The notes under the pieces are model-generated. The model saw nothing but the letters and a program-made list of their open reading frames with translations. It made no database searches and had not been told where the DNA came from. Shown piece by piece: positions 1-64,000 of a DNA stretch of 64,000 nucleotides. Positions within the stretch are counted from its first letter, which is position 1. Every line of letters begins with the position of its first letter. Source of the DNA: Actinomycetota bacterium. Its GTDB lineage: Bacteria; Actinomycetota; Acidimicrobiia; Acidimicrobiales; Ilumatobacteraceae. The DNA lies in contig WLIV01000005.1 of the NCBI GenBank assembly GCA_009702045.1, positions 62,001-126,000 on the forward strand, written 5' to 3'. The translations under genes were made by a program, and so were the position numbers.

Positions 1-1
1 G

Positions 2-865
2 GACGTTCGTTGGTGGGGCGCGACACAGCTGTCCAGTGACGGTCCGCCGCCAGTGGCGAACACCACGATCTCGCTCTCCGGCGCGAGCGAAGTTGCTGCG
101 CACGACCGGTGGCAGATGTTCTTGCCGAACGCGCAGCACTACCGCGATCGCCGCGATCTGCCCGCCGTGGATGGCACCAGTCGGTTGTCTGCTGCTCTGC
201 GCTGGGGTCTGGTGCACCCGCGTCAACTGCTGGCCGATCTGGAACCGTCGCCGGGCCACGACACGTTCGGTAACGAGCTCGGCTGGCGGGAGTTCTACGC
301 CGATGTGCTGTACCGCCGACCCGAGTCGGCATGGCACAACCTCAACCGGAAGATGGACGCGATGCCCGTCGATGAAGACGCTGCCGCACGGGCACGCTTC
401 GAACGCTGGGCTGCGGGCACCACCGGATACCCGATCATCGACGCCGGGATGCGCCAGCTGGCGGCCACCGGGTGGATGCACAACCGGGTACGGATGCTGG
501 TCGGCAGCTTCCTGGTGAAAGATCTGCACGTGCCGTGGCAGTGGGGCGCCCGCCACTTCTTGCGGCATCTGATCGATGGCGATCTCGCATCGAACAACCA
601 TGGTTGGCAATGGGTTGCCGGTACGGGCACCGATGCGTCACCGTACTTTCGCATCTTCAATCCGACCACACAGGCGCTGCGTTTCGATGCCGAGGGCGAC
701 TACGTACGCCGGTGGGTGCCCGAACTGGCGGGCCTGAGTGGTTCGATCGTGCACGATCCCGGTCTGCTCCGTCCCGCCGCCTACCCCGAGCCGATGGTCG
801 ACCATGCGACCGAGCGTGACGAGGCGATGGCGAGATATCGCTCCGCGCGGGCTGGCAGTCGGTAG
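2..865 (+). CDS. phr: Deoxyribodipyrimidine photolyase, C-terminal part (5' end outside window)
   Basis: The reading frame is open from base 2, so the N-terminal antenna-binding domain lies upstream of the window. The visible ~287 residues form the FAD-binding helical domain of a class I CPD photolyase/cryptochrome. They include GNELGWREFY, then GYPIIDAGMRQL, the WMHNRVRM segment, VPWQWGARHF, and the NNHGWQW stretch followed by GTGTDASPYFRIFNP. The family uses reduced FAD and blue light to split cyclobutane pyrimidine dimers. Several conserved tryptophans typical of the electron-transfer path are present. The GTG at 53 is not needed as a start because homology continues before it. The stop at 863-865 lies inside the CIRCE-like inverted repeat that precedes hrcA. 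A cryptochrome role cannot be excluded from this half alone. Confidence 0.93.
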   Translation, partial: DVRWWGATQLSSDGPPPVANTTISLSGASEVAAHDRWQMFLPNAQHYRDRRDLPAVDGTSRLSAALRWGLVHPRQLLADLEPSPGHDTFGNELGWREFYADVLYRRPESAWHNLNRKMDAMPVDEDAAARARFERWAAGTTGYPIIDAGMRQLAATGWMHNRVRMLVGSFLVKDLHVPWQWGARHFLRHLIDGDLASNNHGWQWVAGTGTDASPYFRIFNPTTQALRFDAEGDYVRRWVPELAGLSGSIVHDPGLLRPAAYPEPMVDHATERDEAMARYRSARAGSR

Positions 866-878
866 CCTGGACTGCTAA
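852..878 (+). promoter_or_regulatory. CIRCE-like inverted repeat upstream of hrcA
   Basis: CTGGCAGTC (852-860), nine bases, then GACTGCTAA (870-878). The two arms are reverse complements at 7 of 9 positions. The spacing of nine matches the classical CIRCE operator TTAGCACTC-N9-GAGTGCTAA, and the right arm differs from it at one base. The repeat ends 44 bases before the preferred hrcA start and overlaps the photolyase stop codon. A further AGCAGTC copy follows at 879-885 and another at 893-899. HrcA normally binds CIRCE in front of its own operon, so autoregulation is the likely role. This is an inference from position and similarity. Confidence 0.55.
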
Positions 879-922
879 AGCAGTCGCCAACCAGCAGTCC
901 TGCTGTGTGCCCGAGGACCGTG

Positions 923-1933
923 ATGCTCGACGAACGCAAGACAGCAATCCTGAGAGCGGTGGTGCAGGAATACATCACCACTGCGCAACCAGTGGGCTCC
1001 ACCCATGTCGCCAATGCGGCCGGTGTGATGGTCAGCTCGGCCACGGTTCGCAATGAGATGGCGGTGCTCGAGCAGGAGGGGTATCTGGCGCAGCCGCATA
1101 CGTCGGCAGGCCGCATCCCCACGGACAAGGGCTATCGCTTCTTCGTCGATCACATGGCTCCGCCCGGCCGCCTCGACCAGCAAGCGTCCGAGCGGGTCGG
1201 CAACTTCTTCGACACCACGCACGGACGGCTCGAAGAGTTGCTGCATCAGACCACCAACCTGCTTGCGCAACTGACGCATCACGCCGCAGTGGTCGTGGGA
1301 CCCAAGGCGGAATCGGCAATGGTGCGGTCGGTGCAGGTGGTGGGTCTGGGCTCGCGGCATGCCACCGTCGTGGCAGTGCTGTCGAACGGTTCGGTGGAGA
1401 GCGAGACGGTCGAGTGCAGCAGCGATATCTCAGAGATGAAGCTGGCCGCAGCATCGGCGCATCTGCACAAGTTCCTGGGTGGCCGGTCGCTGGAGAATGT
1501 GCGCCCGGTGCCATCCACTGGCGACGTCGACGTGGACGCGGTGTGCGAGTTGGCCACCACTGCGCTGGGTGCGGTGGCCTCCGGACAGCCGGTCTTCGTT
1601 GGTGGTGCATCGTCGATGGCGCAAGCGTTCGACACCGTGGAGACGGTGCGCTCGGTGCTGCACACGCTCGAGCAGCAGTACGTGATGGTGTCGTTGGTTC
1701 GCGATGTCCTGCACAGTGGGCTGTCGGTGGCGATTGGTGCCGAACACGGTGTGGAGCCGCTGGTGTCGTGCTCGGTAATCGTCAAGCCGATCATCGTCGA
1801 GGGCGAGCACGTGGGCACGGTGGGCGTCCTCGGGCCGACGCGGATGGATTATCCGCAGGCCCTCGCTACCGTCGAAGTGGTCAGTGATCGATTGGGACGC
1901 CGTCTCGGCGACGGTGGGGGAGCCAATGTCTGA
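923..1933 (+). CDS. hrcA: Heat-inducible transcription repressor HrcA
   Basis: About 336 residues, the usual length. The N-terminal winged helix (LDERKTAILRAVVQEYITTAQPVGS, then SSATVRNEMAVLEQEGYLAQPHTSAGRIPTDKGYR) is diagnostic for HrcA. It is followed by the GAF-like and inserted dimerisation domains and a C-terminal GVLGPTRMDYPQA motif. HrcA represses chaperone genes by binding CIRCE operators and is itself kept active by GroEL in studied bacteria. ATG 923 is preferred over the in-frame GTGs at 905 and 920 because GAGGA at 913-917 is well spaced for it. The gene ends overlapping the dnaJ start (ATG 1926, stop 1931-1933), so the two are translationally coupled. Confidence 0.95.
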   Translation: MLDERKTAILRAVVQEYITTAQPVGSTHVANAAGVMVSSATVRNEMAVLEQEGYLAQPHTSAGRIPTDKGYRFFVDHMAPPGRLDQQASERVGNFFDTTHGRLEELLHQTTNLLAQLTHHAAVVVGPKAESAMVRSVQVVGLGSRHATVVAVLSNGSVESETVECSSDISEMKLAAASAHLHKFLGGRSLENVRPVPSTGDVDVDAVCELATTALGAVASGQPVFVGGASSMAQAFDTVETVRSVLHTLEQQYVMVSLVRDVLHSGLSVAIGAEHGVEPLVSCSVIVKPIIVEGEHVGTVGVLGPTRMDYPQALATVEVVSDRLGRRLGDGGGANV

Positions 1934-3065
1934 GTATTACGAGCTGCTCGGGGTGTCGCGAGATGCAACGTCCGACCAGTTGAAGAAGGCGTACCGACAG
2001 AAGGCCCGCGAGCTCCACCCTGATGCCAACCCCGGCGACGCTGCTGCCGAAGAACAGTTCAAGAAGGTTGCGCAGGCCTACGAAGTGCTCAGCGATGCCG
2101 AACAACGGGCGCGCTACGACCGCTTCGGGGCGCAAGGTGTGGGCGGTGCTGGTGGGTCGAACATGGGAGATATGTTCGGCGGCGGTTCCGGCGGCATTGG
2201 CGACATCTTCGAAGCGTTCTTCGGCGGCGGCAGCCCGTTCGGGCAAGGCGGCGGCGGCGGTGGTCGCGGTCCGGCTGGCCCACCGCGTGGGCAAGACCTC
2301 GAGGTCGTCGCCGACCTGGCGTTCGAGCAAGCGGTGTTCGGCGCCACGGTTCCGGTCACCTTGCGGACCGCGCTGAAGTGCGGCGACTGCCACGGCACCG
2401 GTGCCGGTGAGGGCACCAAGCCCGTCACCTGCAGCGAGTGCAACGGCCGTGGTCAGGTGCAGCGTGTGCGCCAGAGCATGCTCGGCCAGATGGTCACCTC
2501 GTCAGCGTGCGCGAAGTGCGGCGGGCTCGGACAGGTAATCGTCACTCCGTGTGCCACCTGCAAGGGCGACGGCCGCGTAGTGACGGAGAAGACCTATCAG
2601 GTGGATGTTCCCGCTGGGGTCGACACGGGCTCCACGCTGCGGCTGACCGGCCGAGGCGCGGCGGGCCCGCGGGGCGGCGGCACCGGCGATCTCTACGTGC
2701 ACCTGCGCGTGGCTGCGCACGATCGTTACCGTCGAGAAGCCGACGACCTGGTCACGGATCTACCGGTCTCCATCGCCCAGGCATCACTCGGAACTCGTTT
2801 CACGCTGCCCACGCTGGACGGCGATGAGGAGATCGTGGTCCCCGCCGGCACCCAGCCCGGCCGCGAGTTCGTGTTGCGCCAACGCGGTGTGCCGCGGTTG
2901 CAGGGCCGCGGCCGCGGCGATCTGAAGGTGCGGGTACAGGTACAGGTGCCCACCAAGCTCACCGAGTTCGAGACCGAGCTGCTGAAGAAGTTGGCCGAGG
3001 CGCGTGGCGAAGAAGTGCAGACCGAGCACGGGCTGATGGCCCGCATCAAGTCGGCCTTCCAGTGA
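1926..3065 (+). CDS. dnaJ: Chaperone protein DnaJ (type I)
   Basis: Co-chaperone of DnaK: it stimulates the ATPase of Hsp70 and delivers unfolded clients. All type I parts are visible in 379 residues. These are a J-domain with the HPD tripeptide (ELHPDANPGD), a Gly/Phe-rich linker (GGAGGSNMGDMFGGGSGG and following), and four CxxCxGxG zinc motifs (CGDCHGTG, CSECNGRG, CAKCGGLG, CATCKGDG). Two beta-domains and the C-terminal dimerisation segment follow. ATG 1926 was chosen because it begins MSEYYELLG, the standard J-domain start, and is preceded by GGTGGGGGAG. The order hrcA-dnaJ-rsmE without grpE or dnaK is common in actinobacteria, where this is the second dnaJ. Confidence 0.96.
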   Translation: MSEYYELLGVSRDATSDQLKKAYRQKARELHPDANPGDAAAEEQFKKVAQAYEVLSDAEQRARYDRFGAQGVGGAGGSNMGDMFGGGSGGIGDIFEAFFGGGSPFGQGGGGGGRGPAGPPRGQDLEVVADLAFEQAVFGATVPVTLRTALKCGDCHGTGAGEGTKPVTCSECNGRGQVQRVRQSMLGQMVTSSACAKCGGLGQVIVTPCATCKGDGRVVTEKTYQVDVPAGVDTGSTLRLTGRGAAGPRGGGTGDLYVHLRVAAHDRYRREADDLVTDLPVSIAQASLGTRFTLPTLDGDEEIVVPAGTQPGREFVLRQRGVPRLQGRGRGDLKVRVQVQVPTKLTEFETELLKKLAEARGEEVQTEHGLMARIKSAFQ

Positions 3066-3715
3066 ACCCGGCGCTGCGTACCAGCGCGGCGCACGTGTTC
3101 GTGACGTCGCTCGACGCGCCCGAACTCAACCCCGATGATGCACACCACCTGCTGAGAGTGCTGCGCCTTCGTGACGGCGAGGTGGTGACGGTGAGCGACG
3201 GCAACGGCGGTTGGCGGCAATGCACCGTCGCTGGCGGCGGTCTGGTGCCGGTCGGTGCAGTGATCCACGAGCCGGTGGTGCCGGCGGTGACAATCGCTGC
3301 CGCGATCCCCAAAGGCGACCGTGTCGAGTGGATGGTGCAGAAGCTCACCGAAGTGGGTGTGGGCGAGATCGTGCTGTTGCACTGCGCGCGGAGCGCGGTG
3401 CGCTGGGAGGGCGAGCGCGGTCAGAAGCAACTGGCCAAACTGCGCAAGATCGCGCGCGAGGCGGCGATGCAGAGCCGCCGGGTGTGGCTGCCCACGGTCA
3501 GCGGTCCGGTGGAGTACGCCGAGATGGCGGCTCGTGAGGGTGCGGTGATCGCCGAACCTGATGGCCCACCGTTCACGGGGGCCACCGTCGTCATCGTCGG
3601 CCCGGAAGGTGGCTTCACCCCTGACGAACTGGCGTTGGCGCAGGCCACGGTCAGCCTGTCGGCACAGGTGCTTCGTGTCGAGACCGCCGCCGTGGTGGCC
3701 GCAGTCCTCGCGTGA
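3062..3715 (+). CDS. rsmE: 16S rRNA (uracil-1498-N3)-methyltransferase RsmE
   Basis: SPOUT-class methyltransferase that makes m3U1498 in 16S rRNA using S-adenosylmethionine. The 217-residue product has the N-terminal PUA-like part (HVFVTSLDAPELNPDDAHHLLRVLRLRDGE) and the knot domain. The latter shows KLTEVGVGEIVLLHCARSAVRW, KIAREAAMQSRR, VIVGPEGGFTPDEL and the terminal LRVETAAVVAAVLA. GTG 3062 overlaps the dnaJ stop by four bases, which fits co-transcription with hrcA-dnaJ. Confidence 0.95.
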   Translation: MNPALRTSAAHVFVTSLDAPELNPDDAHHLLRVLRLRDGEVVTVSDGNGGWRQCTVAGGGLVPVGAVIHEPVVPAVTIAAAIPKGDRVEWMVQKLTEVGVGEIVLLHCARSAVRWEGERGQKQLAKLRKIAREAAMQSRRVWLPTVSGPVEYAEMAAREGAVIAEPDGPPFTGATVVIVGPEGGFTPDELALAQATVSLSAQVLRVETAAVVAAVLA

Positions 3716-3765
3716 ACGCATAGTGGGCACGAGTCACTTTGTGTTGTATTTCGGGTGCGTGGTGT

Positions 3766-3776
3766 GTCAGACTGAC
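3766..3776. promoter_or_regulatory. Perfect 11-base palindrome upstream of the bldD homologue
   Basis: GTCAG-A-CTGAC at 3766-3776 is a perfect inverted repeat in the 156-base gap between rsmE and the bldD homologue, about 95 bases before its start. It could be an operator. It does not match the published BldD box well, and no binding protein can be assigned. Confidence 0.25.
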
Positions 3777-3871
3777 CACGTTGAGTCGATTTTCCGCACG
3801 GGAGGGCAAGGTCGCCTCTTTTCGCCGACGATCTTGTTGGCCAGCCCAATGCAGAAAGAGGAGCAGTGAGC

Positions 3872-4381
3872 ATGCGTGAGTTCGATGATGATGATGTGAT
3901 TTCGTCTCCCTACAGCCGCAAGGTCGGTGAGCGTCTCCGCGTCATCCGTCGTCAGAAGCGTCTGTCGCTCCAGGAGGTCGAGGCCACCTCTACTGAGGAG
4001 TTCAAGGCCAGCGTGTTGGGCGCCTACGAGCGTGGAGAGCGCGCAATCTCCGTTCCGCGCCTCGAGCGGTTGGCGAAGTTCTACAACGTTCCCGTCGATC
4101 AACTGCTGCCTCGTGAGGATGTCGCGACGCCCGACGACGCGGATCAGGCGGCGAGCAAGAAGTTGGCGGTCGACCTGCTGAAGCTCACGCAGCTCAGCGG
4201 TCAGCCCTTCGAGATGCTCACCCGGTTCTTGAAGATGATTCAGCTGCAGCGTCAGGACTTCAACGGCAAGGTCATCACCGTTCGCGGCGACGACACCCGG
4301 GCGATCGCCGCCATGCTCGATGTGCCGGTCGATCAGGTCGGCCAGCGCCTCGACGCACTCGACCTGCTCTTCCGCCCCTGA
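3872..4381 (+). CDS. bldD: BldD-family transcriptional regulator (c-di-GMP-sensing type)
   Basis: 169 residues. An N-terminal HTH_3 domain (KVGERLRVIRRQKRLSLQEVE, then VLGAYERGERAISVPRLERLAKFYNVPVDQLLP) is joined to a C-terminal domain that matches Streptomyces BldD around LQRQDFNGKVITVRGDD. BldD represses developmental genes as a dimer held together by tetrameric c-di-GMP through an RxD-x8-RxxD motif. Here that motif reads R127-Q-D129, eight residues, R138-G-D-D141, so the charged positions are kept. ATG 3872 is preferred over GTG 3866 because AAAGAGGAG (3855-3863) is correctly spaced for it. The acidic start (MREFDDDDV) is unusual. Targets cannot be predicted, but two EAL-domain proteins are encoded within 14 kb. 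Confidence 0.85.
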   Translation: MREFDDDDVISSPYSRKVGERLRVIRRQKRLSLQEVEATSTEEFKASVLGAYERGERAISVPRLERLAKFYNVPVDQLLPREDVATPDDADQAASKKLAVDLLKLTQLSGQPFEMLTRFLKMIQLQRQDFNGKVITVRGDDTRAIAAMLDVPVDQVGQRLDALDLLFRP

Positions 4382-4419
4382 GCCGCGCCGACCCGGCCAG
4401 TCGCCGATAGGTTCGCCAC

Positions 4420-5472
4420 GTGAGCGAACCGTTCGGCGTGTATCTCCACATCCCGTTCTGTGCCGCTCGCTGTGGTTACTGCGCGTTCGCGACCTGGACT
4501 GATCGCCACCACTTGCAAGCGCAGTATCTCGACGCGCTACAACGCGACATCCTGCGGTCGGCACTCCCGCCGGTGACAAGCGTGTTCGTCGGCGGCGGTA
4601 CACCCACACTCGTCGATGCAGCGGCACTGATCGAGGTCGTTCGAGCGATCCCCACAACCGATGGCGCAGAGGTGACCATCGAGTGCAACCCCGACGACGT
4701 GACGCTCGAGATGATGCACATCTATCGCGCCGGTGGGGTCAACCGAGTCAGCCTGGGCGTGCAGTCGATGGTTGGCCATGTGCTGCAGTCACTCGAACGC
4801 ACGCACGTACCGAGCAACGTCGTGCGTGCCGTGACAGCGATCAAGCAAGCCGGAATCCCGACGTTCAACCTGGACCTGATCTACGGCGGGGCGGGGGAGT
4901 CGCTGGCCGACTGGCGTACGACGCTCGAGCAGGCGATCGATCTCGGCCCCTCGCATATCTCGGCCTATGCGCTGACGATCGAGGCCGGTACGCCATTGGC
5001 GGCGAAGCCAGAGCTGCACCCCGATGACGACGACCTGGCCGACAAGTACGAGCTGGCCGACGATCTGCTGGCTGCGGTCGGGCTGGTCAACTACGAGGTC
5101 AGCAACTGGGCGGTACCCGGGCACGAGTGTCGGCACAACATGTTGTATTGGCAACAGGGCGATTACCGCGGCTTCGGCAGCGCAGCCCACAGCCATGCGC
5201 ACGGTCGCCGCTTCTGGAATCTGCGCACGCCTGAGCGCTACATCGAGGCGGTAGACGCCGGTGAAAGCACCGAAGCGGCGGGTGAAGATCTCGATGCTGA
5301 AACTCGCAGGATGGAAGGGTTGCAGCTTGCGTTGCGCATGAGCGACGGCGTTCCGGTCGAGGCGCTGCCGATCGACGAGCTAGAAGGCTTGGTCGTGACC
5401 GACGGAGTCCGCGTGCGCCTGACGCGGACTGGACGTCTGTTGGCCAACGAGGTGTCGTTGCGGCTGCGCTGA
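4420..5472 (+). CDS. hemW: Radical SAM heme chaperone HemW (coproporphyrinogen III oxidase-like)
   Basis: 350 residues. It starts with YLHIPFCAARCGYCAF, the CxxxCxxC cluster that binds the [4Fe-4S] needed for SAM cleavage. VFVGGGTPTLVD, ECNPDDVTLEM, GVNRVSLGVQS, LDLIYGGAGES and NMLYWQQGDYRGFGSAAHS follow, all typical of the HemN/HemW family. Length and lack of the longer HemN N-terminus favour HemW, which delivers heme to respiratory enzymes rather than oxidising coproporphyrinogen. The GTG start at 4420 places the iron-sulfur motif at the usual distance. It ends six bases from the convergent EAL gene. Confidence 0.92.
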   Translation: MSEPFGVYLHIPFCAARCGYCAFATWTDRHHLQAQYLDALQRDILRSALPPVTSVFVGGGTPTLVDAAALIEVVRAIPTTDGAEVTIECNPDDVTLEMMHIYRAGGVNRVSLGVQSMVGHVLQSLERTHVPSNVVRAVTAIKQAGIPTFNLDLIYGGAGESLADWRTTLEQAIDLGPSHISAYALTIEAGTPLAAKPELHPDDDDLADKYELADDLLAAVGLVNYEVSNWAVPGHECRHNMLYWQQGDYRGFGSAAHSHAHGRRFWNLRTPERYIEAVDAGESTEAAGEDLDAETRRMEGLQLALRMSDGVPVEALPIDELEGLVVTDGVRVRLTRTGRLLANEVSLRLR

Positions 5473-5478
5473 CGGGCG

Positions 5479-7539
5479 TCAGCGGGCTGCGGCGGCGAAG
5501 ATCGCGCAGCGATCGGCGAGGGTTTGGCCCAGCACCGTGGCGAGTTGCTCGCCGGGGATCGGACGGCACAGGGCATAGCCGCTGACCGTCGGGCAACCGA
5601 TCTGGGTGAGCAGGTCGAGCTGCTCCATCGTTTCCACTCCCTCGGCGGTGACGGTGAGATCGAGCGCGAGGCCGAGCCCGTTCACCGCGGCGACGATCGA
5701 GACATCGTGCCCGCCGTTCTCCAAGCCGGCAACGAAGGAGCGATCGATCTTCAGGACGTCGATCTCATAACGGCGCAGATAGGTGAGCGAGGCGTACCCG
5801 GTGCCGAAGTCGTCGATCGCAATATGGCAGCCCAGACGACGCAACTGCGAGATTCGATCCTCAAAGCCAGCTTCAGCTTCGAGGAGCACGGTCTCGGTGA
5901 TCTCCAGACCGAGGCAAACAGATGGCAACTGTGCTGCAGCGAGCGCCTCGGTGACCTGCTGGATGAAACCGGCCGCAGCCAGTTGCCGTGCAGAGACGTT
6001 CACCCACATCACGAGCGGTACGTCGAAGGTGTGGAAACCGAGCTGCACGGCTTGCTGGCACGCAGTGTGCAGTACCCAGCCGCCCAGTTCGACGATGGCC
6101 CCGGAAACTTCCGCCTGGGGGATGAACTGGTCAGGTGGCAACAATCCGCGCCGAGGGTGTTGCCAGCGCACGAGTGCCTCGGCGGCGATGATCGCGCCGG
6201 ATCTCGTGTCGTATGTGGGCTGATAGTGCAGCACCATCTCTTCATCGGCGATGGCGTGGCGCAACGCATCGGTGAGTTCCAGACGGTCGCGCACAGCGGC
6301 ACGCAACGTGGTGTCGGACCATGCGACGCGTTGAACCCCAGAGCTCTTGGCGAGATGCAAGGCTGCAGAGGCATCACGCAGCAGTTCGTCAGGTGTGGAT
6401 TCGTTCCCGGCGACGGCTCCAGCGACGGCGATGCCGATTCGTGCGGTGAGCCGCAAATCTTGGCCATCGAGCAAGAGCGGCTCGTTGATGGCGTCGAGTA
6501 CGCGCTGCGCGAACGCGGCGAGCTCCGCCGGGCCTGGAGACCGTTCGAGACAGATTGCAAACTCGTCGGCGGTCACCGCAGCAACCGTGTCGCTCCGGCC
6601 GCCAAGGTGCAACAACCTGGCGCCTACTTCACGCACGACAGCATCAGCCAGGTCGTGTCCCCATGTGTCGATGATGCTGGTGAAGCGGTCGAGTCCGACG
6701 CACAGCAACGCCACCTGGTCGCTGGGGTCAGCGCTGCGTTGTAGCGCAACGTCGATACGGTCCAGCAGGAGAATCCGGTTCGGGAGCCCTGTTGGGCCAT
6801 CAACGAGTGCTTGCTGGGCAAGTTCTCGCTGGAGCTGGTAGCTGCGGGTGATGTCGTGTGCATGCACGATGATGCCGCCGATGAGCGGGTCGTCGATGAG
6901 GTTCGTTGCCCTCACCTCCAACATCAGCCAACTGTCATTGCGATGTCGGATACGGACCTCGGCGGTGAACGACGCGCCCAATGTCGTGAGCACTCGATCG
7001 ATTTCCATCGTCACGCTGTGGAGATCATCGGGGTGAACCAGGTCGGGCCAATGTGCGTCCACCTGATCGGCGGCGACCCACCCGAGCAAGCGCTCCGTGG
7101 AGCCGCTGGCGTAGCGCAACCGACGTCCGTCGGGGTCGACAATGACCACGATCTCGTTGCTGTCGCGCAGCACAGCACGGAGCCGGGCGTCCTGGCGAGC
7201 ATCGGCCTCGCGGGCGGCTCGCCGTTCGCTCACGTCGCGCAGATGCAGGACAGTGTGGTCGAACACGATGTGCCACCACTCGGCTTCGAACCAATGGAAC
7301 GTGCCGTCACCGTGGCGACCGCGTATCTCTATCGGGCCGCTGTGACCCAGATGAACTGCGAGGCGGCGTTGCTCGATCATCTCGGCGACATCGTCAGGAT
7401 GCACCCATTCGGCTGCGAACATCCCGAGGAACTCATCTGGGTCCACGCCCATGACATGTTCCATCGCCGGACTGGCGTACACCACACCGTCTTTGGGGTG
7501 GAGCAGCATCGCTGCATCAGCACTGTGGCGGAGCACCAT
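5479..7539 (-). CDS. PAS-PAS-GGDEF(degenerate)-EAL signalling protein
   Basis: 686 residues without membrane spans. Two PAS domains (about 1-110 and 120-235) are followed by a diguanylate-cyclase-like domain whose GGDEF site reads TADEF, so synthesis of c-di-GMP is unlikely. The C-terminal EAL domain keeps EALVRW, NVSARQ, LEITETV, DDFGTGYASL, LKIDRSF and TAEGVET. The usual AQGY before the last helix is VSGY, which loses the glutamine that positions the attacking water in studied enzymes. It may be a phosphodiesterase or a c-di-GMP sensor. Homology-like sequence (RAFED) extends upstream of ATG 7539 in an open frame with no good alternative start, so the true start is uncertain. Confidence 0.85.
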   Translation of the reverse strand: MVLRHSADAAMLLHPKDGVVYASPAMEHVMGVDPDEFLGMFAAEWVHPDDVAEMIEQRRLAVHLGHSGPIEIRGRHGDGTFHWFEAEWWHIVFDHTVLHLRDVSERRAAREADARQDARLRAVLRDSNEIVVIVDPDGRRLRYASGSTERLLGWVAADQVDAHWPDLVHPDDLHSVTMEIDRVLTTLGASFTAEVRIRHRNDSWLMLEVRATNLIDDPLIGGIIVHAHDITRSYQLQRELAQQALVDGPTGLPNRILLLDRIDVALQRSADPSDQVALLCVGLDRFTSIIDTWGHDLADAVVREVGARLLHLGGRSDTVAAVTADEFAICLERSPGPAELAAFAQRVLDAINEPLLLDGQDLRLTARIGIAVAGAVAGNESTPDELLRDASAALHLAKSSGVQRVAWSDTTLRAAVRDRLELTDALRHAIADEEMVLHYQPTYDTRSGAIIAAEALVRWQHPRRGLLPPDQFIPQAEVSGAIVELGGWVLHTACQQAVQLGFHTFDVPLVMWVNVSARQLAAAGFIQQVTEALAAAQLPSVCLGLEITETVLLEAEAGFEDRISQLRRLGCHIAIDDFGTGYASLTYLRRYEIDVLKIDRSFVAGLENGGHDVSIVAAVNGLGLALDLTVTAEGVETMEQLDLLTQIGCPTVSGYALCRPIPGEQLATVLGQTLADRCAIFAAAAR

Positions 7540-7753
7540 GTCTTCGAACGCGCGAAAAGTCTGCGGCCGCTGGAGGTCGCCCTCTGGGCTTCCTTCGTTG
7601 AACGGAGAATCTACGATTGCTTGAACATAGCAAGTTGCGCCCGGATCTGTGTGGGCTTGTGTCCAGACTGCTCGCGGCGAGTGAAGTTGCCGGGACTGCG
7701 AAGTCGAACGTTGGCACTGCGGTGCTGCTGGGGTAGCGTGCTCTGGCCCATGA

Positions 7754-7827
7754 GGGCGTGTAGCTCAGTTGGTTAGAGCGCCACCATGACACGGTGGAGG
7801 TCCCGGGTTCGAGTCCCGTCACGCCCA
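7754..7827 (+). tRNA. tRNA-Val (anticodon GAC)
   Basis: A 74-base cloverleaf. Acceptor GGGCGTG (7754-7760) pairs perfectly with CACGCCC (7820-7826). The D-arm is GCTC/GAGC. The anticodon stem CCACC/GGTGG is perfect with loop ATGACAC, giving anticodon GAC for valine. The T-loop is TTCGAGT with one mismatch at the base of its stem. The discriminator is A and CCA is not encoded. The tRNA stands alone, and accessory-looking genes follow it. Confidence 0.95.
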
Positions 7828-8165
7828 CTCTTGTTGTCGATTCGACAACTCTCACCGTCGATCACCTCGAACGTGTCGCATCGTTGGCCGCCGATCTCAA
7901 CGATCCGGAGGTCATGTCCAGGGCGTGGTCGTGCGCCCATGGCCGATCGACAAGTCTGCACTTGTCCGGCTGAGCGCAACTACCGACGCCGACGAGTGGG
8001 CGCTCGAGCTGCAGAGTGCGCTCGCCGAACGCGGTCACCACCGAGCACCTTCGATCCCCGGTCTGTTGATCGCCGCAACCTCCAAAACAGCGTCACTGAG
8101 CCAGACGATGTGGCGCAGTGCGACAGTTCGCGCCAAACTCGTCGGATTCGACACGAGGGGGACTA
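7828..8165 (+). pseudogene. Possible decayed coding remnant between tRNA-Val and the esterase gene
   Basis: This 338-base stretch has no convincing complete gene. One frame (from 7829) reads VDHLERVASLAADLNDPEVMSRAW before a stop near 7973. A second frame (from 7925) reads WALELQSALAERGHHRAPSIPGLLIAAT and runs into the esterase gene out of frame. Both pieces look protein-like, so they may be halves of one frameshifted gene or chance open frames. I do not recognise either. The position next to a tRNA is a common integration point, but no duplicated tRNA end was seen. Confidence 0.3.
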
Positions 8166-9686
8166 GTGAGCGAAACGGTGGTCGAGACGACGGGCGGCAA
8201 GGTCCGGGGCGAAGTTCGAAACGGGGTGCACACCTTCTTGGGCGTGCCCTACGCGGCCGACACGTCGGGCGTGCACCGGTTCAAGGCGCCGCGACCGGTC
8301 GAGCCGTGGGGCGGGGTGCGCGACGCGCTCGCGTTCGGACCGTCTGCGTGGCAGCCCCAGATAGAGGGTGCCGGCGACCTGATGGTGGTCTTCGGCGGGA
8401 TGGCCGAGCCGTCGGTCGGCGACAACTGCCTCGTGCTGAACGTCTGGACGCCGTCGACCGCAGGGGCAGACCGGCCGGTGCTCGTGTACTTCCACGGGGG
8501 AGGGTTCACCAGTGGTTCGGGATCGTGGCCCGCGTACGACGGTGCCGCGGTGGCTGCTCGGGGCGACGCGGTTGTCGTGACCGTGAACCACCGCCTGGGT
8601 CTGCTCGGCCACCTGTACCTCGCGGAGATCGGCGGCGAGGAGTACGCCGCGTCGGGCGCAACCAGCATCCTCGACCTCGTCGCCGCGTTGGAGTGGGTGC
8701 GCGACAACATCGCTGCGTTCGGCGGCGACGCGTCACACGTGCTCGCGTACGGCGAGTCGGGTGGCGGCTGGAAGACGTCGACGATGCTCGCGATGCCGAG
8801 CGCGCATGGGCTCTTCCAGAGCGCGTCGCTGATGAGCGGTTCGAGCCTCCGCTGCGAGACCGCGGCGGGGGGCACCGCGCTCGCTGAGGCGACCCTCGAC
8901 GCGCTCGGCTTGACATCGAAGCAGATCTCGAAGTTGCACGACATGCCGGGCGAGCGGTTGATGGAAGCGCAGCAGAAAGTCGGCATGGGCATGACCGGCA
9001 TCGGCACCGGGCGAGGCTACGCACCCGTGCTCGACGGCACGCACATCACCCAGGATCCGGTCGACGCGGTCCGCAGTGGTTCGGCGCCCGACGTGCCGAT
9101 GATGATCGGCACGTGCCGCGACGAGTTCAAGACCTTCGCGATGGCGATGCCCGCGCCTGAGGGAGAGCCCGACGACGCGTGGTTGCTCGAACTGCTCCGA
9201 GCCCCGCTGGGAGGCCGCGCGGAGGAAGTGATTGCCGGCTATCGCCGCACCCGTCCCAAGGCGAATCCACGCGACCTCCAGCTCGCGATCTCGACCGACT
9301 TCCACATGCGCATCCCGTCGGTCCGGATGGCCGAGGCATGCGCTGCTTCCGGGTCGGCGCCCGTCTTCATGTACCGCTTCGACTGGGAGTCGCCCGCGTT
9401 CGGCGGCCTGATCGGCGCCGGGCACGGGGTCGACTACCCGTTCTTCTTCCACAACCTCGCCGCGGCGACGGTCACGAGCGAGGGACCGGGGCGTGAGCGG
9501 CTGACGGCGGAGATGAGCGGCGCGGTGGTGGCGCTGGCGCGCAACGGCAACCCGAGCCACGCCGGCCTCGTGCCGTGGGACACCTATGACGCGAGCCGTC
9601 GGGCCACGATGCTGTTCGCCGAGAAGTCGGCAATGGACGACGACCCACACGGCGACGAGCGCGCGCTGTGGGACGACATCGTCTGA
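8166..9686 (+). CDS. Carboxylesterase, type B family
   Basis: About 506 residues of the alpha/beta-hydrolase fold. The family marks are in order: GVPYA, the oxyanion hole FHGGGFTSGSG, GNHRLGLLGH-like VNHRLGLLGHLYL, the nucleophile elbow AYGESGGGWKTS, the acid in MIGTCRDEFKTF, and the histidine in GHGVDYPFFFHN. It should hydrolyse carboxylic esters; the substrate is unknown. No signal peptide is visible, so it is probably cytoplasmic. GTG 8166 is preferred over the upstream ATG 8118 because GAGGGGGA at 8155-8162 sits just before it and homology starts there. Its stop overlaps the start of the CocE-like gene by one base, so the two form an operon. Confidence 0.92.
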   Translation: MSETVVETTGGKVRGEVRNGVHTFLGVPYAADTSGVHRFKAPRPVEPWGGVRDALAFGPSAWQPQIEGAGDLMVVFGGMAEPSVGDNCLVLNVWTPSTAGADRPVLVYFHGGGFTSGSGSWPAYDGAAVAARGDAVVVTVNHRLGLLGHLYLAEIGGEEYAASGATSILDLVAALEWVRDNIAAFGGDASHVLAYGESGGGWKTSTMLAMPSAHGLFQSASLMSGSSLRCETAAGGTALAEATLDALGLTSKQISKLHDMPGERLMEAQQKVGMGMTGIGTGRGYAPVLDGTHITQDPVDAVRSGSAPDVPMMIGTCRDEFKTFAMAMPAPEGEPDDAWLLELLRAPLGGRAEEVIAGYRRTRPKANPRDLQLAISTDFHMRIPSVRMAEACAASGSAPVFMYRFDWESPAFGGLIGAGHGVDYPFFFHNLAAATVTSEGPGRERLTAEMSGAVVALARNGNPSHAGLVPWDTYDASRRATMLFAEKSAMDDDPHGDERALWDDIV

Positions 9687-11329
9687 TGGAGATCGACAAG
9701 GACACCTACGTACCAATGCGCGACGGAGTGTGCCTGGCCGTCGACTTGTACCGGCCGAGCGAGCTCACGACCCATGCCGCGGTCGTGCTCGTCACGCCGT
9801 ACCAGAAAGACGCAGCGTTCCAGATGCCGCTCGGCTCCGACGGCCGACCGATCCAGCTGCCGCTCCCACCGATGCCGGCCGGTCTCAACCCGATGTTGAT
9901 GAGCGTCCAGCCGCTCGTCGACGCCGGCTTCGTCGTGGCGGTCGCCGACGCGCGCGGCACCGGGTTCTCGGAAGGTGTGTACGACTACTACAATCTCCGT
10001 GGCGGTCCCTTCGACGGCCACGACCTGGTCGAGTGGGTGGCCGATCAGCCGTGGTGCACCGGTCACGTGGGGATCATGGGCGCGTCGGCCGCCGCGATCT
10101 CCTGTTACATCACTGCGCTCACGAAGCCGCCGCACCTCGAGGCGATGGCCGCGAACATGCACCCGGGCGACTTCTACTTCGACCAGTGGCGCGTGGGAGG
10201 TGTCTTTCGCTTCGACAACCGCATCGGCTGGTCGGTCGGGATGCACCAGCGAACCGCGCCGATCGACCCGGGCGATCGCGACGCGCCGAGCTACGAGCGC
10301 AAGCGCGCGGTGTACGAAGCGCGCTTCATGCACTACGGCGAGCGCGTCGCGTCGAGCAAGAACGCAGCGAACCTCGACTGGCTCACCGACATGTACGAGC
10401 ACGACCTGTACGACGACTACTGGAAGGAGCGCAGCTTCATCCGGCGGGCGAACGAGATCACGATTCCGACGCTGCACGGCGGTGTCTGGTACGACCACTT
10501 CATCCGCGGCACGCTGACCAGCCACGAGGCGATCGACGTGCCGAAGCGACTGCTCGTCGCGCCGGGGAGCCTGATGACGCGCACCGACCTCGGCGACGGC
10601 GGGCTGGGCAAGCTTCACGTCGCGTGGTTTGACCACTTCCTGCGCGGCGCCGACAACGGCGTGCTCGACGAGCCCCCGGTGCGGCTCTACTTGATGGGCA
10701 AGGAGGACTACATCGACGAGCCGGCGTGGCCGGTGCCCGCAGTCGACACGCCGTTCTTCCTTGCCGCCGGGCCGACCGGCAGCGCGTCGTCGCTCAACGA
10801 CGGCGCGTTGGTGCCGAGCGTGGGTGAGGACGACGAGCCCGACGCGATCACGCACGACCCGTCGGCGCCCAACCGCACGCCAGCGGACGTCGCCGACCAG
10901 CGACCGTTCGAGGCGGGCTGCCTGACCTACACGTCGGAGCCGCTCGACGCCGACCTCGAGGTGATCGGCACCCCGCGGCTCGTGCTCTACGCGTCGAGCG
11001 ACGCCCCCGACGTCGACTGGTGCGTCCGCCTTTGCGATGTCGCCCCCGACGGCCGTTCGAAGCTCCTCAACACCGGCGCGCTCAAGGGCTCCCACGTGGA
11101 GTCCCACGAGACGCCGGTGGCGCTCCACGCGGGGAAGGTGTACCGGTTCGAGGTCGAGGTCTGGCCGATCGCCAACTTGTTCAAGGTGGGCCACCGGATC
11201 CGCATCGACGTGTCCACCAGTGATTTCCCGTTCTTCGAGGCGAACCCGTGTGCCTCGCGCAACCATGTGTTCCACGGTGCGACGCGGCCGTCCCTTCTGG
11301 TGCTGCCGGTCGTCGATCGGCGCGGCTGA
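9686..11329 (+). CDS. CocE/NonD family hydrolase (X-Pro dipeptidyl-peptidase-like)
   Basis: About 547 residues. The N-terminal alpha/beta-hydrolase part shows VPMRDGVCLAVDLYRP, VADARGTGFSEG, the putative nucleophile in GASAAA and GGVWYDHFIRG with the likely acid. The C-terminal jelly-roll domain shows LVLYASSDAPDVDWCVRLCDVAPDGRS and GHRIRIDVSTSDFPFFEANP. Relatives hydrolyse acyl esters or amides, such as cocaine esterase, glutaryl-acylases and X-Pro peptidases. The usual GPW-x-H segment carrying the catalytic histidine reads APGSLMTR here, so activity is in doubt. ATG 9686 overlaps the preceding stop (TGATG). Confidence 0.88.
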   Translation: MEIDKDTYVPMRDGVCLAVDLYRPSELTTHAAVVLVTPYQKDAAFQMPLGSDGRPIQLPLPPMPAGLNPMLMSVQPLVDAGFVVAVADARGTGFSEGVYDYYNLRGGPFDGHDLVEWVADQPWCTGHVGIMGASAAAISCYITALTKPPHLEAMAANMHPGDFYFDQWRVGGVFRFDNRIGWSVGMHQRTAPIDPGDRDAPSYERKRAVYEARFMHYGERVASSKNAANLDWLTDMYEHDLYDDYWKERSFIRRANEITIPTLHGGVWYDHFIRGTLTSHEAIDVPKRLLVAPGSLMTRTDLGDGGLGKLHVAWFDHFLRGADNGVLDEPPVRLYLMGKEDYIDEPAWPVPAVDTPFFLAAGPTGSASSLNDGALVPSVGEDDEPDAITHDPSAPNRTPADVADQRPFEAGCLTYTSEPLDADLEVIGTPRLVLYASSDAPDVDWCVRLCDVAPDGRSKLLNTGALKGSHVESHETPVALHAGKVYRFEVEVWPIANLFKVGHRIRIDVSTSDFPFFEANPCASRNHVFHGATRPSLLVLPVVDRRG

Positions 11330-11432
11330 CGACTGCCGATCGATTCGCGACAGGCTTCGACGGTCTGCCCGAACTCATCCCCGGCCGGCGCGTGGGTGAA
11401 CCGTTCGTGGTGGGCGTGTGCGTGTGTGCGGT

Positions 11433-12101
11433 TCACCCCGGCCAGGGTTCGCCGTAACGCTCTCCGAAGACCTTCTCGCTTAACGACGCCCGCTGCGGTG
11501 GCGTCAGTAGCCGTCGCGGGTGTCCGACCGGAATCACCGCGACCGGATCGATCTCCGGTGGAAACCCGACGAGTGCCCTCATTTCATCAGCCCGGAAGGT
11601 GGCCAAGGTGGTGAGGCAGCTTCCCAGACCCAAGGCCGTCGCCCCCAGCAGGACGTTCTGCACGGCCGTGATGACCGATGCCTGGATCTGGGTGCGATGG
11701 ACCACTCGGCTGTCACCTCCCACGACGACGAGCACCGGCGCGGCGGCGAGCTCGCCGTCGCCGAGGCCCCGGTCTACGTCGCGGAACACCTCAGGCTCGC
11801 ACTCATCCGCGGCGATCGTGCGGGCGCCTGCTTCCCAGATCTGCTTCATCAAACGACCGATCGCCTCTCGGTTGTGCGCTTCGCGCACGACGACGAAGCG
11901 CCAGGGTTGGACGTTCTGCGCGCTCGGGGCGCGGGTTGCGATGTGCAGCAATTTTCGCAGCGTCTCGTCACTCACGTCCTCGTTGGTGTAGCTGCGACAG
12001 GCACGTTGACGCCCGGCGACCGCGAAGAAATCGGTGTCCAGGTCCGGCGGCCGGCGTGGCGGTCGCGACGCTTCCAGGGTTGTGTCGTCAGTGTCGCTCA
12101 T
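11433..12101 (-). CDS. Nitroreductase family protein
   Basis: About 222 residues. The FMN-binding start RQRACRSYTNEDVSDETLRKLLHIATRAPSAQNVQPWRFVVV is characteristic, and ALGLGSCLTTLATF plus VAVIPVGHPRR match the C-terminal half. These enzymes use NAD(P)H to reduce nitro compounds, quinones or flavin-type substrates; the substrate here is unknown. ATG 12101 is preferred to the longer frame because MSDTDD follows GCGGGAAT at a normal distance. It starts 14 bases inside the end of the upstream membrane-protein gene, so the pair is probably co-transcribed. Confidence 0.9.
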   Translation of the reverse strand: MSDTDDTTLEASRPPRRPPDLDTDFFAVAGRQRACRSYTNEDVSDETLRKLLHIATRAPSAQNVQPWRFVVVREAHNREAIGRLMKQIWEAGARTIAADECEPEVFRDVDRGLGDGELAAAPVLVVVGGDSRVVHRTQIQASVITAVQNVLLGATALGLGSCLTTLATFRADEMRALVGFPPEIDPVAVIPVGHPRRLLTPPQRASLSEKVFGERYGEPWPG

Positions 12102-12630
12102 ATTCCCGCATCGTATTCGCTGAGTATCGGGCACCTTCGACGGCGGTCATTGCCGCACGCGGGCGGAGCAGGGCCGCCGTCGCGACAGCGGGTGCGGTGT
12201 ACGCCGCCGCCGCACCAATCACGGCAACCATCGCCATCGCGGCGAAGGGCTCGCTGCTCCCGTCGTTGGACACACCCGAACCGAACGTGTAGATCAGCGC
12301 CATGCCGACGATGGCAAGCACTGGTGCGGCCACTGCGCTCACCAGCATGACCATGCGGCCCGTACGCGGTCGAGCGGCGACGAGCACAGCGAGGAGACCG
12401 AGCAGCAGCGACAGTGGCCACGTCGATTGCTTGTTGAGCGTCGGTGGCATGTTCACCTCTGTGGCCAGCCAGACCCCGGCGCCGACCGCAAGGAGGGCGA
12501 GCGCGGCCAGGAGCCTCCGGCGGTCGGTGGGCGGTGCCGACGATGTTGTCGGGCGCCTGAGCGAGAGGACGAGCGCCACTGCGAACAGCATGGCAACCGA
12601 GGCGATGATGAGGATCTGCAGCCAGAGCAC
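12088..12630 (-). CDS. Small polytopic membrane protein of unknown function
   Basis: 180 residues with about five hydrophobic spans: LQILIIASVAMLFAVALVLSL, LLAALALLAVGAGVWLA, WPLSLLLGLLAVLVAA, MVMLVSAVAAPVLAIVGMALIY and MAMVAVIGAAAAYTAPAVATAALL. I do not recognise a family. The start is GTG 12630, preceded on its strand by AGGGAGG six to eight bases upstream. It overlaps the nitroreductase start downstream. Confidence 0.75.
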   Translation of the reverse strand: MLWLQILIIASVAMLFAVALVLSLRRPTTSSAPPTDRRRLLAALALLAVGAGVWLATEVNMPPTLNKQSTWPLSLLLGLLAVLVAARPRTGRMVMLVSAVAAPVLAIVGMALIYTFGSGVSNDGSSEPFAAMAMVAVIGAAAAYTAPAVATAALLRPRAAMTAVEGARYSANTMREYERH

Positions 12631-12785
12631 GGCGAACCTCCCTGTCGACTTCAGTATCCGCCGCGCACGATCCGACGACGAGTGTCAAAGGTCCGCTCCA
12701 CCCCTGAATGTCGGCGAGGTGTGGACTTCAGTCCCGGGACGAATCCGTCCGGGAGGTTCACGATGGAGCTGACCGAGGAGGAGCC

Positions 12786-13667
12786 ATGAAGGTCACAGTG
12801 CTACGTCTCTGGGCTCTCTGGGTGGTGCCGACGATGCTGATCCTCGTCACCTACAGCCGGCTGCCGCCTGAACGCCTCTACCGCGTGAGCGACAGCGGTA
12901 TCGGGGGAGGTGTCGGCAGGGCGCTTGTATATGTCGCGTTCCCGGGGTCACTGGCGGCCATCGCGCTCGTCGGTGTCACCTCCGGGTCATTCGTTCGTCG
13001 ATGGCAACGCGTCGCTGGGCTCGCCGCGATCCTTCTCTGCGCCACTGTCATGACAGGAATGGTCGACCCGGACGATCTCGACTTCAAGCTCATTAATCTG
13101 CTGCCCGTCGCCGGTGTCGTGCTGGCATTCGTCGTGAGCGCCTCGACACACTGGCCCGGGGTGTCGTGTGGGCGTGCCACGGCCGCAGTCGCCGTGACAC
13201 TGGGAATACTTTCGCTTCCATGGATCGCTGCGTACGCCGGGTTCTCCCTGCCTGGGCGGCTGTTCCTGACCAAACAGCTGGTCGCAGAGGCGGGTGAGCC
13301 CGGGTTGGTTCCCGCCGTGCACCTGGGCGACCATCACGGCCTCTCCTCCGCATTGCTCGTGGTGACGGTGATCGCCGTGTGGAGAGCGCCTCGTGGCATG
13401 CCGCGCACCTCAGCGCGACGGGCGCTGCAGGGGTACCTGGCGTTGCTCGTGTCGTACGGCCTCGTGAACATGGCGCAGGATTTCTGGGGCGAACAGGTCG
13501 CCACACGAGGTTGGACGAACTGGATGATTCCCGATGCGCTCGAGCCGGGCGTGTCGGTCGTCTGGGCAGTCATCGTGGCAGGCGCAATCGTGGCCTACCT
13601 GTTGCCGCGGCCCGCTCGAATCAGCTCGACGGTGTTGGCCGAGCCCGGCCTGGTCGACAGGTCATGA
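12786..13667 (+). CDS. Polytopic membrane protein of unknown function
   Basis: About 293 residues with seven or eight hydrophobic spans from residue 5 to about 275, a short basic N-terminus and a hydrophilic tail (PRPARISSTVLAEPGLVDRS). No family motif is recognised. ATG 12786 has the strong ribosome site GAGGAGGAG (12775-12783). It is transcribed away from the neighbouring membrane protein/nitroreductase pair, leaving 155 bases that must hold both promoters. With those genes it makes up the right half of the accessory-looking block after tRNA-Val. Confidence 0.75.
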   Translation: MKVTVLRLWALWVVPTMLILVTYSRLPPERLYRVSDSGIGGGVGRALVYVAFPGSLAAIALVGVTSGSFVRRWQRVAGLAAILLCATVMTGMVDPDDLDFKLINLLPVAGVVLAFVVSASTHWPGVSCGRATAAVAVTLGILSLPWIAAYAGFSLPGRLFLTKQLVAEAGEPGLVPAVHLGDHHGLSSALLVVTVIAVWRAPRGMPRTSARRALQGYLALLVSYGLVNMAQDFWGEQVATRGWTNWMIPDALEPGVSVVWAVIVAGAIVAYLLPRPARISSTVLAEPGLVDRS

Positions 13668-13736
13668 GTCGTCGCCCTCCTACCACGCGCTCGGCGTGAG
13701 CGCCTTCCGTGGTTGAGGTCGGTACCCTCGGTCGGC

Positions 13737-15275
13737 GTGTCCGATGAACTTGCTGAGCGGTTGCGAGCTGCCACCGAACTGCTCGAGTTGATCGTTGCCG
13801 ATCGTTCGCTGTTGCAGGAACTGCCGCTTGCCGAGCGCACGCGGCTGCTGAACGCGGCTGGCAACGTGTACGAGCCCGATGTAGAAGAACGCCGCCGTCA
13901 GATCAAGACCGAGCGGCGTCAGGCCAAGCAGACGAAAGCACAACGCGACCAAGGTGTGCTGAACGAGACCGGTATCCGCAGCCTGCGGGCCAAGCCGGTG
14001 TTCACCACGCCCAACGTGTTCGCCCCACGTGAGATCGAGGCTGACGAGATCGACGAGACGGACTCGCTGTCCGCCGAGGGCCGCGAGTCGGTGCAGAAGC
14101 TGCATTGCTACATCTGCAAGCAGAAGTTCACGCTCATCCATCCCTTCTACGACCAGATGTGCCCGGCGTGCGGCGATTTCAACTTTGCCAAGCGTTCCGA
14201 GACCGCCGATCTCAGCGGCCGCGTGGCCCTGCTCACCGGTGGCAGGGTGAAGATCGGCTATCAGGCGGGAATCAAACTGCTGCGCGCCGGTGCGCAACTG
14301 ATCGTCACCACCCGCTTCCCGCGAGACTCCGCGCAGCGATACGCCCAGGAAGTCGACTTCGCCGACTGGGGCCACCGTCTGGAGATCTTCGGCCTTGATC
14401 TGCGCCATACGCCGAGTGTGGAAGCGTTCTGTCAGCACCTGATCGAGACCCGCGATCGCCTCGACTTCATCATCAATAACGCCTGTCAGACGGTGCGGCG
14501 CCCGCCCGATTTCTATCTGCACATGATGGCCACCGAATCCGGGCCACTGGCCGCGCTGCCACCGGCTGCGGCCCGCTTGGTGGGCGCCTACGAGGGGTTG
14601 CGCGGCTACGACATGTTGAGCTCCGGCAGGGCTGAGGGAGCTGACACGGGAACCGTGCTGCCGGTTGGCGTCTCTCGCTCGGCAGCACTGTCGCAAGCGC
14701 AGCTGCTGCCTGACGACCACATCGGGCGCGGCGATCTGTTTCCACAAGGTCGGCTCGACCAAGACCTGCAACAGATCGACCTCCGTGATCGCAACTCTTG
14801 GAGGCTGACGCTCGCTGAGGTGTCGTCCGTGGAGTTGCTGGAAACCCAGTTGGTCAATGCCGTCGCACCGTTCGTACTCAACGCGCGCCTGAAGCCGCTG
14901 ATGATGCGAACGCCCGAACGCGACAAGCACATCGTCAACGTCTCTGCTGTGGAGGGTCAGTTCTACCGGCGGTTCAAGACCACACGCCATCCACACACGA
15001 ACATGGCGAAGGCTGCGCTGAACATGATGACGCGCACCTCAGCCGCCGATTACCACGCTGACGGAATTCACATGAACAGCGTCGACACAGGCTGGGTGAG
15101 CGATGAAGACCCGACGCACATCGCCGAACGCAAGACAGCGCAGCACCACTTCCACCCGCCGCTCGACATTGTCGACGGGGCTGCACGAATCGTCGACCCG
15201 ATCATTGCCGGGCACAACTCCGGCGCTCATGTGTGGGGCCAGTTTCTGAAGGACTACCGGGTCACGGACTGGTGA
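13737..15275 (+). CDS. SDR-family oxidoreductase with N-terminal coiled and zinc-ribbon-like region
   Basis: About 512 residues, twice the usual SDR size. Residues 1-115 are helical and highly charged. Residues 124-145 hold two CxxC pairs (CYIC and CPAC) that look like a zinc ribbon. The Rossmann domain follows, with VALLTGGRVKIGYQAG (about 163-178) in place of TGxxxGIG, DFIINNAC, and a 90-residue insertion before ELLETQLVNAVAPFVL. Serine is at S403 (NVSAVEGQFY), but the helix normally bearing YxxxK reads T421-NMA-K425 (TNMAKAALNMMTRT), so the tyrosine is missing there. YRRFK at 410-414 is a possible substitute. The reaction is unknown. GTG 13737 is chosen over TTG 13713. Confidence 0.8.
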   Translation: MSDELAERLRAATELLELIVADRSLLQELPLAERTRLLNAAGNVYEPDVEERRRQIKTERRQAKQTKAQRDQGVLNETGIRSLRAKPVFTTPNVFAPREIEADEIDETDSLSAEGRESVQKLHCYICKQKFTLIHPFYDQMCPACGDFNFAKRSETADLSGRVALLTGGRVKIGYQAGIKLLRAGAQLIVTTRFPRDSAQRYAQEVDFADWGHRLEIFGLDLRHTPSVEAFCQHLIETRDRLDFIINNACQTVRRPPDFYLHMMATESGPLAALPPAAARLVGAYEGLRGYDMLSSGRAEGADTGTVLPVGVSRSAALSQAQLLPDDHIGRGDLFPQGRLDQDLQQIDLRDRNSWRLTLAEVSSVELLETQLVNAVAPFVLNARLKPLMMRTPERDKHIVNVSAVEGQFYRRFKTTRHPHTNMAKAALNMMTRTSAADYHADGIHMNSVDTGWVSDEDPTHIAERKTAQHHFHPPLDIVDGAARIVDPIIAGHNSGAHVWGQFLKDYRVTDW

Positions 15276-17364
15276 GCGAGCCGAGGTCGCGTAGCACGTC
15301 GGCCAGTTCAGTGGCAGGGACTGCGGGGGCAAAGTAGTAGCCCTGTGCCGAGTGGCAACCGAGGCGAATGAGTTCGTTCGCCTGATCGGCCGTCTCGACC
15401 CCTTCGGCGACCACATCGATGCCCAGTTCATGCACCATCGCGATGGCGGTGGCAACGACGCGGGCCGACTGCGGATCGCTCAGCATGGAGGCAACGAGGC
15501 GACGGGCGATCTTGACCCTCGTGACCGGTATCTCCAGCAAGCGCTCGACGGACGATGCTCCTGAGCCGAAGTCGCTGACCGTGATGCAGACACCGGCCGC
15601 GGCCAGACGTTGCAGGTTGGAGACGGTGGTTGGGTCGTCGTCGGCGAGCGCGTCCTCACCGACTTCCAAGGCGAACCAGTCGGGGTGCACTGAGTTCCCG
15701 CTCGCTCGGGACAGGAAACCAGTGGCGAAACTGGGGACAGCTAGTTCATGGCGCGAGACGTTGATGGACATCTGCAGATCGCTGACTCGGGCACCGCGAT
15801 CGCCGCGTACGGCCATCGCCACCTCGGCTGCACGGTCCTGCACAAAGGCGCCGAGACGGCTGATCTCGGCCCCCCACTCGGCGATCGGGATGAACTCGAC
15901 GGGGGAGATCTCGCCGAACTGTGGGTGGTGCCAGCGGCTCAGTGCTTCGGCGGCAAATGGTCGGCCGTTCGAGAGGCGGACGATTGGCTGAAACCAGACT
16001 TCCATCTGGCGGAACTGCAGTGCCTCGGTGAGCGCGTTCCACTTGCGCAGCACTCCATCAGACGCATCCAGCGCGTCGGGGATGAACGGGGCATAGCGGT
16101 TGCCGCCGCGTCGGTGCGCCTCCAGCATCGCCTCCTCCGCCTCCCGCAGCGAGCGTGACGCATCCCTGTGCTCGCTGCCGAACGTCGCACCCACCGACGC
16201 CGTGAGGCGCAGCGTGCGGCCGTTGGCGCTGACCGGCTGTCGGACCGCATCGCGAAGCCCAGAGGACCGTTCGTCGGCCTCTTCGGACGTGCCACACGGA
16301 AACGCGATACAGAACGTGGAACGGTCGGTGCGCGCCGCTGCTGCGTAGGCGGGGATCTGCAGTTTCAAGTGCACCGCGATCTGTGCCAGCAGTTCGTCGG
16401 CTGCGCGAGGGCCGAGTGTCTCGTCGATGACATCGAACTGATCGATCTGCAACATGGTGATGCACAGCTGGCGTTGCGACCGTTCGGCGAGTTCGCATTC
16501 GATCCAGTCGATGATGCCGGTGCGAGACAGCAGGCTGGTGGCCGAGTCGCGCCCTGGTCGGTCTGCGTTGGCTCGTGCGGCGAGCACCAGCTCGGTGACG
16601 TCGGTGGCCTCCAGCAGCACGCCCGAACCCGGACGCAATGGTGATGCAACCACTTCGAACCACCGATCGCCAAGGCCCCATCCGGTGCCGGCGGTGACAC
16701 GCACTTCGGTGTTTCCGGCGACCGCTTGCACAGCGGCGAACAACACATCGAAATTGGGTGCCGCCGGATATTGCGCCATTAACTCGGGCAACCGCATTCC
16801 AGTCGGATCGTCACCGTTCAGGAACCGTCGTCGAAACGAGTCGCCGGCCGCGACCACGGCCAGTCGTTCGTCCACGACGAGGATCTCGGTGCTGCTGGTG
16901 GCCAGCAGTCCAGTCAGCAGTAGGCGCGTCCACTCCATGGACGCCGCATCGAGACGGCGGCGGGCGTCCTCACGCACGACCGACACGAACTGCACGGAAC
17001 CGTCGGGTGCTTCCCAGCGGGAGATGTTGACCACCACTGGGAACAGGGTGCCATCGGCCCTGCGGCCGAACAGGTCGCGGGTGGCGCTGAGGTCGAGCGT
17101 GTCACGACCTGTGGCGGCGAACGTAGCAACGTGCCGGTGGTGCTCGACGTCGAGATTGGACGGCACGAGTGCATCGAGATGCTCCGGCGGCGCGCCGACG
17201 ATGCCGAACAGGCGCTGGGCCTGAGGGTTGATCGCGAGGATGCGTGACGCCTCATCGGACACGACGACAGCATCATTGAAGTTCTGGATGATGGACGTCG
17301 CGGTTTCCAACGCGGTGCTTGACGGTGCTGCTCGGCGACCGATCCAGTTGCTGCGTGTGCTCAC
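15262..17364 (-). CDS. PAS-GGDEF(degenerate)-EAL(degenerate) protein
   Basis: 700 residues, apparently soluble. A PAS domain (about 20-135, IIQNFNDAVVVSDEASRILAINPQAQRLFG) and a second sensor region lead to a GGDEF-like domain whose active site reads TDRSTF, so it is not a cyclase. The EAL domain has EALSRW, NVSRHE and AEGVET. The metal-binding DDFGTG is SDFGSG and KIDRSF is KIARRL, so c-di-GMP hydrolysis is probably weakened or lost. A sensor or scaffold role is more likely. The start is GTG 17364. It converges on the SDR gene and overlaps its end by 14 bases. Confidence 0.83.
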   Translation of the reverse strand: MSTRSNWIGRRAAPSSTALETATSIIQNFNDAVVVSDEASRILAINPQAQRLFGIVGAPPEHLDALVPSNLDVEHHRHVATFAATGRDTLDLSATRDLFGRRADGTLFPVVVNISRWEAPDGSVQFVSVVREDARRRLDAASMEWTRLLLTGLLATSSTEILVVDERLAVVAAGDSFRRRFLNGDDPTGMRLPELMAQYPAAPNFDVLFAAVQAVAGNTEVRVTAGTGWGLGDRWFEVVASPLRPGSGVLLEATDVTELVLAARANADRPGRDSATSLLSRTGIIDWIECELAERSQRQLCITMLQIDQFDVIDETLGPRAADELLAQIAVHLKLQIPAYAAAARTDRSTFCIAFPCGTSEEADERSSGLRDAVRQPVSANGRTLRLTASVGATFGSEHRDASRSLREAEEAMLEAHRRGGNRYAPFIPDALDASDGVLRKWNALTEALQFRQMEVWFQPIVRLSNGRPFAAEALSRWHHPQFGEISPVEFIPIAEWGAEISRLGAFVQDRAAEVAMAVRGDRGARVSDLQMSINVSRHELAVPSFATGFLSRASGNSVHPDWFALEVGEDALADDDPTTVSNLQRLAAAGVCITVSDFGSGASSVERLLEIPVTRVKIARRLVASMLSDPQSARVVATAIAMVHELGIDVVAEGVETADQANELIRLGCHSAQGYYFAPAVPATELADVLRDLGSLTSP

Positions 17365-17501
17365 ATCTCACCGACTCTCCGGAGTGGATGTTTCGAGGCA
17401 TCCGTCGGCACGGAGCCGAATATGCCTTCAGTCTCGCCGGTGCTCGTCAAAATCGGAGTCACTGAGAATCATAGAGACACTGGGTCTACCCTCATCACAC
17501 G

Positions 17502-18344
17502 ATGTCGATCGTGTTCGCACTCCTCTCTGCCGCGGTGTACGGCGTCGGCGATTGGTTGGGCGGACGTGCCAGCCGCGTGCAGAAGAGCCTTGTGGTGGCC
17601 ACGCTTGGTCAGACCGTCAGCCTCGTGATGGTGGGTGCAATCGTGCTCGTCGCTGGGACATCGGCACCGGGTGTGTCCACCTGGTGTTGGGCGGCGGGCG
17701 GTGGCATCGTCGGCTCGTTAGGCATCGTCGGCCTCTACCACGGACTCGCGCACGGTGATGTCAGCGTGGTTGCTCCGGTGAGTGCCGTCGTTGGTGCGGC
17801 CGTTCCGGTAGTCGTTGGGCTTGCATCTGGCGAGCGGCCAGGTGTGCTGGCGATCGTCGGCATCGTGGTCGCTGTTGCGGCGGTGGCGCTGGTGAGCGGA
17901 GCGCTCGGCACTCACCAGCACAACACGCCGCGTCGCATCGTGGTTCTGTCGGTTCTTGTCGGCGCCTGTTTCGGGTCGCTGTTCGTGGCGCTCGACCGCA
18001 CCGACGCTCACTCCGGAATGTGGCCGCTGGTGATTGCCAGACTGGCGTCGGTGCCCTTCTTGCTGATCGTCAGTGGGGCGACCCGGGCCACACCGGTGAG
18101 GCACCGAGGCTCACTGCAGATTGCTGTGGTCGCCGGTCTGTTCGACATGGGCGCGAACCTGCTGTATCTCGTGGCCGTGCGCGGCGGGTTGCTTGCGGTC
18201 GTCGCAGTGGTGGCGTCGCTCTATCCGGCGAGCACTGTCGTACTGGCGCTCGTGGTCGACAAGGAACGGGTGGGAAAGTGGCAGTTCACGGGAATGGGAG
18301 CGGCTGCTGCTGCTCTGGTGTTGGTGAGCCTCAGCCGGCAGTAG
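17502..18344 (+). CDS. EamA/DMT-family transporter
   Basis: 280 residues with ten hydrophobic helices in two five-helix halves, as in the drug/metabolite transporter superfamily. Visible features are MSIVFALLSAAVYGVGDWLGGRAS, LGIVGLYHGLAHGDVSVVAPVSAVVGAAVPV in the first repeat and FDMGANLLYLVAVRGGLLAVVAVVASLYPASTVVLALVVDKE in the second. Members export amino acids or other small metabolites; the substrate cannot be read from the sequence. The last 14 bases overlap the end of the convergent hydrolase gene. Confidence 0.88.
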   Translation: MSIVFALLSAAVYGVGDWLGGRASRVQKSLVVATLGQTVSLVMVGAIVLVAGTSAPGVSTWCWAAGGGIVGSLGIVGLYHGLAHGDVSVVAPVSAVVGAAVPVVVGLASGERPGVLAIVGIVVAVAAVALVSGALGTHQHNTPRRIVVLSVLVGACFGSLFVALDRTDAHSGMWPLVIARLASVPFLLIVSGATRATPVRHRGSLQIAVVAGLFDMGANLLYLVAVRGGLLAVVAVVASLYPASTVVLALVVDKERVGKWQFTGMGAAAAALVLVSLSRQ

Positions 18345-19656
18345 CGGCGTCGCTGTCGGCGATCAGGCGACTCTCGCGGGCAGCCGCAGCGAAGATGCCC
18401 TTGCTCATCAGACTCGGCTCGGCCTTGCGACGTGCCACGTAGATCTCGGCCCGACCGTGATGGATTGCGGCATCGCTCGGGGCGGCCCACCCGGCGAGGT
18501 CGGCGAAATGGCACGCCAAGCGCAGGTCGCCGTCGGTGACCGCCTGTTGGGCGCGGTGGAGCAATGCACCGGCGCCACCTGCGAGTTCGGCGATCGCTGT
18601 TGCCAGGTGGGCGTCCGGTGAAGGCTTCAGCCGGGAGGCGGCACCGTCCCACCACCCGCCGTACAAGCGCCAAATGTTGTGCACCACGAACTCGGGCTCG
18701 TCGTACAACGGCCGCAAATACGGCTTGGCCAACGTGTCGGCAGGCACCCGCACGGTGTGGATGATCGTGTCGAGTGTCTCGCCGGCGTTCATCATCGCCA
18801 CGACCTCCGCCTCCAGATCCTCGAGTGCCTGAGCGATCTCGGTGAGCACACGATGGATACGCCCTACGCCTTCGATCGGCAGACCGTGCGCAGGTAAGAG
18901 CAACTCGGCGCCGGTGGCGGCCATCGCCCGCAGCGAGCGGGCCCATTCCATCGGGTAACGCTGCACCTTCTGCGGGTTGCCCGCATTGGGGAAGTTCCAG
19001 ATCAGAAAGTCACCAGTGACGAGTGCCTTGCGCTCGGGGAGCCAGGCCCAGAGATGATCGTCGGTCTCGCCGCGGCCGTGATGGAACTCGATCGTTTCGT
19101 CTCCCACGGTGACGGAATGGTGCGTGGTGAAGGTTTCGTCCGGTCGCAGCGTGCTGCTGGGAAGGAAGCGTCGCGCCGTTGGGTTGGCCTGCACGGCCAC
19201 GCCGACATCGCCATCGCCGACACTGAGGTTGAGGTTGAGATCGCCGGCAAGCCCACCGAACTGGCGGTTGTTGATGATCAGATTCCAGTTGTTCGTGTAG
19301 TCGTAGCGGTCGAGGCGGGCGGCAACGTTTTCGTGGCCGATCACGTGTGGGTGGTCGTCGCTGAAGAACGTGCTGCCGCCCACGTGATCGGCATGACCAT
19401 GGGTGTAGACGAGGTGCTTGACCGGCAAGGGCGACCAGGTGCGGAGCGCAGCGCGCACGGCCTCTCCGGTGTGCACCCCGGAGGCGTCGAAGCACATCAG
19501 ACCCTCTGCGTTCCGCAAGGCAATGCAATGGCTGAAGCTCTCCACCATCGACACACCGTCGGCGACCTCGCTCAACTCGTTGGTGACACGATTGACGGGC
19601 TGGTCGGTGAGACCGCTGTCGATAATGCGTGAAGAGAGGGCGAGAAGGTCGGCCAT
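18331..19656 (-). CDS. MBL-fold metallo-hydrolase, alkyl-sulfatase-like
   Basis: 441 residues. The metallo-beta-lactamase core shows YTHGHADHVGG (HxHxDH zinc ligands), a FHHGRGETDDHLWAWLP ligand segment, and LVTGDF with LLLPAHG. A C-terminal helical part (from about residue 270: RVLTEIAQALEDLEAEVVAMMNAG, then YLRPLYDEPEFVVHNIWRLYGGWWDG) resembles the dimerisation domain of SdsA1-type alkyl sulfatases. Those enzymes remove sulfate from alkyl sulfates; the natural substrate here is unknown. The next gene on the same strand, acyl-CoA dehydrogenase, starts far upstream and ends 31 bases before it, so they may share a transcript. Confidence 0.87.
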   Translation of the reverse strand: MADLLALSSRIIDSGLTDQPVNRVTNELSEVADGVSMVESFSHCIALRNAEGLMCFDASGVHTGEAVRAALRTWSPLPVKHLVYTHGHADHVGGSTFFSDDHPHVIGHENVAARLDRYDYTNNWNLIINNRQFGGLAGDLNLNLSVGDGDVGVAVQANPTARRFLPSSTLRPDETFTTHHSVTVGDETIEFHHGRGETDDHLWAWLPERKALVTGDFLIWNFPNAGNPQKVQRYPMEWARSLRAMAATGAELLLPAHGLPIEGVGRIHRVLTEIAQALEDLEAEVVAMMNAGETLDTIIHTVRVPADTLAKPYLRPLYDEPEFVVHNIWRLYGGWWDGAASRLKPSPDAHLATAIAELAGGAGALLHRAQQAVTDGDLRLACHFADLAGWAAPSDAAIHHGRAEIYVARRKAEPSLMSKGIFAAAARESRLIADSDAATAG

Positions 19657-19687
19657 GTGGTCGACGCTACTCAGACGTGTGTGGGTC

Positions 19688-20788
19688 CTAGCGAGGCAGG
19701 CCGAGCACTCGTTCGCCGATGATGTTGCGCATCACGTTCGATGTACCGCCCATGATGGTGTACCCCGGGTTGTAACAGAGGCCCTTGGTCGTGTCGTCCC
19801 AGAGCGTGCCGTCGGCGCCCAGCGTGCGCCAGACGAAGTCGGCCACGCGTTGCTCGTGTTCCGTGCCGAAGCACTTGGTGGCAGCACTGAAACCGGCCGG
19901 TGCCTGCTTGAGCACCTCGCGTGTGACCAGAATGCGCCCGATTCGATAGCCGATTTCAAGGCGGGCAATCTCTTGGCGCACCAACGGGTCGGTGGTGTCG
20001 GCGCGTGCGCGGGCGGCGAGGTACAACGCGTAGTTGCTGACGACCCGATCGATGCCGCCACGTTCGTGCTCGAGCTGCGCCATTGTCTGCTTGAACGCGG
20101 CGCCTTCGACACCGACGAGGTTGCTCACGGGCACGCGTACATCAGTGAAGAACACCTCGCAGAAGTGGCGGTTGGTGGTGAGATCCTTGATCTGGCGCAC
20201 CTCGATGCCGGGGGTGTTCATCGGAACGATGATCTCGCTGATGCCGGCGTGGGGTGGACCTTCCTTGCGGGTGCGGCAGATCAGATAGCAGTAATCAGAC
20301 ACTGCGCCGAAGCTGGTCCAGATCTTCTGTCCGTTGATCACCCAGTCGTCGCCGTCACGGACGGCGGCGGTGGTGAGACCGGCCAGGTCGCTGCCGGCGT
20401 TCGGCTCGCTCATCCCGATACACCATGTCGTTTCACCAGCGACGATTGCTGGCAGGAACTCTGCCTGCTGATCGGGGGTGCCGTAGGCCAGCAGACCGGG
20501 GCCCATCTGCCGGTCTCCGAACCACGAGGCGCCGATCGGGGCACCGGCCTTGATCATTTCCTCGCCGACGATGAGTCGGTCGAGTCCAGGGCGGCGTGCG
20601 CCGCTATACACGTTGTCCGGCCAGGTCATACCGATCCAGCCGCGGGCGCCGAGTTCCTTGGAGAACTCCTTCGAGTACCCGTTGATCCACGAGTCGTTCG
20701 AGCGGCCATACCGATCGACGGCTGCACGGGCGACCTCCGCGGCCTCAGTTCGAAGTGCTTCCTGCTCGGGCGTCCAAGAGAATTCCAT
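19688..20788 (-). CDS. Acyl-CoA dehydrogenase
   Basis: About 366 residues, flavoprotein family. MEFSWTPEQEALRTEAAEVARAAV is the usual N-terminal helix. CIGMSEPNAGSDLAGLTT and WVINGQKIWTSFGAVSDYCYLICRT line the FAD and substrate sites. FEVFFTDVRVP-like CEVFFTDVRVPVSNLVG follows, and the C-terminus has GYTIMGGTSNVMRNIIGERVLGLPR. It should introduce a 2,3-double bond in an acyl-CoA; chain preference is unknown. ATG 20788 is preferred because homology begins there. A perfect 43-base palindrome starts 47 bases upstream of that codon. Confidence 0.93.
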   Translation of the reverse strand: MEFSWTPEQEALRTEAAEVARAAVDRYGRSNDSWINGYSKEFSKELGARGWIGMTWPDNVYSGARRPGLDRLIVGEEMIKAGAPIGASWFGDRQMGPGLLAYGTPDQQAEFLPAIVAGETTWCIGMSEPNAGSDLAGLTTAAVRDGDDWVINGQKIWTSFGAVSDYCYLICRTRKEGPPHAGISEIIVPMNTPGIEVRQIKDLTTNRHFCEVFFTDVRVPVSNLVGVEGAAFKQTMAQLEHERGGIDRVVSNYALYLAARARADTTDPLVRQEIARLEIGYRIGRILVTREVLKQAPAGFSAATKCFGTEHEQRVADFVWRTLGADGTLWDDTTKGLCYNPGYTIMGGTSNVMRNIIGERVLGLPR

Positions 20789-20835
20789 CGCCGCCGATGC
20801 TAACCCCGCACCCCGGCCCGCTTCCCAGGCACTGC

Positions 20836-20878
20836 GTTTGAAGGCCAAACCGCACTCCGTGCGGTTTGGCCTTCAAAC
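20836..20878. repeat. 43-base palindromic element, copy A
   Basis: Arm GTTTGAAGGCCAAACCGCAC, loop TCC, and a perfectly complementary right arm: 20 paired bases with a 3-base loop. It lies between the divergent acyl-CoA dehydrogenase and icd genes, 47 bases upstream of the former's start. It is one of six copies in the window that share the outer GTTTGAAG/CTTCAAAC and inner CCGCAC/GTGCGG blocks. Confidence 0.95.
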
Positions 20879-20886
20879 ACTGCGGA

Positions 20887-20946
20887 CGACGGGGCGGGCG
20901 ACGGGGCGGGCGACGGGGCGGGCGACGGGGCGGGCGACGGGGCAGC
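20887..20946. repeat. 12-base tandem repeat, four full copies plus a partial
   Basis: The unit CGACGGGGCGGG is repeated exactly from 20887 to 20934 and then degenerates. It begins eight bases after palindrome copy A, in the divergent promoter region upstream of icd. Each unit has a run of four and a run of three G, so the plus strand could form G-quadruplexes. Copy number is likely to vary between strains. Confidence 0.95.
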
Positions 20947-21046
20947 GACGGACGAGAGTGGGCGTGGGTTTACCGACCGCAACGCCCCGCTCGGTAGCCT
21001 CGGGGGGTGGCGCTGAACCAGGCGACCCCACGCATGCCGGAAGTGA

Positions 21047-23284
<2,238 letters not shown>

Positions 23285-23331
23285 CCCAAAAGCCCGTCGA
23301 GTCAGCCCATCGCGACAGCGTCGGCCACAGC

Positions 23332-23374
23332 GTTTGAAGGCGTAACCGCACCCAGTGCGGTTACGCCTTCAAAC
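23332..23374. repeat. 43-base palindromic element, copy B
   Basis: Arm GTTTGAAGGCGTAACCGCAC, loop CCA, perfect right arm. It lies between icd and queA, ending 36 bases before the queA start, and a G-rich stretch (GGTGGGGGAGGAGG) follows. Compared with copy A the arms differ at several positions in both strands together, which preserves pairing. Confidence 0.95.
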
Positions 23375-23410
23375 GTTGGTGGGGGAGGAGGCCGTTAGCC
23401 TTGCCGGGCC

Positions 23411-24421
23411 ATGCGTCTCGAGGATTTCGACTACCCGCTGCCAGAGGAGCGCATCGCCCAACACCCGTTGGAGCCGCGTGATTCGGCCCGACTGCTGGTG
23501 GATCAGGGATCGTCCGGGCCGCTCCACCGGCATGTGCGCGATCTTCCTGAGTACTTACTCGAGGGCGACGTACTGGTCGTCAACGACACCAAGGTGATTC
23601 CCGCCCGGCTGCGACTGCAACGCGCCAGCGGTGGAGGCGCCGAGGCGCTATTGCTCGAACCGCTCGATACCGAGCGCCGCACATGGGAAGCAATGGTTCG
23701 CCCGGCCAAGAAGCTGCATCCGGGCGAGGAACTGTTCTCTGACGGTGAGCCGTTGGTTCGGGTCGTTCGCCGCAGCGAGAGTGGCGACACGATGATCATC
23801 GAGTTGATCGGCGACGGCGATCCGCTCACGTTGTTGCAGCAGCACGGCGAGATGCCGCTACCGCCGTACATCACCGCCCGCTCGGCCGCCGATGATCGCT
23901 ACCAGACCATCTACGCCGATGAGCCGGCCTCGTCCGCAGCGCCCACCGCCGGTCTGCACTTCACTCCCGAGCTGATGCAGCGGATCGAGGCGATGGGCAT
24001 CGAGACCCGCCGGGTGGAGCTGGTGGTCGGGCTCGACACGTTCAAGCCGGTCAGCACCGCCGACCCGCGCGACCACCTGATCCACAGCGAGCGGTACCGG
24101 GTCGAGCCCTCCGTCCTCGAGGCCTGCGCGGCTGCAAGGCGGGTGGTCGCCGTCGGTACGACCAGTGTGCGTGCGCTGGAGAGCGCAGCGACGCTCGGAA
24201 CCGGCACCGGGCGCACCCGCCTGTTCATCCATCGCCCATACGAGTGGAAGGTGGTCGACGTGCTGATGACGAACTTCCATCTGCCGCGCACGACGCTGTT
24301 GATGATGATCGACGCGTTCGTCGGCCCTCGCTGGCGCACCCTGTACGAGGAAGCCCTGCGCGAGCAGTACCGCTTCTTGAGCTTCGGCGACGCAATGTTG
24401 CTGGATCGGAGTCTGAGCTAG
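23411..24421 (+). CDS. queA: S-adenosylmethionine:tRNA ribosyltransferase-isomerase
   Basis: 336 residues. MRLEDFDYPLPEERIAQHPLEPRDSARLLV, LEGDVLVVNDTKVIPARL, PLPPYI, TVYA-like YQTIYADEPASSAAPTAGLHFT, VGTTSVRALESA and TNFHLPRTTLLMMIDAF are all QueA signatures. It adds epoxycyclopentanediol to preQ1-tRNA from SAM, the penultimate step to queuosine at tRNA position 34. The stop is directly followed by the tgt start with no spacer, so the two queuosine steps are coupled. Confidence 0.96.
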   Translation: MRLEDFDYPLPEERIAQHPLEPRDSARLLVDQGSSGPLHRHVRDLPEYLLEGDVLVVNDTKVIPARLRLQRASGGGAEALLLEPLDTERRTWEAMVRPAKKLHPGEELFSDGEPLVRVVRRSESGDTMIIELIGDGDPLTLLQQHGEMPLPPYITARSAADDRYQTIYADEPASSAAPTAGLHFTPELMQRIEAMGIETRRVELVVGLDTFKPVSTADPRDHLIHSERYRVEPSVLEACAAARRVVAVGTTSVRALESAATLGTGTGRTRLFIHRPYEWKVVDVLMTNFHLPRTTLLMMIDAFVGPRWRTLYEEALREQYRFLSFGDAMLLDRSLS

Positions 24422-25519
24422 ATGCATCCCGTCGATTTCGAACTGTTGGCCAGTGACGGCGCAGCCCGCACCGGCGTGGGCCACACCGCCCGGGGCAGCT
24501 ATCGCACGCCGTGCTTCATGCCCGTAGGCACACGGGGCGCGATCAAGTACCTCAGCGCCGCCGACTATGAGCGGCTCGGGGCCGAGATCGTGCTGGGCAA
24601 CACCTACCACCTGATGCTGCGCCCGGGTGCGGAGACGGTGGCCCACTTGGGCGGGCTGGGGAAGTTCGCCGGCTGGGGAGGCCTGACCCTCACCGACTCC
24701 GGCGGGTTCCAGGTGTTCAGCCTCGACCCGAAGGTCGACGACGATGGGGTCACGTTCAAGAGCACCTATGACGGCTCGAAACTTCGCTTCACGCCGGAGC
24801 TCGCGGTACACACCCAGGAGTTGTTGGGCGCCGATATCCAGATGGTGCTCGATGTGTGCCCGCCGCTTCCGTCCCCGCCCGAGGTCGTCCGCCGCGCGGT
24901 CGAGCGCACGTCGATGTGGGCAGCGCGGGCGAAAGCCGTTCATCAGCGACCTGACCAGGCGCTGTTCGGCATCGTGCAAGGCGGTGTGGACGAGGTGATG
25001 CGGGCAGAGAGTGCCCAGCGCACGGTCGAGGTCGGCTTCGACGGATATGGCATCGGTGGCCTCAGCGTGGGCGAGACACGGGCAGAGATGTTGCCCGCGC
25101 TTGCAGCCGCGCTCGAACACCTGCCGTCTGACCGGCCTCGCTATCTGATGGGCGTTGGCGACCCAGCGAGCCTCGTCGAGTCCGTTGCGCTCGGCGTCGA
25201 CCAGTTCGACTGCGTGATGCAGACCCGCATTGGTCGCCACGGCACAGCGCTCACCAGCACCGGAAAGCTGCACATCAAGAACGCGGTCCACGCGTTGAGC
25301 GACGAGCCGATGGATTCCCAGTGCAGTTGTGAGGTCTGCGCCCGCCACAGCCGGGGCTATATCCGCCACCTGTTCCAGGTGGGAGAACCCACCGCAGCAC
25401 GGCTGGTCAGCCTCCACAACATCGCTTGGACGCTGCAGCTGATGGCTCGAATGCGCGACGCGATCAGTGCCGGCACCTTCGACGACCTGCGTCGTCACGA
25501 ACTGTCCATCTGGGGTTGA
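24422..25519 (+). CDS. tgt: tRNA-guanine(34) transglycosylase
   Basis: 365 residues. This TIM-barrel enzyme exchanges G34 for preQ1 in tRNAs with GUN anticodons. Visible are CFMPVGTRGAIK, LGNTYHLMLRPG, LTDSGGFQVFSL with one catalytic aspartate, GIVQGGVD, GYGIGGLSVGE, YLMGVGDP, and VDQFDCVMQTRIGRHGTAL with the nucleophilic aspartate. The zinc site CSCEVC with a following HSRGYIRHL histidine is also present. Its ATG abuts the queA stop. Confidence 0.97.
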   Translation: MHPVDFELLASDGAARTGVGHTARGSYRTPCFMPVGTRGAIKYLSAADYERLGAEIVLGNTYHLMLRPGAETVAHLGGLGKFAGWGGLTLTDSGGFQVFSLDPKVDDDGVTFKSTYDGSKLRFTPELAVHTQELLGADIQMVLDVCPPLPSPPEVVRRAVERTSMWAARAKAVHQRPDQALFGIVQGGVDEVMRAESAQRTVEVGFDGYGIGGLSVGETRAEMLPALAAALEHLPSDRPRYLMGVGDPASLVESVALGVDQFDCVMQTRIGRHGTALTSTGKLHIKNAVHALSDEPMDSQCSCEVCARHSRGYIRHLFQVGEPTAARLVSLHNIAWTLQLMARMRDAISAGTFDDLRRHELSIWG

Positions 25520-25618
25520 CCGACCTGTCACCGGGGTGAACCGCACATTGCGGGATGGCATGGCTAGAATCGCCCGTCGGCCGTCAGGCCGTTCCACCGC
25601 GAAGATCTGGACCGTTCC

Positions 25619-25999
25619 ATGCTTTCCACGCTGCTCGCAGCCACCAAATCGAACCCGTTGCCGTCGCTGATCATCTTCTTGCTGATCCCGTTGGCGATGT
25701 ACTTCCTGCTGATTCGTCCGCAGAAGCGCCGCCAACGTGAGTCGGCGTCCTTGCAGAGCTCGGTCGAGGTCGGCGATGAGGTCATGACGACCTCCGGCCT
25801 CTACGGGTTCATCAGCGCCTTCGAGGGCGATATTGCATGGTTGGAGATCGACGACAACGTGCAGATCCGTATTGCTCGCGCCGCCATCCAGCGCAAGGTG
25901 GACACCGCCAAGGGTGAGACCGCGGAGCCGACCGTGGAAGACGTCAACAACGCCAAGGGCAAGATCCAGCCCGCCGCCGGCACCGAAGTCGACGACTGA
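25619..25999 (+). CDS. yajC: Sec translocon accessory subunit YajC
   Basis: 126 residues. One N-terminal membrane span (LIIFLLIPLAMYFLLIRPQKRRQ) is followed by the YajC core SSVEVGDEVMTTSGLYGFISAFEGDIAWLEIDDNVQIRIARAAIQRKV and an acidic tail. YajC associates with SecDF at the protein-export channel. It is followed after nine bases by secD, and with secF forms the expected export cluster. The 99 bases upstream contain TAGAAT at 25565-25570, which could serve as a -10 element, but no clear -35 was found. Confidence 0.92.
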   Translation: MLSTLLAATKSNPLPSLIIFLLIPLAMYFLLIRPQKRRQRESASLQSSVEVGDEVMTTSGLYGFISAFEGDIAWLEIDDNVQIRIARAAIQRKVDTAKGETAEPTVEDVNNAKGKIQPAAGTEVDD

Positions 26000-26008
26000 C
26001 CTACGTCC

Positions 26009-27637
26009 ATGCGCAAGAAGCTCATCATCTCCCTCGTGGGTGTGTTGGTGCTCGCGTACGGTGCGTTGTTCGCCGTGCTCCTCACCGACACCAAGCCTGC
26101 GCTCGGCCTCGACCTGCAGGGCGGCATCTCCGTCACCCAGCGGCCCAAGGACGGCACCCAGTACAACTCCCAGAGCCTCGATCTGGCCGTGGAGAAGATC
26201 CGCGAGCGCGTCGACAGCCTCGGTGTATCCGAGCCGGAGATCTTGCGTCAGGGCGACACGATCGTCGTCAACCTTCCTGGAGTGAAGAACCAGCGTCAGG
26301 CTGAAGAACTGGTGCAGGTCACCGGTCAGGTGTACCTGCGTCCGGTGATGGGTGGATGCCAGGTCGTCAACAACAGCCCCAGCACCACGACGGTCGCCGG
26401 TGCCAGCACCACGACGGTCGCCGGTACCAGCACCACGACGGTGGCTGGTGGTAGCACCACGGCGGTTGCCACGAGCACGACTGCAGCAGGCGGGCCTTCG
26501 CGCCCGGCTGACGGCAGCACCACGACGACGGCACCTGGAACAACAACCACGGCTGCGGCCGGTAGCAGCACCACCAGCACCGTCGCTGATGGCAGCACGA
26601 CCAGCACCACCGCGGCGCCTGTCGATGCGAACGGTGTCCCGATTCAACAGAGCGACCCGACAGCAACGCAGTATCTTCCGGTCAAGAACTCGAATCCGGC
26701 GCAGTACTGCCCGGTCGGTCCGGCTCAGGGCACCGGCGAAGTGTTCTCCGACAACGCTGGTGCCTCGATCATCAGTAACAGCGGCTGGGGTGTCACGGTC
26801 GACCTGCGCGGCGGCGCTGCGGGCGAAGACGTTTGGAACAACCTGGCCAACCAGTGTTACAACAAGCAGACGACCTGCCCGACCCAGCAGCTCGCCATCG
26901 AGCTCGACGGCACGTTGCAGTCGGTGGCCACCGTGCAGACGGCCAACTTCAACGGCAGTGTGCAGATCAGCGGCTCGTTCACCGAAGGTGAAGCACGCAA
27001 CCTGGCCCGTGTGATCAACAGCGGTTCACTTCCCGTCCAGCTGCAACTCGAGTCGGTGCAGAACGTGTCGCCCACGCTCGGCAAGGATTCGCTGCGCGCA
27101 GCCTGGATCTCTGGCCTCGTGGGTGTGGCCCTCGTGCTGGTGTTCATGGCGTTCTACTACCGCACGCTCGGTTTCATCGTGGCTGCCGGTCTCACCGTGT
27201 CGGGCTCGCTGCTCTGGAGCATCATCTCGATTCTGTCGCGTACTCAGGGTCTGGCCCTGTCGCTCTCGGGTATCGCCGGCATCATCGTGTCGGTCGGCGT
27301 CACCGTCGACTCGTACGTGGTGTTCTTCGAACGATTGAAAGATGAAGTGCGCTCGGGTAAGACGCTGCGCAACAGCGCGCAGCGCGGCTTCACGGCGGCT
27401 TGGCGCACCATTGTGATCGCCGACCTCGTGTCGCTGATCGGTGCGCTGGTGCTGTGGTATCTCACCGTCGGTGCGGTCCGCGGGTTCGCCTTCTTCCTCG
27501 GTTTGTCCACCGCGTGCGACATGTTCGTGGCGTACTTCTTCACCCGACCCACTGTCCTGCTCTTGGCCCGCACCACGTGGATGGAGCGCCGCAAGGTGAT
27601 GGGCATCGAGGTTTCGAACATCGGAGGTGCGGCGTGA
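26009..27637 (+). CDS. secD: Protein translocase subunit SecD with Thr/Ser-rich insertion
   Basis: 542 residues. An N-terminal span is followed by LGLDLQGGISVTQRP, the P1 periplasmic domain and VEKIRERVDSLGVSEPEI. After GEARNLARVINSGSLPVQLQLESVQNVSPTLGKDSL come five C-terminal helices with the SecD RND motif. Together with SecF it uses the proton gradient to pull exported proteins through. Residues 123-203 of the external domain are an insertion made almost only of S, T, A, G and V, beginning with eight-residue STTTVAGx repeats encoded by a 24-base DNA repeat. The frame is intact through it. The stop overlaps the secF GTG. Confidence 0.95.
   Translation: MRKKLIISLVGVLVLAYGALFAVLLTDTKPALGLDLQGGISVTQRPKDGTQYNSQSLDLAVEKIRERVDSLGVSEPEILRQGDTIVVNLPGVKNQRQAEELVQVTGQVYLRPVMGGCQVVNNSPSTTTVAGASTTTVAGTSTTTVAGGSTTAVATSTTAAGGPSRPADGSTTTTAPGTTTTAAAGSSTTSTVADGSTTSTTAAPVDANGVPIQQSDPTATQYLPVKNSNPAQYCPVGPAQGTGEVFSDNAGASIISNSGWGVTVDLRGGAAGEDVWNNLANQCYNKQTTCPTQQLAIELDGTLQSVATVQTANFNGSVQISGSFTEGEARNLARVINSGSLPVQLQLESVQNVSPTLGKDSLRAAWISGLVGVALVLVFMAFYYRTLGFIVAAGLTVSGSLLWSIISILSRTQGLALSLSGIAGIIVSVGVTVDSYVVFFERLKDEVRSGKTLRNSAQRGFTAAWRTIVIADLVSLIGALVLWYLTVGAVRGFAFFLGLSTACDMFVAYFFTRPTVLLLARTTWMERRKVMGIEVSNIGGAA
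26381..26470 (+). repeat. 24-base in-frame tandem repeat in secD
   Basis: Three near-identical 24-base units start at 26381, 26405 and 26429, each beginning AGCACCACGACGGT, and a partial, diverged unit follows from 26453. They encode STTTVAGx. The multiple-of-eight-codon length keeps the secD frame open, so copy number could change without inactivating the gene. Confidence 0.9.
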
Positions 27638-28824
27638 GCAGCATGATCGACAACGAATCGGTCGACACCGTGATCGTCGACGACATCGTCCGTCAGCGGC
27701 GCGGCCGCGGTGGTCGCCTGTACCACGGCGAGACTGCAGTCGACTTCTACGGCCGCCGTTGGTGGGGTCTGGGAATCTCCGGTCTGTTGTTGGTGATCAG
27801 CCTCGGCTCGATCATCTTCAGCGGCCTCAACCTCAGCCTCGACTTCAAGGGCGGCGTGTCCTGGGAAGTGCCGTCCAAGGATCTCACCGAAGCCGATGCT
27901 CGCGCGGTGCTTGCCGACAACGGCATCGACGGCGCCACCGCCAAGGTGCAGGTGCTGACGAACGCTGATACCGGGCTGCGCACACTTGAGGTGCAGGTCG
28001 GCGAGCAGACCGACGCAGTGCGCCAGAAGGTGCAGCAGGCTTTCGCAACGAAGGTCGGCGCGTCGCTCGACGAGGTCAGCACCAACGCGGTCAGTTCCAC
28101 GTGGGGCAAGACCATCACCGACAAGGCTGTGCGCGCGCTCATTGTGTTCTCCGTGCTCGTAGCGGCATTCATCGCATGGCGACTCGAGTGGCGCATGGCA
28201 GGCGCGGCGATTGCCGCCATGCTGCACGACGTGTTGCTCAGCGTGGGCGTCTACTCGCTGTTGGGTTTCGAGGTGACGCCAGCAACAGTGGTGGCCTTCC
28301 TCACGATCCTGGGTTTCTCGTTGTACGACACGATCGTCGTGTTCGACAAGGTGCAGGAAAACCAACGGCGCTATAGCGGTACGCGCATTCCGTACGCCGA
28401 CGTGCTGAATGTGTCGATGAACCAAGTGCTCATGCGTTCGCTGAACACCACGCTCGCAGCCATCCTGCCGGTGGTTTCGTTGCTGGTGCTGGGCTCGGGA
28501 ATTATGGGCGCCGTGAGCCTGCGGCATTTCGCGTTGGCGCTGCTGGTCGGTCTGGTCACCGGCGCGTACTCTTCGATCTTCATCGCCTCCCCGTTGGTTG
28601 CGATCGCCAAGGAGCACGAGCCGCGCTACAAGTCGCTGCGCGGCCGTCATGCTTCTGGCGCTGAACTCGAGCGCCTGGTGCACGGAGCGATGCCATCCGG
28701 TCGTCGTGAGGGCCGCCAGAAGGTGGCCGAATCGGGCGACTCGATCGCGGTGTCGGCGGTGCTCACGGCCGAGGAAGTGTTGTCGCACGCGCCGCGCCCG
28801 CGGAAGAAGAAGCGCCGCACCTGA
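27634..28824 (+). CDS. secF: Protein translocase subunit SecF
   Basis: About 396 residues. An N-terminal cytoplasmic stretch leads to the first span and LSLDFKGGVSWEV, the family signature. A periplasmic domain and five more helices follow, with RMAGAAIAAMLHDVLLSVGVYSLLGFEVTPATVVAFLTILGFSLYDTIVVFDKVQEN and LNTTLAAILPVVSLLVLG. A basic C-terminal tail (PRPRKKKRRT) should be cytoplasmic. GTG 27634 is preferred because GGAGG at 27623-27627 is six bases upstream and it overlaps the secD stop; ATG 27643 is the alternative. Confidence 0.95.
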   Translation: MSSMIDNESVDTVIVDDIVRQRRGRGGRLYHGETAVDFYGRRWWGLGISGLLLVISLGSIIFSGLNLSLDFKGGVSWEVPSKDLTEADARAVLADNGIDGATAKVQVLTNADTGLRTLEVQVGEQTDAVRQKVQQAFATKVGASLDEVSTNAVSSTWGKTITDKAVRALIVFSVLVAAFIAWRLEWRMAGAAIAAMLHDVLLSVGVYSLLGFEVTPATVVAFLTILGFSLYDTIVVFDKVQENQRRYSGTRIPYADVLNVSMNQVLMRSLNTTLAAILPVVSLLVLGSGIMGAVSLRHFALALLVGLVTGAYSSIFIASPLVAIAKEHEPRYKSLRGRHASGAELERLVHGAMPSGRREGRQKVAESGDSIAVSAVLTAEEVLSHAPRPRKKKRRT

Positions 28825-28846
28825 GCGTGAAGGTACCCTCTTGTCC

Positions 28847-29374
28847 ATGACCACCGCCGGACACTGGATGACCAAGCTGGTCAGGGAGATTCCCGACTAC
28901 CCGAAGCCGGGTGTCACCTTCCGCGACATCACACCTCTCCTCGGCGACGCCGACGGTTTCGCCCGCTCGGTCGACGAGTTGGTGCATCGCTTCAGCGGAA
29001 TCAAGGTCGATCGGGTGCTGGGCATGGAAGCCCGTGGGTTCATCCTCGCGGCCCCGGTTGCGTATCGCCTCCATGCCGGGTTCATTCCGGTGCGTAAGGC
29101 CGGCAAGCTGCCGTGGGCCGTGGTGCGCGAGGAATACTCGCTCGAGTACGGCACGGACAAACTCGAGATCCACCGTGACGCCATCCACCCGGGTGAGCAG
29201 ATCTTGATCATCGACGATGTCCTGGCAACCGGTGGGACCGCCGAGGCCACTGCCCGTCTGGTGCAGGCGCTCGGTGGCGAGATCGTAGGTCTCGGGTTCC
29301 TACTCGAGCTCGACGGGCTCGGCGGCCGTGAACGGCTGCAGGGTCACCTGGTCGAGAGCCTGGTTCACTACTGA
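28847..29374 (+). CDS. apt: Adenine phosphoribosyltransferase
   Basis: About 175 residues. LVREIPDYPKPGVTFRDITPLL, RVLGMEARGFILAAPVAY, FIPVRKAGKLPWAVVREEYSLEYGTDKLEIH and the PRPP-binding ILIIDDVLATGGTAEAT are all present, as is the terminal GRERLQG. It salvages adenine to AMP using PRPP. ATG 28847 is used; ATG 28868 would also retain the whole conserved region. Its position between secF and rel is conserved in actinobacteria, and its stop overlaps the rel ATG by one base. Confidence 0.96.
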   Translation: MTTAGHWMTKLVREIPDYPKPGVTFRDITPLLGDADGFARSVDELVHRFSGIKVDRVLGMEARGFILAAPVAYRLHAGFIPVRKAGKLPWAVVREEYSLEYGTDKLEIHRDAIHPGEQILIIDDVLATGGTAEATARLVQALGGEIVGLGFLLELDGLGGRERLQGHLVESLVHY

Positions 29375-31587
29375 TGGCTGCGGTCGATCGTGTTCTGCCG
29401 TGGCGTCGCCACCAGAACGCGACGGCCGAGGAACTGACGCCTCTGCTGCACGCCTACAAGCGGCGGCATCCGAAGGCGTCAACGACGTTGATCAACCGCG
29501 CCTATGAGACAGCGCGTGAAGCGCACCGGCATCAGCTGCGCAGCAGTGGCGAGAGCTACATCAACCACCCGTTGGCAGTGGCGATGATCGTTGCCGACCT
29601 TGGCCTCGACGAGATCTCGTTGGCCGCTGCATTGCTACACGACGCGGTCGAGGACACCGAGATCACGCTTGCGGATGTTGAGGCGCATTTTGGTGCTGAG
29701 GTTGCGCAGATCGTCGACGGTGTCACCAAACTCGAGCGCATCCAGTTCGACTCGAAGGAGGCCCAGCAGGCCGCCACGATGCGCAAGATGCTGGTGGCGA
29801 TGGCTCGTGACCTGCGCGTGCTGATCATCAAGCTCGCCGATCGGCTGCACAACATGCGCACGATCGCCGCAATGCCCAGCGAGAAGCAACAACGCATCGC
29901 CCATGAGACGCTGGAGATCTACGCCCCGCTGGCGCACCGTCTGGGCATGCAGGAACTGAAGCAGCAGCTCGAGGACCTCTCATTCGCCTCGCTGTATCCG
30001 AAGCGGTTCGCCGAACTCGATCATCTCGTGGCGACCCGGTCGCCCGAACGCGAGGTGTACCTGGCCAAGTCGATCGCCGAGGTGAAGGGCCGGCTCCAGG
30101 AGCTGAACATCGTCGCCGACGTCACCGGTCGCCCCAAGCACCTCTGGAGCATCTACGAAAAGATGGTGCAGAAGGGTCGCGAGTTCGACGACATCTTCGA
30201 TCTCATCGCTGTTCGCGTCATCGTCGATTCAGTGAAGGATTGCTACGCCGCGTTGGGGTGTATCCACGGTCGGTACAAACCGGTGGTGGGCCGCTTCAAG
30301 GACTACATCGCGATGCCCAAGTTCAACCTGTACCAGAGCTTGCACACAACGGTCATCGGCCCCGGTGGCAAGGTGATCGAGATGCAGATTCGCACGCGAG
30401 AGATGCACCAGCGTGCCGAGTGGGGTGTTGCCGCGCATTGGGCGTACAAGGACGAGAACGCTGCCTCGGACATCGACTGGCTGAATCGGATCATCGACTG
30501 GCAGGCGGAGATCAGTGATCCGGCGGCCTTCATGGAGAACCTGAAGACCGATCTCGAACAGGACGAGGTGTTCGTTTTTACCCCCAAGGGCAAAGTAGTG
30601 ACGCTGCCCGTGGGCGCCACCACCATCGACTTCGCGTATGCCGTGCACACCGAGGTGGGGCACAAGTGCATCGGTTCCAAGGTGAATGGTCGTCTGGTGC
30701 CGCTGCAGCAGCAGCTGAAGAGTGGCGACACCTGCGAAATCTTCACCTCCAAGGTGGAGTCGGCCGGCCCGTCTCGCGACTGGCTGCAGTTTGTCGAATC
30801 GCCCAGAGCGCGCAACAAGATCAAACAGTGGTTCTCGCGCGAGCGACGCGAGGACAACATTGAGTCTGGCCGTGAGGAGCTCACCAAGGAGTTCCGCCGC
30901 GAGGCCTTGCCGATCCAGCGCATCTGGCAGCACGAGGCGTTCCTCGCAGAGATCGAGGATCACTCGTATGCCGACCTCGACTCGCTGCTCGCGGCGATCG
31001 GTGAGGGCCACGTGTCCGCCCGCTCGATCGCTCAGAAAGTGGCTCGTCGCCTCCAGTCCGACGACAACGAAGAACTTCCCGCTTCTGTACTTCCTCACCG
31101 CGGTCCGAAGCGCCCCCACAATGCGGCCGGTGTGCATGTCGAGGGCCTCGACGACGTGCTGGTGCGTTTGTCGCGATGCTGCACGCCGGTACCGGGCGAC
31201 GACATCGTCGGCTTCGTCACGCGCGGGCGCGGCGTGTCAGTCCACCGCACCGACTGTTCCAACGCCGTCAGTCTGATGAGCGAGCAAGCAGCACGACTGC
31301 TCGACGTCGAGTGGGATCACGAGCAAGGTAGAACGCTCTTCCGTGCAGGCGTCGAGGTTGTCGCTCTCGACCGTTCGAAGTTGTTGCGGGATGTCGCCAA
31401 CTCGCTGAGTGAGCAGCACGTCAACATCGTGGCGTGCAGTACCCACACCGGCTCCGACCGGGTGGCCAAGATGCGGTTCGAATTCGAGATGGGCGACCCC
31501 TCGCATCTGGAGAGTGTGTTGCGCGTGATCAAGCAGATCGACTCGGTGTACGACGCCTACCGCCTGGTGCCCGGTAAGGGCGGCTGA
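29374..31587 (+). CDS. rel: Bifunctional (p)ppGpp synthetase/hydrolase Rel
   Basis: 737 residues, full length. The HD hydrolase domain (SYINHPLAVAMIVADLGLDEISLAAALLHDAVEDTE, IIKLADRLHNMRTI) is intact. The synthetase domain (DLIAVRVIVDSVKDCYAALGCIHGRYKPVVGRFKDYIAMPKFNLYQSLHTTVIG) follows, then a TGS domain (VFVFTPKGKVVTLPVGATTIDFAYAVHTEVGHKCIGSKVNG) and a zinc-finger/ACT C-terminus (RCCTPVPGDDIVGFVTRGRGVSVHRTDC). Both activities are expected, so this is likely the only long RSH protein. It is coupled to apt. Confidence 0.97.
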   Translation: MAAVDRVLPWRRHQNATAEELTPLLHAYKRRHPKASTTLINRAYETAREAHRHQLRSSGESYINHPLAVAMIVADLGLDEISLAAALLHDAVEDTEITLADVEAHFGAEVAQIVDGVTKLERIQFDSKEAQQAATMRKMLVAMARDLRVLIIKLADRLHNMRTIAAMPSEKQQRIAHETLEIYAPLAHRLGMQELKQQLEDLSFASLYPKRFAELDHLVATRSPEREVYLAKSIAEVKGRLQELNIVADVTGRPKHLWSIYEKMVQKGREFDDIFDLIAVRVIVDSVKDCYAALGCIHGRYKPVVGRFKDYIAMPKFNLYQSLHTTVIGPGGKVIEMQIRTREMHQRAEWGVAAHWAYKDENAASDIDWLNRIIDWQAEISDPAAFMENLKTDLEQDEVFVFTPKGKVVTLPVGATTIDFAYAVHTEVGHKCIGSKVNGRLVPLQQQLKSGDTCEIFTSKVESAGPSRDWLQFVESPRARNKIKQWFSRERREDNIESGREELTKEFRREALPIQRIWQHEAFLAEIEDHSYADLDSLLAAIGEGHVSARSIAQKVARRLQSDDNEELPASVLPHRGPKRPHNAAGVHVEGLDDVLVRLSRCCTPVPGDDIVGFVTRGRGVSVHRTDCSNAVSLMSEQAARLLDVEWDHEQGRTLFRAGVEVVALDRSKLLRDVANSLSEQHVNIVACSTHTGSDRVAKMRFEFEMGDPSHLESVLRVIKQIDSVYDAYRLVPGKGG

Positions 31588-31633
31588 AAACGTTCCCTGA
31601 GCCGGCGACTTGGCGCCGGTAGCCTTGAGTCCC

Positions 31634-32905
31634 GTGCCCGAGTTCCAGACCAGCCCCGGGATGCGCGACATCCTTCCCCCCGAATCCGCCCGCTGGCGGA
31701 AGTTCGTGGATGTGTTCGCGCAGGTGGTCGAGGGCGCCGGGTACGGCCAGGTGATCTCGCCACTGCTCGAAGACCTCGGCGTCTTCCAACGCATCGGCGA
31801 TGCCACGGACGTGGTCACCAAGGAGATGTACGACTTCGTCGACAAGGGCGGTCGACACATCGCGTTGCGGCCTGAACTGACAGCGTCCATCTGCCGTGCG
31901 TTCGTGCAACACCGCCCGCTCACGCCCTGGAAGATCTGGTACACCGGCTCGCAGTTCCGCTACGAAAAGCCTCAGCGTGGCCGTTACCGGCAGTTCGACC
32001 AGGTGGGCATCGAGGTGCTCGGTGCCGACGACCCGAACCTCGACGTCGAGATCATCGCGCTCGGCTGGGAGTTCTTCCGCTCGCTCGGTCTGCAGCAGGT
32101 GAAGCTGCTGTTGAACTCCCTCGGCGAACCGGCCGACCGCGCCGCCTATGTCGAGGCGTTGAAGGCCTACTTCGAGGCCAACCTCGAAGCGCTCAGCGAC
32201 GAGAGCAAGGTCACGCTGCAGAAGAACCCGTTGCGAGTGCTCGACTCCAAGCGCCCGCAGGATGCCGCGCTGGTGGCGGGCGCTCCGAAGATCGCCGACT
32301 TCTACAGCGAGGGTGCCGCTGCGCACTTCGCAGCGGTGCAGGCCGGTCTCACCTCACTCGGCATTCCGTTCACGGTGGAGTCCAAGCTCGTGCGTGGGCT
32401 CGACTACTACCGCCACACCACATTCGAGTACCAGGGCCTCACGCTCGACTCGGCGCAGAACGCGTTGGGTGGTGGCGGCCGCTACGACGGACTCGTCGAA
32501 TCGCTCGGTGGGCCGGCGACCCCCGGAGTTGGCTTCGCACTTGGTCTCGATCGCACGCTCTTAGCCTGCGACGACGAGAGCGTGTTCGCCCCGCCGGCCA
32601 CTGAGGTGGCTGTGTTCGTGGTGGACACCACCGATGGCAGTGAGGCGATGGCCATCACCAACGCCCTGCGCGCCGTCGGCGTCAGCGCCGATCGCGCCTA
32701 CGAGAACCGCAGCATGAAGAGCCAGATGAAGGCCGCCGACCGCAGCGGGGCGACGTACGCCGTCATCATCGGCAGCAACGAAGTCGACGCCGGCACCGCA
32801 GTCGTGCGTCCACTGCGCGCAGAGCGCACCCCCGACGGTGAGGGCACTCAGATCACCGTGCCCCGCACCGAACTCATCGACCACCTGAGGAAAGCCATCT
32901 CATGA
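31634..32905 (+). CDS. hisS: Histidyl-tRNA synthetase
   Basis: About 423 residues, class II. TSPGMRDILPPESARWRKFVDVF starts the protein. Motif 2 is WYTGSQFRYEKPQRGRYRQFDQVGIEVLG. The histidine-binding loops are LVRGLDYYRHTTFEY and GGGGRYDGLVESLGGPATPGVGFALGLDR, and the anticodon-binding domain begins near AVFVVDTTDGSEA. GTG 31634 is the likely start; the frame upstream is open but not conserved. A small CCGGCG/CGCCGG hairpin at 31602-31618 lies between rel and hisS. The stop overlaps the aspS ATG. Confidence 0.95.
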   Translation: MPEFQTSPGMRDILPPESARWRKFVDVFAQVVEGAGYGQVISPLLEDLGVFQRIGDATDVVTKEMYDFVDKGGRHIALRPELTASICRAFVQHRPLTPWKIWYTGSQFRYEKPQRGRYRQFDQVGIEVLGADDPNLDVEIIALGWEFFRSLGLQQVKLLLNSLGEPADRAAYVEALKAYFEANLEALSDESKVTLQKNPLRVLDSKRPQDAALVAGAPKIADFYSEGAAAHFAAVQAGLTSLGIPFTVESKLVRGLDYYRHTTFEYQGLTLDSAQNALGGGGRYDGLVESLGGPATPGVGFALGLDRTLLACDDESVFAPPATEVAVFVVDTTDGSEAMAITNALRAVGVSADRAYENRSMKSQMKAADRSGATYAVIIGSNEVDAGTAVVRPLRAERTPDGEGTQITVPRTELIDHLRKAIS

Positions 32906-34644
32906 GCTCCACTTCCATGCGTACCCACCAGTGCGGCGAACTGCGCCCCGAGCACATCGGCCAGCGCGTCGTGCTCACCGGCTGGGTGGCCACCCGCCGC
33001 GAACACGGCGAGAAGCTGGCCTTCGTCGACCTCCGCGATCACAGCGGCATCACGCAGTGCGTCGTCCGCAACGATGTCGACGTTCGTTCCGAGTACGTGA
33101 TTCGCGTCTCCGGTGTCGTCGCTGCCCGGCCCGCCGAGAACCTGAACGACCGCATCGCCACGGGCGGCGTCGAGATCCAGGAGTGCGAGGTCGAGGTACT
33201 CAACGCCGCCGAGCCGCCGCCGTTCCCGGTGAACGAGCGCGCTGATCAGGTGGCCGAGAACACCCGCCTGCAGCACCGTTACATCGACATCCGTCGCGAG
33301 CGCATGCAGCGCAACCTGCGCCTGCGGTCGCGTGTGAACTCGGCGATCCGCCTGGCGATGGAAGGCCAGGGCTTCGTCGAGGTCGAGACGCCGATGCTGG
33401 TGCCCAGCACGCCCGAAGGTGCCCGCGAGTTCATCGTTCCCAGCCGCCAGCAGCCTGGCTCGTTCTACGCCCTGCCGCAGAGCCCGCAGCTGTTCAAGCA
33501 ACTGCTGATGGTCGCCGGTATCGACCGCTACTACCAGTTGGCTCGTTGTCTGCGCGACGAAGACCTTCGTGCCGACCGCCAGTACGAGTTCATGCAGCTC
33601 GACGCAGAGATGAGCTTCGTCAACCAGGACGATGTGCACACTGCGATCGGCGCCGCCGTGCTGGCCGCCGCCCGCGCTGCTGGGCAGGAGCCGGGCGAGA
33701 TCATCAAGATCACGTGGCACGAGGCGATGAACCGCTTCGGCAGCGACAAACCCGACATGCGCTTCGGCATGGAACTCACCGAGCTCACCGACGTGTTCGC
33801 CACCACGGAGTTCAAGGCGTTCGCTGGCGCGAAGTGCATCAAGGGAATCAACGCGTCGGGCAAGGCGGAGGAGTTCGGCCGCAACAAGCTCGACCACATG
33901 ACCGATCGTGCCAAGCAGATGGGCGCCAAGGGCCTCGTGTGGTTGAAGGTCGCCGCTGACGGCGCGTTCGAATCGCCCGTAGCCAAATTCATCAGCGACG
34001 CTGAGCGCGCGGCGCTCACGAGCCGTCTCGACGCCAAGCCTGGCGACCTGATCCTGATCGTCGCCGACGAGTGGACCACCACGTGCGAAGTGCTCGGCAC
34101 GTTGCGCAACGACCTCGGTCGTCCGCCGGTGTTTGAGGGCCCGTATCGCTACCTGTGGGTCGTCGACTTCCCGATGTTCATCGGCGTCGACGATGTCAGC
34201 GGTCGTCCGAAGCCGGGTCACCACCCGTTCACACAGCCGCACCCCGACGATGTGCACCTGCTGGAAACAGACCCGATGAGCGTCCGCAGCCAGGCCTACG
34301 ACCTCGTGCTCAACGGTTGGGAGTTGGGCTCCGGCTCGATTCGAATCCACCAGCCCGAGCTGCAGGCGCGCATCTTCTCGCTGCTCGGAATCAGCGATGA
34401 AGAGGCCCAGAAGAAGTTCGGCTTCTTCCTCAACCCATTCAAGTTCGGCGCCCCTCCGCACGGCGGTTTCGCCTTTGGCATCGACCGACTCGTGGCAATC
34501 CTGGCTGGCGAGGAGAACATCCGTGAGGTCATCGCCTTCCCGAAGACCCAATCCGGTCTCGACCCGATGACCAACGCTCCCACGCCGGTCAGTCAGAAGC
34601 AGCTCGACGAGCTCGGTATCCGCGTTCTTCCGCCCAAGTCCTGA
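32902..34644 (+). CDS. aspS: Aspartyl-tRNA synthetase
   Basis: 580 residues of the bacterial type with a GAD insertion. The OB-fold anticodon domain includes LTGWVATRREHGEKLAFVDLRDHSGITQCVV. LRSRVNSAIRLAMEGQGFVEVETPMLVPSTPEGAREFIVP, SPQLFKQLLMVAGIDRYYQLARCLRDEDLRADRQYEFMQLDAEMSF and GGFAFGIDRLVAILAGEENIREVIAFPKT are the class II motifs. Motif 2 reads RQYEFMQLD where RQPEFTQ(L/I)D is usual. Whether it also charges tRNA-Asn cannot be decided here. It forms an operon with hisS. Confidence 0.96.
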   Translation: MSSTSMRTHQCGELRPEHIGQRVVLTGWVATRREHGEKLAFVDLRDHSGITQCVVRNDVDVRSEYVIRVSGVVAARPAENLNDRIATGGVEIQECEVEVLNAAEPPPFPVNERADQVAENTRLQHRYIDIRRERMQRNLRLRSRVNSAIRLAMEGQGFVEVETPMLVPSTPEGAREFIVPSRQQPGSFYALPQSPQLFKQLLMVAGIDRYYQLARCLRDEDLRADRQYEFMQLDAEMSFVNQDDVHTAIGAAVLAAARAAGQEPGEIIKITWHEAMNRFGSDKPDMRFGMELTELTDVFATTEFKAFAGAKCIKGINASGKAEEFGRNKLDHMTDRAKQMGAKGLVWLKVAADGAFESPVAKFISDAERAALTSRLDAKPGDLILIVADEWTTTCEVLGTLRNDLGRPPVFEGPYRYLWVVDFPMFIGVDDVSGRPKPGHHPFTQPHPDDVHLLETDPMSVRSQAYDLVLNGWELGSGSIRIHQPELQARIFSLLGISDEEAQKKFGFFLNPFKFGAPPHGGFAFGIDRLVAILAGEENIREVIAFPKTQSGLDPMTNAPTPVSQKQLDELGIRVLPPKS

Positions 34645-34712
34645 CGCCTCCCGCGTCCATATCGGTGTCGGCCCCACCGCCGCCCCCACCGCTTCCCCCA
34701 CCATCCCACCTC

Positions 34713-34755
34713 GTTTGAAGGCGTAACCGCACGTTGTGCGGTTACGGCTGCAAAC
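34713..34755. repeat. 43-base palindromic element, copy C
   Basis: Left arm as in copy B, loop GTT, right arm paired at 18 of 20 positions. It ends 23 bases before the start of the AbiEi-like gene. The 50 bases before it are extremely C-rich, the mirror image of the G-rich stretches that follow other copies. Confidence 0.93.
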
Positions 34756-34778
34756 GCTGCATGGAAAAGGGAGGCGCG

Positions 34779-35669
34779 ATGCGTCCCGAACAATGGGCTG
34801 AGCGTCATGACGGGTTGATTCCTACCGCGATCGCTCGGCGAGCAGGTTTGAGCCAGGACCAAGTGGACCACCGCCGGAAGAGCGGGCGGTACAGAAAGGT
34901 GTTTCGTGGCGTGTCGGCGGTGACCGGCTCGCCGCCCACCTGGCGCCAAGCGGTACGCGCTGTGTCCCTGGCTGCCGGACAGGAGGTGTGGCTGTCGCAT
35001 CTGACCGCCGGTCGTGTGCTCGGCGCGCAGCTGTTCGATGACGGAGTCATCCATGTCATCTCCGATCTCGGCCACCCCGTCGACATTCCGGGGGTCCGAT
35101 CTCATCGATCGGGAACGCTGGAACCGGGGGACACCACGACCCGCGATGGCATGCAGTGCACGTCGACGTTGCGGACCGTGCTCGACCTCAGCGCGACGCT
35201 GACGGTGAAGGCGCTCGGTGAACTGGTGGACCACTTCCTCCGAACGAAGCAGCTGCAACTCGAGGATCTGCGGGAACGAGTGGGGCGCACGCGGCCGGCT
35301 CCTGGCCGCTCGGTCAAGGCTCTTCGTATGGTGCTTGCTCAGCGAATCCCCGGATACGACCCCGGTGAGAGTCCGTTGGAGGCGCGAATCGCTCGGATCA
35401 TCGACCGGGCGGGGCTGCCACGGCCCAAGCAACAGCACCGTGTGCAGTATGACGGTCTGCGGTATCGCATCGACTTCTCCTGGCCGGATCGCAAGCTGTA
35501 CCTCGAGGGGAACAGCTTCGGCTTTCATCGACTGTCGAGCGACCTCGACAAGGACGCGGCCCGTCAGAACGAACTGGTGCTCGATGGCTGGACGCCGATC
35601 GAACTCACCTGGAAGATGTCCGATGCCACGATCGAGCGCACCCTTCGTCGCTTCCTCGCCAGGGTCTGA
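34779..35669 (+). CDS. AbiEi-like antitoxin-domain / DUF559-type nuclease-like protein
   Basis: About 296 residues. The N-terminal part (RPEQWAERHDGLIPTAIARRAGLSQDQVDHRRKSGRYRKVFRGVSAV, then TGSPPTWRQAVRAVSLAAGQEVWLSHLTAGRVLG) matches the AbiEi winged-helix region of type IV toxin-antitoxin proteins. The C-terminal part (YRIDFSWPDRKLYLEGNSFGFH, then RQNELVLDGWTPIELTW) has the spacing of Vsr/DUF559 nuclease-like domains, with D and E in the active-site positions. No partner toxin gene is next to it, so a solitary role is likely. ATG 34779 has GGGAGG at normal distance. Palindrome copy C precedes it and copies D and E follow; its last codon and stop lie within copy D. Confidence 0.75.
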   Translation: MRPEQWAERHDGLIPTAIARRAGLSQDQVDHRRKSGRYRKVFRGVSAVTGSPPTWRQAVRAVSLAAGQEVWLSHLTAGRVLGAQLFDDGVIHVISDLGHPVDIPGVRSHRSGTLEPGDTTTRDGMQCTSTLRTVLDLSATLTVKALGELVDHFLRTKQLQLEDLRERVGRTRPAPGRSVKALRMVLAQRIPGYDPGESPLEARIARIIDRAGLPRPKQQHRVQYDGLRYRIDFSWPDRKLYLEGNSFGFHRLSSDLDKDAARQNELVLDGWTPIELTWKMSDATIERTLRRFLARV

Positions 35670-35706
35670 AGGCGAAACCGCACATGGTGCGGCCACGCCT
35701 TCAAAC
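35664..35706. repeat. 43-base palindromic element, copy D
   Basis: GTCTGAAGGCGAAACCGCAC, loop ATG, and a right arm ending CTTCAAAC, paired at 16 of 20 positions. The stop codon TGA (35667-35669) of the AbiEi-like gene is the TGA of the repeat's own TTTGAAG block (TCTGAAG here). Copy E follows after 19 bases. Confidence 0.88.
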
Positions 35707-35725
35707 GCTGCCTCGGCCCAGTTGC

Positions 35726-35768
35726 GTTTGAAGGGGAAACCGCTCATGGTGCGGCCGACCCTTCAAAC
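35726..35768. repeat. 43-base palindromic element, copy E
   Basis: GTTTGAAGGGGAAACCGCTC, loop ATG, and a right arm ending CCCTTCAAAC. The outer GTTTGAAGGG/CCCTTCAAAC part is fully paired and the inner part less so. It ends 53 bases before the Nudix gene start. Copies D and E share the same loop and a CGGCC change in the right arm, so they may be a local duplication. Confidence 0.88.
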
Positions 35769-35773
35769 GCGGT

Positions 35774-35803
35774 GGGGGCGGGGGGCGGCCGGGAGGGTGG
35801 GGG
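35774..35803 (+). promoter_or_regulatory. Potential G-quadruplex tract upstream of the Nudix gene
   Basis: Five runs of three to six G separated by one to five bases run from 35774 to 35803, immediately after palindrome E and 18 bases before ATG 35822. The non-template strand and the mRNA leader would both be G-rich, so a quadruplex could affect transcription or translation of the Nudix gene. This is structure potential only. Confidence 0.5.
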
Positions 35804-35821
35804 AGCGGGTACGGTGGCGGT

Positions 35822-36277
35822 ATGCCCAGCGCGCACTTTCGAGCCGGAGTGGTGATCGTCGTGCGCCACCCGGACACTCATGAGGTGCTGGCGTTCGAGC
35901 GCCGCGACGCCCGCGGGCACTGGCAGCTGCCGCAAGGTGGGCTCCACGACGGTGAGACACCGCTGGAGGGTGCGTGGCGCGAGATGCTGGAGGAGACCGG
36001 CCTCGACGAACACGATGTGGAACTGGTGAGCGAGCACCCGGAATGGCTGGTGTACGAGTGGCCGCTGGAGGTGCAGCGCGCCAAGGGCGGGATGCACCAC
36101 CGCATCGGACAGGTGCAACGCTGGTTCACGTTCCATCCACGGTCGGCCGACCTGGCACCCACACCGGACGGAACCGAGTTCGTCGCCTGGAAGTGGGTCA
36201 CGCCCGAGTGGCTGATCGATCACGTGCCGGGTTGGCGCCGGGGCCCGTATCAGGCAGTGCTGGGGCAACACCGGTGA
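35822..36277 (+). CDS. Nudix hydrolase, RppH-like
   Basis: 151 residues. The Nudix box is complete: GGLHDGETPLEGAWREMLEETGL matches Gx5Ex7REUxEExGU. HWQLPQGGLHDGE and FVAWKWVTPEWL resemble RNA pyrophosphohydrolase RppH, which removes pyrophosphate from 5' triphosphate mRNA ends, but dinucleoside polyphosphates are also possible. ATG 35822 follows the G-rich leader. The end overlaps the rarA GTG by four bases. Confidence 0.88.
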   Translation: MPSAHFRAGVVIVVRHPDTHEVLAFERRDARGHWQLPQGGLHDGETPLEGAWREMLEETGLDEHDVELVSEHPEWLVYEWPLEVQRAKGGMHHRIGQVQRWFTFHPRSADLAPTPDGTEFVAWKWVTPEWLIDHVPGWRRGPYQAVLGQHR

Positions 36278-37563
36278 CCGACCTGTTCAGCGCTGCTGCC
36301 GAGGATCGACTGCGCAGTCAGGCACCGCTCGCGGCCCGCCTGCGCCCGCGCACGATCGACGACGTCGTGGGCCAGGCCCATCTGGTGGGCCCCGGTCGCC
36401 CGCTGCGCCGGCTCGTCGAGCAGGATCGACTCACGAGTGCGATCTTCTGGGGTCCCCCGGGAACTGGCAAGACCACGCTGGCACTCGCGGTGGCTGGCAC
36501 GACCAAGCGCGCCTTCGAGCAACTCAGCGCGGTGGCCGCCGGCGTCAAGGACGTTCGCGAAGTGATCGAGCGCGCACGGCAGCGTTTGGGCGAGCACGGG
36601 CGAGGCACGATCCTGTTCCTCGACGAGATTCATCGTTTCTCGAAGGCGCAGCAGGACGCCTTGCTGCCCGCTGTGGAGGACGGCACGCTGACGCTCATCG
36701 GCGCCACCACCGAGAACCCGTTCTTCGAGGTCAACCCACCGCTGCGCAGTCGGAGCACGCTGTTCCGGCTCGAGCCGCTCGCCAAGTCCGATATCGAGAC
36801 GCTGATCCACCGCGGTCTGCAGGCCGAAGGTCGCGCGGCCACCCCCGAAGCCGTGTCACATCTGGTGGACCGCGCCGCTGGTGATGGCCGCCAGGTGCTG
36901 ACGGCGCTGGAAGTGGCCTGCGCCCTTGCGCATCCTGGCGATGTGTTGCTGGAGCACGTGGAATCCGCGCTCGGCACGAGTGCGCTGCGCTATGGGCGCG
37001 ACGACCACTACGACGTTGTCAGCGCGTTCATCAAGAGCATGCGTGGCAGTGATCCGCAGGCGGCCGTGTACTACCTCGCTCGCATGTTGGAGGCGGGGGA
37101 GGACGCCCGCTTCGTCGCCCGCCGGATGATCATCTTCGCTAGCGAGGACATCGGTATGGCCGACCCGCAGGCGCTGCTGGTGGCAGTCGCCGCGAGCCAG
37201 GCCGTCGAACACGTCGGCTTGCCAGAGGCGCAGCTGAACCTCAGCCAGGCAGCGATTCATCTGGCGACCGCCCCGAAGAGCAACCGGGCTGCGCTGGCGA
37301 TCTGGAATGCACGCGCTGATGTGCAATCCGGCGCCATCGGGGAAGTGCCGCCACACCTGCGGGACGCGCATTACCAGGGTGCCAAGAGCCTCGGCCACGG
37401 AGTTGGCTACGACTACCCTCATGACCACCCCGATGGTTGGGTGGAGCAGCAGTACCTGCCCACCGAACAGGCCGACAAGCGCTACTACGAACCCACGCGC
37501 CAAGGCGCAGAAGCCGTAGTGGCCGACCGCATGCAACAACGCCAGGAAGGAGCCACGCCATGA
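36274..37563 (+). CDS. rarA: Replication-associated recombination protein RarA (MgsA)
   Basis: About 429 residues, AAA+ clamp-loader-like ATPase that acts at stalled forks. Walker A is GPPGTGKTT and Walker B is ILFLDEIHRFSKAQQDALLPAVEDG. The sensor is LIGATTENPFFEVN, with the arginine in LRSRSTLFRL. The C-terminus has YDVVSAFIKSMRGSDPQAAVYYLARMLEAGEDARFVARRMIIFASEDIG, GHGVGYDYPHDHPDGWVEQQYLP and YYEPTRQGAE. GTG 36274 overlaps the Nudix stop; the longer upstream frame is a shadow of the Nudix gene. The stop overlaps the next ATG. Confidence 0.95.
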   Translation: MTDLFSAAAEDRLRSQAPLAARLRPRTIDDVVGQAHLVGPGRPLRRLVEQDRLTSAIFWGPPGTGKTTLALAVAGTTKRAFEQLSAVAAGVKDVREVIERARQRLGEHGRGTILFLDEIHRFSKAQQDALLPAVEDGTLTLIGATTENPFFEVNPPLRSRSTLFRLEPLAKSDIETLIHRGLQAEGRAATPEAVSHLVDRAAGDGRQVLTALEVACALAHPGDVLLEHVESALGTSALRYGRDDHYDVVSAFIKSMRGSDPQAAVYYLARMLEAGEDARFVARRMIIFASEDIGMADPQALLVAVAASQAVEHVGLPEAQLNLSQAAIHLATAPKSNRAALAIWNARADVQSGAIGEVPPHLRDAHYQGAKSLGHGVGYDYPHDHPDGWVEQQYLPTEQADKRYYEPTRQGAEAVVADRMQQRQEGATP

Positions 37564-37949
37564 CTGCCGGAGAACTCGCCGTTGTCCTCGCTGCTGTCCT
37601 GTGCTGTATCGGCTTCGCCGCGCTGATCGTGGTGTTGATGCGCGTGCTCGACACGCTGAGAGCACTGCGAGGCGAGGTGGAATCGCTGCGCTCCGAGACG
37701 CGTCCGTTGCTTGCCGAATTGGCATCCTCCACCGTCGCTGCTCGGGCCACGATGGCCGAGGCCCGTCACGACCTCGATCGGTTCGACCGTGTGCTGGGCT
37801 CCGCAGAAGCGATTAGCGGGGCGATGGCAGGCGGCAGTCGTATAGCACGTGCGGCGCTCTCCACACCGGTGATCAAGACGGTCGCGATCGGCACCGGCAC
37901 GCGGCGCGCCGTACGGCGCCTGCGACGCAAAGGAAGGAAGAGCGCATGA
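37560..37949 (+). CDS. Small single-span membrane protein, DUF948-like
   Basis: About 129 residues. The N-terminal span (ELAVVLAAVLCCIGFAALIVVLMRVLDTL) is followed by a coiled region (LRALRGEVESLRSETRPLLAELASSTVAARATMAEARHDLDRFDRVL), another weakly hydrophobic stretch and a very basic tail. It resembles the DUF948 proteins found near rarA in actinobacteria; the function is unknown. ATG 37560 overlaps the rarA stop and its own stop overlaps the next ATG, so the three genes are coupled. Confidence 0.8.
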   Translation: MTAGELAVVLAAVLCCIGFAALIVVLMRVLDTLRALRGEVESLRSETRPLLAELASSTVAARATMAEARHDLDRFDRVLGSAEAISGAMAGGSRIARAALSTPVIKTVAIGTGTRRAVRRLRRKGRKSA

Positions 37950-38296
37950 TGAAGCGGCTCACATGGTTTCTCGGTGGCGCTGCCGCCGGTATCGCCGGCC
38001 TCGGCCTGGCCAAGCGCAAGGTGAAGGAGGTCTCGGCCGACCTCGCTCCCATGCAGGTGGCCAAGAAGGCCGGTGTCCGCGTGCGCGAGGCGATTGCCGA
38101 CGGCAAACGAGCGATGAAGGCGAAAGAGGCTGAGATGCGTGCCCGCATGGACGGCACTGTCAGCACCCTTGCCGACGACCTCGACGACGGTGACGCCGTG
38201 TTCGTGGATGGCCAACCCGTCGAGCCCGGCAAAGTCATCGTGCTGCGTCAAGTGCGCGAGGAACGCGGCGCTGGTGGCCGCCGCCGTCGGGCATGA
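37946..38296 (+). CDS. Conserved small basic protein of unknown function
   Basis: 116 residues. A short hydrophobic N-terminus (LTWFLGGAAAGIAGLGLA) precedes a Lys/Arg-rich helical region and an acidic stretch (LADDLDDGDAVFVDG). It ends in GGRRRRA. Proteins of this look follow the DUF948 gene in many actinobacteria. It overlaps both neighbours by four bases; the downstream neighbour here is glcD. Confidence 0.7.
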   Translation: MMKRLTWFLGGAAAGIAGLGLAKRKVKEVSADLAPMQVAKKAGVRVREAIADGKRAMKAKEAEMRARMDGTVSTLADDLDDGDAVFVDGQPVEPGKVIVLRQVREERGAGGRRRRA

Positions 38297-39714
38297 ACCG
38301 GGCGCTTGTCGCCGATCTTCGCACTCTGCTGGGTGACGATCGGGTTCGCACGAATAGCACTGAACTTGGGCTGTACGGACGCGACGCGTCGAATATCGAG
38401 GGGTCGGCGGGTGTGGTGTGTTTCCCGCTGACCACCGAGGAGGTGCAGGGCTGTGTGCTGGCATGTGTGCGGCACCGCACGGCCTTCGTGGCCCGCGGCT
38501 CGGGTACTGGCCTCGCCGGCGGTGCCACACCGCTCGATCAGGCGGTGGTGATCGCTCTCACCAAAATGAATCGGATGCTCTCGGTCGATGCCGTCAACCG
38601 AATGGCGTGGGTCGAGCCCGGCGTGCTGAACCTCGACCTCACTCGCTCGGTGGCGCACCTTGGCCTGCACTTCGCCCCCGATCCCAGCAGCCAGCAGAGT
38701 TGCTCGATCGGCGGCAACGTCGCGAACAACTCCGGCGGTCCGCACTGCCTCAGTGACGGCGTCACTGCGGCCCATGTGCTGGGTCTCGAAGTGGTGCTCA
38801 GCGACGGGTCGGTGGTGCTCTTTGGCGGCGAGGCTCCTGAGTGCAACGAACTCGACCTGCGTGGGGCGTTCGTGGGCAGCGAGGGGATGTTCGGTATTGC
38901 CACGAAAGTGCTCGTGCGCCTCACGCAGAATCCGCCCGCAGTCAAGACAATGTTGATGGACTTCACGAGCGTCGAGGCTGGAGCGCAGACGGTCAGCGCG
39001 ATCATTGCTGATGGCATGGTGCCTGCGGCGTTGGAGATGATGGACCAGCTGTGTGTGCAAGCGGTGGAGGAGTACATCCACGCCGGGCTGCCCGTACATG
39101 CGGCGGCGGTGTTGCTCGTGGAGGTTGCTGGTCTGCCGCACGGCCTGCAGGCCGATGTCGACCGCATCGTGGAGATTGGTATGGCGCACGGAGCAGGAAC
39201 GGTGCGGATCGCCAAGGACGAAGCTGAGCGAGCACTGTTGTGGAAGGGGCGCAAGAACGCGTTCGGTGCAATCGCCCGTATCAAGCCCAACTACTACCTG
39301 CACGACACGGTGGTGCCGCGCAGGATGCTGCCCGAGGTGCTGCGTCAGGTCTACGAGATCGTGCAGCGTCACGACCTGCTGGTGATGAACGTGTTCCACG
39401 CCGGCGACGGCAACCTGCACCCGTTGCTGGTGTTCGACAAGCGTGAACCAGGTGTGATGGACCGGGTGCACGCTGCTGGTGAGGAGATCGTGCGCGCGTC
39501 GGTTGCGGCCGGGGGGGTGCTCAGCGGAGAGCACGGAATCGGTCTGGAAAAGCGCGACTTCATGTCGTTGATGTTCGCCCCTGCCGACCTTGCAGCGCAG
39601 GCCGATATGCGGGCGGCGTTCGATCCCAGCGGTCTGGCGAATCCGTTCAAGGTGCTTCCGTCACCTGCTGCATGTGGCGATGTGCAGCACGTACCCGAGG
39701 GGGCCTGGGTGTGA
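38293..39714 (+). CDS. glcD: Glycolate oxidase subunit GlcD (FAD-linked oxidase)
   Basis: 473 residues. The PCMH-type FAD domain shows VARGSGTGLAGGATPLDQAVVIALTKMNRML, PDPSSQQSCSIGGNVANNSGGPHCLSDGVTAAHVLGLEVVLSDG and FVGSEGMFGIATKVLVRL. The C-terminal FAD-oxidase domain shows VFHAGDGNLHPLLVFD and GGVLSGEHGIGLEKRDFM. With GlcE and GlcF it oxidises glycolate, or possibly D-lactate, to feed the respiratory chain. Its stop overlaps the glcE GTG by four bases. Confidence 0.93.
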   Translation: MNRALVADLRTLLGDDRVRTNSTELGLYGRDASNIEGSAGVVCFPLTTEEVQGCVLACVRHRTAFVARGSGTGLAGGATPLDQAVVIALTKMNRMLSVDAVNRMAWVEPGVLNLDLTRSVAHLGLHFAPDPSSQQSCSIGGNVANNSGGPHCLSDGVTAAHVLGLEVVLSDGSVVLFGGEAPECNELDLRGAFVGSEGMFGIATKVLVRLTQNPPAVKTMLMDFTSVEAGAQTVSAIIADGMVPAALEMMDQLCVQAVEEYIHAGLPVHAAAVLLVEVAGLPHGLQADVDRIVEIGMAHGAGTVRIAKDEAERALLWKGRKNAFGAIARIKPNYYLHDTVVPRRMLPEVLRQVYEIVQRHDLLVMNVFHAGDGNLHPLLVFDKREPGVMDRVHAAGEEIVRASVAAGGVLSGEHGIGLEKRDFMSLMFAPADLAAQADMRAAFDPSGLANPFKVLPSPAACGDVQHVPEGAWV

Positions 39715-40571
39715 TCGCGCTCGATGAGTTCGCTGCCGCCGTCGGGTCGCAGGGTCCGGTCACGATCGCGGGTCTCGGCACTCGCGGTGGCGCGGTGCCT
39801 GGTGTGCACACCGTGACCGCCCCGTTGGGAATCGATTTCGTGCAGGCCGACGAGATGATTGTCTCGTGCGGTGCGGGCACCCCGGTGGACGAACTGGTGG
39901 CGGCGATGGCAGCGCACGGGCAGACAGTTTGCTTGCCTGCTGGGGGCACCGTCGGCGGTGCACTGGCTGTCGGTCATAGCGATGTGCGTCGACTGGGGTA
40001 TGGCCCGGTCCGCGACACGCTGTTGCAGGCGAGGTACGTGTCGGCTGCCGGTGAGATCGTGAAGGCCGGTGGTCCGACGGTGAAGAACGTCAGCGGTTTC
40101 GATCTGTGCCGTCTGCTGGTCGGCTCGTACGGCACGCTCGGCTTCCTCGGCGAAGTCGTTCTCCGCACCCGTCCGCTGGCGAAGCACTCGCAGTGGTTCG
40201 TCACGGACGCCACCGACCCGTACCCGGTGTTCGCCGCGCTCTACCGGCCGGTGAGTGTGCTGTGGGACGGCCGTCGCGTGTGGTCGTTGCTCGAGGGGCA
40301 CCCTGCTGATGTGGAGGCGCAGGCCACCTCGGCCGGTCTTGCGCCGTGTGGGGGACCGCCGGTGCTGCCCACGGGCAGTCGTCGGTCGCTGTCACCGACG
40401 CAACTCGTTGAGCTTGCGGGAGACTTCGTCGCCGAAATCGGGGTCGGCATCGTCCACCATGCGCAGCCCGCCACGCAGGCCGCCGTGGGTGAGCGGGAGG
40501 CGGCGCTGTCGCGTGCGTTACGCGTTCGTTTCGATCCGGCAGGACGGTTGAACCCGGGTCTCGGTGTCTGA
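39711..40571 (+). CDS. glcE: Glycolate oxidase FAD-binding subunit GlcE
   Basis: About 286 residues, shorter than GlcD and carrying the FAD-binding half: VQADEMIVSCGAGTPVDELVAAMAAHGQTVCLPAGGTVGGALAVGHSDVRRLGYGPVRDTLLQARYVSAAGEIVKAGGPTVKNVSGFDLCRLLVGSYGTLGFLGEVVLRTRP. The end LSRALRVRFDPAGRLNPG is typical of GlcE. GTG 39711 is coupled to glcD. The stop lies eight bases inside the following phosphotransferase-like gene. Confidence 0.92.
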   Translation: MIALDEFAAAVGSQGPVTIAGLGTRGGAVPGVHTVTAPLGIDFVQADEMIVSCGAGTPVDELVAAMAAHGQTVCLPAGGTVGGALAVGHSDVRRLGYGPVRDTLLQARYVSAAGEIVKAGGPTVKNVSGFDLCRLLVGSYGTLGFLGEVVLRTRPLAKHSQWFVTDATDPYPVFAALYRPVSVLWDGRRVWSLLEGHPADVEAQATSAGLAPCGGPPVLPTGSRRSLSPTQLVELAGDFVAEIGVGIVHHAQPATQAAVGEREAALSRALRVRFDPAGRLNPGLGV

Positions 40572-41454
40572 GCTGCCCTTCGTGGCGCGCCCCCCGGGCG
40601 ACCACGAAGCCGTCGTTCGTGTCGCGCACCATGCCGCGTCGCATTGGGGTCTGCCCGAACCAGTGCTGCTGCGAGTGGGGATGAACGCGTTGTTCGCAGT
40701 CGGCTCCGATGTGCTGCTGCGCATCGGACACACCACCGCCCCACCCGAGCAGGCTCTCTCGTTGGCGGAACTGCTCACCAAGCGGGGCGTACCGGTCGCC
40801 CGGCATCTTCTCGAACCGATTGTGGTCGAGGGGTACTCGGTCTTTGCCGTCGAGCGCGTCCACTCACACGGTCCGGTCGACTGGTGCGCGGTCGGTGCCG
40901 CAGTCCGGCGTGTGCACGAGACCCCAATCGCCGATGTGGTCGGCCGTCATCCGTTGCCGCGCGGCGCCGAGTTTCCTTGGTGGAATACCGCAGTGCTGCT
41001 GGAGGAGGTCGATGATCTACTCGACGACGGAGCACGTGCCGGACTGTTGGCCAACATCCGGGAACACGGCGACTGGCAGACGCGGGTCACCCCGCACGTG
41101 CTGTGTCACGGCGATGTTCACCCCGGCAACGTGGTGCAATCTGCCGACGGCCCCGTGTTACTGGACTGGGACCTGCTGTGCCGAGCCCCGGCGGCGTGGG
41201 ATCACGCAGCGATGCTCACGTGGGAACAACGCTGGGGAGGCGAGGCAGGTGCGTACGTCCGCTTTGCGGAGGGGTACGGGCGCACACTCGCCGATGACTC
41301 CGGCGCCCGATCACTGGCGGTGCTCCGCAATGTGGCGGCGACGCTGATGCGAGTGCGGGCGAGCCGAACGAACCCCGATGCCCGTGATGAGGCTCAGCGC
41401 CGCTTGGCGTACTGGCGTGGCGACACCGACGCACCCCAATGGAACTCGGTCTGA
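40564..41454 (+). CDS. Aminoglycoside phosphotransferase (APH)-family protein
   Basis: 296 residues of the APH/choline-kinase fold. The catalytic loop is LCHGDVHPGNVVQ (HGDxHxxN) and the metal-binding segment is VLLDWDLLCRAPAAWDHA. The N-terminal lobe is short. These proteins phosphorylate small molecules; nothing points to antibiotic resistance, and its place inside the glycolate oxidase cluster suggests a metabolic substrate. GTG 40564 overlaps glcE by eight bases, and it ends one base from the convergent nei2 gene. Confidence 0.83.
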   Translation: MSELPFVARPPGDHEAVVRVAHHAASHWGLPEPVLLRVGMNALFAVGSDVLLRIGHTTAPPEQALSLAELLTKRGVPVARHLLEPIVVEGYSVFAVERVHSHGPVDWCAVGAAVRRVHETPIADVVGRHPLPRGAEFPWWNTAVLLEEVDDLLDDGARAGLLANIREHGDWQTRVTPHVLCHGDVHPGNVVQSADGPVLLDWDLLCRAPAAWDHAAMLTWEQRWGGEAGAYVRFAEGYGRTLADDSGARSLAVLRNVAATLMRVRASRTNPDARDEAQRRLAYWRGDTDAPQWNSV

Positions 41455-41455
41455 C

Positions 41456-42250
41456 TCAGCGCGGTTGGCAGGTGGGGCAGTAGTAACAGGCTCGCCCGCC
41501 GAGCTCCACGGTCTGCACCGGGCTCGCGCAACGCAGACACACGTCGCGGTGGTACACGTACGTCGTGTCGCCACGGCGGGAGGGTCCCTTGGGAAGCGGG
41601 AACTCGGAGCGGTCAATGGTGATGATCCTGTTGTCCTTCACTCCTTGGCGCAGCATGACGGCGATGGTGTGCCACAGCGCTGTCAGTTCCTCACGTGTGC
41701 AGTCCTTACCAGCACGTCGTGGATCGATGTGCTGCACGAACAACGCTTCGGCGCGGTACACATTGCCAACTCCGGCCAGTACCCGCTGATCGAGCAGGAG
41801 TTGACCGATCGGCTGAGCGCTCTTGGCCAAACGATCGATCGCCAACTCCGGACGGGCATCGCGGCGCAGTGGGTCGGGGCCGAGCCGAGCGAGGATCGCA
41901 TCGCGCTCATCGGCAGTGCCGATACTGCAATCGGTGGGACCAGCGAGGTCGACCGTTCCCGCGTCTGTGGACATGCGCATCCGCACCTGCCCGATGATCG
42001 GAGCGTGCTCGGGTCCAGGGGAGACGCGGAACTTCCCGAACAAGCCGAGGTGCACGTGCCCGACCAGACCGTTGTCGAACCAGTAGAACAGATGCTTACC
42101 GGCGGCCTCAATCCGCTCGAGCACTCGGCCATCCACGAGTGCCGCGTCGGTGGCGAAGCGGCCCTGCGGTGATGTCACCCGCACCGTCCGCGCAGCCAAA
42201 AGCTTCGTGTGGTCTTTGGCGATGCGGTGGATCGTGTGGCCTTCAGGCAT
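41456..42250 (-). CDS. nei2: Fpg/Nei-family DNA glycosylase (Nei2-like)
   Basis: 264 residues. MPEGHTIHRIAKDH is the start of Nei-type enzymes, with the catalytic N-terminal proline after Met removal and Glu3. GKHLFYWFDNGLVGHVHLGLFGKF, AGVGNVYRAEALFVQHIDP with the helix-two-turn-helix, and a C-terminal zinc finger (CLRCASPVQTVELGGRACYYCPTC) follow. It removes oxidised bases and nicks the abasic site. MPEGHT favours Nei2 over MutM (MPELPE). Confidence 0.93.
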   Translation of the reverse strand: MPEGHTIHRIAKDHTKLLAARTVRVTSPQGRFATDAALVDGRVLERIEAAGKHLFYWFDNGLVGHVHLGLFGKFRVSPGPEHAPIIGQVRMRMSTDAGTVDLAGPTDCSIGTADERDAILARLGPDPLRRDARPELAIDRLAKSAQPIGQLLLDQRVLAGVGNVYRAEALFVQHIDPRRAGKDCTREELTALWHTIAVMLRQGVKDNRIITIDRSEFPLPKGPSRRGDTTYVYHRDVCLRCASPVQTVELGGRACYYCPTCQPR

Positions 42251-42324
42251 GGTCAGCGACGGTATCCGCTCTCTGTCGGCGTGCGCGTCCCACGGCCACG
42301 AACGCGGCCGTTGCTGGCGTCGGG

Positions 42325-42723
42325 TCAGCAGCCGTTGCAGGCGCCGTTGCCGTTACCGAAGAAGCCGAAGGGGCCGCGCTCGAAGAGGTTGCCGTTGCCG
42401 TTGTTGTCGTTGCCGTCGTTGCCGTCGTTGCCGTTGCCGGTGCCGTCGTTGCCGTCGCCGTCGTTGCCGTCACCCGCGACGGTCGCGCTGCCGCCTGGGC
42501 CGGTGGTGGTGAGCCAGGCGACGAAGCCGCCGCCGACACTGTCGACGCCGCCCGACGTTGCGACGGCGCGGGGGGCGATCGTGCCGGCGCGGCTGTCGGA
42601 GATCGCGAGGGCTGTCACTGTGCCGCCGACCGCGAGTACTGCGGCGACCGCGACGGCGATCTGATTGCGTCGTCTGCGGCGGCTTCTGTGACTGTCGTCG
42701 AGCTGATCAGTGTTCGGAAGCAT
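42325..42723 (-). CDS. Exported Gly/Asn/Asp-rich low-complexity protein
   Basis: 132 residues. A basic N-terminus (SHRSRRRRRNQ) is followed by one span (IAVAVAAVLAVGGTVTALAI), then a short soluble part, then residues 85-112 made almost only of G, N and D (GNDG-type repeats). The end is aromatic and glycine-rich, LFERGPFGFFGNGNGACNGC, with two cysteines. It is probably a signal-anchored surface or exported protein. The DNA of the repeat (42391-42480) is a degenerate GTTGCCGTC repeat in which the opposite strand also reads open as Val/Ala-rich, but only this strand has a sensible membrane topology. Confidence 0.6.
   Translation of the reverse strand: MLPNTDQLDDSHRSRRRRRNQIAVAVAAVLAVGGTVTALAISDSRAGTIAPRAVATSGGVDSVGGGFVAWLTTTGPGGSATVAGDGNDGDGNDGTGNGNDGNDGNDNNGNGNLFERGPFGFFGNGNGACNGC
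42391..42480 (-). repeat. Degenerate GNDG-coding repeat
   Basis: Three-base-phased repeats of GCCGTT, GTCGTT and GCCGTC on the plus strand give GNDG-type repeats on the minus strand. The repeats keep the reading frame. Length may vary between relatives. Confidence 0.8.
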
Positions 42724-42772
42724 CCAGCACTCTCACCGTGTGTTGTTCGACGATTGTGGAACGAAAAATGGA

Positions 42773-42802
42773 AACGGCCCGGACCTCGCGGTCCGGGCCG
42801 TT
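42773..42802 (-). terminator. Rho-independent terminator for the small membrane-protein gene
   Basis: AACGGCCCGGACC (42773-42785) and GGTCCGGGCCGTT (42790-42802) form a perfect 13-base stem with loop TCGC. On the minus strand it is followed by a T-rich run (complement of 42762-42772). It ends transcription of the gene at 42820-43128 and separates it from the Gly/Asn-rich gene. Confidence 0.85.
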
Positions 42803-42819
42803 CGCTCAGAGTGAGCAGG

Positions 42820-43128
42820 TCAGGCGCGCAGGCCCTTGTTGACCATCGAGACAACGGCATCCTTCAACGGAATGGACCCGTAGATGATTGCGCCGTTGAC
42901 GACGACGTTCTCCCACTTGTTTTCGAACACGAGACCCCAGCCCCCAGCTGGGTAACTCTTCAGCAGCCACACCATCAGAATGCTGATGATCAGTGCCCAG
43001 TGGGCGCCGATCACCGGGAGTTTGGTGACGATGGCTTTCACTTTGGCGAGTTCGAGCACCGAGTCGATGACCTCGACCACGCCGCCCAACAGAACTGCCA
43101 ACAGCAGGATTGCTCCCAATGTGTACAT
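42820..43128 (-). CDS. Small membrane protein of unknown function
   Basis: About 102 residues with two hydrophobic spans, YTLGAILLLAVLLGGVVEVIDSVL and WALIISILMVWLLKSYPAGG. A conserved-looking tail (NVVVNGAIIYGSIPLKDAVVSMVNKGL) could be a further amphipathic helix. The size is holin-like, but no phage genes are near. ATG 43128 has the strongest ribosome site in the region, AAGGAGGGG, and a clear terminator follows, so it is a single-gene unit. Confidence 0.8.
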   Translation of the reverse strand: MYTLGAILLLAVLLGGVVEVIDSVLELAKVKAIVTKLPVIGAHWALIISILMVWLLKSYPAGGWGLVFENKWENVVVNGAIIYGSIPLKDAVVSMVNKGLRA

Positions 43129-43248
43129 GAACCCCTCCTTGTGCAGGCCCCCTGCCTGCTGTGACAAACGTAACACCCACAGATGCGCACATTTTGGATG
43201 GTCGCGTTACTACTCGGCACTGCGCCGCCGCCGCTACGGTGGGTCGCC

Positions 43249-44400
43249 GTGAAGTTCCAGATCGACGACACCGAACTTGCCACCTGTGTCAGCTGCGGGC
43301 TGTGTCTCCCGCACTGCCCGACGTTCCGGGCGACCGGTGAGGAAGCGCTGTCGCCACGCGGCCGGATCGCAGCGATCCGTGCTGTTCACAACGACGATGC
43401 TCCGGTCACGGCGGAATTCGTGTCGTTCATGGAGACCTGTGTGCAGTGTCGTGGATGCGAACCGGCGTGTCCGTCGGGTGTGCCGTACGGGCGTCTGCAG
43501 GAGGGTGTTCGCGAGACACTCGCAGCACAGCACCGGATGACACCGCGCTGGCAACGCATGGCGTTCTCGGTGTTGCCGCGCCATCGCTTGCTCTTGATCG
43601 GGTCCAGCGCGCTCGCCATCGCTCAGCGACTGCATCTTGTCCCGCGACGAATCGGGTTGCCCGTTCTCCCGCTGCGGCGATCGACACCACTCGCGACGAC
43701 GGGCAGCGATGTGTGGCTGTTCACCGGCTGTGTGATGGATGCCTGGATGCGCGACACACATCACAGCACCGCCAAAGTGCTGGCGCACATGGGCTTCGGC
43801 TTCCTCGTACCCGGCACAGCTGGTGCGTGCTGCGGCGCGCTGCATTCGCACGCCGGCCTCGCCCCGACTGCTCGGCGCCTGGCCGAGGACGTCATCAGCT
43901 CAATGCCGGGGGATGCGCCGGTCGTCATCAACTCCGCCGGGTGCGGAGCTGCAATGAAGGAGTACGGACACCTGTTGGGCACCGACGAGGCTCGGCACTT
44001 CAGCGAGCGTGTCGTCGACGTGCATGAGTTCATCGCCCGCCACATCGACCGCTTGCACCCGACGAAGCACCTGGGCACGATCATCGTGCAAGACCCGTGT
44101 CACCTACGCCATGTGCAGCGCACACATCTCGCTGTGCGCACCGTGCTCGCACCGGTGGCCAACCTGGTGGAACTCGACGACGATGGGCTGTGCTGCGGTG
44201 CTGGGGGTGCCTACGCCGCGCTCGAACCGAAGCTGGCTGGCGAGATCCGCGACCGCAAAGTGGCGGCCCTCGATCGGGCCCGCCTTGGCACCGCAGGGAA
44301 TGCGTTGGTAGCCAGCGCCAACCCCGGTTGCGCCATGCACCTTGCCGCGGCGGGGCTCACCGTGCAGCACCCGATCGACCTGCTGGCATCTGCGCTGTGA
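43249..44400 (+). CDS. glcF: Glycolate oxidase iron-sulfur subunit GlcF
   Basis: About 383 residues. Two ferredoxin-type clusters, CVSCGLCLPHCP and CVQCRGCEPACP, are followed by two cysteine-rich CCG domains (GACCGALHSHAG, LCCGAGGAY) that bind a further cluster. It passes electrons from GlcD/E to the respiratory chain. GTG 43249 is preferred because the conserved part (VKFQIDDTELATCVSCG) starts there. It is separated from glcDE by a phosphotransferase gene and three minus-strand genes. Confidence 0.92.
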   Translation: MKFQIDDTELATCVSCGLCLPHCPTFRATGEEALSPRGRIAAIRAVHNDDAPVTAEFVSFMETCVQCRGCEPACPSGVPYGRLQEGVRETLAAQHRMTPRWQRMAFSVLPRHRLLLIGSSALAIAQRLHLVPRRIGLPVLPLRRSTPLATTGSDVWLFTGCVMDAWMRDTHHSTAKVLAHMGFGFLVPGTAGACCGALHSHAGLAPTARRLAEDVISSMPGDAPVVINSAGCGAAMKEYGHLLGTDEARHFSERVVDVHEFIARHIDRLHPTKHLGTIIVQDPCHLRHVQRTHLAVRTVLAPVANLVELDDDGLCCGAGGAYAALEPKLAGEIRDRKVAALDRARLGTAGNALVASANPGCAMHLAAAGLTVQHPIDLLASAL

Positions 44401-44597
44401 GCAGCAACTACGACCATCTGGCCGAGCGTCTCGACGCAGTGGTGGAGGATCTCGACGAGATCATCTTCGAGCAACTGCGCGAGGCATCTGCCGAGAAGTC
44501 GGGGCGTCCGGCCGACGACAAGCGGCTCACACAGGCGCGGCGAGCGATCGAGAAAGCCGCCCACCTGTTGCGCGGGCGCGAGTCCGCCGAGGAGTAG
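44397..44597 (+). CDS. Small helical protein of unknown function
   Basis: About 66 residues, acidic and fully helical by composition (YDHLAERLDAVVEDLDEIIFEQLREASAEK, then LTQARRAIEKAAHLLRG). GTG 44397 overlaps the glcF stop, which supports its being translated. No family is recognised. Confidence 0.65.
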   Translation: MSSNYDHLAERLDAVVEDLDEIIFEQLREASAEKSGRPADDKRLTQARRAIEKAAHLLRGRESAEE

Positions 44598-44606
44598 TCC
44601 CGGCCC

Positions 44607-45626
44607 TCAGTCGACGAACGTGTTGCACAGGTCGATCAGCTCACGCAGTTCGCCGTAACCGTGCTTGGAGAACGGCAGCGCGATCCGCTGCAGATCGAGG
44701 CGATCGTTCTCCTTGCGCTCGGGTTCGAACGGTTCGGCATGGTGGATGGTGCCGGACGTGCAGAGATGACCGAACCGATCGTTGAGCAGCAAGAGCTGCT
44801 CCTCATTGGGCGCCTGGTGCAGGCGAACGACCAACGTGTCGCCCACGTACCGGAGGCTGTCGTAGTTGCGGTAGAAACCGACGATCTCGCGCACGGCCTC
44901 CTCACAGTCCTCGGTGATGAGGTACAGCTTGGTGTCCTGTGGCGCCACCAGCCCGCGCTCGACCAACTGTTCTTGCACGAACTCGTGCACGGTCTCCCAG
45001 TACGGGTCGCCCGGTGTGTCGAGGAAAACGATCGGCACCGGAACGCCCTTGCCGGTCTGTGTGAGCGTGAGCAGTTCGAACGTTTCGTCGAGCGTGCCGA
45101 AGCCTCCAGGAAGGCACACGAAGCCCTTGCTCTCCTTGATGAGCATCAGCTTGCGGGTGAAGAAGTACTTCATGGCGACGTACTTCGAATCACCGGCAAT
45201 GATGTGGTTCGCGGCCTGCTCGAACGGTAGCCGCACGGACACGCCGATGGAGTGCTCGCGCCCCGCGCCCTCCATACCTGCTTGCATGATGCCGGGCCCG
45301 GCGCCGGTGATGACCATCCAGCCGCGGGCGGCGAGTTCGCCCGCAACCGTGCGGGCAGCGGCATACAGCGGATCATTTTCCTTGGTGCGGGCGCTGCCGA
45401 ACAGGGTCACCTTGGGAATGCCTTGTGAGGATGCGAACATCGCAAACGCATCGCCCAACTCCTGGAGAGCAGCTGCGGCGATCTTCAGATCGAGCAAATC
45501 GGGCTGCTGTTGCACCAACTCGACGGCGGCTCGCAACAGTTGCTGTGACAGGCGCCTGCGGGCACCGACGGGCACAGTCTCCAGCAGTGTGGCGAACAGT
45601 TCGTCGGTGGCGTTGGCGTCGGTCAT
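44607..45626 (-). CDS. LOG-family protein (lysine-decarboxylase-like Rossmann fold)
   Basis: 339 residues. The core has VTLFGSARTKENDPLY, WMVITGAGPGIMQAGMEGAGRE and the PGGFGTLDETFELLTLTQTGK motif (PGGxGTxxE) of nucleotide 5'-monophosphate phosphoribohydrolases such as LOG. The N- and C-terminal extensions (about 60 and 90 residues) are those of the larger TIGR00730-like group. Cytokinin-type nucleotides or plain nucleotides may be the substrate. Its ATG overlaps the tal stop by one base. Confidence 0.85.
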   Translation of the reverse strand: MTDANATDELFATLLETVPVGARRRLSQQLLRAAVELVQQQPDLLDLKIAAAALQELGDAFAMFASSQGIPKVTLFGSARTKENDPLYAAARTVAGELAARGWMVITGAGPGIMQAGMEGAGREHSIGVSVRLPFEQAANHIIAGDSKYVAMKYFFTRKLMLIKESKGFVCLPGGFGTLDETFELLTLTQTGKGVPVPIVFLDTPGDPYWETVHEFVQEQLVERGLVAPQDTKLYLITEDCEEAVREIVGFYRNYDSLRYVGDTLVVRLHQAPNEEQLLLLNDRFGHLCTSGTIHHAEPFEPERKENDRLDLQRIALPFSKHGYGELRELIDLCNTFVD

Positions 45627-46729
45627 CAGCGCAGCTCGGCCGCCTTGGCCGCCAACGCTGCGAGCAGATCATCGAAGCTCTTCTGGAAGCTAGCCACGCC
45701 CTCGCGTTCGAGCTTGTCGGCCACGTCGTCCATGTCGACCCCGACCTCGGCGAGTAGGCGCCATACCTCTTCAGCGTGCGCGACACCTTCGTCGATCGTG
45801 CGGGAGGCTGTGCCGTGGTCGGCGAACGCGTCGATGGTGGCGTCGGGCAGCGTGTTCACCGTGTCGGGACCGATCAACTCGTCGACGTACAGCGTGTCCG
45901 GGTAGCTGGGGTTCTTGGTGGAGGTGCTGGCCCACAGCGGGCGCTGCACCACTGCACCGTCAGCGGCCAGTGCTTCCCAACGAGGTCCGCTGAACGTGTG
46001 GCGGAACGCCTGATACGCCAGCTTGGCTTGGGCGACAGCAGCCTTGCCGCGCAACGCCAACGCAGCAGGAGTGCCGATCGCATCGAGACGCGCATCCACC
46101 TCGCTGTCCACGCGGCTGATGAAGAAGCTGGCCACGCTGGCCACCGCCGCGAGGTCGGCATCGACAGTGCTCGCGTACTGCTCGAGGCCATCGATGTACG
46201 CGTCCATCACGTTCTGGTACCGATCGAGGCTGAAGATCAACGTCACGTTGACGTTGCGCCCCTCGGCGATCATCTGTCGGATCGCTGGCAGTCCCTCGAC
46301 AGTGCCCGGAATCTTCACCATCAGGTTCGGACGCGCGACGCGTTCGTGCAACGCTCGGGCAGCAACCTCGGTACCGGGACCATCGTGTGCCAGACCGGGG
46401 TCGACCTCGACGCTGACGTAACCGTCGCCGGCGAAGCTGGAATGGTAGAGGCCCTCGAACGCGTCGAGGGCACCGTGGATGTCCTGCAGTACCAGCGCCC
46501 AGTAGTGGTCGATGGTGTCGCCGCCGGCGCTCACGAGCGAGCGGAACTGCTCGTCGTAATCGGCCGAACCCTGGATCGCCTTCTGGAAGATCGTGGGGTT
46601 ACTGGTCAGTCCACGGATACCGCTGTGCACCAGACCGGCCAGCGTTCCCTCGGTGAGATAACTGCGCTTCAGGTTGTCGAGCCACGGGCTCTGACCCTGG
46701 TCGTAATACAGGTGGTTGAGACGATCCAT
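45626..46729 (-). CDS. tal: Transaldolase
   Basis: About 367 residues. LYYDQGQSPWLDNLKRSYLTEG, LTSNPTIFQKAI, RPNLMVKIPGTVEGLPAIRQMIAEGRNVNVTLIFSLDRYQNVMDAYIDGLE with the Schiff-base lysine in VKIPGT, and RPLWASTSTKNPSYPDTLYVDELIGPDTVNTLPDAT are clear. It transfers a dihydroxyacetone unit in the non-oxidative pentose phosphate pathway. ATG 46729 is chosen because AAGGAGG is about ten bases upstream; GTG 46738 would be too close. tkt ends just before it. Confidence 0.95.
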   Translation of the reverse strand: MDRLNHLYYDQGQSPWLDNLKRSYLTEGTLAGLVHSGIRGLTSNPTIFQKAIQGSADYDEQFRSLVSAGGDTIDHYWALVLQDIHGALDAFEGLYHSSFAGDGYVSVEVDPGLAHDGPGTEVAARALHERVARPNLMVKIPGTVEGLPAIRQMIAEGRNVNVTLIFSLDRYQNVMDAYIDGLEQYASTVDADLAAVASVASFFISRVDSEVDARLDAIGTPAALALRGKAAVAQAKLAYQAFRHTFSGPRWEALAADGAVVQRPLWASTSTKNPSYPDTLYVDELIGPDTVNTLPDATIDAFADHGTASRTIDEGVAHAEEVWRLLAEVGVDMDDVADKLEREGVASFQKSFDDLLAALAAKAAELR

Positions 46730-46734
46730 GCTGT

Positions 46735-48702
46735 TCACCCCTCCTTGTGTGCCAGCGCGGCGGCACGGGCCACGACGTTGGGAACGTTGATGCCGAGCTT
46801 CTCCAGCACGACGCCACCAGGTGCGCTGGCACCGAAGCGATCGATGCCGATGCTGTCGTCGGCGTACTTGGCCCAGCCGAAGGTGACGCCAGCCTCCACC
46901 GACAACACCGGGATGCCAGCCGGTAGTACGTCGTCGCGGTATGCCGCAGCCTGTGCCTCGAAACGATCCCAGGAAGGAATACTGACGACGCGAGCAGCGA
47001 TTCCGGCTGCGGTCAACTCGGCCGCCGCCTCGACGCACAGCGATACCTCGCTGCCCGTGGCGAGCAGCACGACCTTCGGATCGGGGGCATCGCGTACGAT
47101 TGCGGCGCCGCGATTCACTGCCGAACCGTCGGTGCAGACCGTGAGGTTCTGGCGGCTCAGCACCAGCGCAGTGGGGCCACTGTGGGCAACGGCCGCCCTC
47201 CATGCGGCAACGGTCTCGTTCGCGTCGGCGGGACGAATCACCTGCAGACCGGGGATTGCACGCAGCGTGGCGATGTGCTCGACCGGCTGGTGCGTGGGGC
47301 CGTCCTCGCCGACGCCCACCGAGTCGTGGGTGAACACGAACACGACTTTGGCGCTGCTGAGCGCTGCAAGTCGCACGGGCGGACGCATGTAGTCGAGGAA
47401 CACCAAGAACGTGCCGCCGGCGGGCAGTACGCCGCCGTGCAGCGCCATTCCGACCATCGCCGAACCCATACCGTGCTCGCGTACGCCGTAGTACACCTGG
47501 CGACCTGCCGGTGTGGCCGGGGTCGAGCTGATCTGCGCGGTCAGCTTGGTGCCCGTGTTACCGGTGAGGTCGGCGGCGCCGGCCATCAGCGCCGGCACGC
47601 TTTCGAGTGAGGCATTGAACGCCTTCTCGATGGCGACGCGGGTGGCGATCTTGTCGCCCTGCTCGAACACCGGCAGTGCGGCTTCCCAGCCGTCGACGCC
47701 AGTGACGCCCCATGTGGCATCCCACACGATTCGGTCGAGGTTGCTGGTGTCGAAGCGCTGCTGCCACGCGCCACGGGCGGCCGCGCCGCGGGTGGCGCAG
47801 TGCGAGCGGTAGGCGGCGACCAACTCAGCAGGTGCCCAGAACGGCTCGTCGGGGATACCCATGACGTCCTTGGTGCGGGCGACCTGTTCAGCCGTGAACG
47901 GGTTGCCGTGCGCCTCGTGCCGATCGGTGTGATCGGGGCTGGGATAACCGATGTGGCTGCGCAAGATGAGCAGGCTCGGTTGGTCGCTGATCGATGCCGC
48001 GCGCTGTAGCGCAGCTTCGAGGGCGTCGCAGTCCTCGCCACATTCGCCGAGGTACTCGACGTGCCAGCCATATGCCTGGAACCGAGCCCCGACATCATCG
48101 CTGTAGGCCAGGCTGGTGTCGCCGTCGATGGTGATGTGGTTGTCGTCGTAGACGCAGATCAGACCGCCGAGATGCTGGTGTCCGGCCAGCGACGCAGCCT
48201 CGTGGCTGACACCCTCCATCAGGCATCCGTCGCCGACGATCACGTACGTGCGGTGGTCCACCACATCGGCACCGAACGTGCCGCGCAGGCGGCGCTCAGC
48301 GAGCGCCATACCCACCGCGTTGGCGAAACCCTGTCCCAGCGGACCGGTGGTGACCTCGACACCGGCCGTGTGGCCGACCTCCGGGTGGCCGGGTGTGGCC
48401 GAGCCCCATTGGCGGAAGGCCTTGATGTCGTCGAGTTCCAGACCGTACCCAGCGAGGTACAGCAGGGCGTACTGAAGCATTGAGGCATGTCCGCCGGACA
48501 GAATGAAGCGATCGCGGTCGACCCACTGCGGATCGGTGGGATCGTGGCGCAGCACCCTGCTGTAGATCGTGTGAGCCAATGGTGCGAGCGCCATGGCTGT
48601 TCCCTGATGTCCGCTCTTGGCGTAGAGCGGGGCGTCCATCGCGAAACCGCGGATGAGTGCGATGGCCTGTCGGTCGAGTTCTGGAGTCAGCGTGTTGGAC
48701 AC
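46735..48702 (-). CDS. tkt: Transketolase
   Basis: 655 residues, thiamine diphosphate enzyme of the pentose phosphate pathway. Seen are YAKSGHQGTAMALAPLAHTIY, RDRFILSGGHASMLQYALLYLAGYGLELDDIKAFRQWGSATPGHPE, TTGPLGQGFANAVGMALAE and the ThDP motif VGDGCLMEGVSHEAASLAGH followed by VYDDNHITIDG. The second half shows EHGMGSAMVGMALHGG, FVFTHDSVGVGEDGPTHQPVEHIATLRAIP and SVEAGVTFGW. The start is GTG 48702. It precedes tal in one operon. Confidence 0.96.
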   Translation of the reverse strand: MSNTLTPELDRQAIALIRGFAMDAPLYAKSGHQGTAMALAPLAHTIYSRVLRHDPTDPQWVDRDRFILSGGHASMLQYALLYLAGYGLELDDIKAFRQWGSATPGHPEVGHTAGVEVTTGPLGQGFANAVGMALAERRLRGTFGADVVDHRTYVIVGDGCLMEGVSHEAASLAGHQHLGGLICVYDDNHITIDGDTSLAYSDDVGARFQAYGWHVEYLGECGEDCDALEAALQRAASISDQPSLLILRSHIGYPSPDHTDRHEAHGNPFTAEQVARTKDVMGIPDEPFWAPAELVAAYRSHCATRGAAARGAWQQRFDTSNLDRIVWDATWGVTGVDGWEAALPVFEQGDKIATRVAIEKAFNASLESVPALMAGAADLTGNTGTKLTAQISSTPATPAGRQVYYGVREHGMGSAMVGMALHGGVLPAGGTFLVFLDYMRPPVRLAALSSAKVVFVFTHDSVGVGEDGPTHQPVEHIATLRAIPGLQVIRPADANETVAAWRAAVAHSGPTALVLSRQNLTVCTDGSAVNRGAAIVRDAPDPKVVLLATGSEVSLCVEAAAELTAAGIAARVVSIPSWDRFEAQAAAYRDDVLPAGIPVLSVEAGVTFGWAKYADDSIGIDRFGASAPGGVVLEKLGINVPNVVARAAALAHKEG

Positions 48703-48756
48703 GACGTCAGAATCTAGCTGGGCGGTCGTCTCGCAGGAGAACGGTTGCCGTGTTCC

Positions 48757-49152
48757 TCAGACGGGCGGCAACAACGTGAACGGCACGAGGTGCCACGGTC
48801 CGTGATCGACGCGGCAGTGGGCGAAGATCTGTCCGTACTCGGTGAACTCCAGTTCGCCACGTACGAGTCGGTACGTGAACTTGCCCGGCTCGACGCTGAA
48901 CGGGCTGACGTTGCGGGCCATCTGCTCAGCGTCCTCGCCCAGACCCTTGCGGAACACGACTTCGAACACACCCTGACCGGGTTCACCGGGAGGGCAGAAG
49001 ATCAGCGCCACCAGGTGGGGTGTGAGCGTGACCGGCACCGGGTCGGGTGCGGCCATCGAGAACATCGCCCCGGTGAGGTCGATGCGAGTCGACGGGCCGG
49101 GCGCCTCGCGCATCTCGAAGTTCTCGACGAAAAGTGCGGCAACGATCTGCAT
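48757..49152 (-). CDS. Conserved hypothetical protein
   Basis: 131 residues, no membrane span, beta-rich by appearance. MQIVAALFVENFEMREAPGPSTRIDLTGAMFS and FTYRLVRGELEFTEYGQIFAHC look conserved, and it resembles the short DUF6941-like proteins, but I cannot confirm the family. It lies between nagA and tkt on the same strand. Confidence 0.65.
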   Translation of the reverse strand: MQIVAALFVENFEMREAPGPSTRIDLTGAMFSMAAPDPVPVTLTPHLVALIFCPPGEPGQGVFEVVFRKGLGEDAEQMARNVSPFSVEPGKFTYRLVRGELEFTEYGQIFAHCRVDHGPWHLVPFTLLPPV

Positions 49153-49173
49153 GGTGGACCAGGGTAACGGTGT

Positions 49174-50259
49174 TCAGCGGGTGGGCGATCCCGCGACCCA
49201 CACCTGTTCAACCTGCAGGTCGGGTGTGAGCGCAACCACATCGGCCCGCTGGCCGACGGCAATTCCTCCACGGTCGTGGAGTCCCAGGAGGCGCGCCGGG
49301 TTGCTGCTGGCGGCCCGGACCGCTGTGGCGAGGTCGACCCCCGATGCCACGCACACACGGATCGCCGCGTCCATTGTCAGCGCGCTGCCCGCGAGTGTGC
49401 CGTCGGGGAGACGGGGCGCACCGTCGCGAAACTCCAGCCGCATGGTGCCGACGGTGCCCGTGCGCCAGCCGACTGCGTCGGTGACCAGAACCGCTCGTGA
49501 TGCTCCCAACGCGGTGAACCCCATGCGCACCATACGCGGGTGCACGTGCACACCGTCCGCGATCAACGAGGCGCACACGGCCTCGTTGGTGAGCGCGAAC
49601 GCAGCGACACCGGGGGAGCGGTGGCCGAGACCGCTCATCGCGTTGAACAGATGTGTGACCAGGCGTGCGCCGGCCGCTACCACGGCGTCGAACTCAGCTT
49701 CGGATGCCGTGCTGTGGCCGATGGCGACCAGCACTCCAGCTGCAGCGAGCACCCGGGTGGCGTGAGTTGCGAGCGGTTGCTCGGCGCCGAGCGTCATGAC
49801 AGCGACATGGGACGGAAGGCCGCGGATCCAGTCGAGATCGATCGGCACGATCAGGTCCGGCCGGTGTGCTCCGGCAGCGCCTCCCAGGAATGGACCTTCC
49901 AGGTGTACTCCAGCGATTGTCGGTCGGCCCGATGCAGGGCGAGCCATTGCCTCGGCGATTCGTCGTAGTGGCGCCGCATACCGGCCGAGCGGTGCGGTGA
50001 CCAACGTCGGGCACCAGGTGGTGACGCCCTGCGCGAGCAGCAGCGCGGCGAGGCGGTTCCAGTCGGCTCCAGTGGCGCTCGCCACGTCGATGTCGTCGAT
50101 GCCGTTGACCTGGAGGTCGACGAAACCCGGCACGAGCACCCGATCGCCGCCGCCGACCCCCGGCCGGATGGCCACGATGACGCCATCGGCGGAGTGGACC
50201 ACCGCGTCGTGTACCCAACCGTCGGCCGTGAGCACTCGCCCTGCGGCAACGGAGGTCAT
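49174..50259 (-). CDS. nagA: N-acetylglucosamine-6-phosphate deacetylase
   Basis: 361 residues, amidohydrolase fold. LVPGFVDLQVNGIDDIDVA, GVTTWCPTLVT, GVHLEGPFLGGAAGAHRPDLI, VAIGHSTASEAEFDAVVAAGARLVTHLFNAMSGLGHRSPG, CASLIADGVHVHP and VLVTDAVGW carry the metal and substrate residues. It converts GlcNAc-6-P to glucosamine-6-P in amino-sugar recycling. It heads the minus-strand run nagA-hypothetical-tkt-tal-LOG and diverges from a TetR gene. Confidence 0.93.
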   Translation of the reverse strand: MTSVAAGRVLTADGWVHDAVVHSADGVIVAIRPGVGGGDRVLVPGFVDLQVNGIDDIDVASATGADWNRLAALLLAQGVTTWCPTLVTAPLGRYAAPLRRIAEAMARPASGRPTIAGVHLEGPFLGGAAGAHRPDLIVPIDLDWIRGLPSHVAVMTLGAEQPLATHATRVLAAAGVLVAIGHSTASEAEFDAVVAAGARLVTHLFNAMSGLGHRSPGVAAFALTNEAVCASLIADGVHVHPRMVRMGFTALGASRAVLVTDAVGWRTGTVGTMRLEFRDGAPRLPDGTLAGSALTMDAAIRVCVASGVDLATAVRAASSNPARLLGLHDRGGIAVGQRADVVALTPDLQVEQVWVAGSPTR

Positions 50260-50333
50260 TCGGCGGTCCTCATCGTGGTCGGATGTTAGGCCGTCAGCAC
50301 TCGGTCACACGCAGGCCTTCTAGGCTGTCGATC

Positions 50334-50948
50334 ATGTCAGAACACGGTGGCGAGCAACTGTCCACCCGTGCACTGATTTTGGCCGAGGCGCGCAAGTGTT
50401 TCGCCGACAGCGGATACGACGGAACCTCGCTGAACGACATTGCTGCCGGTGTGGGTATCCGCCGGCCCAGCCTGCTGCACCACTTCCCGTCGAAGGAAGC
50501 GCTGTATGAAGAGGTGTTCGAACAGTTGCTCAGCGATTGGATTGAGCGCCTCGCCGGAGCCATCGGCGCGCCAGAGACCGGAAACCGCAAGATGGAACTC
50601 GTCATCGGTGCCGGCTTCGACCTGTTCGCCGACAACCCCGACTACGTGCGCCTGATGCGCCGCGAGGCGCTCGACGGAGGTATCCACCTGGGTATCGACA
50701 TGGCGGCTGTGCTGCGGCCGATGTTCGACCGTGCAGTGCTGTTCTTCGAGCGGGAAATGAACTCCGGTACGTTTCGTCGACAAGACCCAGCGCAACTGCT
50801 GCTCACCGGGTACGGCGCGCTGCTCAGCTACTTCAGTGATGCCCCGTTCGTGGGTGGCCTGATCGACGCCGACGCGTTGTCGCCCGACGTGCTGCGCCGT
50901 CGACGGCAGCACATCATCGACTTCTTCCTTGCCGCTCTGGAGCCCTGA
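50334..50948 (+). CDS. TetR-family transcriptional regulator
   Basis: About 204 residues. The N-terminal HTH is LSTRALILAEARKCFADSGYDGTSLNDIAAGVGIRRPSLLHHFPSKEALYEEVFEQLL, and the ligand domain carries LMRREALDGGI. ATG 50334 is preferred over the upstream extension. It is followed after 69 bases by an acyl-CoA synthetase and diverges from nagA, so it probably controls one of these; fatty-acid or acyl-CoA ligands are common for such neighbours. Confidence 0.9.
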   Translation: MSEHGGEQLSTRALILAEARKCFADSGYDGTSLNDIAAGVGIRRPSLLHHFPSKEALYEEVFEQLLSDWIERLAGAIGAPETGNRKMELVIGAGFDLFADNPDYVRLMRREALDGGIHLGIDMAAVLRPMFDRAVLFFEREMNSGTFRRQDPAQLLLTGYGALLSYFSDAPFVGGLIDADALSPDVLRRRRQHIIDFFLAALEP

Positions 50949-51017
50949 CAGGCCGACGCTGTGGGCGCCGCGGGAGTGTCCAGTGTCGGGCGCATGCCGT
51001 TGGCTACCGTGGCAGCG

Positions 51018-53186
51018 ATGAGTACCACTGGCCACACGCTCTCCGAGTCTGCATCAAAGGCGTTGTTGCGCCAGTACGGGGTGCCGTTGGCGCCCGAACG
51101 CGAAGTGCGCAGCGCCGACGATGCCGCTGCCGCTGCCGCTGAGGTGGGGTTCCCTGTCGTGGCCAAACTGTGTGGCGATGCGATTGCCCACAAGACCGAG
51201 CGCGGGCTGGTCAAGTTGCGCCTCGCCGACGCCGCGGCTGTTCATGCTGCAGCAGCGGAACTGTTGGCCAAGGCCACCCCGGCCGACGGTGACGTCACCG
51301 TGCTCGTCGCCCCGATGATCAGCGGCAACAGGGAGCTCATCGCCGGGATCGTCCGCGACCCGCAGTTCGGTGCGAACGTCATGATCGGGATCGGCGGAGT
51401 GCTCGCTGAAGCCATTGCCGACGTGCAGTTCCGCCCAGTGCCGTTGTCCGCCATCGACGCACAGGAGATGATCGACGGGCTGGCGACGCAGAAGCTGCTA
51501 GGAGAATTCCGCGGTGAGGCGGCGGTTGACCGTGCCGCGCTGGCCCAGGTGCTCCTCGGACTGTCGGCACTTGCCGCAGCACGTCCCGATGTCGCCAGCG
51601 TCGACGTCAACCCGCTGATCATCAGCGCCGCCGGCATTCCGGTGGCGGTGGATGCGCTGGTGGAGATCGACACCGCTCCAGGACGGACATCGGCCGGGAC
51701 CGCTCGGCCCCGACCCACCGATGCCCAGTTTCGCGCGCTGTTCGACCCCAAGGGTGTGCTGATCGCAGGTGCCTCGACGCACCCCGGCAAGTTCGGGTTC
51801 GTCAGCCTGCACAACGTGCTCGCCTCTGGCTACAAGGGTGGTGTCTTCGGCACGAACCTGCAGGGTGAGGAAGTGCTCGGTATCCGCACCGTGGCCGACA
51901 TTGAGCAGTTGCCCGATGGTCAGATCGATCTCGTCTTCGTCTGTACGCCAGCGGCCGCCAATCCGGCGCTGTTGCGGGCGTGCGCAGCCAAAGGTGTGAA
52001 GGCTGCATTCCTCACCAGTGCCGGCTATGGGGAAGCTGGCGATGAGGGTCGAGTCGCGGAAGCTGCACTGGTGGCGCTGGCCGATGAGCTGGGAATCCTG
52101 CTGGCCGGACCAAATGGTCAGGGTGTCGTCAGCACGCCGGCGTCGTTGTGTGCGCAGATCGTCGCCCCGTACCCACCGGCCGGTCGCATCGGCGTTGCCA
52201 GTCAGAGCGGCAACTTTGTCAGCAGCTTTCTCAACTACGCCCGCCAGACCGGTGTGGGCATCAGCCGCGCAGTGTCGGCTGGCAACGCTGCCGCGGTCAC
52301 CCCGGCCGACTACCTCGACTGGTATGCCGCCGACGACGCCACTGATGTATCGCTGGCGTACGTCGAAGGCATCGCCGACGGCCGCGGGCTGCTCGAGCGG
52401 TTCGCTTCGGTTGCTGCCCGCAAGCCCCTGGTACTCGTCAAGGGCGGCGCGACCGAAGGTGGCGCCATGGCCGCTGCCAGCCACACCGGCGCACTGGCGG
52501 CCAACGACAAGGTGTTTGACGGGGCATGTCGCCAGGCCGGTGTCACTCGCGCCGCCACTGTGGAAGAGGCCTTCGAGGCTGCGGCCTCCTTCGCCACACA
52601 GCCATTGCCCAAAGGGCCGAACACGGTGGTGCTCACCACGGCGGGGGGCTGGGGTGTCGTCACCAGCGACGCCATCGTCAGCGATGGCCGCCTGCGGCTG
52701 ATGGCCCTGCCCGACGATCTCAAGGCCCAACTGGACACCAAGCTGCCGGCGCGCTGGAGCCACAACAACCCTGTCGACTGTGCCGGTGGGGAAACGCGCG
52801 ACACGATCCCCGAGGTGCTGGAGATGATCGCCGCTCACCCGGCCGTCGACGCAATCATCTACATCGGTCTCGGGATTCAGAGCAACCAGGCACGGCTGAT
52901 GAAGGAAGGCCGGTTCTACCCCGATCACGGCCTCGAACGAATTGTTGCGTACCACGAGCGACAGGACGAACGCTTCGCCGAGGCAGCCGTTGCTCTCTCC
53001 GAGCGCTATGGGAAGCCGATCCTCTGCGCCACCGAGTTGGCAGTGGCCGATCCCGACAACCCCGGACCGCGAGCGGTGCGAGCCGCGGGCCGACTCTGTT
53101 ACGCCAGCGGCAACCGGGCAGTCACTGCCCTTGGGCACCTCTGGCAGTACGCACAGTTCCGGGAGCGCAGAGGGCTGTCGGGATGA
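51018..53186 (+). CDS. NDP-forming acyl-CoA synthetase, ATP-grasp domain first
   Basis: About 722 residues. The ATP-grasp domain (LLRQYGVPLAPEREVRSADDAAAAAAEVGFPVVAKLCGDAIAHKTERGLVKL, ending VDVNPLI) lies at residues 5-215, before the CoA-binding domain (LFDPKGVLIAGASTHPGKFGFVSLHNVLASGYKGGVFGTN). Two ligase-CoA domains follow with VKGGATEGGAMAAASHTGALAAND, the histidine that is phosphorylated in this family. It should make an acyl-CoA from the acid, CoA and ATP (or the reverse); the acid is unknown. ATG 51018 is chosen from several. The stop overlaps dacB. Confidence 0.88.
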   Translation: MSTTGHTLSESASKALLRQYGVPLAPEREVRSADDAAAAAAEVGFPVVAKLCGDAIAHKTERGLVKLRLADAAAVHAAAAELLAKATPADGDVTVLVAPMISGNRELIAGIVRDPQFGANVMIGIGGVLAEAIADVQFRPVPLSAIDAQEMIDGLATQKLLGEFRGEAAVDRAALAQVLLGLSALAAARPDVASVDVNPLIISAAGIPVAVDALVEIDTAPGRTSAGTARPRPTDAQFRALFDPKGVLIAGASTHPGKFGFVSLHNVLASGYKGGVFGTNLQGEEVLGIRTVADIEQLPDGQIDLVFVCTPAAANPALLRACAAKGVKAAFLTSAGYGEAGDEGRVAEAALVALADELGILLAGPNGQGVVSTPASLCAQIVAPYPPAGRIGVASQSGNFVSSFLNYARQTGVGISRAVSAGNAAAVTPADYLDWYAADDATDVSLAYVEGIADGRGLLERFASVAARKPLVLVKGGATEGGAMAAASHTGALAANDKVFDGACRQAGVTRAATVEEAFEAAASFATQPLPKGPNTVVLTTAGGWGVVTSDAIVSDGRLRLMALPDDLKAQLDTKLPARWSHNNPVDCAGGETRDTIPEVLEMIAAHPAVDAIIYIGLGIQSNQARLMKEGRFYPDHGLERIVAYHERQDERFAEAAVALSERYGKPILCATELAVADPDNPGPRAVRAAGRLCYASGNRAVTALGHLWQYAQFRERRGLSG

Positions 53187-54637
53187 TGCCGTACCGTCGC
53201 CACAATCCGTATCCGGGTCTGCTGGTCGCCGCCATGATCCCGGCACTGGTCATCGGGGCAGTGTGGAAGGTGGCGGATCACTTCGCTCCTGAGGTCCGCG
53301 TACCCCTCGCCAGTCCCGGCATCGTCACGCCGCCAACCGCCATGTCCACTCCACTGCTGTCGGTGCGCCGCGCGCCGGGGGTTCTTTCGGACGACGCCGG
53401 TTCCACACGTCTGCAGGGTTCGCTCGGGCCGCTGCTGAATCTCATCGACGGCTCATCGTGTGTCGACATCTCCGTGAATGGCCAACACGTCGCCGGCAAG
53501 AACGAGAACCTTTCGCTCCGTCCGGCCAGCAATATGAAGCTGGTCACGGCATTGGTGGCACTCGAGGTGCTCGGGCCCGACTACACCTACACGACCACGG
53601 TGCAAGGAGACCTCGACAGCGAAGGTGTGGTGCAGGGCAATCTGTTCCTCGTCGGTGGCGGCGACCCAGTGCTGAGCGACACGTGGTGGAACGGTCCCAA
53701 CCCGTACTACCCGCCGTTCAACATGACAATCATCGAGCAACTCGCCGACACGGTGGCTGGCGCAGGAGTGAAAGCGATTACCGGTGCCGTCGTCGGCGAC
53801 GCCAGCCGCTATGACGACGAGTGGTACGCCCCCAGTTGGACGCCGGATGTGAAGTTCGTCGAGGCTGGGCCGATTGCCGGATTGTTGGTGAACGACTCGC
53901 GTGAGTCGCTCACCAGGGCGGCCAACGACCCGGCGATCGGAGCCGCGAACGTGTTCACCAAGCTGTTGCAGGACCGCTTCGTGATGATTGGCAAGGTCGG
54001 CAAATCGGGTCGTTCCACGAGCGCGACGACGATCGCCTCGATTCGATCCAACCCGCTGTCGTCGATCATTAACGAGATGCTGGTCACCAGCGACAACAAC
54101 ACGGCAGAGATGCTCCTGAAGGAGATCGGACTCGCGAAGGGTGGCTCGGGTACGAGCATCGCGGGACTGGCGGTGGTGAACGCCACGCTGCAGTCGTGGG
54201 GTGTGCCAATGGACGGTGTCACCGTTGCCGACGGCTCTGGGCTCTCCGATGACAATCGGTTGACCTGCGCGGCGTTGCTCAAAGTGCTGCAACATGCTTC
54301 GGGCACCGGCATCCTGCGTGAACAGTTGCCGCTCGGTGGTCAGCCGGGGAGCACGCTGTACGACGGTTTCCAGAAGGGCAAGCCGCTGTTCGGCGTCATC
54401 CGGGCCAAGACCGGGACGTTGTACAACTACCAGGACGGCGTCGGTGGCAAGCCAGGGGCGAAGGCGTTGGCAGGGTATGTGCCGCTACGCGACGGGGGAG
54501 AGGTTGAGTTCGCGCTGCTGCTCAACGGTCCGCAGATCGCCGAACAGGTGAACTACCGGCCGATCTGGGACGTGTTTGCCACCACCATGGCGGCGTACGT
54601 CGCATCTCCGACGGCCATCGATCTCGGCCCGCGGTGA
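53183..54637 (+). CDS. dacB: D-alanyl-D-alanine carboxypeptidase/endopeptidase (PBP4, S13 family)
   Basis: About 484 residues. A signal-anchor (LLVAAMIPALVIGAVWKVA) precedes the penicillin-binding domain. The three motifs are SNMK (SxxK, in RPASNMKLVTALVALEVLG), SDNN (SxN, in VTSDNNTAEMLLKEIG) and KTG (in VIRAKTGTLYNYQDG). It trims peptidoglycan stem peptides outside the membrane. ATG 53183 overlaps the synthetase stop; ATG 53186 is equally possible. Confidence 0.92.
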   Translation: MMPYRRHNPYPGLLVAAMIPALVIGAVWKVADHFAPEVRVPLASPGIVTPPTAMSTPLLSVRRAPGVLSDDAGSTRLQGSLGPLLNLIDGSSCVDISVNGQHVAGKNENLSLRPASNMKLVTALVALEVLGPDYTYTTTVQGDLDSEGVVQGNLFLVGGGDPVLSDTWWNGPNPYYPPFNMTIIEQLADTVAGAGVKAITGAVVGDASRYDDEWYAPSWTPDVKFVEAGPIAGLLVNDSRESLTRAANDPAIGAANVFTKLLQDRFVMIGKVGKSGRSTSATTIASIRSNPLSSIINEMLVTSDNNTAEMLLKEIGLAKGGSGTSIAGLAVVNATLQSWGVPMDGVTVADGSGLSDDNRLTCAALLKVLQHASGTGILREQLPLGGQPGSTLYDGFQKGKPLFGVIRAKTGTLYNYQDGVGGKPGAKALAGYVPLRDGGEVEFALLLNGPQIAEQVNYRPIWDVFATTMAAYVASPTAIDLGPR

Positions 54638-54641
54638 CCCA

Positions 54642-55259
54642 GTGGTAGCGATGCCGATGTTCCCGCTCGGCAAGGCCTTCCTGCCGGGTTCGTTGCTGAT
54701 GGTGCAGATTTTCGAACCGCGGTACCGCGTGCTCGTGCACGACTGCTTGGAGATGACCGAGCCCGAGTTCGGTGTGGTGATGATCGAGCGCGGCAGCGAA
54801 GTTGGCGGTGGTGACACTCGATCTCCGGTCGGCGCCGTTGCACGCCTACTGCGAGTCGAGGAGTTGCAGAACGGCCGGATCTCCGTGGTGGCGGGTATCG
54901 GCCGCCGGATTCTGGTGCAGCAGTGGCTGCCCGACAACCCGTACCCGTACGCATCCGTCGAGGACTGGCCCGATGAAGGGCTGGCAGTCGTCGACCCGGT
55001 CCTGCTCGGCTCTGTCTCCGACCGCTGTCGCCGTTCCGCCGAACTTGCCGCAGCCTTGGGGGATCCCGGGGTCGACCCGACGGTGATGATCAGCGACGAT
55101 CCGTCGCTGGCGACGTTCCAGTTGGCTGGCTTGGCTCCGTTGTCGGACTTCGACCGGTACCGGGTGCTGTGTGGCCCTGGCGCAGGGGACCGACTTGCTG
55201 TGCTGGCCGAGTTGCTCGAAACCGTCGAGGATGTGCTGACGTTCCGCATGCAGCGCTGA
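54642..55259 (+). CDS. LON N-terminal (substrate-binding) domain protein
   Basis: About 205 residues. PMFPLGKAFLPGSLLMVQIFEPRYRVLVHDCLE and VGAVARLLRVEELQNGRISVVAGIGRRILVQQW match the N-terminal domain of Lon as a stand-alone protein. No ATPase or protease domain is present. The role is unknown in bacteria, probably peptide or protein binding. GTG 54642 is used; ATG 54651 is the alternative. It follows dacB after four bases. Confidence 0.85.
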   Translation: MVAMPMFPLGKAFLPGSLLMVQIFEPRYRVLVHDCLEMTEPEFGVVMIERGSEVGGGDTRSPVGAVARLLRVEELQNGRISVVAGIGRRILVQQWLPDNPYPYASVEDWPDEGLAVVDPVLLGSVSDRCRRSAELAAALGDPGVDPTVMISDDPSLATFQLAGLAPLSDFDRYRVLCGPGAGDRLAVLAELLETVEDVLTFRMQR

Positions 55260-55324
55260 CCTCGGCCGGACCTTTCGCGGCGTGCCGGTAGGGGATCGCG
55301 CCGCTCGCGTGCTACATATATGGG

Positions 55325-55681
55325 GTGCCCGAGAAGGACAGCGACTCCACACGCAACCCGAAATCCCGCGGTTCTGCCGGTCAGATCGGCGAAGTCGTGC
55401 AGATGGTCAAGGCGTACGCGAATCAGGAGTTGCGCAGCCCGCTGCGCGGGGCTGTGCGCTGGATCGGTTACGGCCTCGGTGGCGCGCTCCTCATCGGCGG
55501 CGGAACCGCGTTCCTGGTCCTTGGTGTGCTGCGCATGATCCAGTCGGAATGGCCGGGCACGTTCCACGGCCGCTGGATGTCGTTGTTGCCCTACGGCTTC
55601 GGTCTGGTGTTCTGCGTGTTCGTTGCCCTCCTCGCACTCGCCCGTATCAACAAGAAGCCCCTGAACAAGGAGCAGTCCTGA
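55325..55681 (+). CDS. Holin-X/DUF1469-like two-span membrane protein
   Basis: 118 residues. A charged N-terminus (QIGEVVQMVKAYANQELRSPLRGAVRW) is followed by two spans, GLGGALLIGGGTAFLVLGVLRMI and LLPYGFGLVFCVFVALLALARI, with a basic end. It resembles actinobacterial phage-holin-superfamily III proteins of chromosomal origin; the function is unknown. The GTG start is followed one base after its stop by the next gene. Confidence 0.7.
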   Translation: MPEKDSDSTRNPKSRGSAGQIGEVVQMVKAYANQELRSPLRGAVRWIGYGLGGALLIGGGTAFLVLGVLRMIQSEWPGTFHGRWMSLLPYGFGLVFCVFVALLALARINKKPLNKEQS

Positions 55682-55682
55682 C

Positions 55683-55889
55683 ATGGCCCAGCCCCGCATC
55701 ACCCGCGACGACCTCGAGGCGAAGTTCAAGTCCGTACAGGACGACTGGCAAGGCAAGCTCGAGGACAAGAAGCAGACACTGATTACTGCCCTGACGGTCG
55801 GCGGTGTCGTGTTGCTGGTCATCTTCTTCTTGCTCGGTCGCCGTTCGGGGAAGAAGAAGACCACGTTCGTCGAAGTCCGTCGGCTGTAA
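55683..55889 (+). CDS. Small single-span membrane protein
   Basis: 68 residues. A charged helix (ITRDDLEAKFKSVQDDWQGKLEDKKQTL) is joined to one span (ITALTVGGVVLLVIFFLLG) and a basic tail. No family is recognised. It sits two bases from each neighbour, so the three small genes are one unit. Confidence 0.75.
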   Translation: MAQPRITRDDLEAKFKSVQDDWQGKLEDKKQTLITALTVGGVVLLVIFFLLGRRSGKKKTTFVEVRRL

Positions 55890-55891
55890 TC

Positions 55892-56149
55892 GTGGCCAAG
55901 AAACTCAGCCTGTTGTCGCCGACGGCGATGCTGCGTCACAACGCCCTGTACAAGGGTGTCTTCGCTGGCCGCCGCGGTTGGATGATCGTGGGCCTGTTCG
56001 TCTGGGGTCCGCGGCTGGCGAAGCGTTTCCTCGGCCGTCAACAAGAAGTGCTCATCACGGAGCGGCTTGTCGCCGGCCAGGTGTTGCGGATCGAGGCCAT
56101 CGAACCGCCCACGCGCCAGCAGCGTCGGGCTGCAGCTCGCGCCAGCTGA
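55892..56149 (+). CDS. Small basic protein, possibly membrane-associated
   Basis: 85 residues. LRHNALYKGVFAGRRGWMIVGLFVWGPRLAKRFLGRQQEVLITERLVAGQVLRIEAI has one short hydrophobic stretch and then a beta-like segment and a QQRRAAARAS tail. The GTG start follows the previous stop by two bases. The function is unknown; its operon companions are membrane proteins upstream and ttuB downstream. Confidence 0.7.
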   Translation: MAKKLSLLSPTAMLRHNALYKGVFAGRRGWMIVGLFVWGPRLAKRFLGRQQEVLITERLVAGQVLRIEAIEPPTRQQRRAAARAS

Positions 56150-56207
56150 GCCGCTTCTGCCGCCGCTCGCGGCACAATGGCACGATGCCCACGGAGGGAA
56201 CGACACG

Positions 56208-56405
56208 ATGAAGGTCCTGCTGCGCAACCCCAAACGCGAACTCGTCATCGACGGGAAGCGCTCGGTGAACGCGTTACTGACACAACTCGACCTGCCACGC
56301 GAGTCGCACCTCGTCATCTGTAATGGAACCCTCGTACCGGGTGATGCTGATCTGACTGACGACGACGTCGTTGAAATCCGACCCGTGATCTCAGGCGGCG
56401 CCTGA
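56208..56405 (+). CDS. ttuB: TtuB-like ubiquitin-fold sulfur carrier
   Basis: 65 residues of the ThiS/MoaD beta-grasp fold. MKVLLRNPKRELVIDGKRSVNALLTQLDL and VPGDADLTDDDVVEIRPVISGG match TtuB of Thermus, which carries a C-terminal thiocarboxylate to TtuA for 2-thiolation of ribothymidine 54 in tRNA. The assignment rests on the gene fusion-like overlap with ttuA (shared A of TGATG) and the ISGG ending. Here one extra alanine follows the Gly-Gly, so processing would be needed before activation. ATG 56208 follows GGAGGGAACG. Confidence 0.82.
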   Translation: MKVLLRNPKRELVIDGKRSVNALLTQLDLPRESHLVICNGTLVPGDADLTDDDVVEIRPVISGGA

Positions 56406-57370
56406 TGGTCGCCGTCGGATCGAAGTGTCGTACGTGCAAGGCCCCAGCGATCATCGACCTCCCGCGTCACAACGCCCACTTCTGTGCCGAGCACTTCCTG
56501 GAACTCTGTCGTCGCCAGGTGGTGAAGGCGATCGAGAAGTTCGACATGCTCAGCAAGGACGACCGGGTGCTTGTCGCGGTCTCCGGCGGCAAGGACAGCC
56601 TCGCAGTCTGGGACATGCTGATCGAGCTGGGATACCAAGCTGATGGTCTGTACCTCGGCCTCGGGATCGGCGACTACAGCGACACGTCCGCTGTGTACGC
56701 CCGCAACTTCGCGGCCGAACGGGGGTTGCACCTCATTGAAGTCTCGCTGCGCGCCGACTACGGCTACGACGTGCCCACTGCTTCCAGGGCCACCAAGCGC
56801 GTGCCCTGCAGCGCCTGCGGAATCAGTAAGCGACACCTGTTCGACAGCGAGGCGCTGAAAGGCGGCTACACGGTGTTGGTCACTGGCCACAACCTCGACG
56901 ACGAGGCGGCGGTGCTGTTCGGCAACACGCTGCGATGGGACGTCGAGTACTTGGCCCGTCAAGCACCGGTGTTACCTGCCCGCAATGGCTTTCCGAAGAA
57001 GGTCAAGCCACTCGTTCGGCTCACCGAGCGCGAAATGGCTGCGTGGTGCATCGTGCGTGGTATCGACTACCTCGTCGAGGAATGTCCGATGGCCGTCGGC
57101 AACAAGCACCTCGCGTACAAAGCCGCGCTGAACGAGATCGAACGTCAGTCGCCCGGTAGCAAAGCCGCGTTCTACTTGAACTTCCTCGACAACATGGCGC
57201 CGCTCCTCACTGGAATCACGGCCGCGGCCACGGACTCCTTGCAGGAGTGCACCTCCTGCGGTGCGCCCACCACGGGCGACATGTGCGCGTTCTGTCGCTT
57301 GGCGGAGAAGGCCAGCGCACATGAACCCGTACCGGTGGAACTGGTAATTGGAAAAGGACGCAAACGATGA
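56405..57370 (+). CDS. ttuA: tRNA-5-methyluridine(54) 2-sulfurtransferase TtuA
   Basis: 321 residues. The N-terminal zinc site is CRTCKAPAIIDLPRHNAHFCAEH. The PP-loop VAVSGGKDSLAVWDML (residues 57-72) activates the uridine. Three cysteines at positions of the TtuA iron-sulfur cluster are present: C135 and C138 (PCSACG) and C227 (EECPMAVGNKHLAYK). GHNLDDEAAVLFGN follows the fold, and the C-terminal zinc site is CTSCGAPTTGDMCAFC. It should make 2-thioribothymidine at position 54. TtcA (s2C32) is a close relative, but the double zinc sites and the neighbouring ttuB and trmI favour TtuA. Confidence 0.9.
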   Translation: MVAVGSKCRTCKAPAIIDLPRHNAHFCAEHFLELCRRQVVKAIEKFDMLSKDDRVLVAVSGGKDSLAVWDMLIELGYQADGLYLGLGIGDYSDTSAVYARNFAAERGLHLIEVSLRADYGYDVPTASRATKRVPCSACGISKRHLFDSEALKGGYTVLVTGHNLDDEAAVLFGNTLRWDVEYLARQAPVLPARNGFPKKVKPLVRLTEREMAAWCIVRGIDYLVEECPMAVGNKHLAYKAALNEIERQSPGSKAAFYLNFLDNMAPLLTGITAAATDSLQECTSCGAPTTGDMCAFCRLAEKASAHEPVPVELVIGKGRKR

Positions 57371-58137
57371 ACCGACCGTTCGCATACGGCGACAAGGTGC
57401 TGCTGCTCGACAACAAGCAGCGTCGCTACCTGATCACGCTCACAGAGGGCGCCGAGTTCCACACCCACACCGGGTTGGTGCCGCACGCCGACATGGCCGA
57501 GCGGCCCGAAGGAACCGTCTTCAAGAGCACCAAGAACGCGTCATACACCGCGCTGCGGCCCACGCTGGAAGACTTCGTGCTGGAGATGCCCCGCGGCGCG
57601 CAGGTGATCTACCCAAAGGATCTGGCGCCGATCTGCATGCTGGCCGACATCGGCCCCGGTGTGCGCGTGTTCGAGAGTGGCCTCGGGTCGGGTGCACTCA
57701 GCATGACGATGTTGCGCTACGGCGCAGAGATCGTTGGCTACGAGATCCGTGAAGACTTCCTCAACCGGGCGAAGGCCAACGTGCGCACGTTCCTTGGCGA
57801 GGGCGTGATGGACCGTTACGACGCCCGCTTGGCGGACGCATACGCCGGTATCGCCGAACGCGATCTCGACCGTGTGGTGCTCGATCTTCCCGAACCGTGG
57901 CAGGTCGTGCCGCATGCGATGGAGGCACTGCGGCCCGGGGGCATCCTGCTGGCCTACACACCGTCGATCACCCAGGCGGTACAGACCCGCGAGGCGATGG
58001 CAACCCGCGCGTGGAGCGGCACGCGCACGCTGGAAGTGTTGCACCGCGGTTGGTACATCGAGGGTCAGGCTGTGCGTCCCGACCACCGCATGGTGGCGCA
58101 CACAGCGTTCCTCACCGTCGGACGCTTCCTCGGCTGA
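57367..58137 (+). CDS. trmI: tRNA (adenine-58-N1)-methyltransferase TrmI
   Basis: 256 residues. The N-terminal beta-domain (GDKVLLLDNKQRRYLITLTEGAEFHTHTGLVPHADM) and QVIYPKDLAPICMLADIGPGVRVFESGLGSGALSMTMLRYG with the SAM site are characteristic, as are LDLPEPWQVVPHAMEALRPGGILLAYTPSITQ and RPDHRMVAHTAFLTVGR. It makes m1A58, the partner of T54 in the T-loop. In Thermus m1A58 promotes s2T54 formation, so the ttuB-ttuA-trmI order is functional. ATG 57367 overlaps the ttuA stop. Actinobacteria often have trmI near arc. Confidence 0.95.
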   Translation: MNRPFAYGDKVLLLDNKQRRYLITLTEGAEFHTHTGLVPHADMAERPEGTVFKSTKNASYTALRPTLEDFVLEMPRGAQVIYPKDLAPICMLADIGPGVRVFESGLGSGALSMTMLRYGAEIVGYEIREDFLNRAKANVRTFLGEGVMDRYDARLADAYAGIAERDLDRVVLDLPEPWQVVPHAMEALRPGGILLAYTPSITQAVQTREAMATRAWSGTRTLEVLHRGWYIEGQAVRPDHRMVAHTAFLTVGRFLG

Positions 58138-58154
58138 CTCGCCCCCAGACGCGA

Positions 58155-58181
58155 TGAAGGCGGCCCATCGGGCCGCCTTCA
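58155..58181. terminator. Strong hairpin terminator between trmI and ferredoxin genes
   Basis: TGAAGGCGGCCC (58155-58166), loop ATC, GGGCCGCCTTCA (58170-58181): a perfect 12-base stem. It lies between the ends of convergent genes. Only short T/A content follows on either side (AGTTCTTC on the plus strand), so it is probably a bidirectional, structure-driven terminator. Confidence 0.8.
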
Positions 58182-58205
58182 CGCAAGTTCTTCAACCTGT
58201 CAGAA

Positions 58206-58451
58206 CTAGGGCTCGATGAAGATGCATTCGCCGGGGCATTCCTCGGCGCTCTCGATGACCGCATCGAGGCGGTTGTCGGGGATGTCGGCCATGCCGTCGG
58301 CTCCCTGAGCGTTGCCCTTGGCGGTGGCGTACACCGTGTCGCCCTGCTTGACGTAGGCAAGGCCATCGTCGAGCAGTGTGAAGACGTCGGGCGCGATCTC
58401 TTCGCAAAGGCCATCGCCGGTGCACAGGTCCTGGTCGATCCACACCTTCAT
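58206..58451 (-). CDS. Ferredoxin, [3Fe-4S] type
   Basis: 81 residues. MKVWIDQDLCTGDGLCEEIAPDVFTLLDDGLAYVK and AEECPGECIFIE carry the ligand cysteines (CTGDGLC, then CPGEC), with a 25-residue insert between. It donates single electrons, typically to cytochrome P450s or other oxidases; no partner is adjacent. It is on the strand opposite its proteasome neighbours. Confidence 0.9.
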   Translation of the reverse strand: MKVWIDQDLCTGDGLCEEIAPDVFTLLDDGLAYVKQGDTVYATAKGNAQGADGMADIPDNRLDAVIESAEECPGECIFIEP

Positions 58452-58573
58452 GTTGCTTGTCTCCTAATTCCGAGGTTCAGACAGTTGTGATCATACATGT
58501 CGACCTGTGCCGAACGAAGTCACGCGCTGATGTTGCAGGCGACCAAGGGCGTGGGCGGTGTTAGGTTCCTGCC

Positions 58574-60307
58574 ATGAGCGACGCCGCCGCCCACGACCCC
58601 GCCGAGTCCGTCGATGCCCTCGCGATATTGCGCGTGCAGGCGTCGACACTGGAGGAAGAGGTCGCCCAGCTGCGTCGCAAGCTGGTCGACGCACCCAAAC
58701 GCCAGCGAGCGCTCGAGGAGCGACTGCTCGAGAACAAGGGTCAGCTCGCGCAGGTCACTTCGCAGAATGAGAAGCTCAGCTACACCTTGCGTGAAGCACG
58801 TGAACACATCGCCGCGTTACGCGAGGAGGTCGAGAAACTCACGCAGCCTCCTTCGGCATACGGCGTCGTGGTCGGCAAGAACGACGATGGCACCGTCGAT
58901 GTGCTGACCAGTGGTCGCAAGATGCGCGTCGGCCTACACCCCGACATCGACCACGAATCGCTCGCACGAGGTGCCGAGGTTGCGCTGAACGAGAGCTTCA
59001 ACGTCGTGATGTCTCGTCATCCGGAAATCACCGGAGAGGTCGTCACGATCAAGGAACTACTCGCCGACGGCGTGCGTGCTCTGGTGCTGGGAAGGGCCGA
59101 TGAAGAGCGGGTCTGTGAGCTAGCCGACAGTTTGCGCGGCACGCATCTGCGAAGCGGCGACACGATGCGTCTCGACACCCGGAGCAATCTGTTGCTCGAG
59201 AAGTTGCAGCGGCCCGAGGTGGAGGATCTGCTGCTCGAAGAGGTTCCCGACATCTCCTACGCGGACATCGGTGGTCTCGATCTGCAGATCGAGCAGATTG
59301 CCGACGCCGTCGAGTTGCCGTTCCTCTACAGCGATCTCTTCGCCGAGCATCGCTTGCCGGCGCCGAAGGGAATCCTGCTCTACGGCCCTCCGGGCTGTGG
59401 CAAGACGCTCATCGCGAAGGCGGTGGCGAACTCGCTGGCGAAGAAGGTGGCCGAGAAGACCGGCGACGACAAGGGGCGTAGCTACTTCATCAACATCAAG
59501 GGTCCGGAACTGCTCAACAAGTACGTCGGTGAGACCGAGCGGCAGATTCGGTTGGTCTTCCAGCGTGCTCGCGAGAAGAGTGAGGAGGGTTGGCCGGTCA
59601 TCGTCTTCTTCGACGAGATGGACTCGATGTTCCGCACTCGTGGCTCCGGCATCAGTAGCGATATGGAGAGCACGATCGTGCCCCAGCTGCTGGCTGAGAT
59701 CGACGGTGTGGAAGGGCTTCGCAACGTCATCGTCATCGGTGCGACGAACCGCGAAGACCTCATCGACCCCGCCATTCTGCGACCAGGCCGGCTCGACGTG
59801 AAGATCCGTATCGACCGTCCCAATCAGGCGGCAGCGGCGCAGATCTTCGCTCAGTACCTCACCGACGAGATCCCGATCGCTGCTGGCGCCGACATCTCTC
59901 GGATGATCGACGCGACGGTTGCCGAGATGTACCGCGACGATGTGTCCAACCAGTTCCTGGAGGTCACCTACCAAAACGGAGACAAGGAGATCTTGTATTA
60001 CAAGGACTTCGCGTCTGGGGCGATGATTGAGAACGTCGTTCGCCGTGCCAAGAAGTTGGCGATCAAGCGGGTCATCGCCGGTGGCGAGCGCGGTGTGTGC
60101 CTCGATGATCTGCTCGACAGCGTCAAGCAGGAGTACAAGGAGCACGAAGACCTGCCGAACACCACCAACCCCGACGACTGGGCCAAGATCAGCGGCAAGA
60201 AGGGCGAACGGATCGTGTTTATCCGTACGTTGGTGAAGAGCCGGGAGGCGGTCAGCGCCGAGGGAGGTCGAGCGATCGAACGAGTCGCGACAGGCCAGTA
60301 CCTCTAG
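58574..60307 (+). CDS. arc: Proteasome-associated AAA+ ATPase ARC/Mpa
   Basis: 577 residues, hexameric unfoldase that recruits pupylated proteins and feeds them to the 20S proteasome. The N-terminal coiled coil (about 18-92, [18 protein letters not shown] and following) is the Pup-binding region. OB domains follow. Walker A is [13 protein letters not shown] and Walker B is [13 protein letters not shown], with GIGATNR-type [19 protein letters not shown]. The protein ends in GQYL, the gate-opening tail of Mpa. No ORF reduction is visible. It is the first gene of the split Pup-proteasome locus. Confidence 0.97.
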
Positions 60308-61180
60308 TCAGTGTCGTTCCCGCGATGCAGGCTGGTAGTTGGTACCGGCGGTGATGTCGACTTGGTGCAACAGCGTCGCACATGGTGGCTCGAACAGTTC
60401 GGCGAACCGCACGCTTGCTGCCTCGCCGAGTAGTTCCCACGGCAGGGTGGTGAGGCGGTCGGTGTCGTCCTCGAGACGCTGCCGCAACGCGATTCCATCG
60501 GAAGTCACTTGTCCGTCGGCCACCAGACCCTTCTTCGCGAGCGACGCCCAGCCCTGCTGCAGATCGTCGGGGGTAGTGCCCCTCGACTTGGCCAGCCAAT
60601 CGGGCTCGTACCCCAGCCAGGCGTTGTGCAGGATCGAGGCTTCGGGGTGCGTGAGCCCTGCGGCGACGACAAGTGCCCAGTGCGTGTCGCCGCGCCATTC
60701 GCGCAGGCAGTTCACCGCGTGCCAACCGGACATCACCGGGTCGGGGGAGCGCGGCATCGCCAGATGGGCACCGAAGAACACTCGACCGACGCAGGGGAGA
60801 CGTTCGACCACCGGCCACAGCAGCTCGCCGTACTCGGCGAGCGGGTCGATGAGTTCAGGCACGTGAGTGCGCAGTCCCTCAGTCACGGCTGCATCACGGG
60901 CGTCCCAGAAGTCGCGGAACCGTTCGGGCGACCCCATCAGTGTGAACGCGCCTTCGATGCCAACACGGCTGATCGATCCGAACGCCGCGATCACCGCGTT
61001 CGGACCGGCTCCGGCCAACGGTGCGCTGCGCGAGGCGATGTAACCGAGTGGCCCGGCAAATCCGTCGGGGAGGCCCATGAGCCGGTAGCGCTCGACCGCA
61101 CCAGGATCCCAGAAGATCCAGCCGATCGTTGTCTGCACGCTGCGTGCGTTGCGCCGGGTGATCTCCAACCAATCGGTCAT
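60308..61180 (-). CDS. SCO6745-like helix-turn-helix protein
   Basis: About 290 residues. The N-terminus (RRNARSVQTTIGWIFWDPGAVERYRLMGLPDGFAGPLGYIASRSAPLAGAGPNAVIAAFGSIS) matches the SCO6745 family of actinobacteria, whose C-terminal part is a winged-helix-like fold (GWASLAKKGLVADGQVTSDGIALRQRLEDDTDRLT). The biochemical role is unknown. ATG 61180 is chosen over the extended frame, which would run through palindrome copy F. It sits between arc and dop on the opposite strand. Confidence 0.8.
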   Translation of the reverse strand: MTDWLEITRRNARSVQTTIGWIFWDPGAVERYRLMGLPDGFAGPLGYIASRSAPLAGAGPNAVIAAFGSISRVGIEGAFTLMGSPERFRDFWDARDAAVTEGLRTHVPELIDPLAEYGELLWPVVERLPCVGRVFFGAHLAMPRSPDPVMSGWHAVNCLREWRGDTHWALVVAAGLTHPEASILHNAWLGYEPDWLAKSRGTTPDDLQQGWASLAKKGLVADGQVTSDGIALRQRLEDDTDRLTTLPWELLGEAASVRFAELFEPPCATLLHQVDITAGTNYQPASRERH

Positions 61181-61217
61181 TCCGCGAGTCTGCCCCACCC
61201 GCCCCGTCCCACACCGC

Positions 61218-61260
61218 GTTTGAAGCCTCACCCGCACTGCGTGCGGTTTCGGCTTCAAAC
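61218..61260. repeat. 43-base palindromic element, copy F
   Basis: GTTTGAAGCCTCACCCGCAC, loop TGC, GTGCGGTTTCGGCTTCAAAC. It is paired at 17 of 20 positions; the outer GTTTGAAGCC/GGCTTCAAAC is a compensating version of the other copies. It ends 33 bases before the dop start and is flanked by C-rich DNA on the left and GGGGTGGCGGG on the right. Confidence 0.92.
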
Positions 61261-61293
61261 GGGGTGGCGGGTCGCTCGGGTTAGGGTGCCGGG

Positions 61294-62790
61294 ATGGCGA
61301 TTCCGAAGGTCTGCGGCATCGAGACTGAATACGGCATCCTTGTGCGCGGACCGGTCTCGGAGTCCATCGCCAACCCGGTGATGGCGTCGTCGTTGCTGAT
61401 CAATGCGTATCTCTCCGCCAACAACCGCAAAGTTGGGTGGGACTTCGCGGACGAGCACCCCGGCATGGATGCTCGCGGGTTTCGTGTCGACGATCTGCTA
61501 GCGCCGGCAATCGAGACCTCACTGGTCAATGCGGTGCTCACCAACGGAGCTCGCTACTACGTAGATCATGCGCATCCCGAGATCAGCACTCCCGAATGCC
61601 TGACAGCGCGGGAGGCGCTGGTGTTCGATCGGGCGGCGGAGGAAATCGTGCGCGCCAGCATGGCTGCAGCGGATTCCATGCTGCCTGCGGGTGCCGAGAT
61701 CCTGTGCCACAAGAACAACTCCGATGGCAAGGGCAACAGCTACGGCTGCCACGAGAACTACCTCGTTGCCAGGGACGTGCCCTTCAATCGCATCGTTCGT
61801 CAGATCACTCCGCACTTCGTCAGCCGTCAGGTAGTTGTTGGTGCCGGCAAGGTCGGATGCGAAGTCCCCGGGATGCGTAACCACGAGGTGCCGTTTCAGA
61901 TCAGCCAACGTGCCGACTTCTTCGAGGAGGAGGTCGGCCTGGAGACAACGTTCAAACGACCGATCGTGAACACCCGCGACGAACCGCACTGCGATCCCAA
62001 CAAGTACCGACGACTGCACGTCATCGTTGGCGACGCGAACATGAGCGAAACCGCCACGCTGGTGAAGCTCGGGGTGACAGCGCTCGTCCTGGCGATGATC
62101 GAGGACGACGAGCTTGGTGACGATCTGACCCTTGCGAACCCGGTGCAGGCAATCCGCGAGGTCAGCCACGATCCGTCGCTGCGTCGCACGGTGTCGCTTC
62201 GAGATGGCCGACGTATGACGGCTCTGGAGATGCAATGGTCGTTGTTCGCAAAGGCCACCAAGTACGCGCGTTCGTATGGTTTGTCGGCCGTGGGCGAAGA
62301 GGTCGGTGCGGAAGTGCTGGTGCTCTGGGAGAGCATCCTCGCCGGACTCGAACGCGACCCTGACTCTGTCGCCCATCAGGTCGACTGGGTGGCCAAGCGA
62401 CGCATTGTCGACGCGTATGCCGAGCGGCACGGGGTTCGCCCCGGCGACCCGCGCTTGAAGGCACTCGACTTGCAATACCACGACCTTCGCGCTGGCAAGT
62501 GTCTGGCCACTCGCGTTGGCCTCGACGTCCTGGCCGACATCACCGATGTGCGACGGGCGATGACGGAGCCGCCAGTGACGACTCGTGCCTACTTCAGGGG
62601 ACGTTGCCTGGCGAAGTGGCCCGATCAGATCGCCGCCGCGAACTGGGACAGCATCGTGTTCGACGCCGGTCGTGGTCCGTTGCGGCGTGTTCCGATGATG
62701 GAACCATTGCGCGGCACCGCTGAATACGTGGCTAGCTTGATCGACGAGAGCGCGACCCCGGCAGAGCTCCTCGCCCGGTTGGGGTCGTGA
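61294..62790 (+). CDS. dop: Pup deamidase/depupylase Dop
   Basis: 498 residues, carboxylate-amine-ligase-like fold. GIETEYGIL (metal and ATP site), YYVDHAHPEISTPEC with the nucleophilic aspartate, KNNSDGKGNSYGCHENYLV, NTRDEPHCDPNKYRRLHVIVGDANMSE and CLAKWPDQIAAANWDS identify Dop rather than PafA. It removes Pup from targets; deamidation is not required here because Pup already ends in Glu. The start ATG 61294 follows palindrome F. Confidence 0.97.
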   Translation: MAIPKVCGIETEYGILVRGPVSESIANPVMASSLLINAYLSANNRKVGWDFADEHPGMDARGFRVDDLLAPAIETSLVNAVLTNGARYYVDHAHPEISTPECLTAREALVFDRAAEEIVRASMAAADSMLPAGAEILCHKNNSDGKGNSYGCHENYLVARDVPFNRIVRQITPHFVSRQVVVGAGKVGCEVPGMRNHEVPFQISQRADFFEEEVGLETTFKRPIVNTRDEPHCDPNKYRRLHVIVGDANMSETATLVKLGVTALVLAMIEDDELGDDLTLANPVQAIREVSHDPSLRRTVSLRDGRRMTALEMQWSLFAKATKYARSYGLSAVGEEVGAEVLVLWESILAGLERDPDSVAHQVDWVAKRRIVDAYAERHGVRPGDPRLKALDLQYHDLRAGKCLATRVGLDVLADITDVRRAMTEPPVTTRAYFRGRCLAKWPDQIAAANWDSIVFDAGRGPLRRVPMMEPLRGTAEYVASLIDESATPAELLARLGS

Positions 62791-62828
62791 GGTAAGAATG
62801 CGAAGACTCTGTACACATCGAGGACCAC

Positions 62829-63023
62829 ATGGCTGAGCGCACGCAGAAGCAGAAACCGGTACCGAGTCGCACCGACGAGACAGTCGGTGAGGATCCCGCG
62901 ATCGCAGCGAGCGGCGACAAGCTGAAGGCTGAACTCGACGATCTGCTCGATGAGATCGATGAGGTGTTGGAAAGCAACGCCGAAGATTTCGTGAAGTCCT
63001 ATGTGCAAAAGGGCGGCGAGTGA
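62829..63023 (+). CDS. pup: Prokaryotic ubiquitin-like protein Pup (Glu-ended)
   Basis: 64 residues, mostly disordered, with a helix ([33 protein letters not shown]) that binds ARC. The C-terminus is GGE, the ligation-ready form, whereas Mycobacterium Pup ends GGQ and must be deamidated. PafA would join this Glu to target lysines. PafA is not in the window. CGAGGACC gives the ribosome site for ATG 62829. It is followed after four bases by prcB. Confidence 0.97.
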
Positions 63024-63027
63024 CCTC

Positions 63028-63819
63028 ATGGCAATGCCGTTTTTCACACCTGGTGACGATCCAGGTTCCAGCTTCCCGGAACTGTTGAGGCGAGTTGGCC
63101 TGGCGCCTTCTTCAGTCATGTCCGGTTCCATCGCCGCCGAGCTCTCGGTTCCGCATGCCACCACCTGTGTCGCGCTGCGGTTCGCGGACGGGGTGGTCAT
63201 GGCCGGCGATCGGCGTGCGACCAGCGGCAACCTGATCAGCCACCGTGGCATGGAGAAGGTTGTCCAAGCCGATGACCACAGTGGTGTCGCCATCGCCGGA
63301 GCGGCAGGACCGGCAATGGAAATGGTGAAGCTCTTCCAGTTGCAACTCGAGCACTACGAGAAGGTCGAGGGCTCGCACCTCAGCTTGGAAGGTAAGGCCA
63401 ACCAGCTCAGCATGATGGTGCGTGGCAACCTTCCGGCGGCGATGCAGGGCATGGTCGTAGTCCCGATCTTTGCCGGATACGACCTGCTGCGCGGTCTCGG
63501 CCGCCTGTTCACCTACGACGTCACCGGCGGGCGCTACGAAGAGCACGATTACGTTGCCACCGGCTCAGGCAGCCTGCATGCCGGCACCGTCATCAAGATT
63601 GGCTGGCGCGACTCGCTCGACCGCAACGCTGCTGTGGCGCTGGCGTGCCGTGGTCTGTGGGAAGCCGCCGACGCCGACTCTGCCACTGGCGGGGTCGACG
63701 CGTTACGCGGTATCTACCCGGTGGTCGCCACCATCACCTCCAACGGTTGGTCGCGTGTGGACGACGGCGAACTTGCCGGAGTGTACGAATCCATCGTCGC
63801 GGAGGTTCGCAACCGATGA
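63028..63819 (+). CDS. prcB: 20S proteasome beta subunit PrcB
   Basis: 263 residues. A 44-residue propeptide precedes the Thr1 nucleophile in [28 protein letters not shown], with processing predicted after Ala44. [39 protein letters not shown] and [23 protein letters not shown] match actinobacterial PrcB. It supplies the proteolytic chambers of the 20S core. ATG 63028 is preferred; GGCGAG precedes it. The stop overlaps the prcA ATG. Confidence 0.97.
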
Positions 63820-64000
63820 ACATGCCGTTCTACGTCGCACCCGAGCAGGTGATGAAGGACCGCGCCGACTACGCCCGCAAGGGCATCGCTCGCGGGCGGG
63901 CCGCAGTCGCGGTTCGTTATTCCGACGGTATTGCGCTCGTTGCCGAGAACGCCAGCAACACGTTGCGCAAGATCAGCGAGATCTACGATCGCATCGCGTT
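63816..64000 (+). CDS. prcA: 20S proteasome alpha subunit PrcA, N-terminal part (3' end outside window)
   Basis: 62 residues are visible: [47 protein letters not shown], then [13 protein letters not shown]. This is the N-terminal H0 and H1 region that forms the gate to which the ARC tail docks. ATG 63816 overlaps the prcB stop. The frame is open to the window edge. Confidence 0.95.

What the first reader, a model, noticed from the sequence alone, without database searches (positions are those of the whole stretch)
56208..58137. TtuB-TtuA-TrmI module for T-loop thiolation beside the Pup-proteasome locus
TtuB (ubiquitin-like), TtuA (with its three cluster cysteines and two zinc sites) and TrmI (m1A58) overlap stop-to-start. 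In Thermus m1A58 promotes 2-thiolation of T54, giving thermal stability to tRNA. Nothing else in the window indicates a thermophile, so s2T54 would have a different meaning here. TtuB can also conjugate to proteins in Thermus, so two ubiquitin-like systems may be encoded within 7 kb.
Basis: partly seen in the sequence, partly recalled or inferred. Interest (0 to 1): 0.78.

Follow-up and report, generated by a model that had tools for sequence, protein, structure and literature searches.

The report
Capped ubiquitin-like sulfur carrier for tRNA
A bacterium whose nearest known relatives live in fens and lakes carries the genes that heat-loving bacteria use to harden their tRNAs with sulfur, but its ubiquitin-like sulfur carrier ends in an extra residue that probably has to be cut off first, and many members of a related class make the carrier fused to the enzyme it feeds, much as eukaryotes make ubiquitin.

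Summary
In detail: ttuB, ttuA and trmI overlap at 56208-58137, with TtuA's catalytic and metal residues, beside a Pup-proteasome locus. The reading is partly right. TtuA is in 85 of 198 genomes of the class, next to ttuB and trmI wherever the contig allows. Nearness to the Pup genes is Actinomycetota synteny (0 of 34 loci in other phyla).

In 67 of 84 class genomes TtuB is capped, with Ala or Ser after GG in 60 of 67. In a related class (Nitriliruptoria by record titles), 40 of 66 genomes encode TtuB and TtuA as one frame, with GG then Ala (36) or Ser (4) and no ATG, GTG or TTG in the linker. This points to processing at GG|A/S. The likely peptidase is JAMM; the genome has one with an intact motif, and a rhodanese-E1 enzyme.

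The product may be s2U54 rather than s2T54: no TrmFO over cut-off in 198 genomes, and 6 of 30 TtuA genomes show no clear m5U methylase. The JAMM link is a raw association that a tree-based test could not confirm. No chemistry was tested.

The parts
56208..56405 (+). ttuB-like ubiquitin-fold sulfur carrier, 65 aa, capped C-terminus SGG-A
   Evidence: capped state compared
56394..56402 (+). codons G63 G64 | A65: proposed processing site (cut after G64)
   Evidence: read; P1' pattern
56405..57370 (+). ttuA, [4Fe-4S] PP-loop tRNA-U54 2-sulfurtransferase
57367..58137 (+). trmI, tRNA m1A58 methyltransferase
   Evidence: PF08704, PF14801
58206..58451 (-). single-cluster ferredoxin between trmI and ARC on the other strand (neighbour; link to TtuA only conjectured)
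   Evidence: PF13459 65.4 bits
58574..60307 (+). ARC/Mpa proteasomal ATPase (neighbour by synteny)
   Evidence: TIGR03689 742.1 bits
61294..62790 (+). Dop depupylase (neighbour)
   Evidence: TIGR03688 546.1 bits
62829..63023 (+). Pup, ends GGE (neighbour)
   Evidence: TIGR03687 69 bits
63001..63819 (+). PrcB proteasome beta subunit (neighbour)
   Evidence: TIGR03690 300.4 bits (scanned from 63049)

Best explanation
The three genes make a T-loop tRNA modification module. TrmI methylates A58; TtuA 2-thiolates U54 using sulfur carried as a thiocarboxylate on TtuB. TtuB is made as an inactive, capped precursor (GG-Ala). A peptidase, most likely the genome's JAMM (Mec/desampylase-like) enzyme, removes the Ala to free the di-glycine; the rhodanese-E1 fusion protein then adenylates and thiocarboxylates it; TtuA's [4Fe-4S] site takes the sulfur to U54, helped by m1A58. 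In the related class (Nitriliruptoria) the same maturation step would separate a TtuB-TtuA polyprotein. Shown here: the genes, residues, cap, conserved GG|A/S junction, fusions, and presence of E1 and JAMM. Inferred: the cut, the peptidase, the sulfur flow, and the product (s2U54 or s2T54).
For: Family and residue evidence. Gene order. Cap: 67 of 84 TtuBs; A/S at P1' in 60 of 67. On the TtuA tree, P1' needs 24 changes and P2' 54 over 78 tails, while the G, G and S before the cut need none. Fusion: in the class of G200, 46 of 66 genomes match; 40 have TtuB and TtuA in one frame, P1' A 36 / S 4, no ATG/GTG/TTG before the first TtuA cysteine. Predicted fold of one fusion: mean pLDDT 92.1 with a dip to 67 at residues 61-70, the GG|AG linker; the TtuA part matches 5ztb/5gha, best E 2.7e-35. 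JAMM with HSHx7SxxD motif in G000. N-terminal rhodanese plus ThiF E1. Precedents, passages seen: PMC6006322 (capped sulfur carriers typically need a protease; JAMM mutant loses the thioacid product in Streptomyces), PMC8832034 (DRJAMM cuts MoaD-MoaE), PMC3980101 (Thermus JAMM mutant: aberrant TtuB conjugates, about 50% less thiouridine), PMC6418473 (m1A58 speeds TtuA).
Against: JAMM is in 99 of 104 genera of the class, with or without TtuA (79 of 85 TtuA genomes, 65 of 113 others), so co-occurrence says little there. Outside the class, capped or fused TtuB goes with JAMM (19 of 23 against 9 of 21 GG-ending; Fisher p 0.011), but the independent-pairs test is inconclusive (11 pairs, JAMM differs in about 2). 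Five of 40 fusion genomes and four capped class genomes show no strong JAMM; the class ones are 70-90% complete, completeness of the others is not told. MoaD- and CysO-like caps in these genomes often do not begin with A or S (FR, R, WRP..; one AGPATS), so one JAMM with a strict A/S preference is too simple. Outside Actinomycetota some TtuB caps begin with R. TtuA can use free sulfide in vitro (PMC11323500, passage), so TtuB may not be essential.
Confidence: 0.68

Rival explanations
1. The cap is removed by a general carboxypeptidase or another peptidase, not JAMM; the extra residues are a harmless by-product of the ttuB/ttuA stop-start overlap.
For: Two-residue tails often sit in ATGA/GTGA overlaps, so tail length is partly set by translational coupling. 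Some capped genomes show no JAMM.
Against: The overlap does not constrain P1', yet P1' is A/S in 60 of 67 and changes less than P2' (24 against 54). The fusions need an endopeptidase, which a carboxypeptidase cannot supply.
Confidence: 0.17
2. TtuA works mainly with free sulfide here, and TtuB (capped or fused) is a structural or regulatory partner or a protein modifier, not the sulfur donor.
For: T. thermophilus TtuA uses sulfide in vitro (PMC11323500, passage). Nine loci in other phyla with room carry ttuA with no ttuB match in the locus. G062 keeps TtuA and TtuB but shows neither E1 nor JAMM.
Against: SGG is invariant over 78 capped TtuBs and at all 40 fusion junctions; ttuB lies beside ttuA in 82 of 82 class loci with room.
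Confidence: 0.1
3. The enzyme thiolates another tRNA position (U34, NcsA-like).
For: TtuA and NcsA share architecture and Fe-S site (ranks NcsA next after the TtuA entries).
Against: MnmA matches in 40 of 40 genomes searched (38 over cut-off; G000 over); TtuA beats NcsA by 150 bits; TrmI, the m1A58 enzyme, is next door in 77 of 77.
Confidence: 0.04
4. TtuB tagging and pupylation are functionally coupled, e.g. TtuB conjugates are proteasome substrates.
For: ARC lies downstream in 10 of 12 Acidimicrobiia and 5 of 5 other Actinomycetota named loci with room. TtuB does conjugate to TtuA and TtuC in Thermus (PMC3980101, passage).
Against: 0 of 34 in other phyla; inherited order alone explains it; JAMM and E1 lie on other contigs.
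Confidence: 0.04

Closest known systems
TtuA/TtuB/TtuC/TtuD s2T54 pathway of Thermus thermophilus
   Same: TtuA fold and catalytic and metal residues; ThiS-family carrier; E1-like enzyme; rhodanese; TrmI; a JAMM in the genome
   Different: TtuB capped (GG-A) here, while the chain of 5ztb_E ends at the GG; E1 and rhodanese are one protein, rhodanese first; no TrmFO over cut-off; nearest named relatives are from fen and lake samples
Capped sulfur carriers with a JAMM protease (PtmS1/PtmS2 of Streptomyces platensis, QbsD of the thioquinolobactin pathway; HcyS/HcyD recalled)
   Same: One or two residues after GG and a JAMM in the genome
MoaD-MoaE fusion cut by DRJAMM (Deinococcus radiodurans)
   Same: Ubiquitin-fold carrier fused by its GG to the enzyme it feeds
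   Different: Fusion partner is a tRNA thiolase; found in 40 of 66 genomes of a class; cleavage not yet shown; not seen in the window's own class
Ubiquitin-ribosomal protein fusions and polyubiquitin (recalled)
   Same: Precursor with GG followed by a fused protein or cap
   Different: No relation of the peptidases is implied; a sulfur carrier, not a degradation tag

Membership tests
TtuA (tRNA-5-methyluridine54 2-sulfurtransferase) | PP-loop SGGKDS, three Fe-S cysteines, active-site Lys and Asp | tested here: met
   S60 D64 C135 C138 K142 D166 C227, invariant in 16 of 16 aligned
TtuA (tRNA-5-methyluridine54 2-sulfurtransferase) | two zinc sites | tested here: met
   (PF22082 41.9 bits, cut-off 27); C8 C11 C27 H30 and C282 C285 C294 C297 (H30 is Cys in some relatives)
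TtuA (tRNA-5-methyluridine54 2-sulfurtransferase) | NCBIfam NF049949 equivalog cut-off; Pfam PP-loop cut-off | tested here: inconclusive
   best family by far (258.6 bits) but under the cut-off of 450 of a Pyrococcus-named model; PF01171 26.4 bits, cut-off 27
TtuA (tRNA-5-methyluridine54 2-sulfurtransferase) | thiolates position 54 | not testable with these tools
   needs tRNA mass spectrometry
TtuB as known in Thermus | ThiS-family beta-grasp domain | tested here: met
   PF02597 34.1 bits, cut-off 22.5
TtuB as known in Thermus | free C-terminal di-glycine as encoded | tested here: not met
   ends SGG-A; 67 of 84 class TtuBs capped. Filed as a capped TtuB-like carrier
TrmI | GCD14 domain and TrmI-like N-terminal domain | tested here: met
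   PF08704 84.4 bits, PF14801 62 bits
JAMM/MPN+ peptidase | PF14464 and H[ST]Hx7SxxD motif | tested here: met
   (73.9 bits)
JAMM/MPN+ peptidase | cuts TtuB after GG | not testable with these tools
   needs purified proteins
s2T54 pathway | m5U54 methylase TrmFO | tested here: not met
   0 of 198 over cut-off; 25 have short matches, nearly all to the first residues of the model (at most 8 candidates per genome scored); one RumA-type enzyme in G000
Pup-proteasome locus | ARC, Dop, Pup, PrcB | tested here: met
   all over curated cut-offs

The most novel reading that the evidence does not exclude
Bacterial tRNA thiolation is run from a ubiquitin-style precursor: capped TtuB, or a TtuB-TtuA polyprotein, that is silent until a deubiquitinase-like JAMM peptidase cuts after GG. 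The peptidase would then both start the sulfur relay and undo TtuB conjugates, a switch for T-loop 2-thiolation in non-thermophiles, whose product is s2U54 without the methyl group.
Probability: 0.4. Interest if true: 0.78.

Novelty: new variant of a known kind. Interest (0 to 1): 0.6.

Why it matters
2-thiolation of the T-loop is usually described as a heat adaptation. Here its genes are a syntenic block across a class whose members found here come largely from lakes, fens, soils and sludge by record title, so its role must be wider. The capped carrier and the TtuB-TtuA fusion of a related class would place a ubiquitin-like maturation step at the head of a tRNA modification pathway. They give a simple assay (one protein, one cut) for what JAMM peptidases do outside the ubiquitin system.

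Tried and rejected
TtuB as a stand-in for a missing CysO: the JAMM gene of G000 ends 31 bases before a cysM-like gene with no cysO between, but a CysO-like carrier ending in GG lies elsewhere (G000:C5), so the idea was dropped. A U34 function was rejected because MnmA is present. JAMM-cap co-evolution: raw Fisher p 0.011 on 44 genomes and 0.0004 on 162 rows, but the tree-based pairs test has too few informative pairs; not claimed.

Rows dropped: one search was given 50 of the 58 loci L189-L246 (left out: L196, L215, L220, L227, L234, L237, L242, L243). One search used 44 of those 50; six had no TtuB match (L206, L207, L210, L219, L244, L246). L232, which ends SGGGG, was counted as capped. JAMM yes/no used E <= 1e-10 there, and phylum labels were read by hand from record titles. 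One search covers 84 of 85 TtuA genomes (G111 was not fetched). The 40 genomes were picked by hand (30 with TtuA, 10 without). Some rows are one genome under two ids; identical rows add no changes. In one search the ttuB count for other phyla (37 of 46) includes L234, whose ttuB match is 540 bases off; the strict count is 36 of 46. The first structure job (8 rows) was poor for TtuA; the second (66 rows) is used. tRNA T-loops were not pursued: one tRNA in the window.

Full report
Observation. The window holds ttuB (56208-56405), ttuA (56405-57370) and trmI (57367-58137) on the + strand, overlapping by one and four bases. TtuA's best solved relatives are T. thermophilus TtuA (E 9e-88) and Pyrococcus TtuA (2.6e-71); NcsA is far weaker (3e-22). 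The catalytic and metal residues are there. TrmI has both its domains. ARC, Dop, Pup and PrcB follow.

How common. TtuA was found in 85 of 198 genomes of the class, 60 of 104 genera, and in 84 of 396 of the phylum (this includes a group at about 33-36% identity that I guess may be another TtuA/NcsA branch). Of class loci with enough contig, ttuB lies within 156 bases in 82 of 82 and trmI is adjacent in 77 of 77. Among the 80 named loci, in phyla other than Actinomycetota ttuB is within 500 bases in 36 of 46 loci with room and trmI adjacent in 7 of 48. ARC lies downstream in 10 of 12 Acidimicrobiia and 5 of 5 other Actinomycetota loci with at least 4.5 kb of room, and in 0 of 34 of other phyla. 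So the module is TtuB-TtuA-TrmI, and the Pup neighbourhood is synteny seen here only in Actinomycetota.

The cap. The window's TtuB ends PVISGG-A-stop. [quoted passage not shown] Among 84 of the 85 TtuA genomes, 17 TtuBs end at GG and 67 carry a tail, most often of two residues (44). The first tail residue is Ala in 43 and Ser in 17 of 67; in the two-residue tails the second is varied. On a FastTree of TtuA, over 78 tails of two or more residues, P1' needs 24 changes, P2' 54, and the G, G and S before the cut none; cap against no cap needs 11 changes in the class. Tail length is partly set by the ATGA/GTGA overlap with ttuA, but that does not constrain P1'.

The fusion. In five named loci (three titled Nitriliruptoria or a group of it, two only Actinomycetota) TtuB and TtuA are in one frame. 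A search of the class of one of them found TtuA in 46 of 66 genomes. Of these, 40 are fused, three are separate (G268, G269, G272: tails SHG, SHG, AA), and three are unresolved at contig ends (G263, G265, G304). In the 40 fusions the junction is SGG followed by Ala (36) or Ser (4), then 4-8 residues in 39 (G260 has a longer altered stretch) before the first zinc-finger CxxC. None has ATG, GTG or TTG in that linker (four have CTG), so TtuA cannot start there by a common codon with its zinc site intact. At least three of them (G250, G284, G290) lie on megabase contigs, which speaks against assembly error. No fusion was seen in the window's own class. The predicted fold of one fusion has mean pLDDT 92.1, with internal dips only at residues 61-70 (67; the GG|AG linker) and 331-340 (71); its TtuA part matches the Thermus TtuA of the TtuA-TtuB complex.

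Partners in the genome. G000 has one strong E1, an N-terminal rhodanese joined to ThiF/MoeB, so TtuC- and TtuD-like parts are one protein. It has three ThiS-family carriers: TtuB, a CysO-like one ending GG and a MoaD-like one ending GG-FR. It has one JAMM with the full motif, nearest in the PDB to 2kcq (E 2e-15) and more distantly to PfJAMM1 (1e-8), next to a cysM-like gene. MnmA is complete.

Which peptidase. At 95% completeness or more, 42 of 42 capped class genomes have JAMM; of 11 uncapped ones, 10 do. But JAMM is in 99 of 104 genera of the class. Four less complete capped genomes and five of 40 fusion genomes show none. Outside the class 19 of 23 capped or fused against 9 of 21 GG-ending genomes have a strong JAMM (Fisher p 0.011). 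With relatedness taken into account there are 11 independent pairs and JAMM differs in about two, so nothing can be concluded. The choice of JAMM therefore rests on precedent (passages seen in each): capped carriers with a JAMM in Streptomyces (PMC6006322), DRJAMM cutting a MoaD-MoaE fusion (PMC8832034), the suggestion by Iyer et al. that JAB domains cut ThiS/MoaD fusions (PMC1779556), and a Thermus JAMM mutant with abnormal TtuB conjugates and half the thiouridine (PMC3980101).

Which product. TrmFO is over cut-off in 0 of 198 genomes, while 7 of 14 control genomes are over it (at most 8 candidates scored per genome). PF05958 finds nothing in G000. A RumA-type enzyme is in G000 (195.9 bits) and in 24 of 30 TtuA genomes; six (G145, G193, G196, G010, G012, G048; 95-100% complete) show only weak methylase matches, as do three of the ten TtuA-less genomes. 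RumA-like enzymes make m5U54 in archaea, and methylation and thiolation of U54 are independent in Thermus (PMC6418473, passages); Sulfolobus has s2U54 with no TrmA gene found (PMC7912444, passage). So s2U54 is expected in those six and is open in G000.

Temperature. Growth temperature was not measured, and the class has heat-tolerant members too (L176 is titled Ferrithrix thermotolerans).

In print, as far as searched: no title or abstract start listed tells of a TtuB-TtuA fusion, a capped TtuB or TtuA in Acidimicrobiia. Listings were cut and most subscription papers are not held.

Verdict. A known kind of system in an unexpected lineage, with a new maturation step strongly suggested by sequence and not yet shown at the bench.

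Noticed in passing
window 58206-58451 (-); class loci: A single-cluster ferredoxin gene lies between trmI and ARC on the opposite strand in 38 of 40 class-sample loci and 11 of 12 named Acidimicrobiia loci that show both genes, and in none of 7 other Actinomycetota loci.
   Followed up: partly
L144 (G000:C20:32823-33044), L153, L157, L162: Other sulfur carriers are capped too: MoaD-like GG-FR in G000; CysO-like GG-R, GG-AGPATS, GG-WRPDHHEH in relatives.
   Followed up: partly
L037 6830-8231: JAMM and cysM-like genes are adjacent in G000 without a cysO between them, while several other families have a CysO-like carrier beside JAMM.
   Followed up: partly
L073 (G048), L067 (G076), L189: TtuB tails of 55-120 residues: one ends in a second copy of the TtuB C-terminus (EIRPVISGG-ARP), two hold repeats.
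   Followed up: no
G062: A 95% complete genome with TtuA and GG-ending TtuB but no JAMM and no ThiF-type E1 match.
   Followed up: no
L206, L207, L219, L220, L227, L242, L243, L244, L246: Nine loci of other phyla, among them Nitrospira, carry ttuA with no ttuB match in the fetched stretch.
   Followed up: no
window 60308-61258 (-): An HTH_67-family gene (221.6 bits) sits between ARC and Dop on the opposite strand.
   Followed up: no
G323, G421, G473 and relatives: A TtuA-like group at about 30-36% identity in other Actinomycetota; G473 has two copies (41% and 30%).
   Followed up: no
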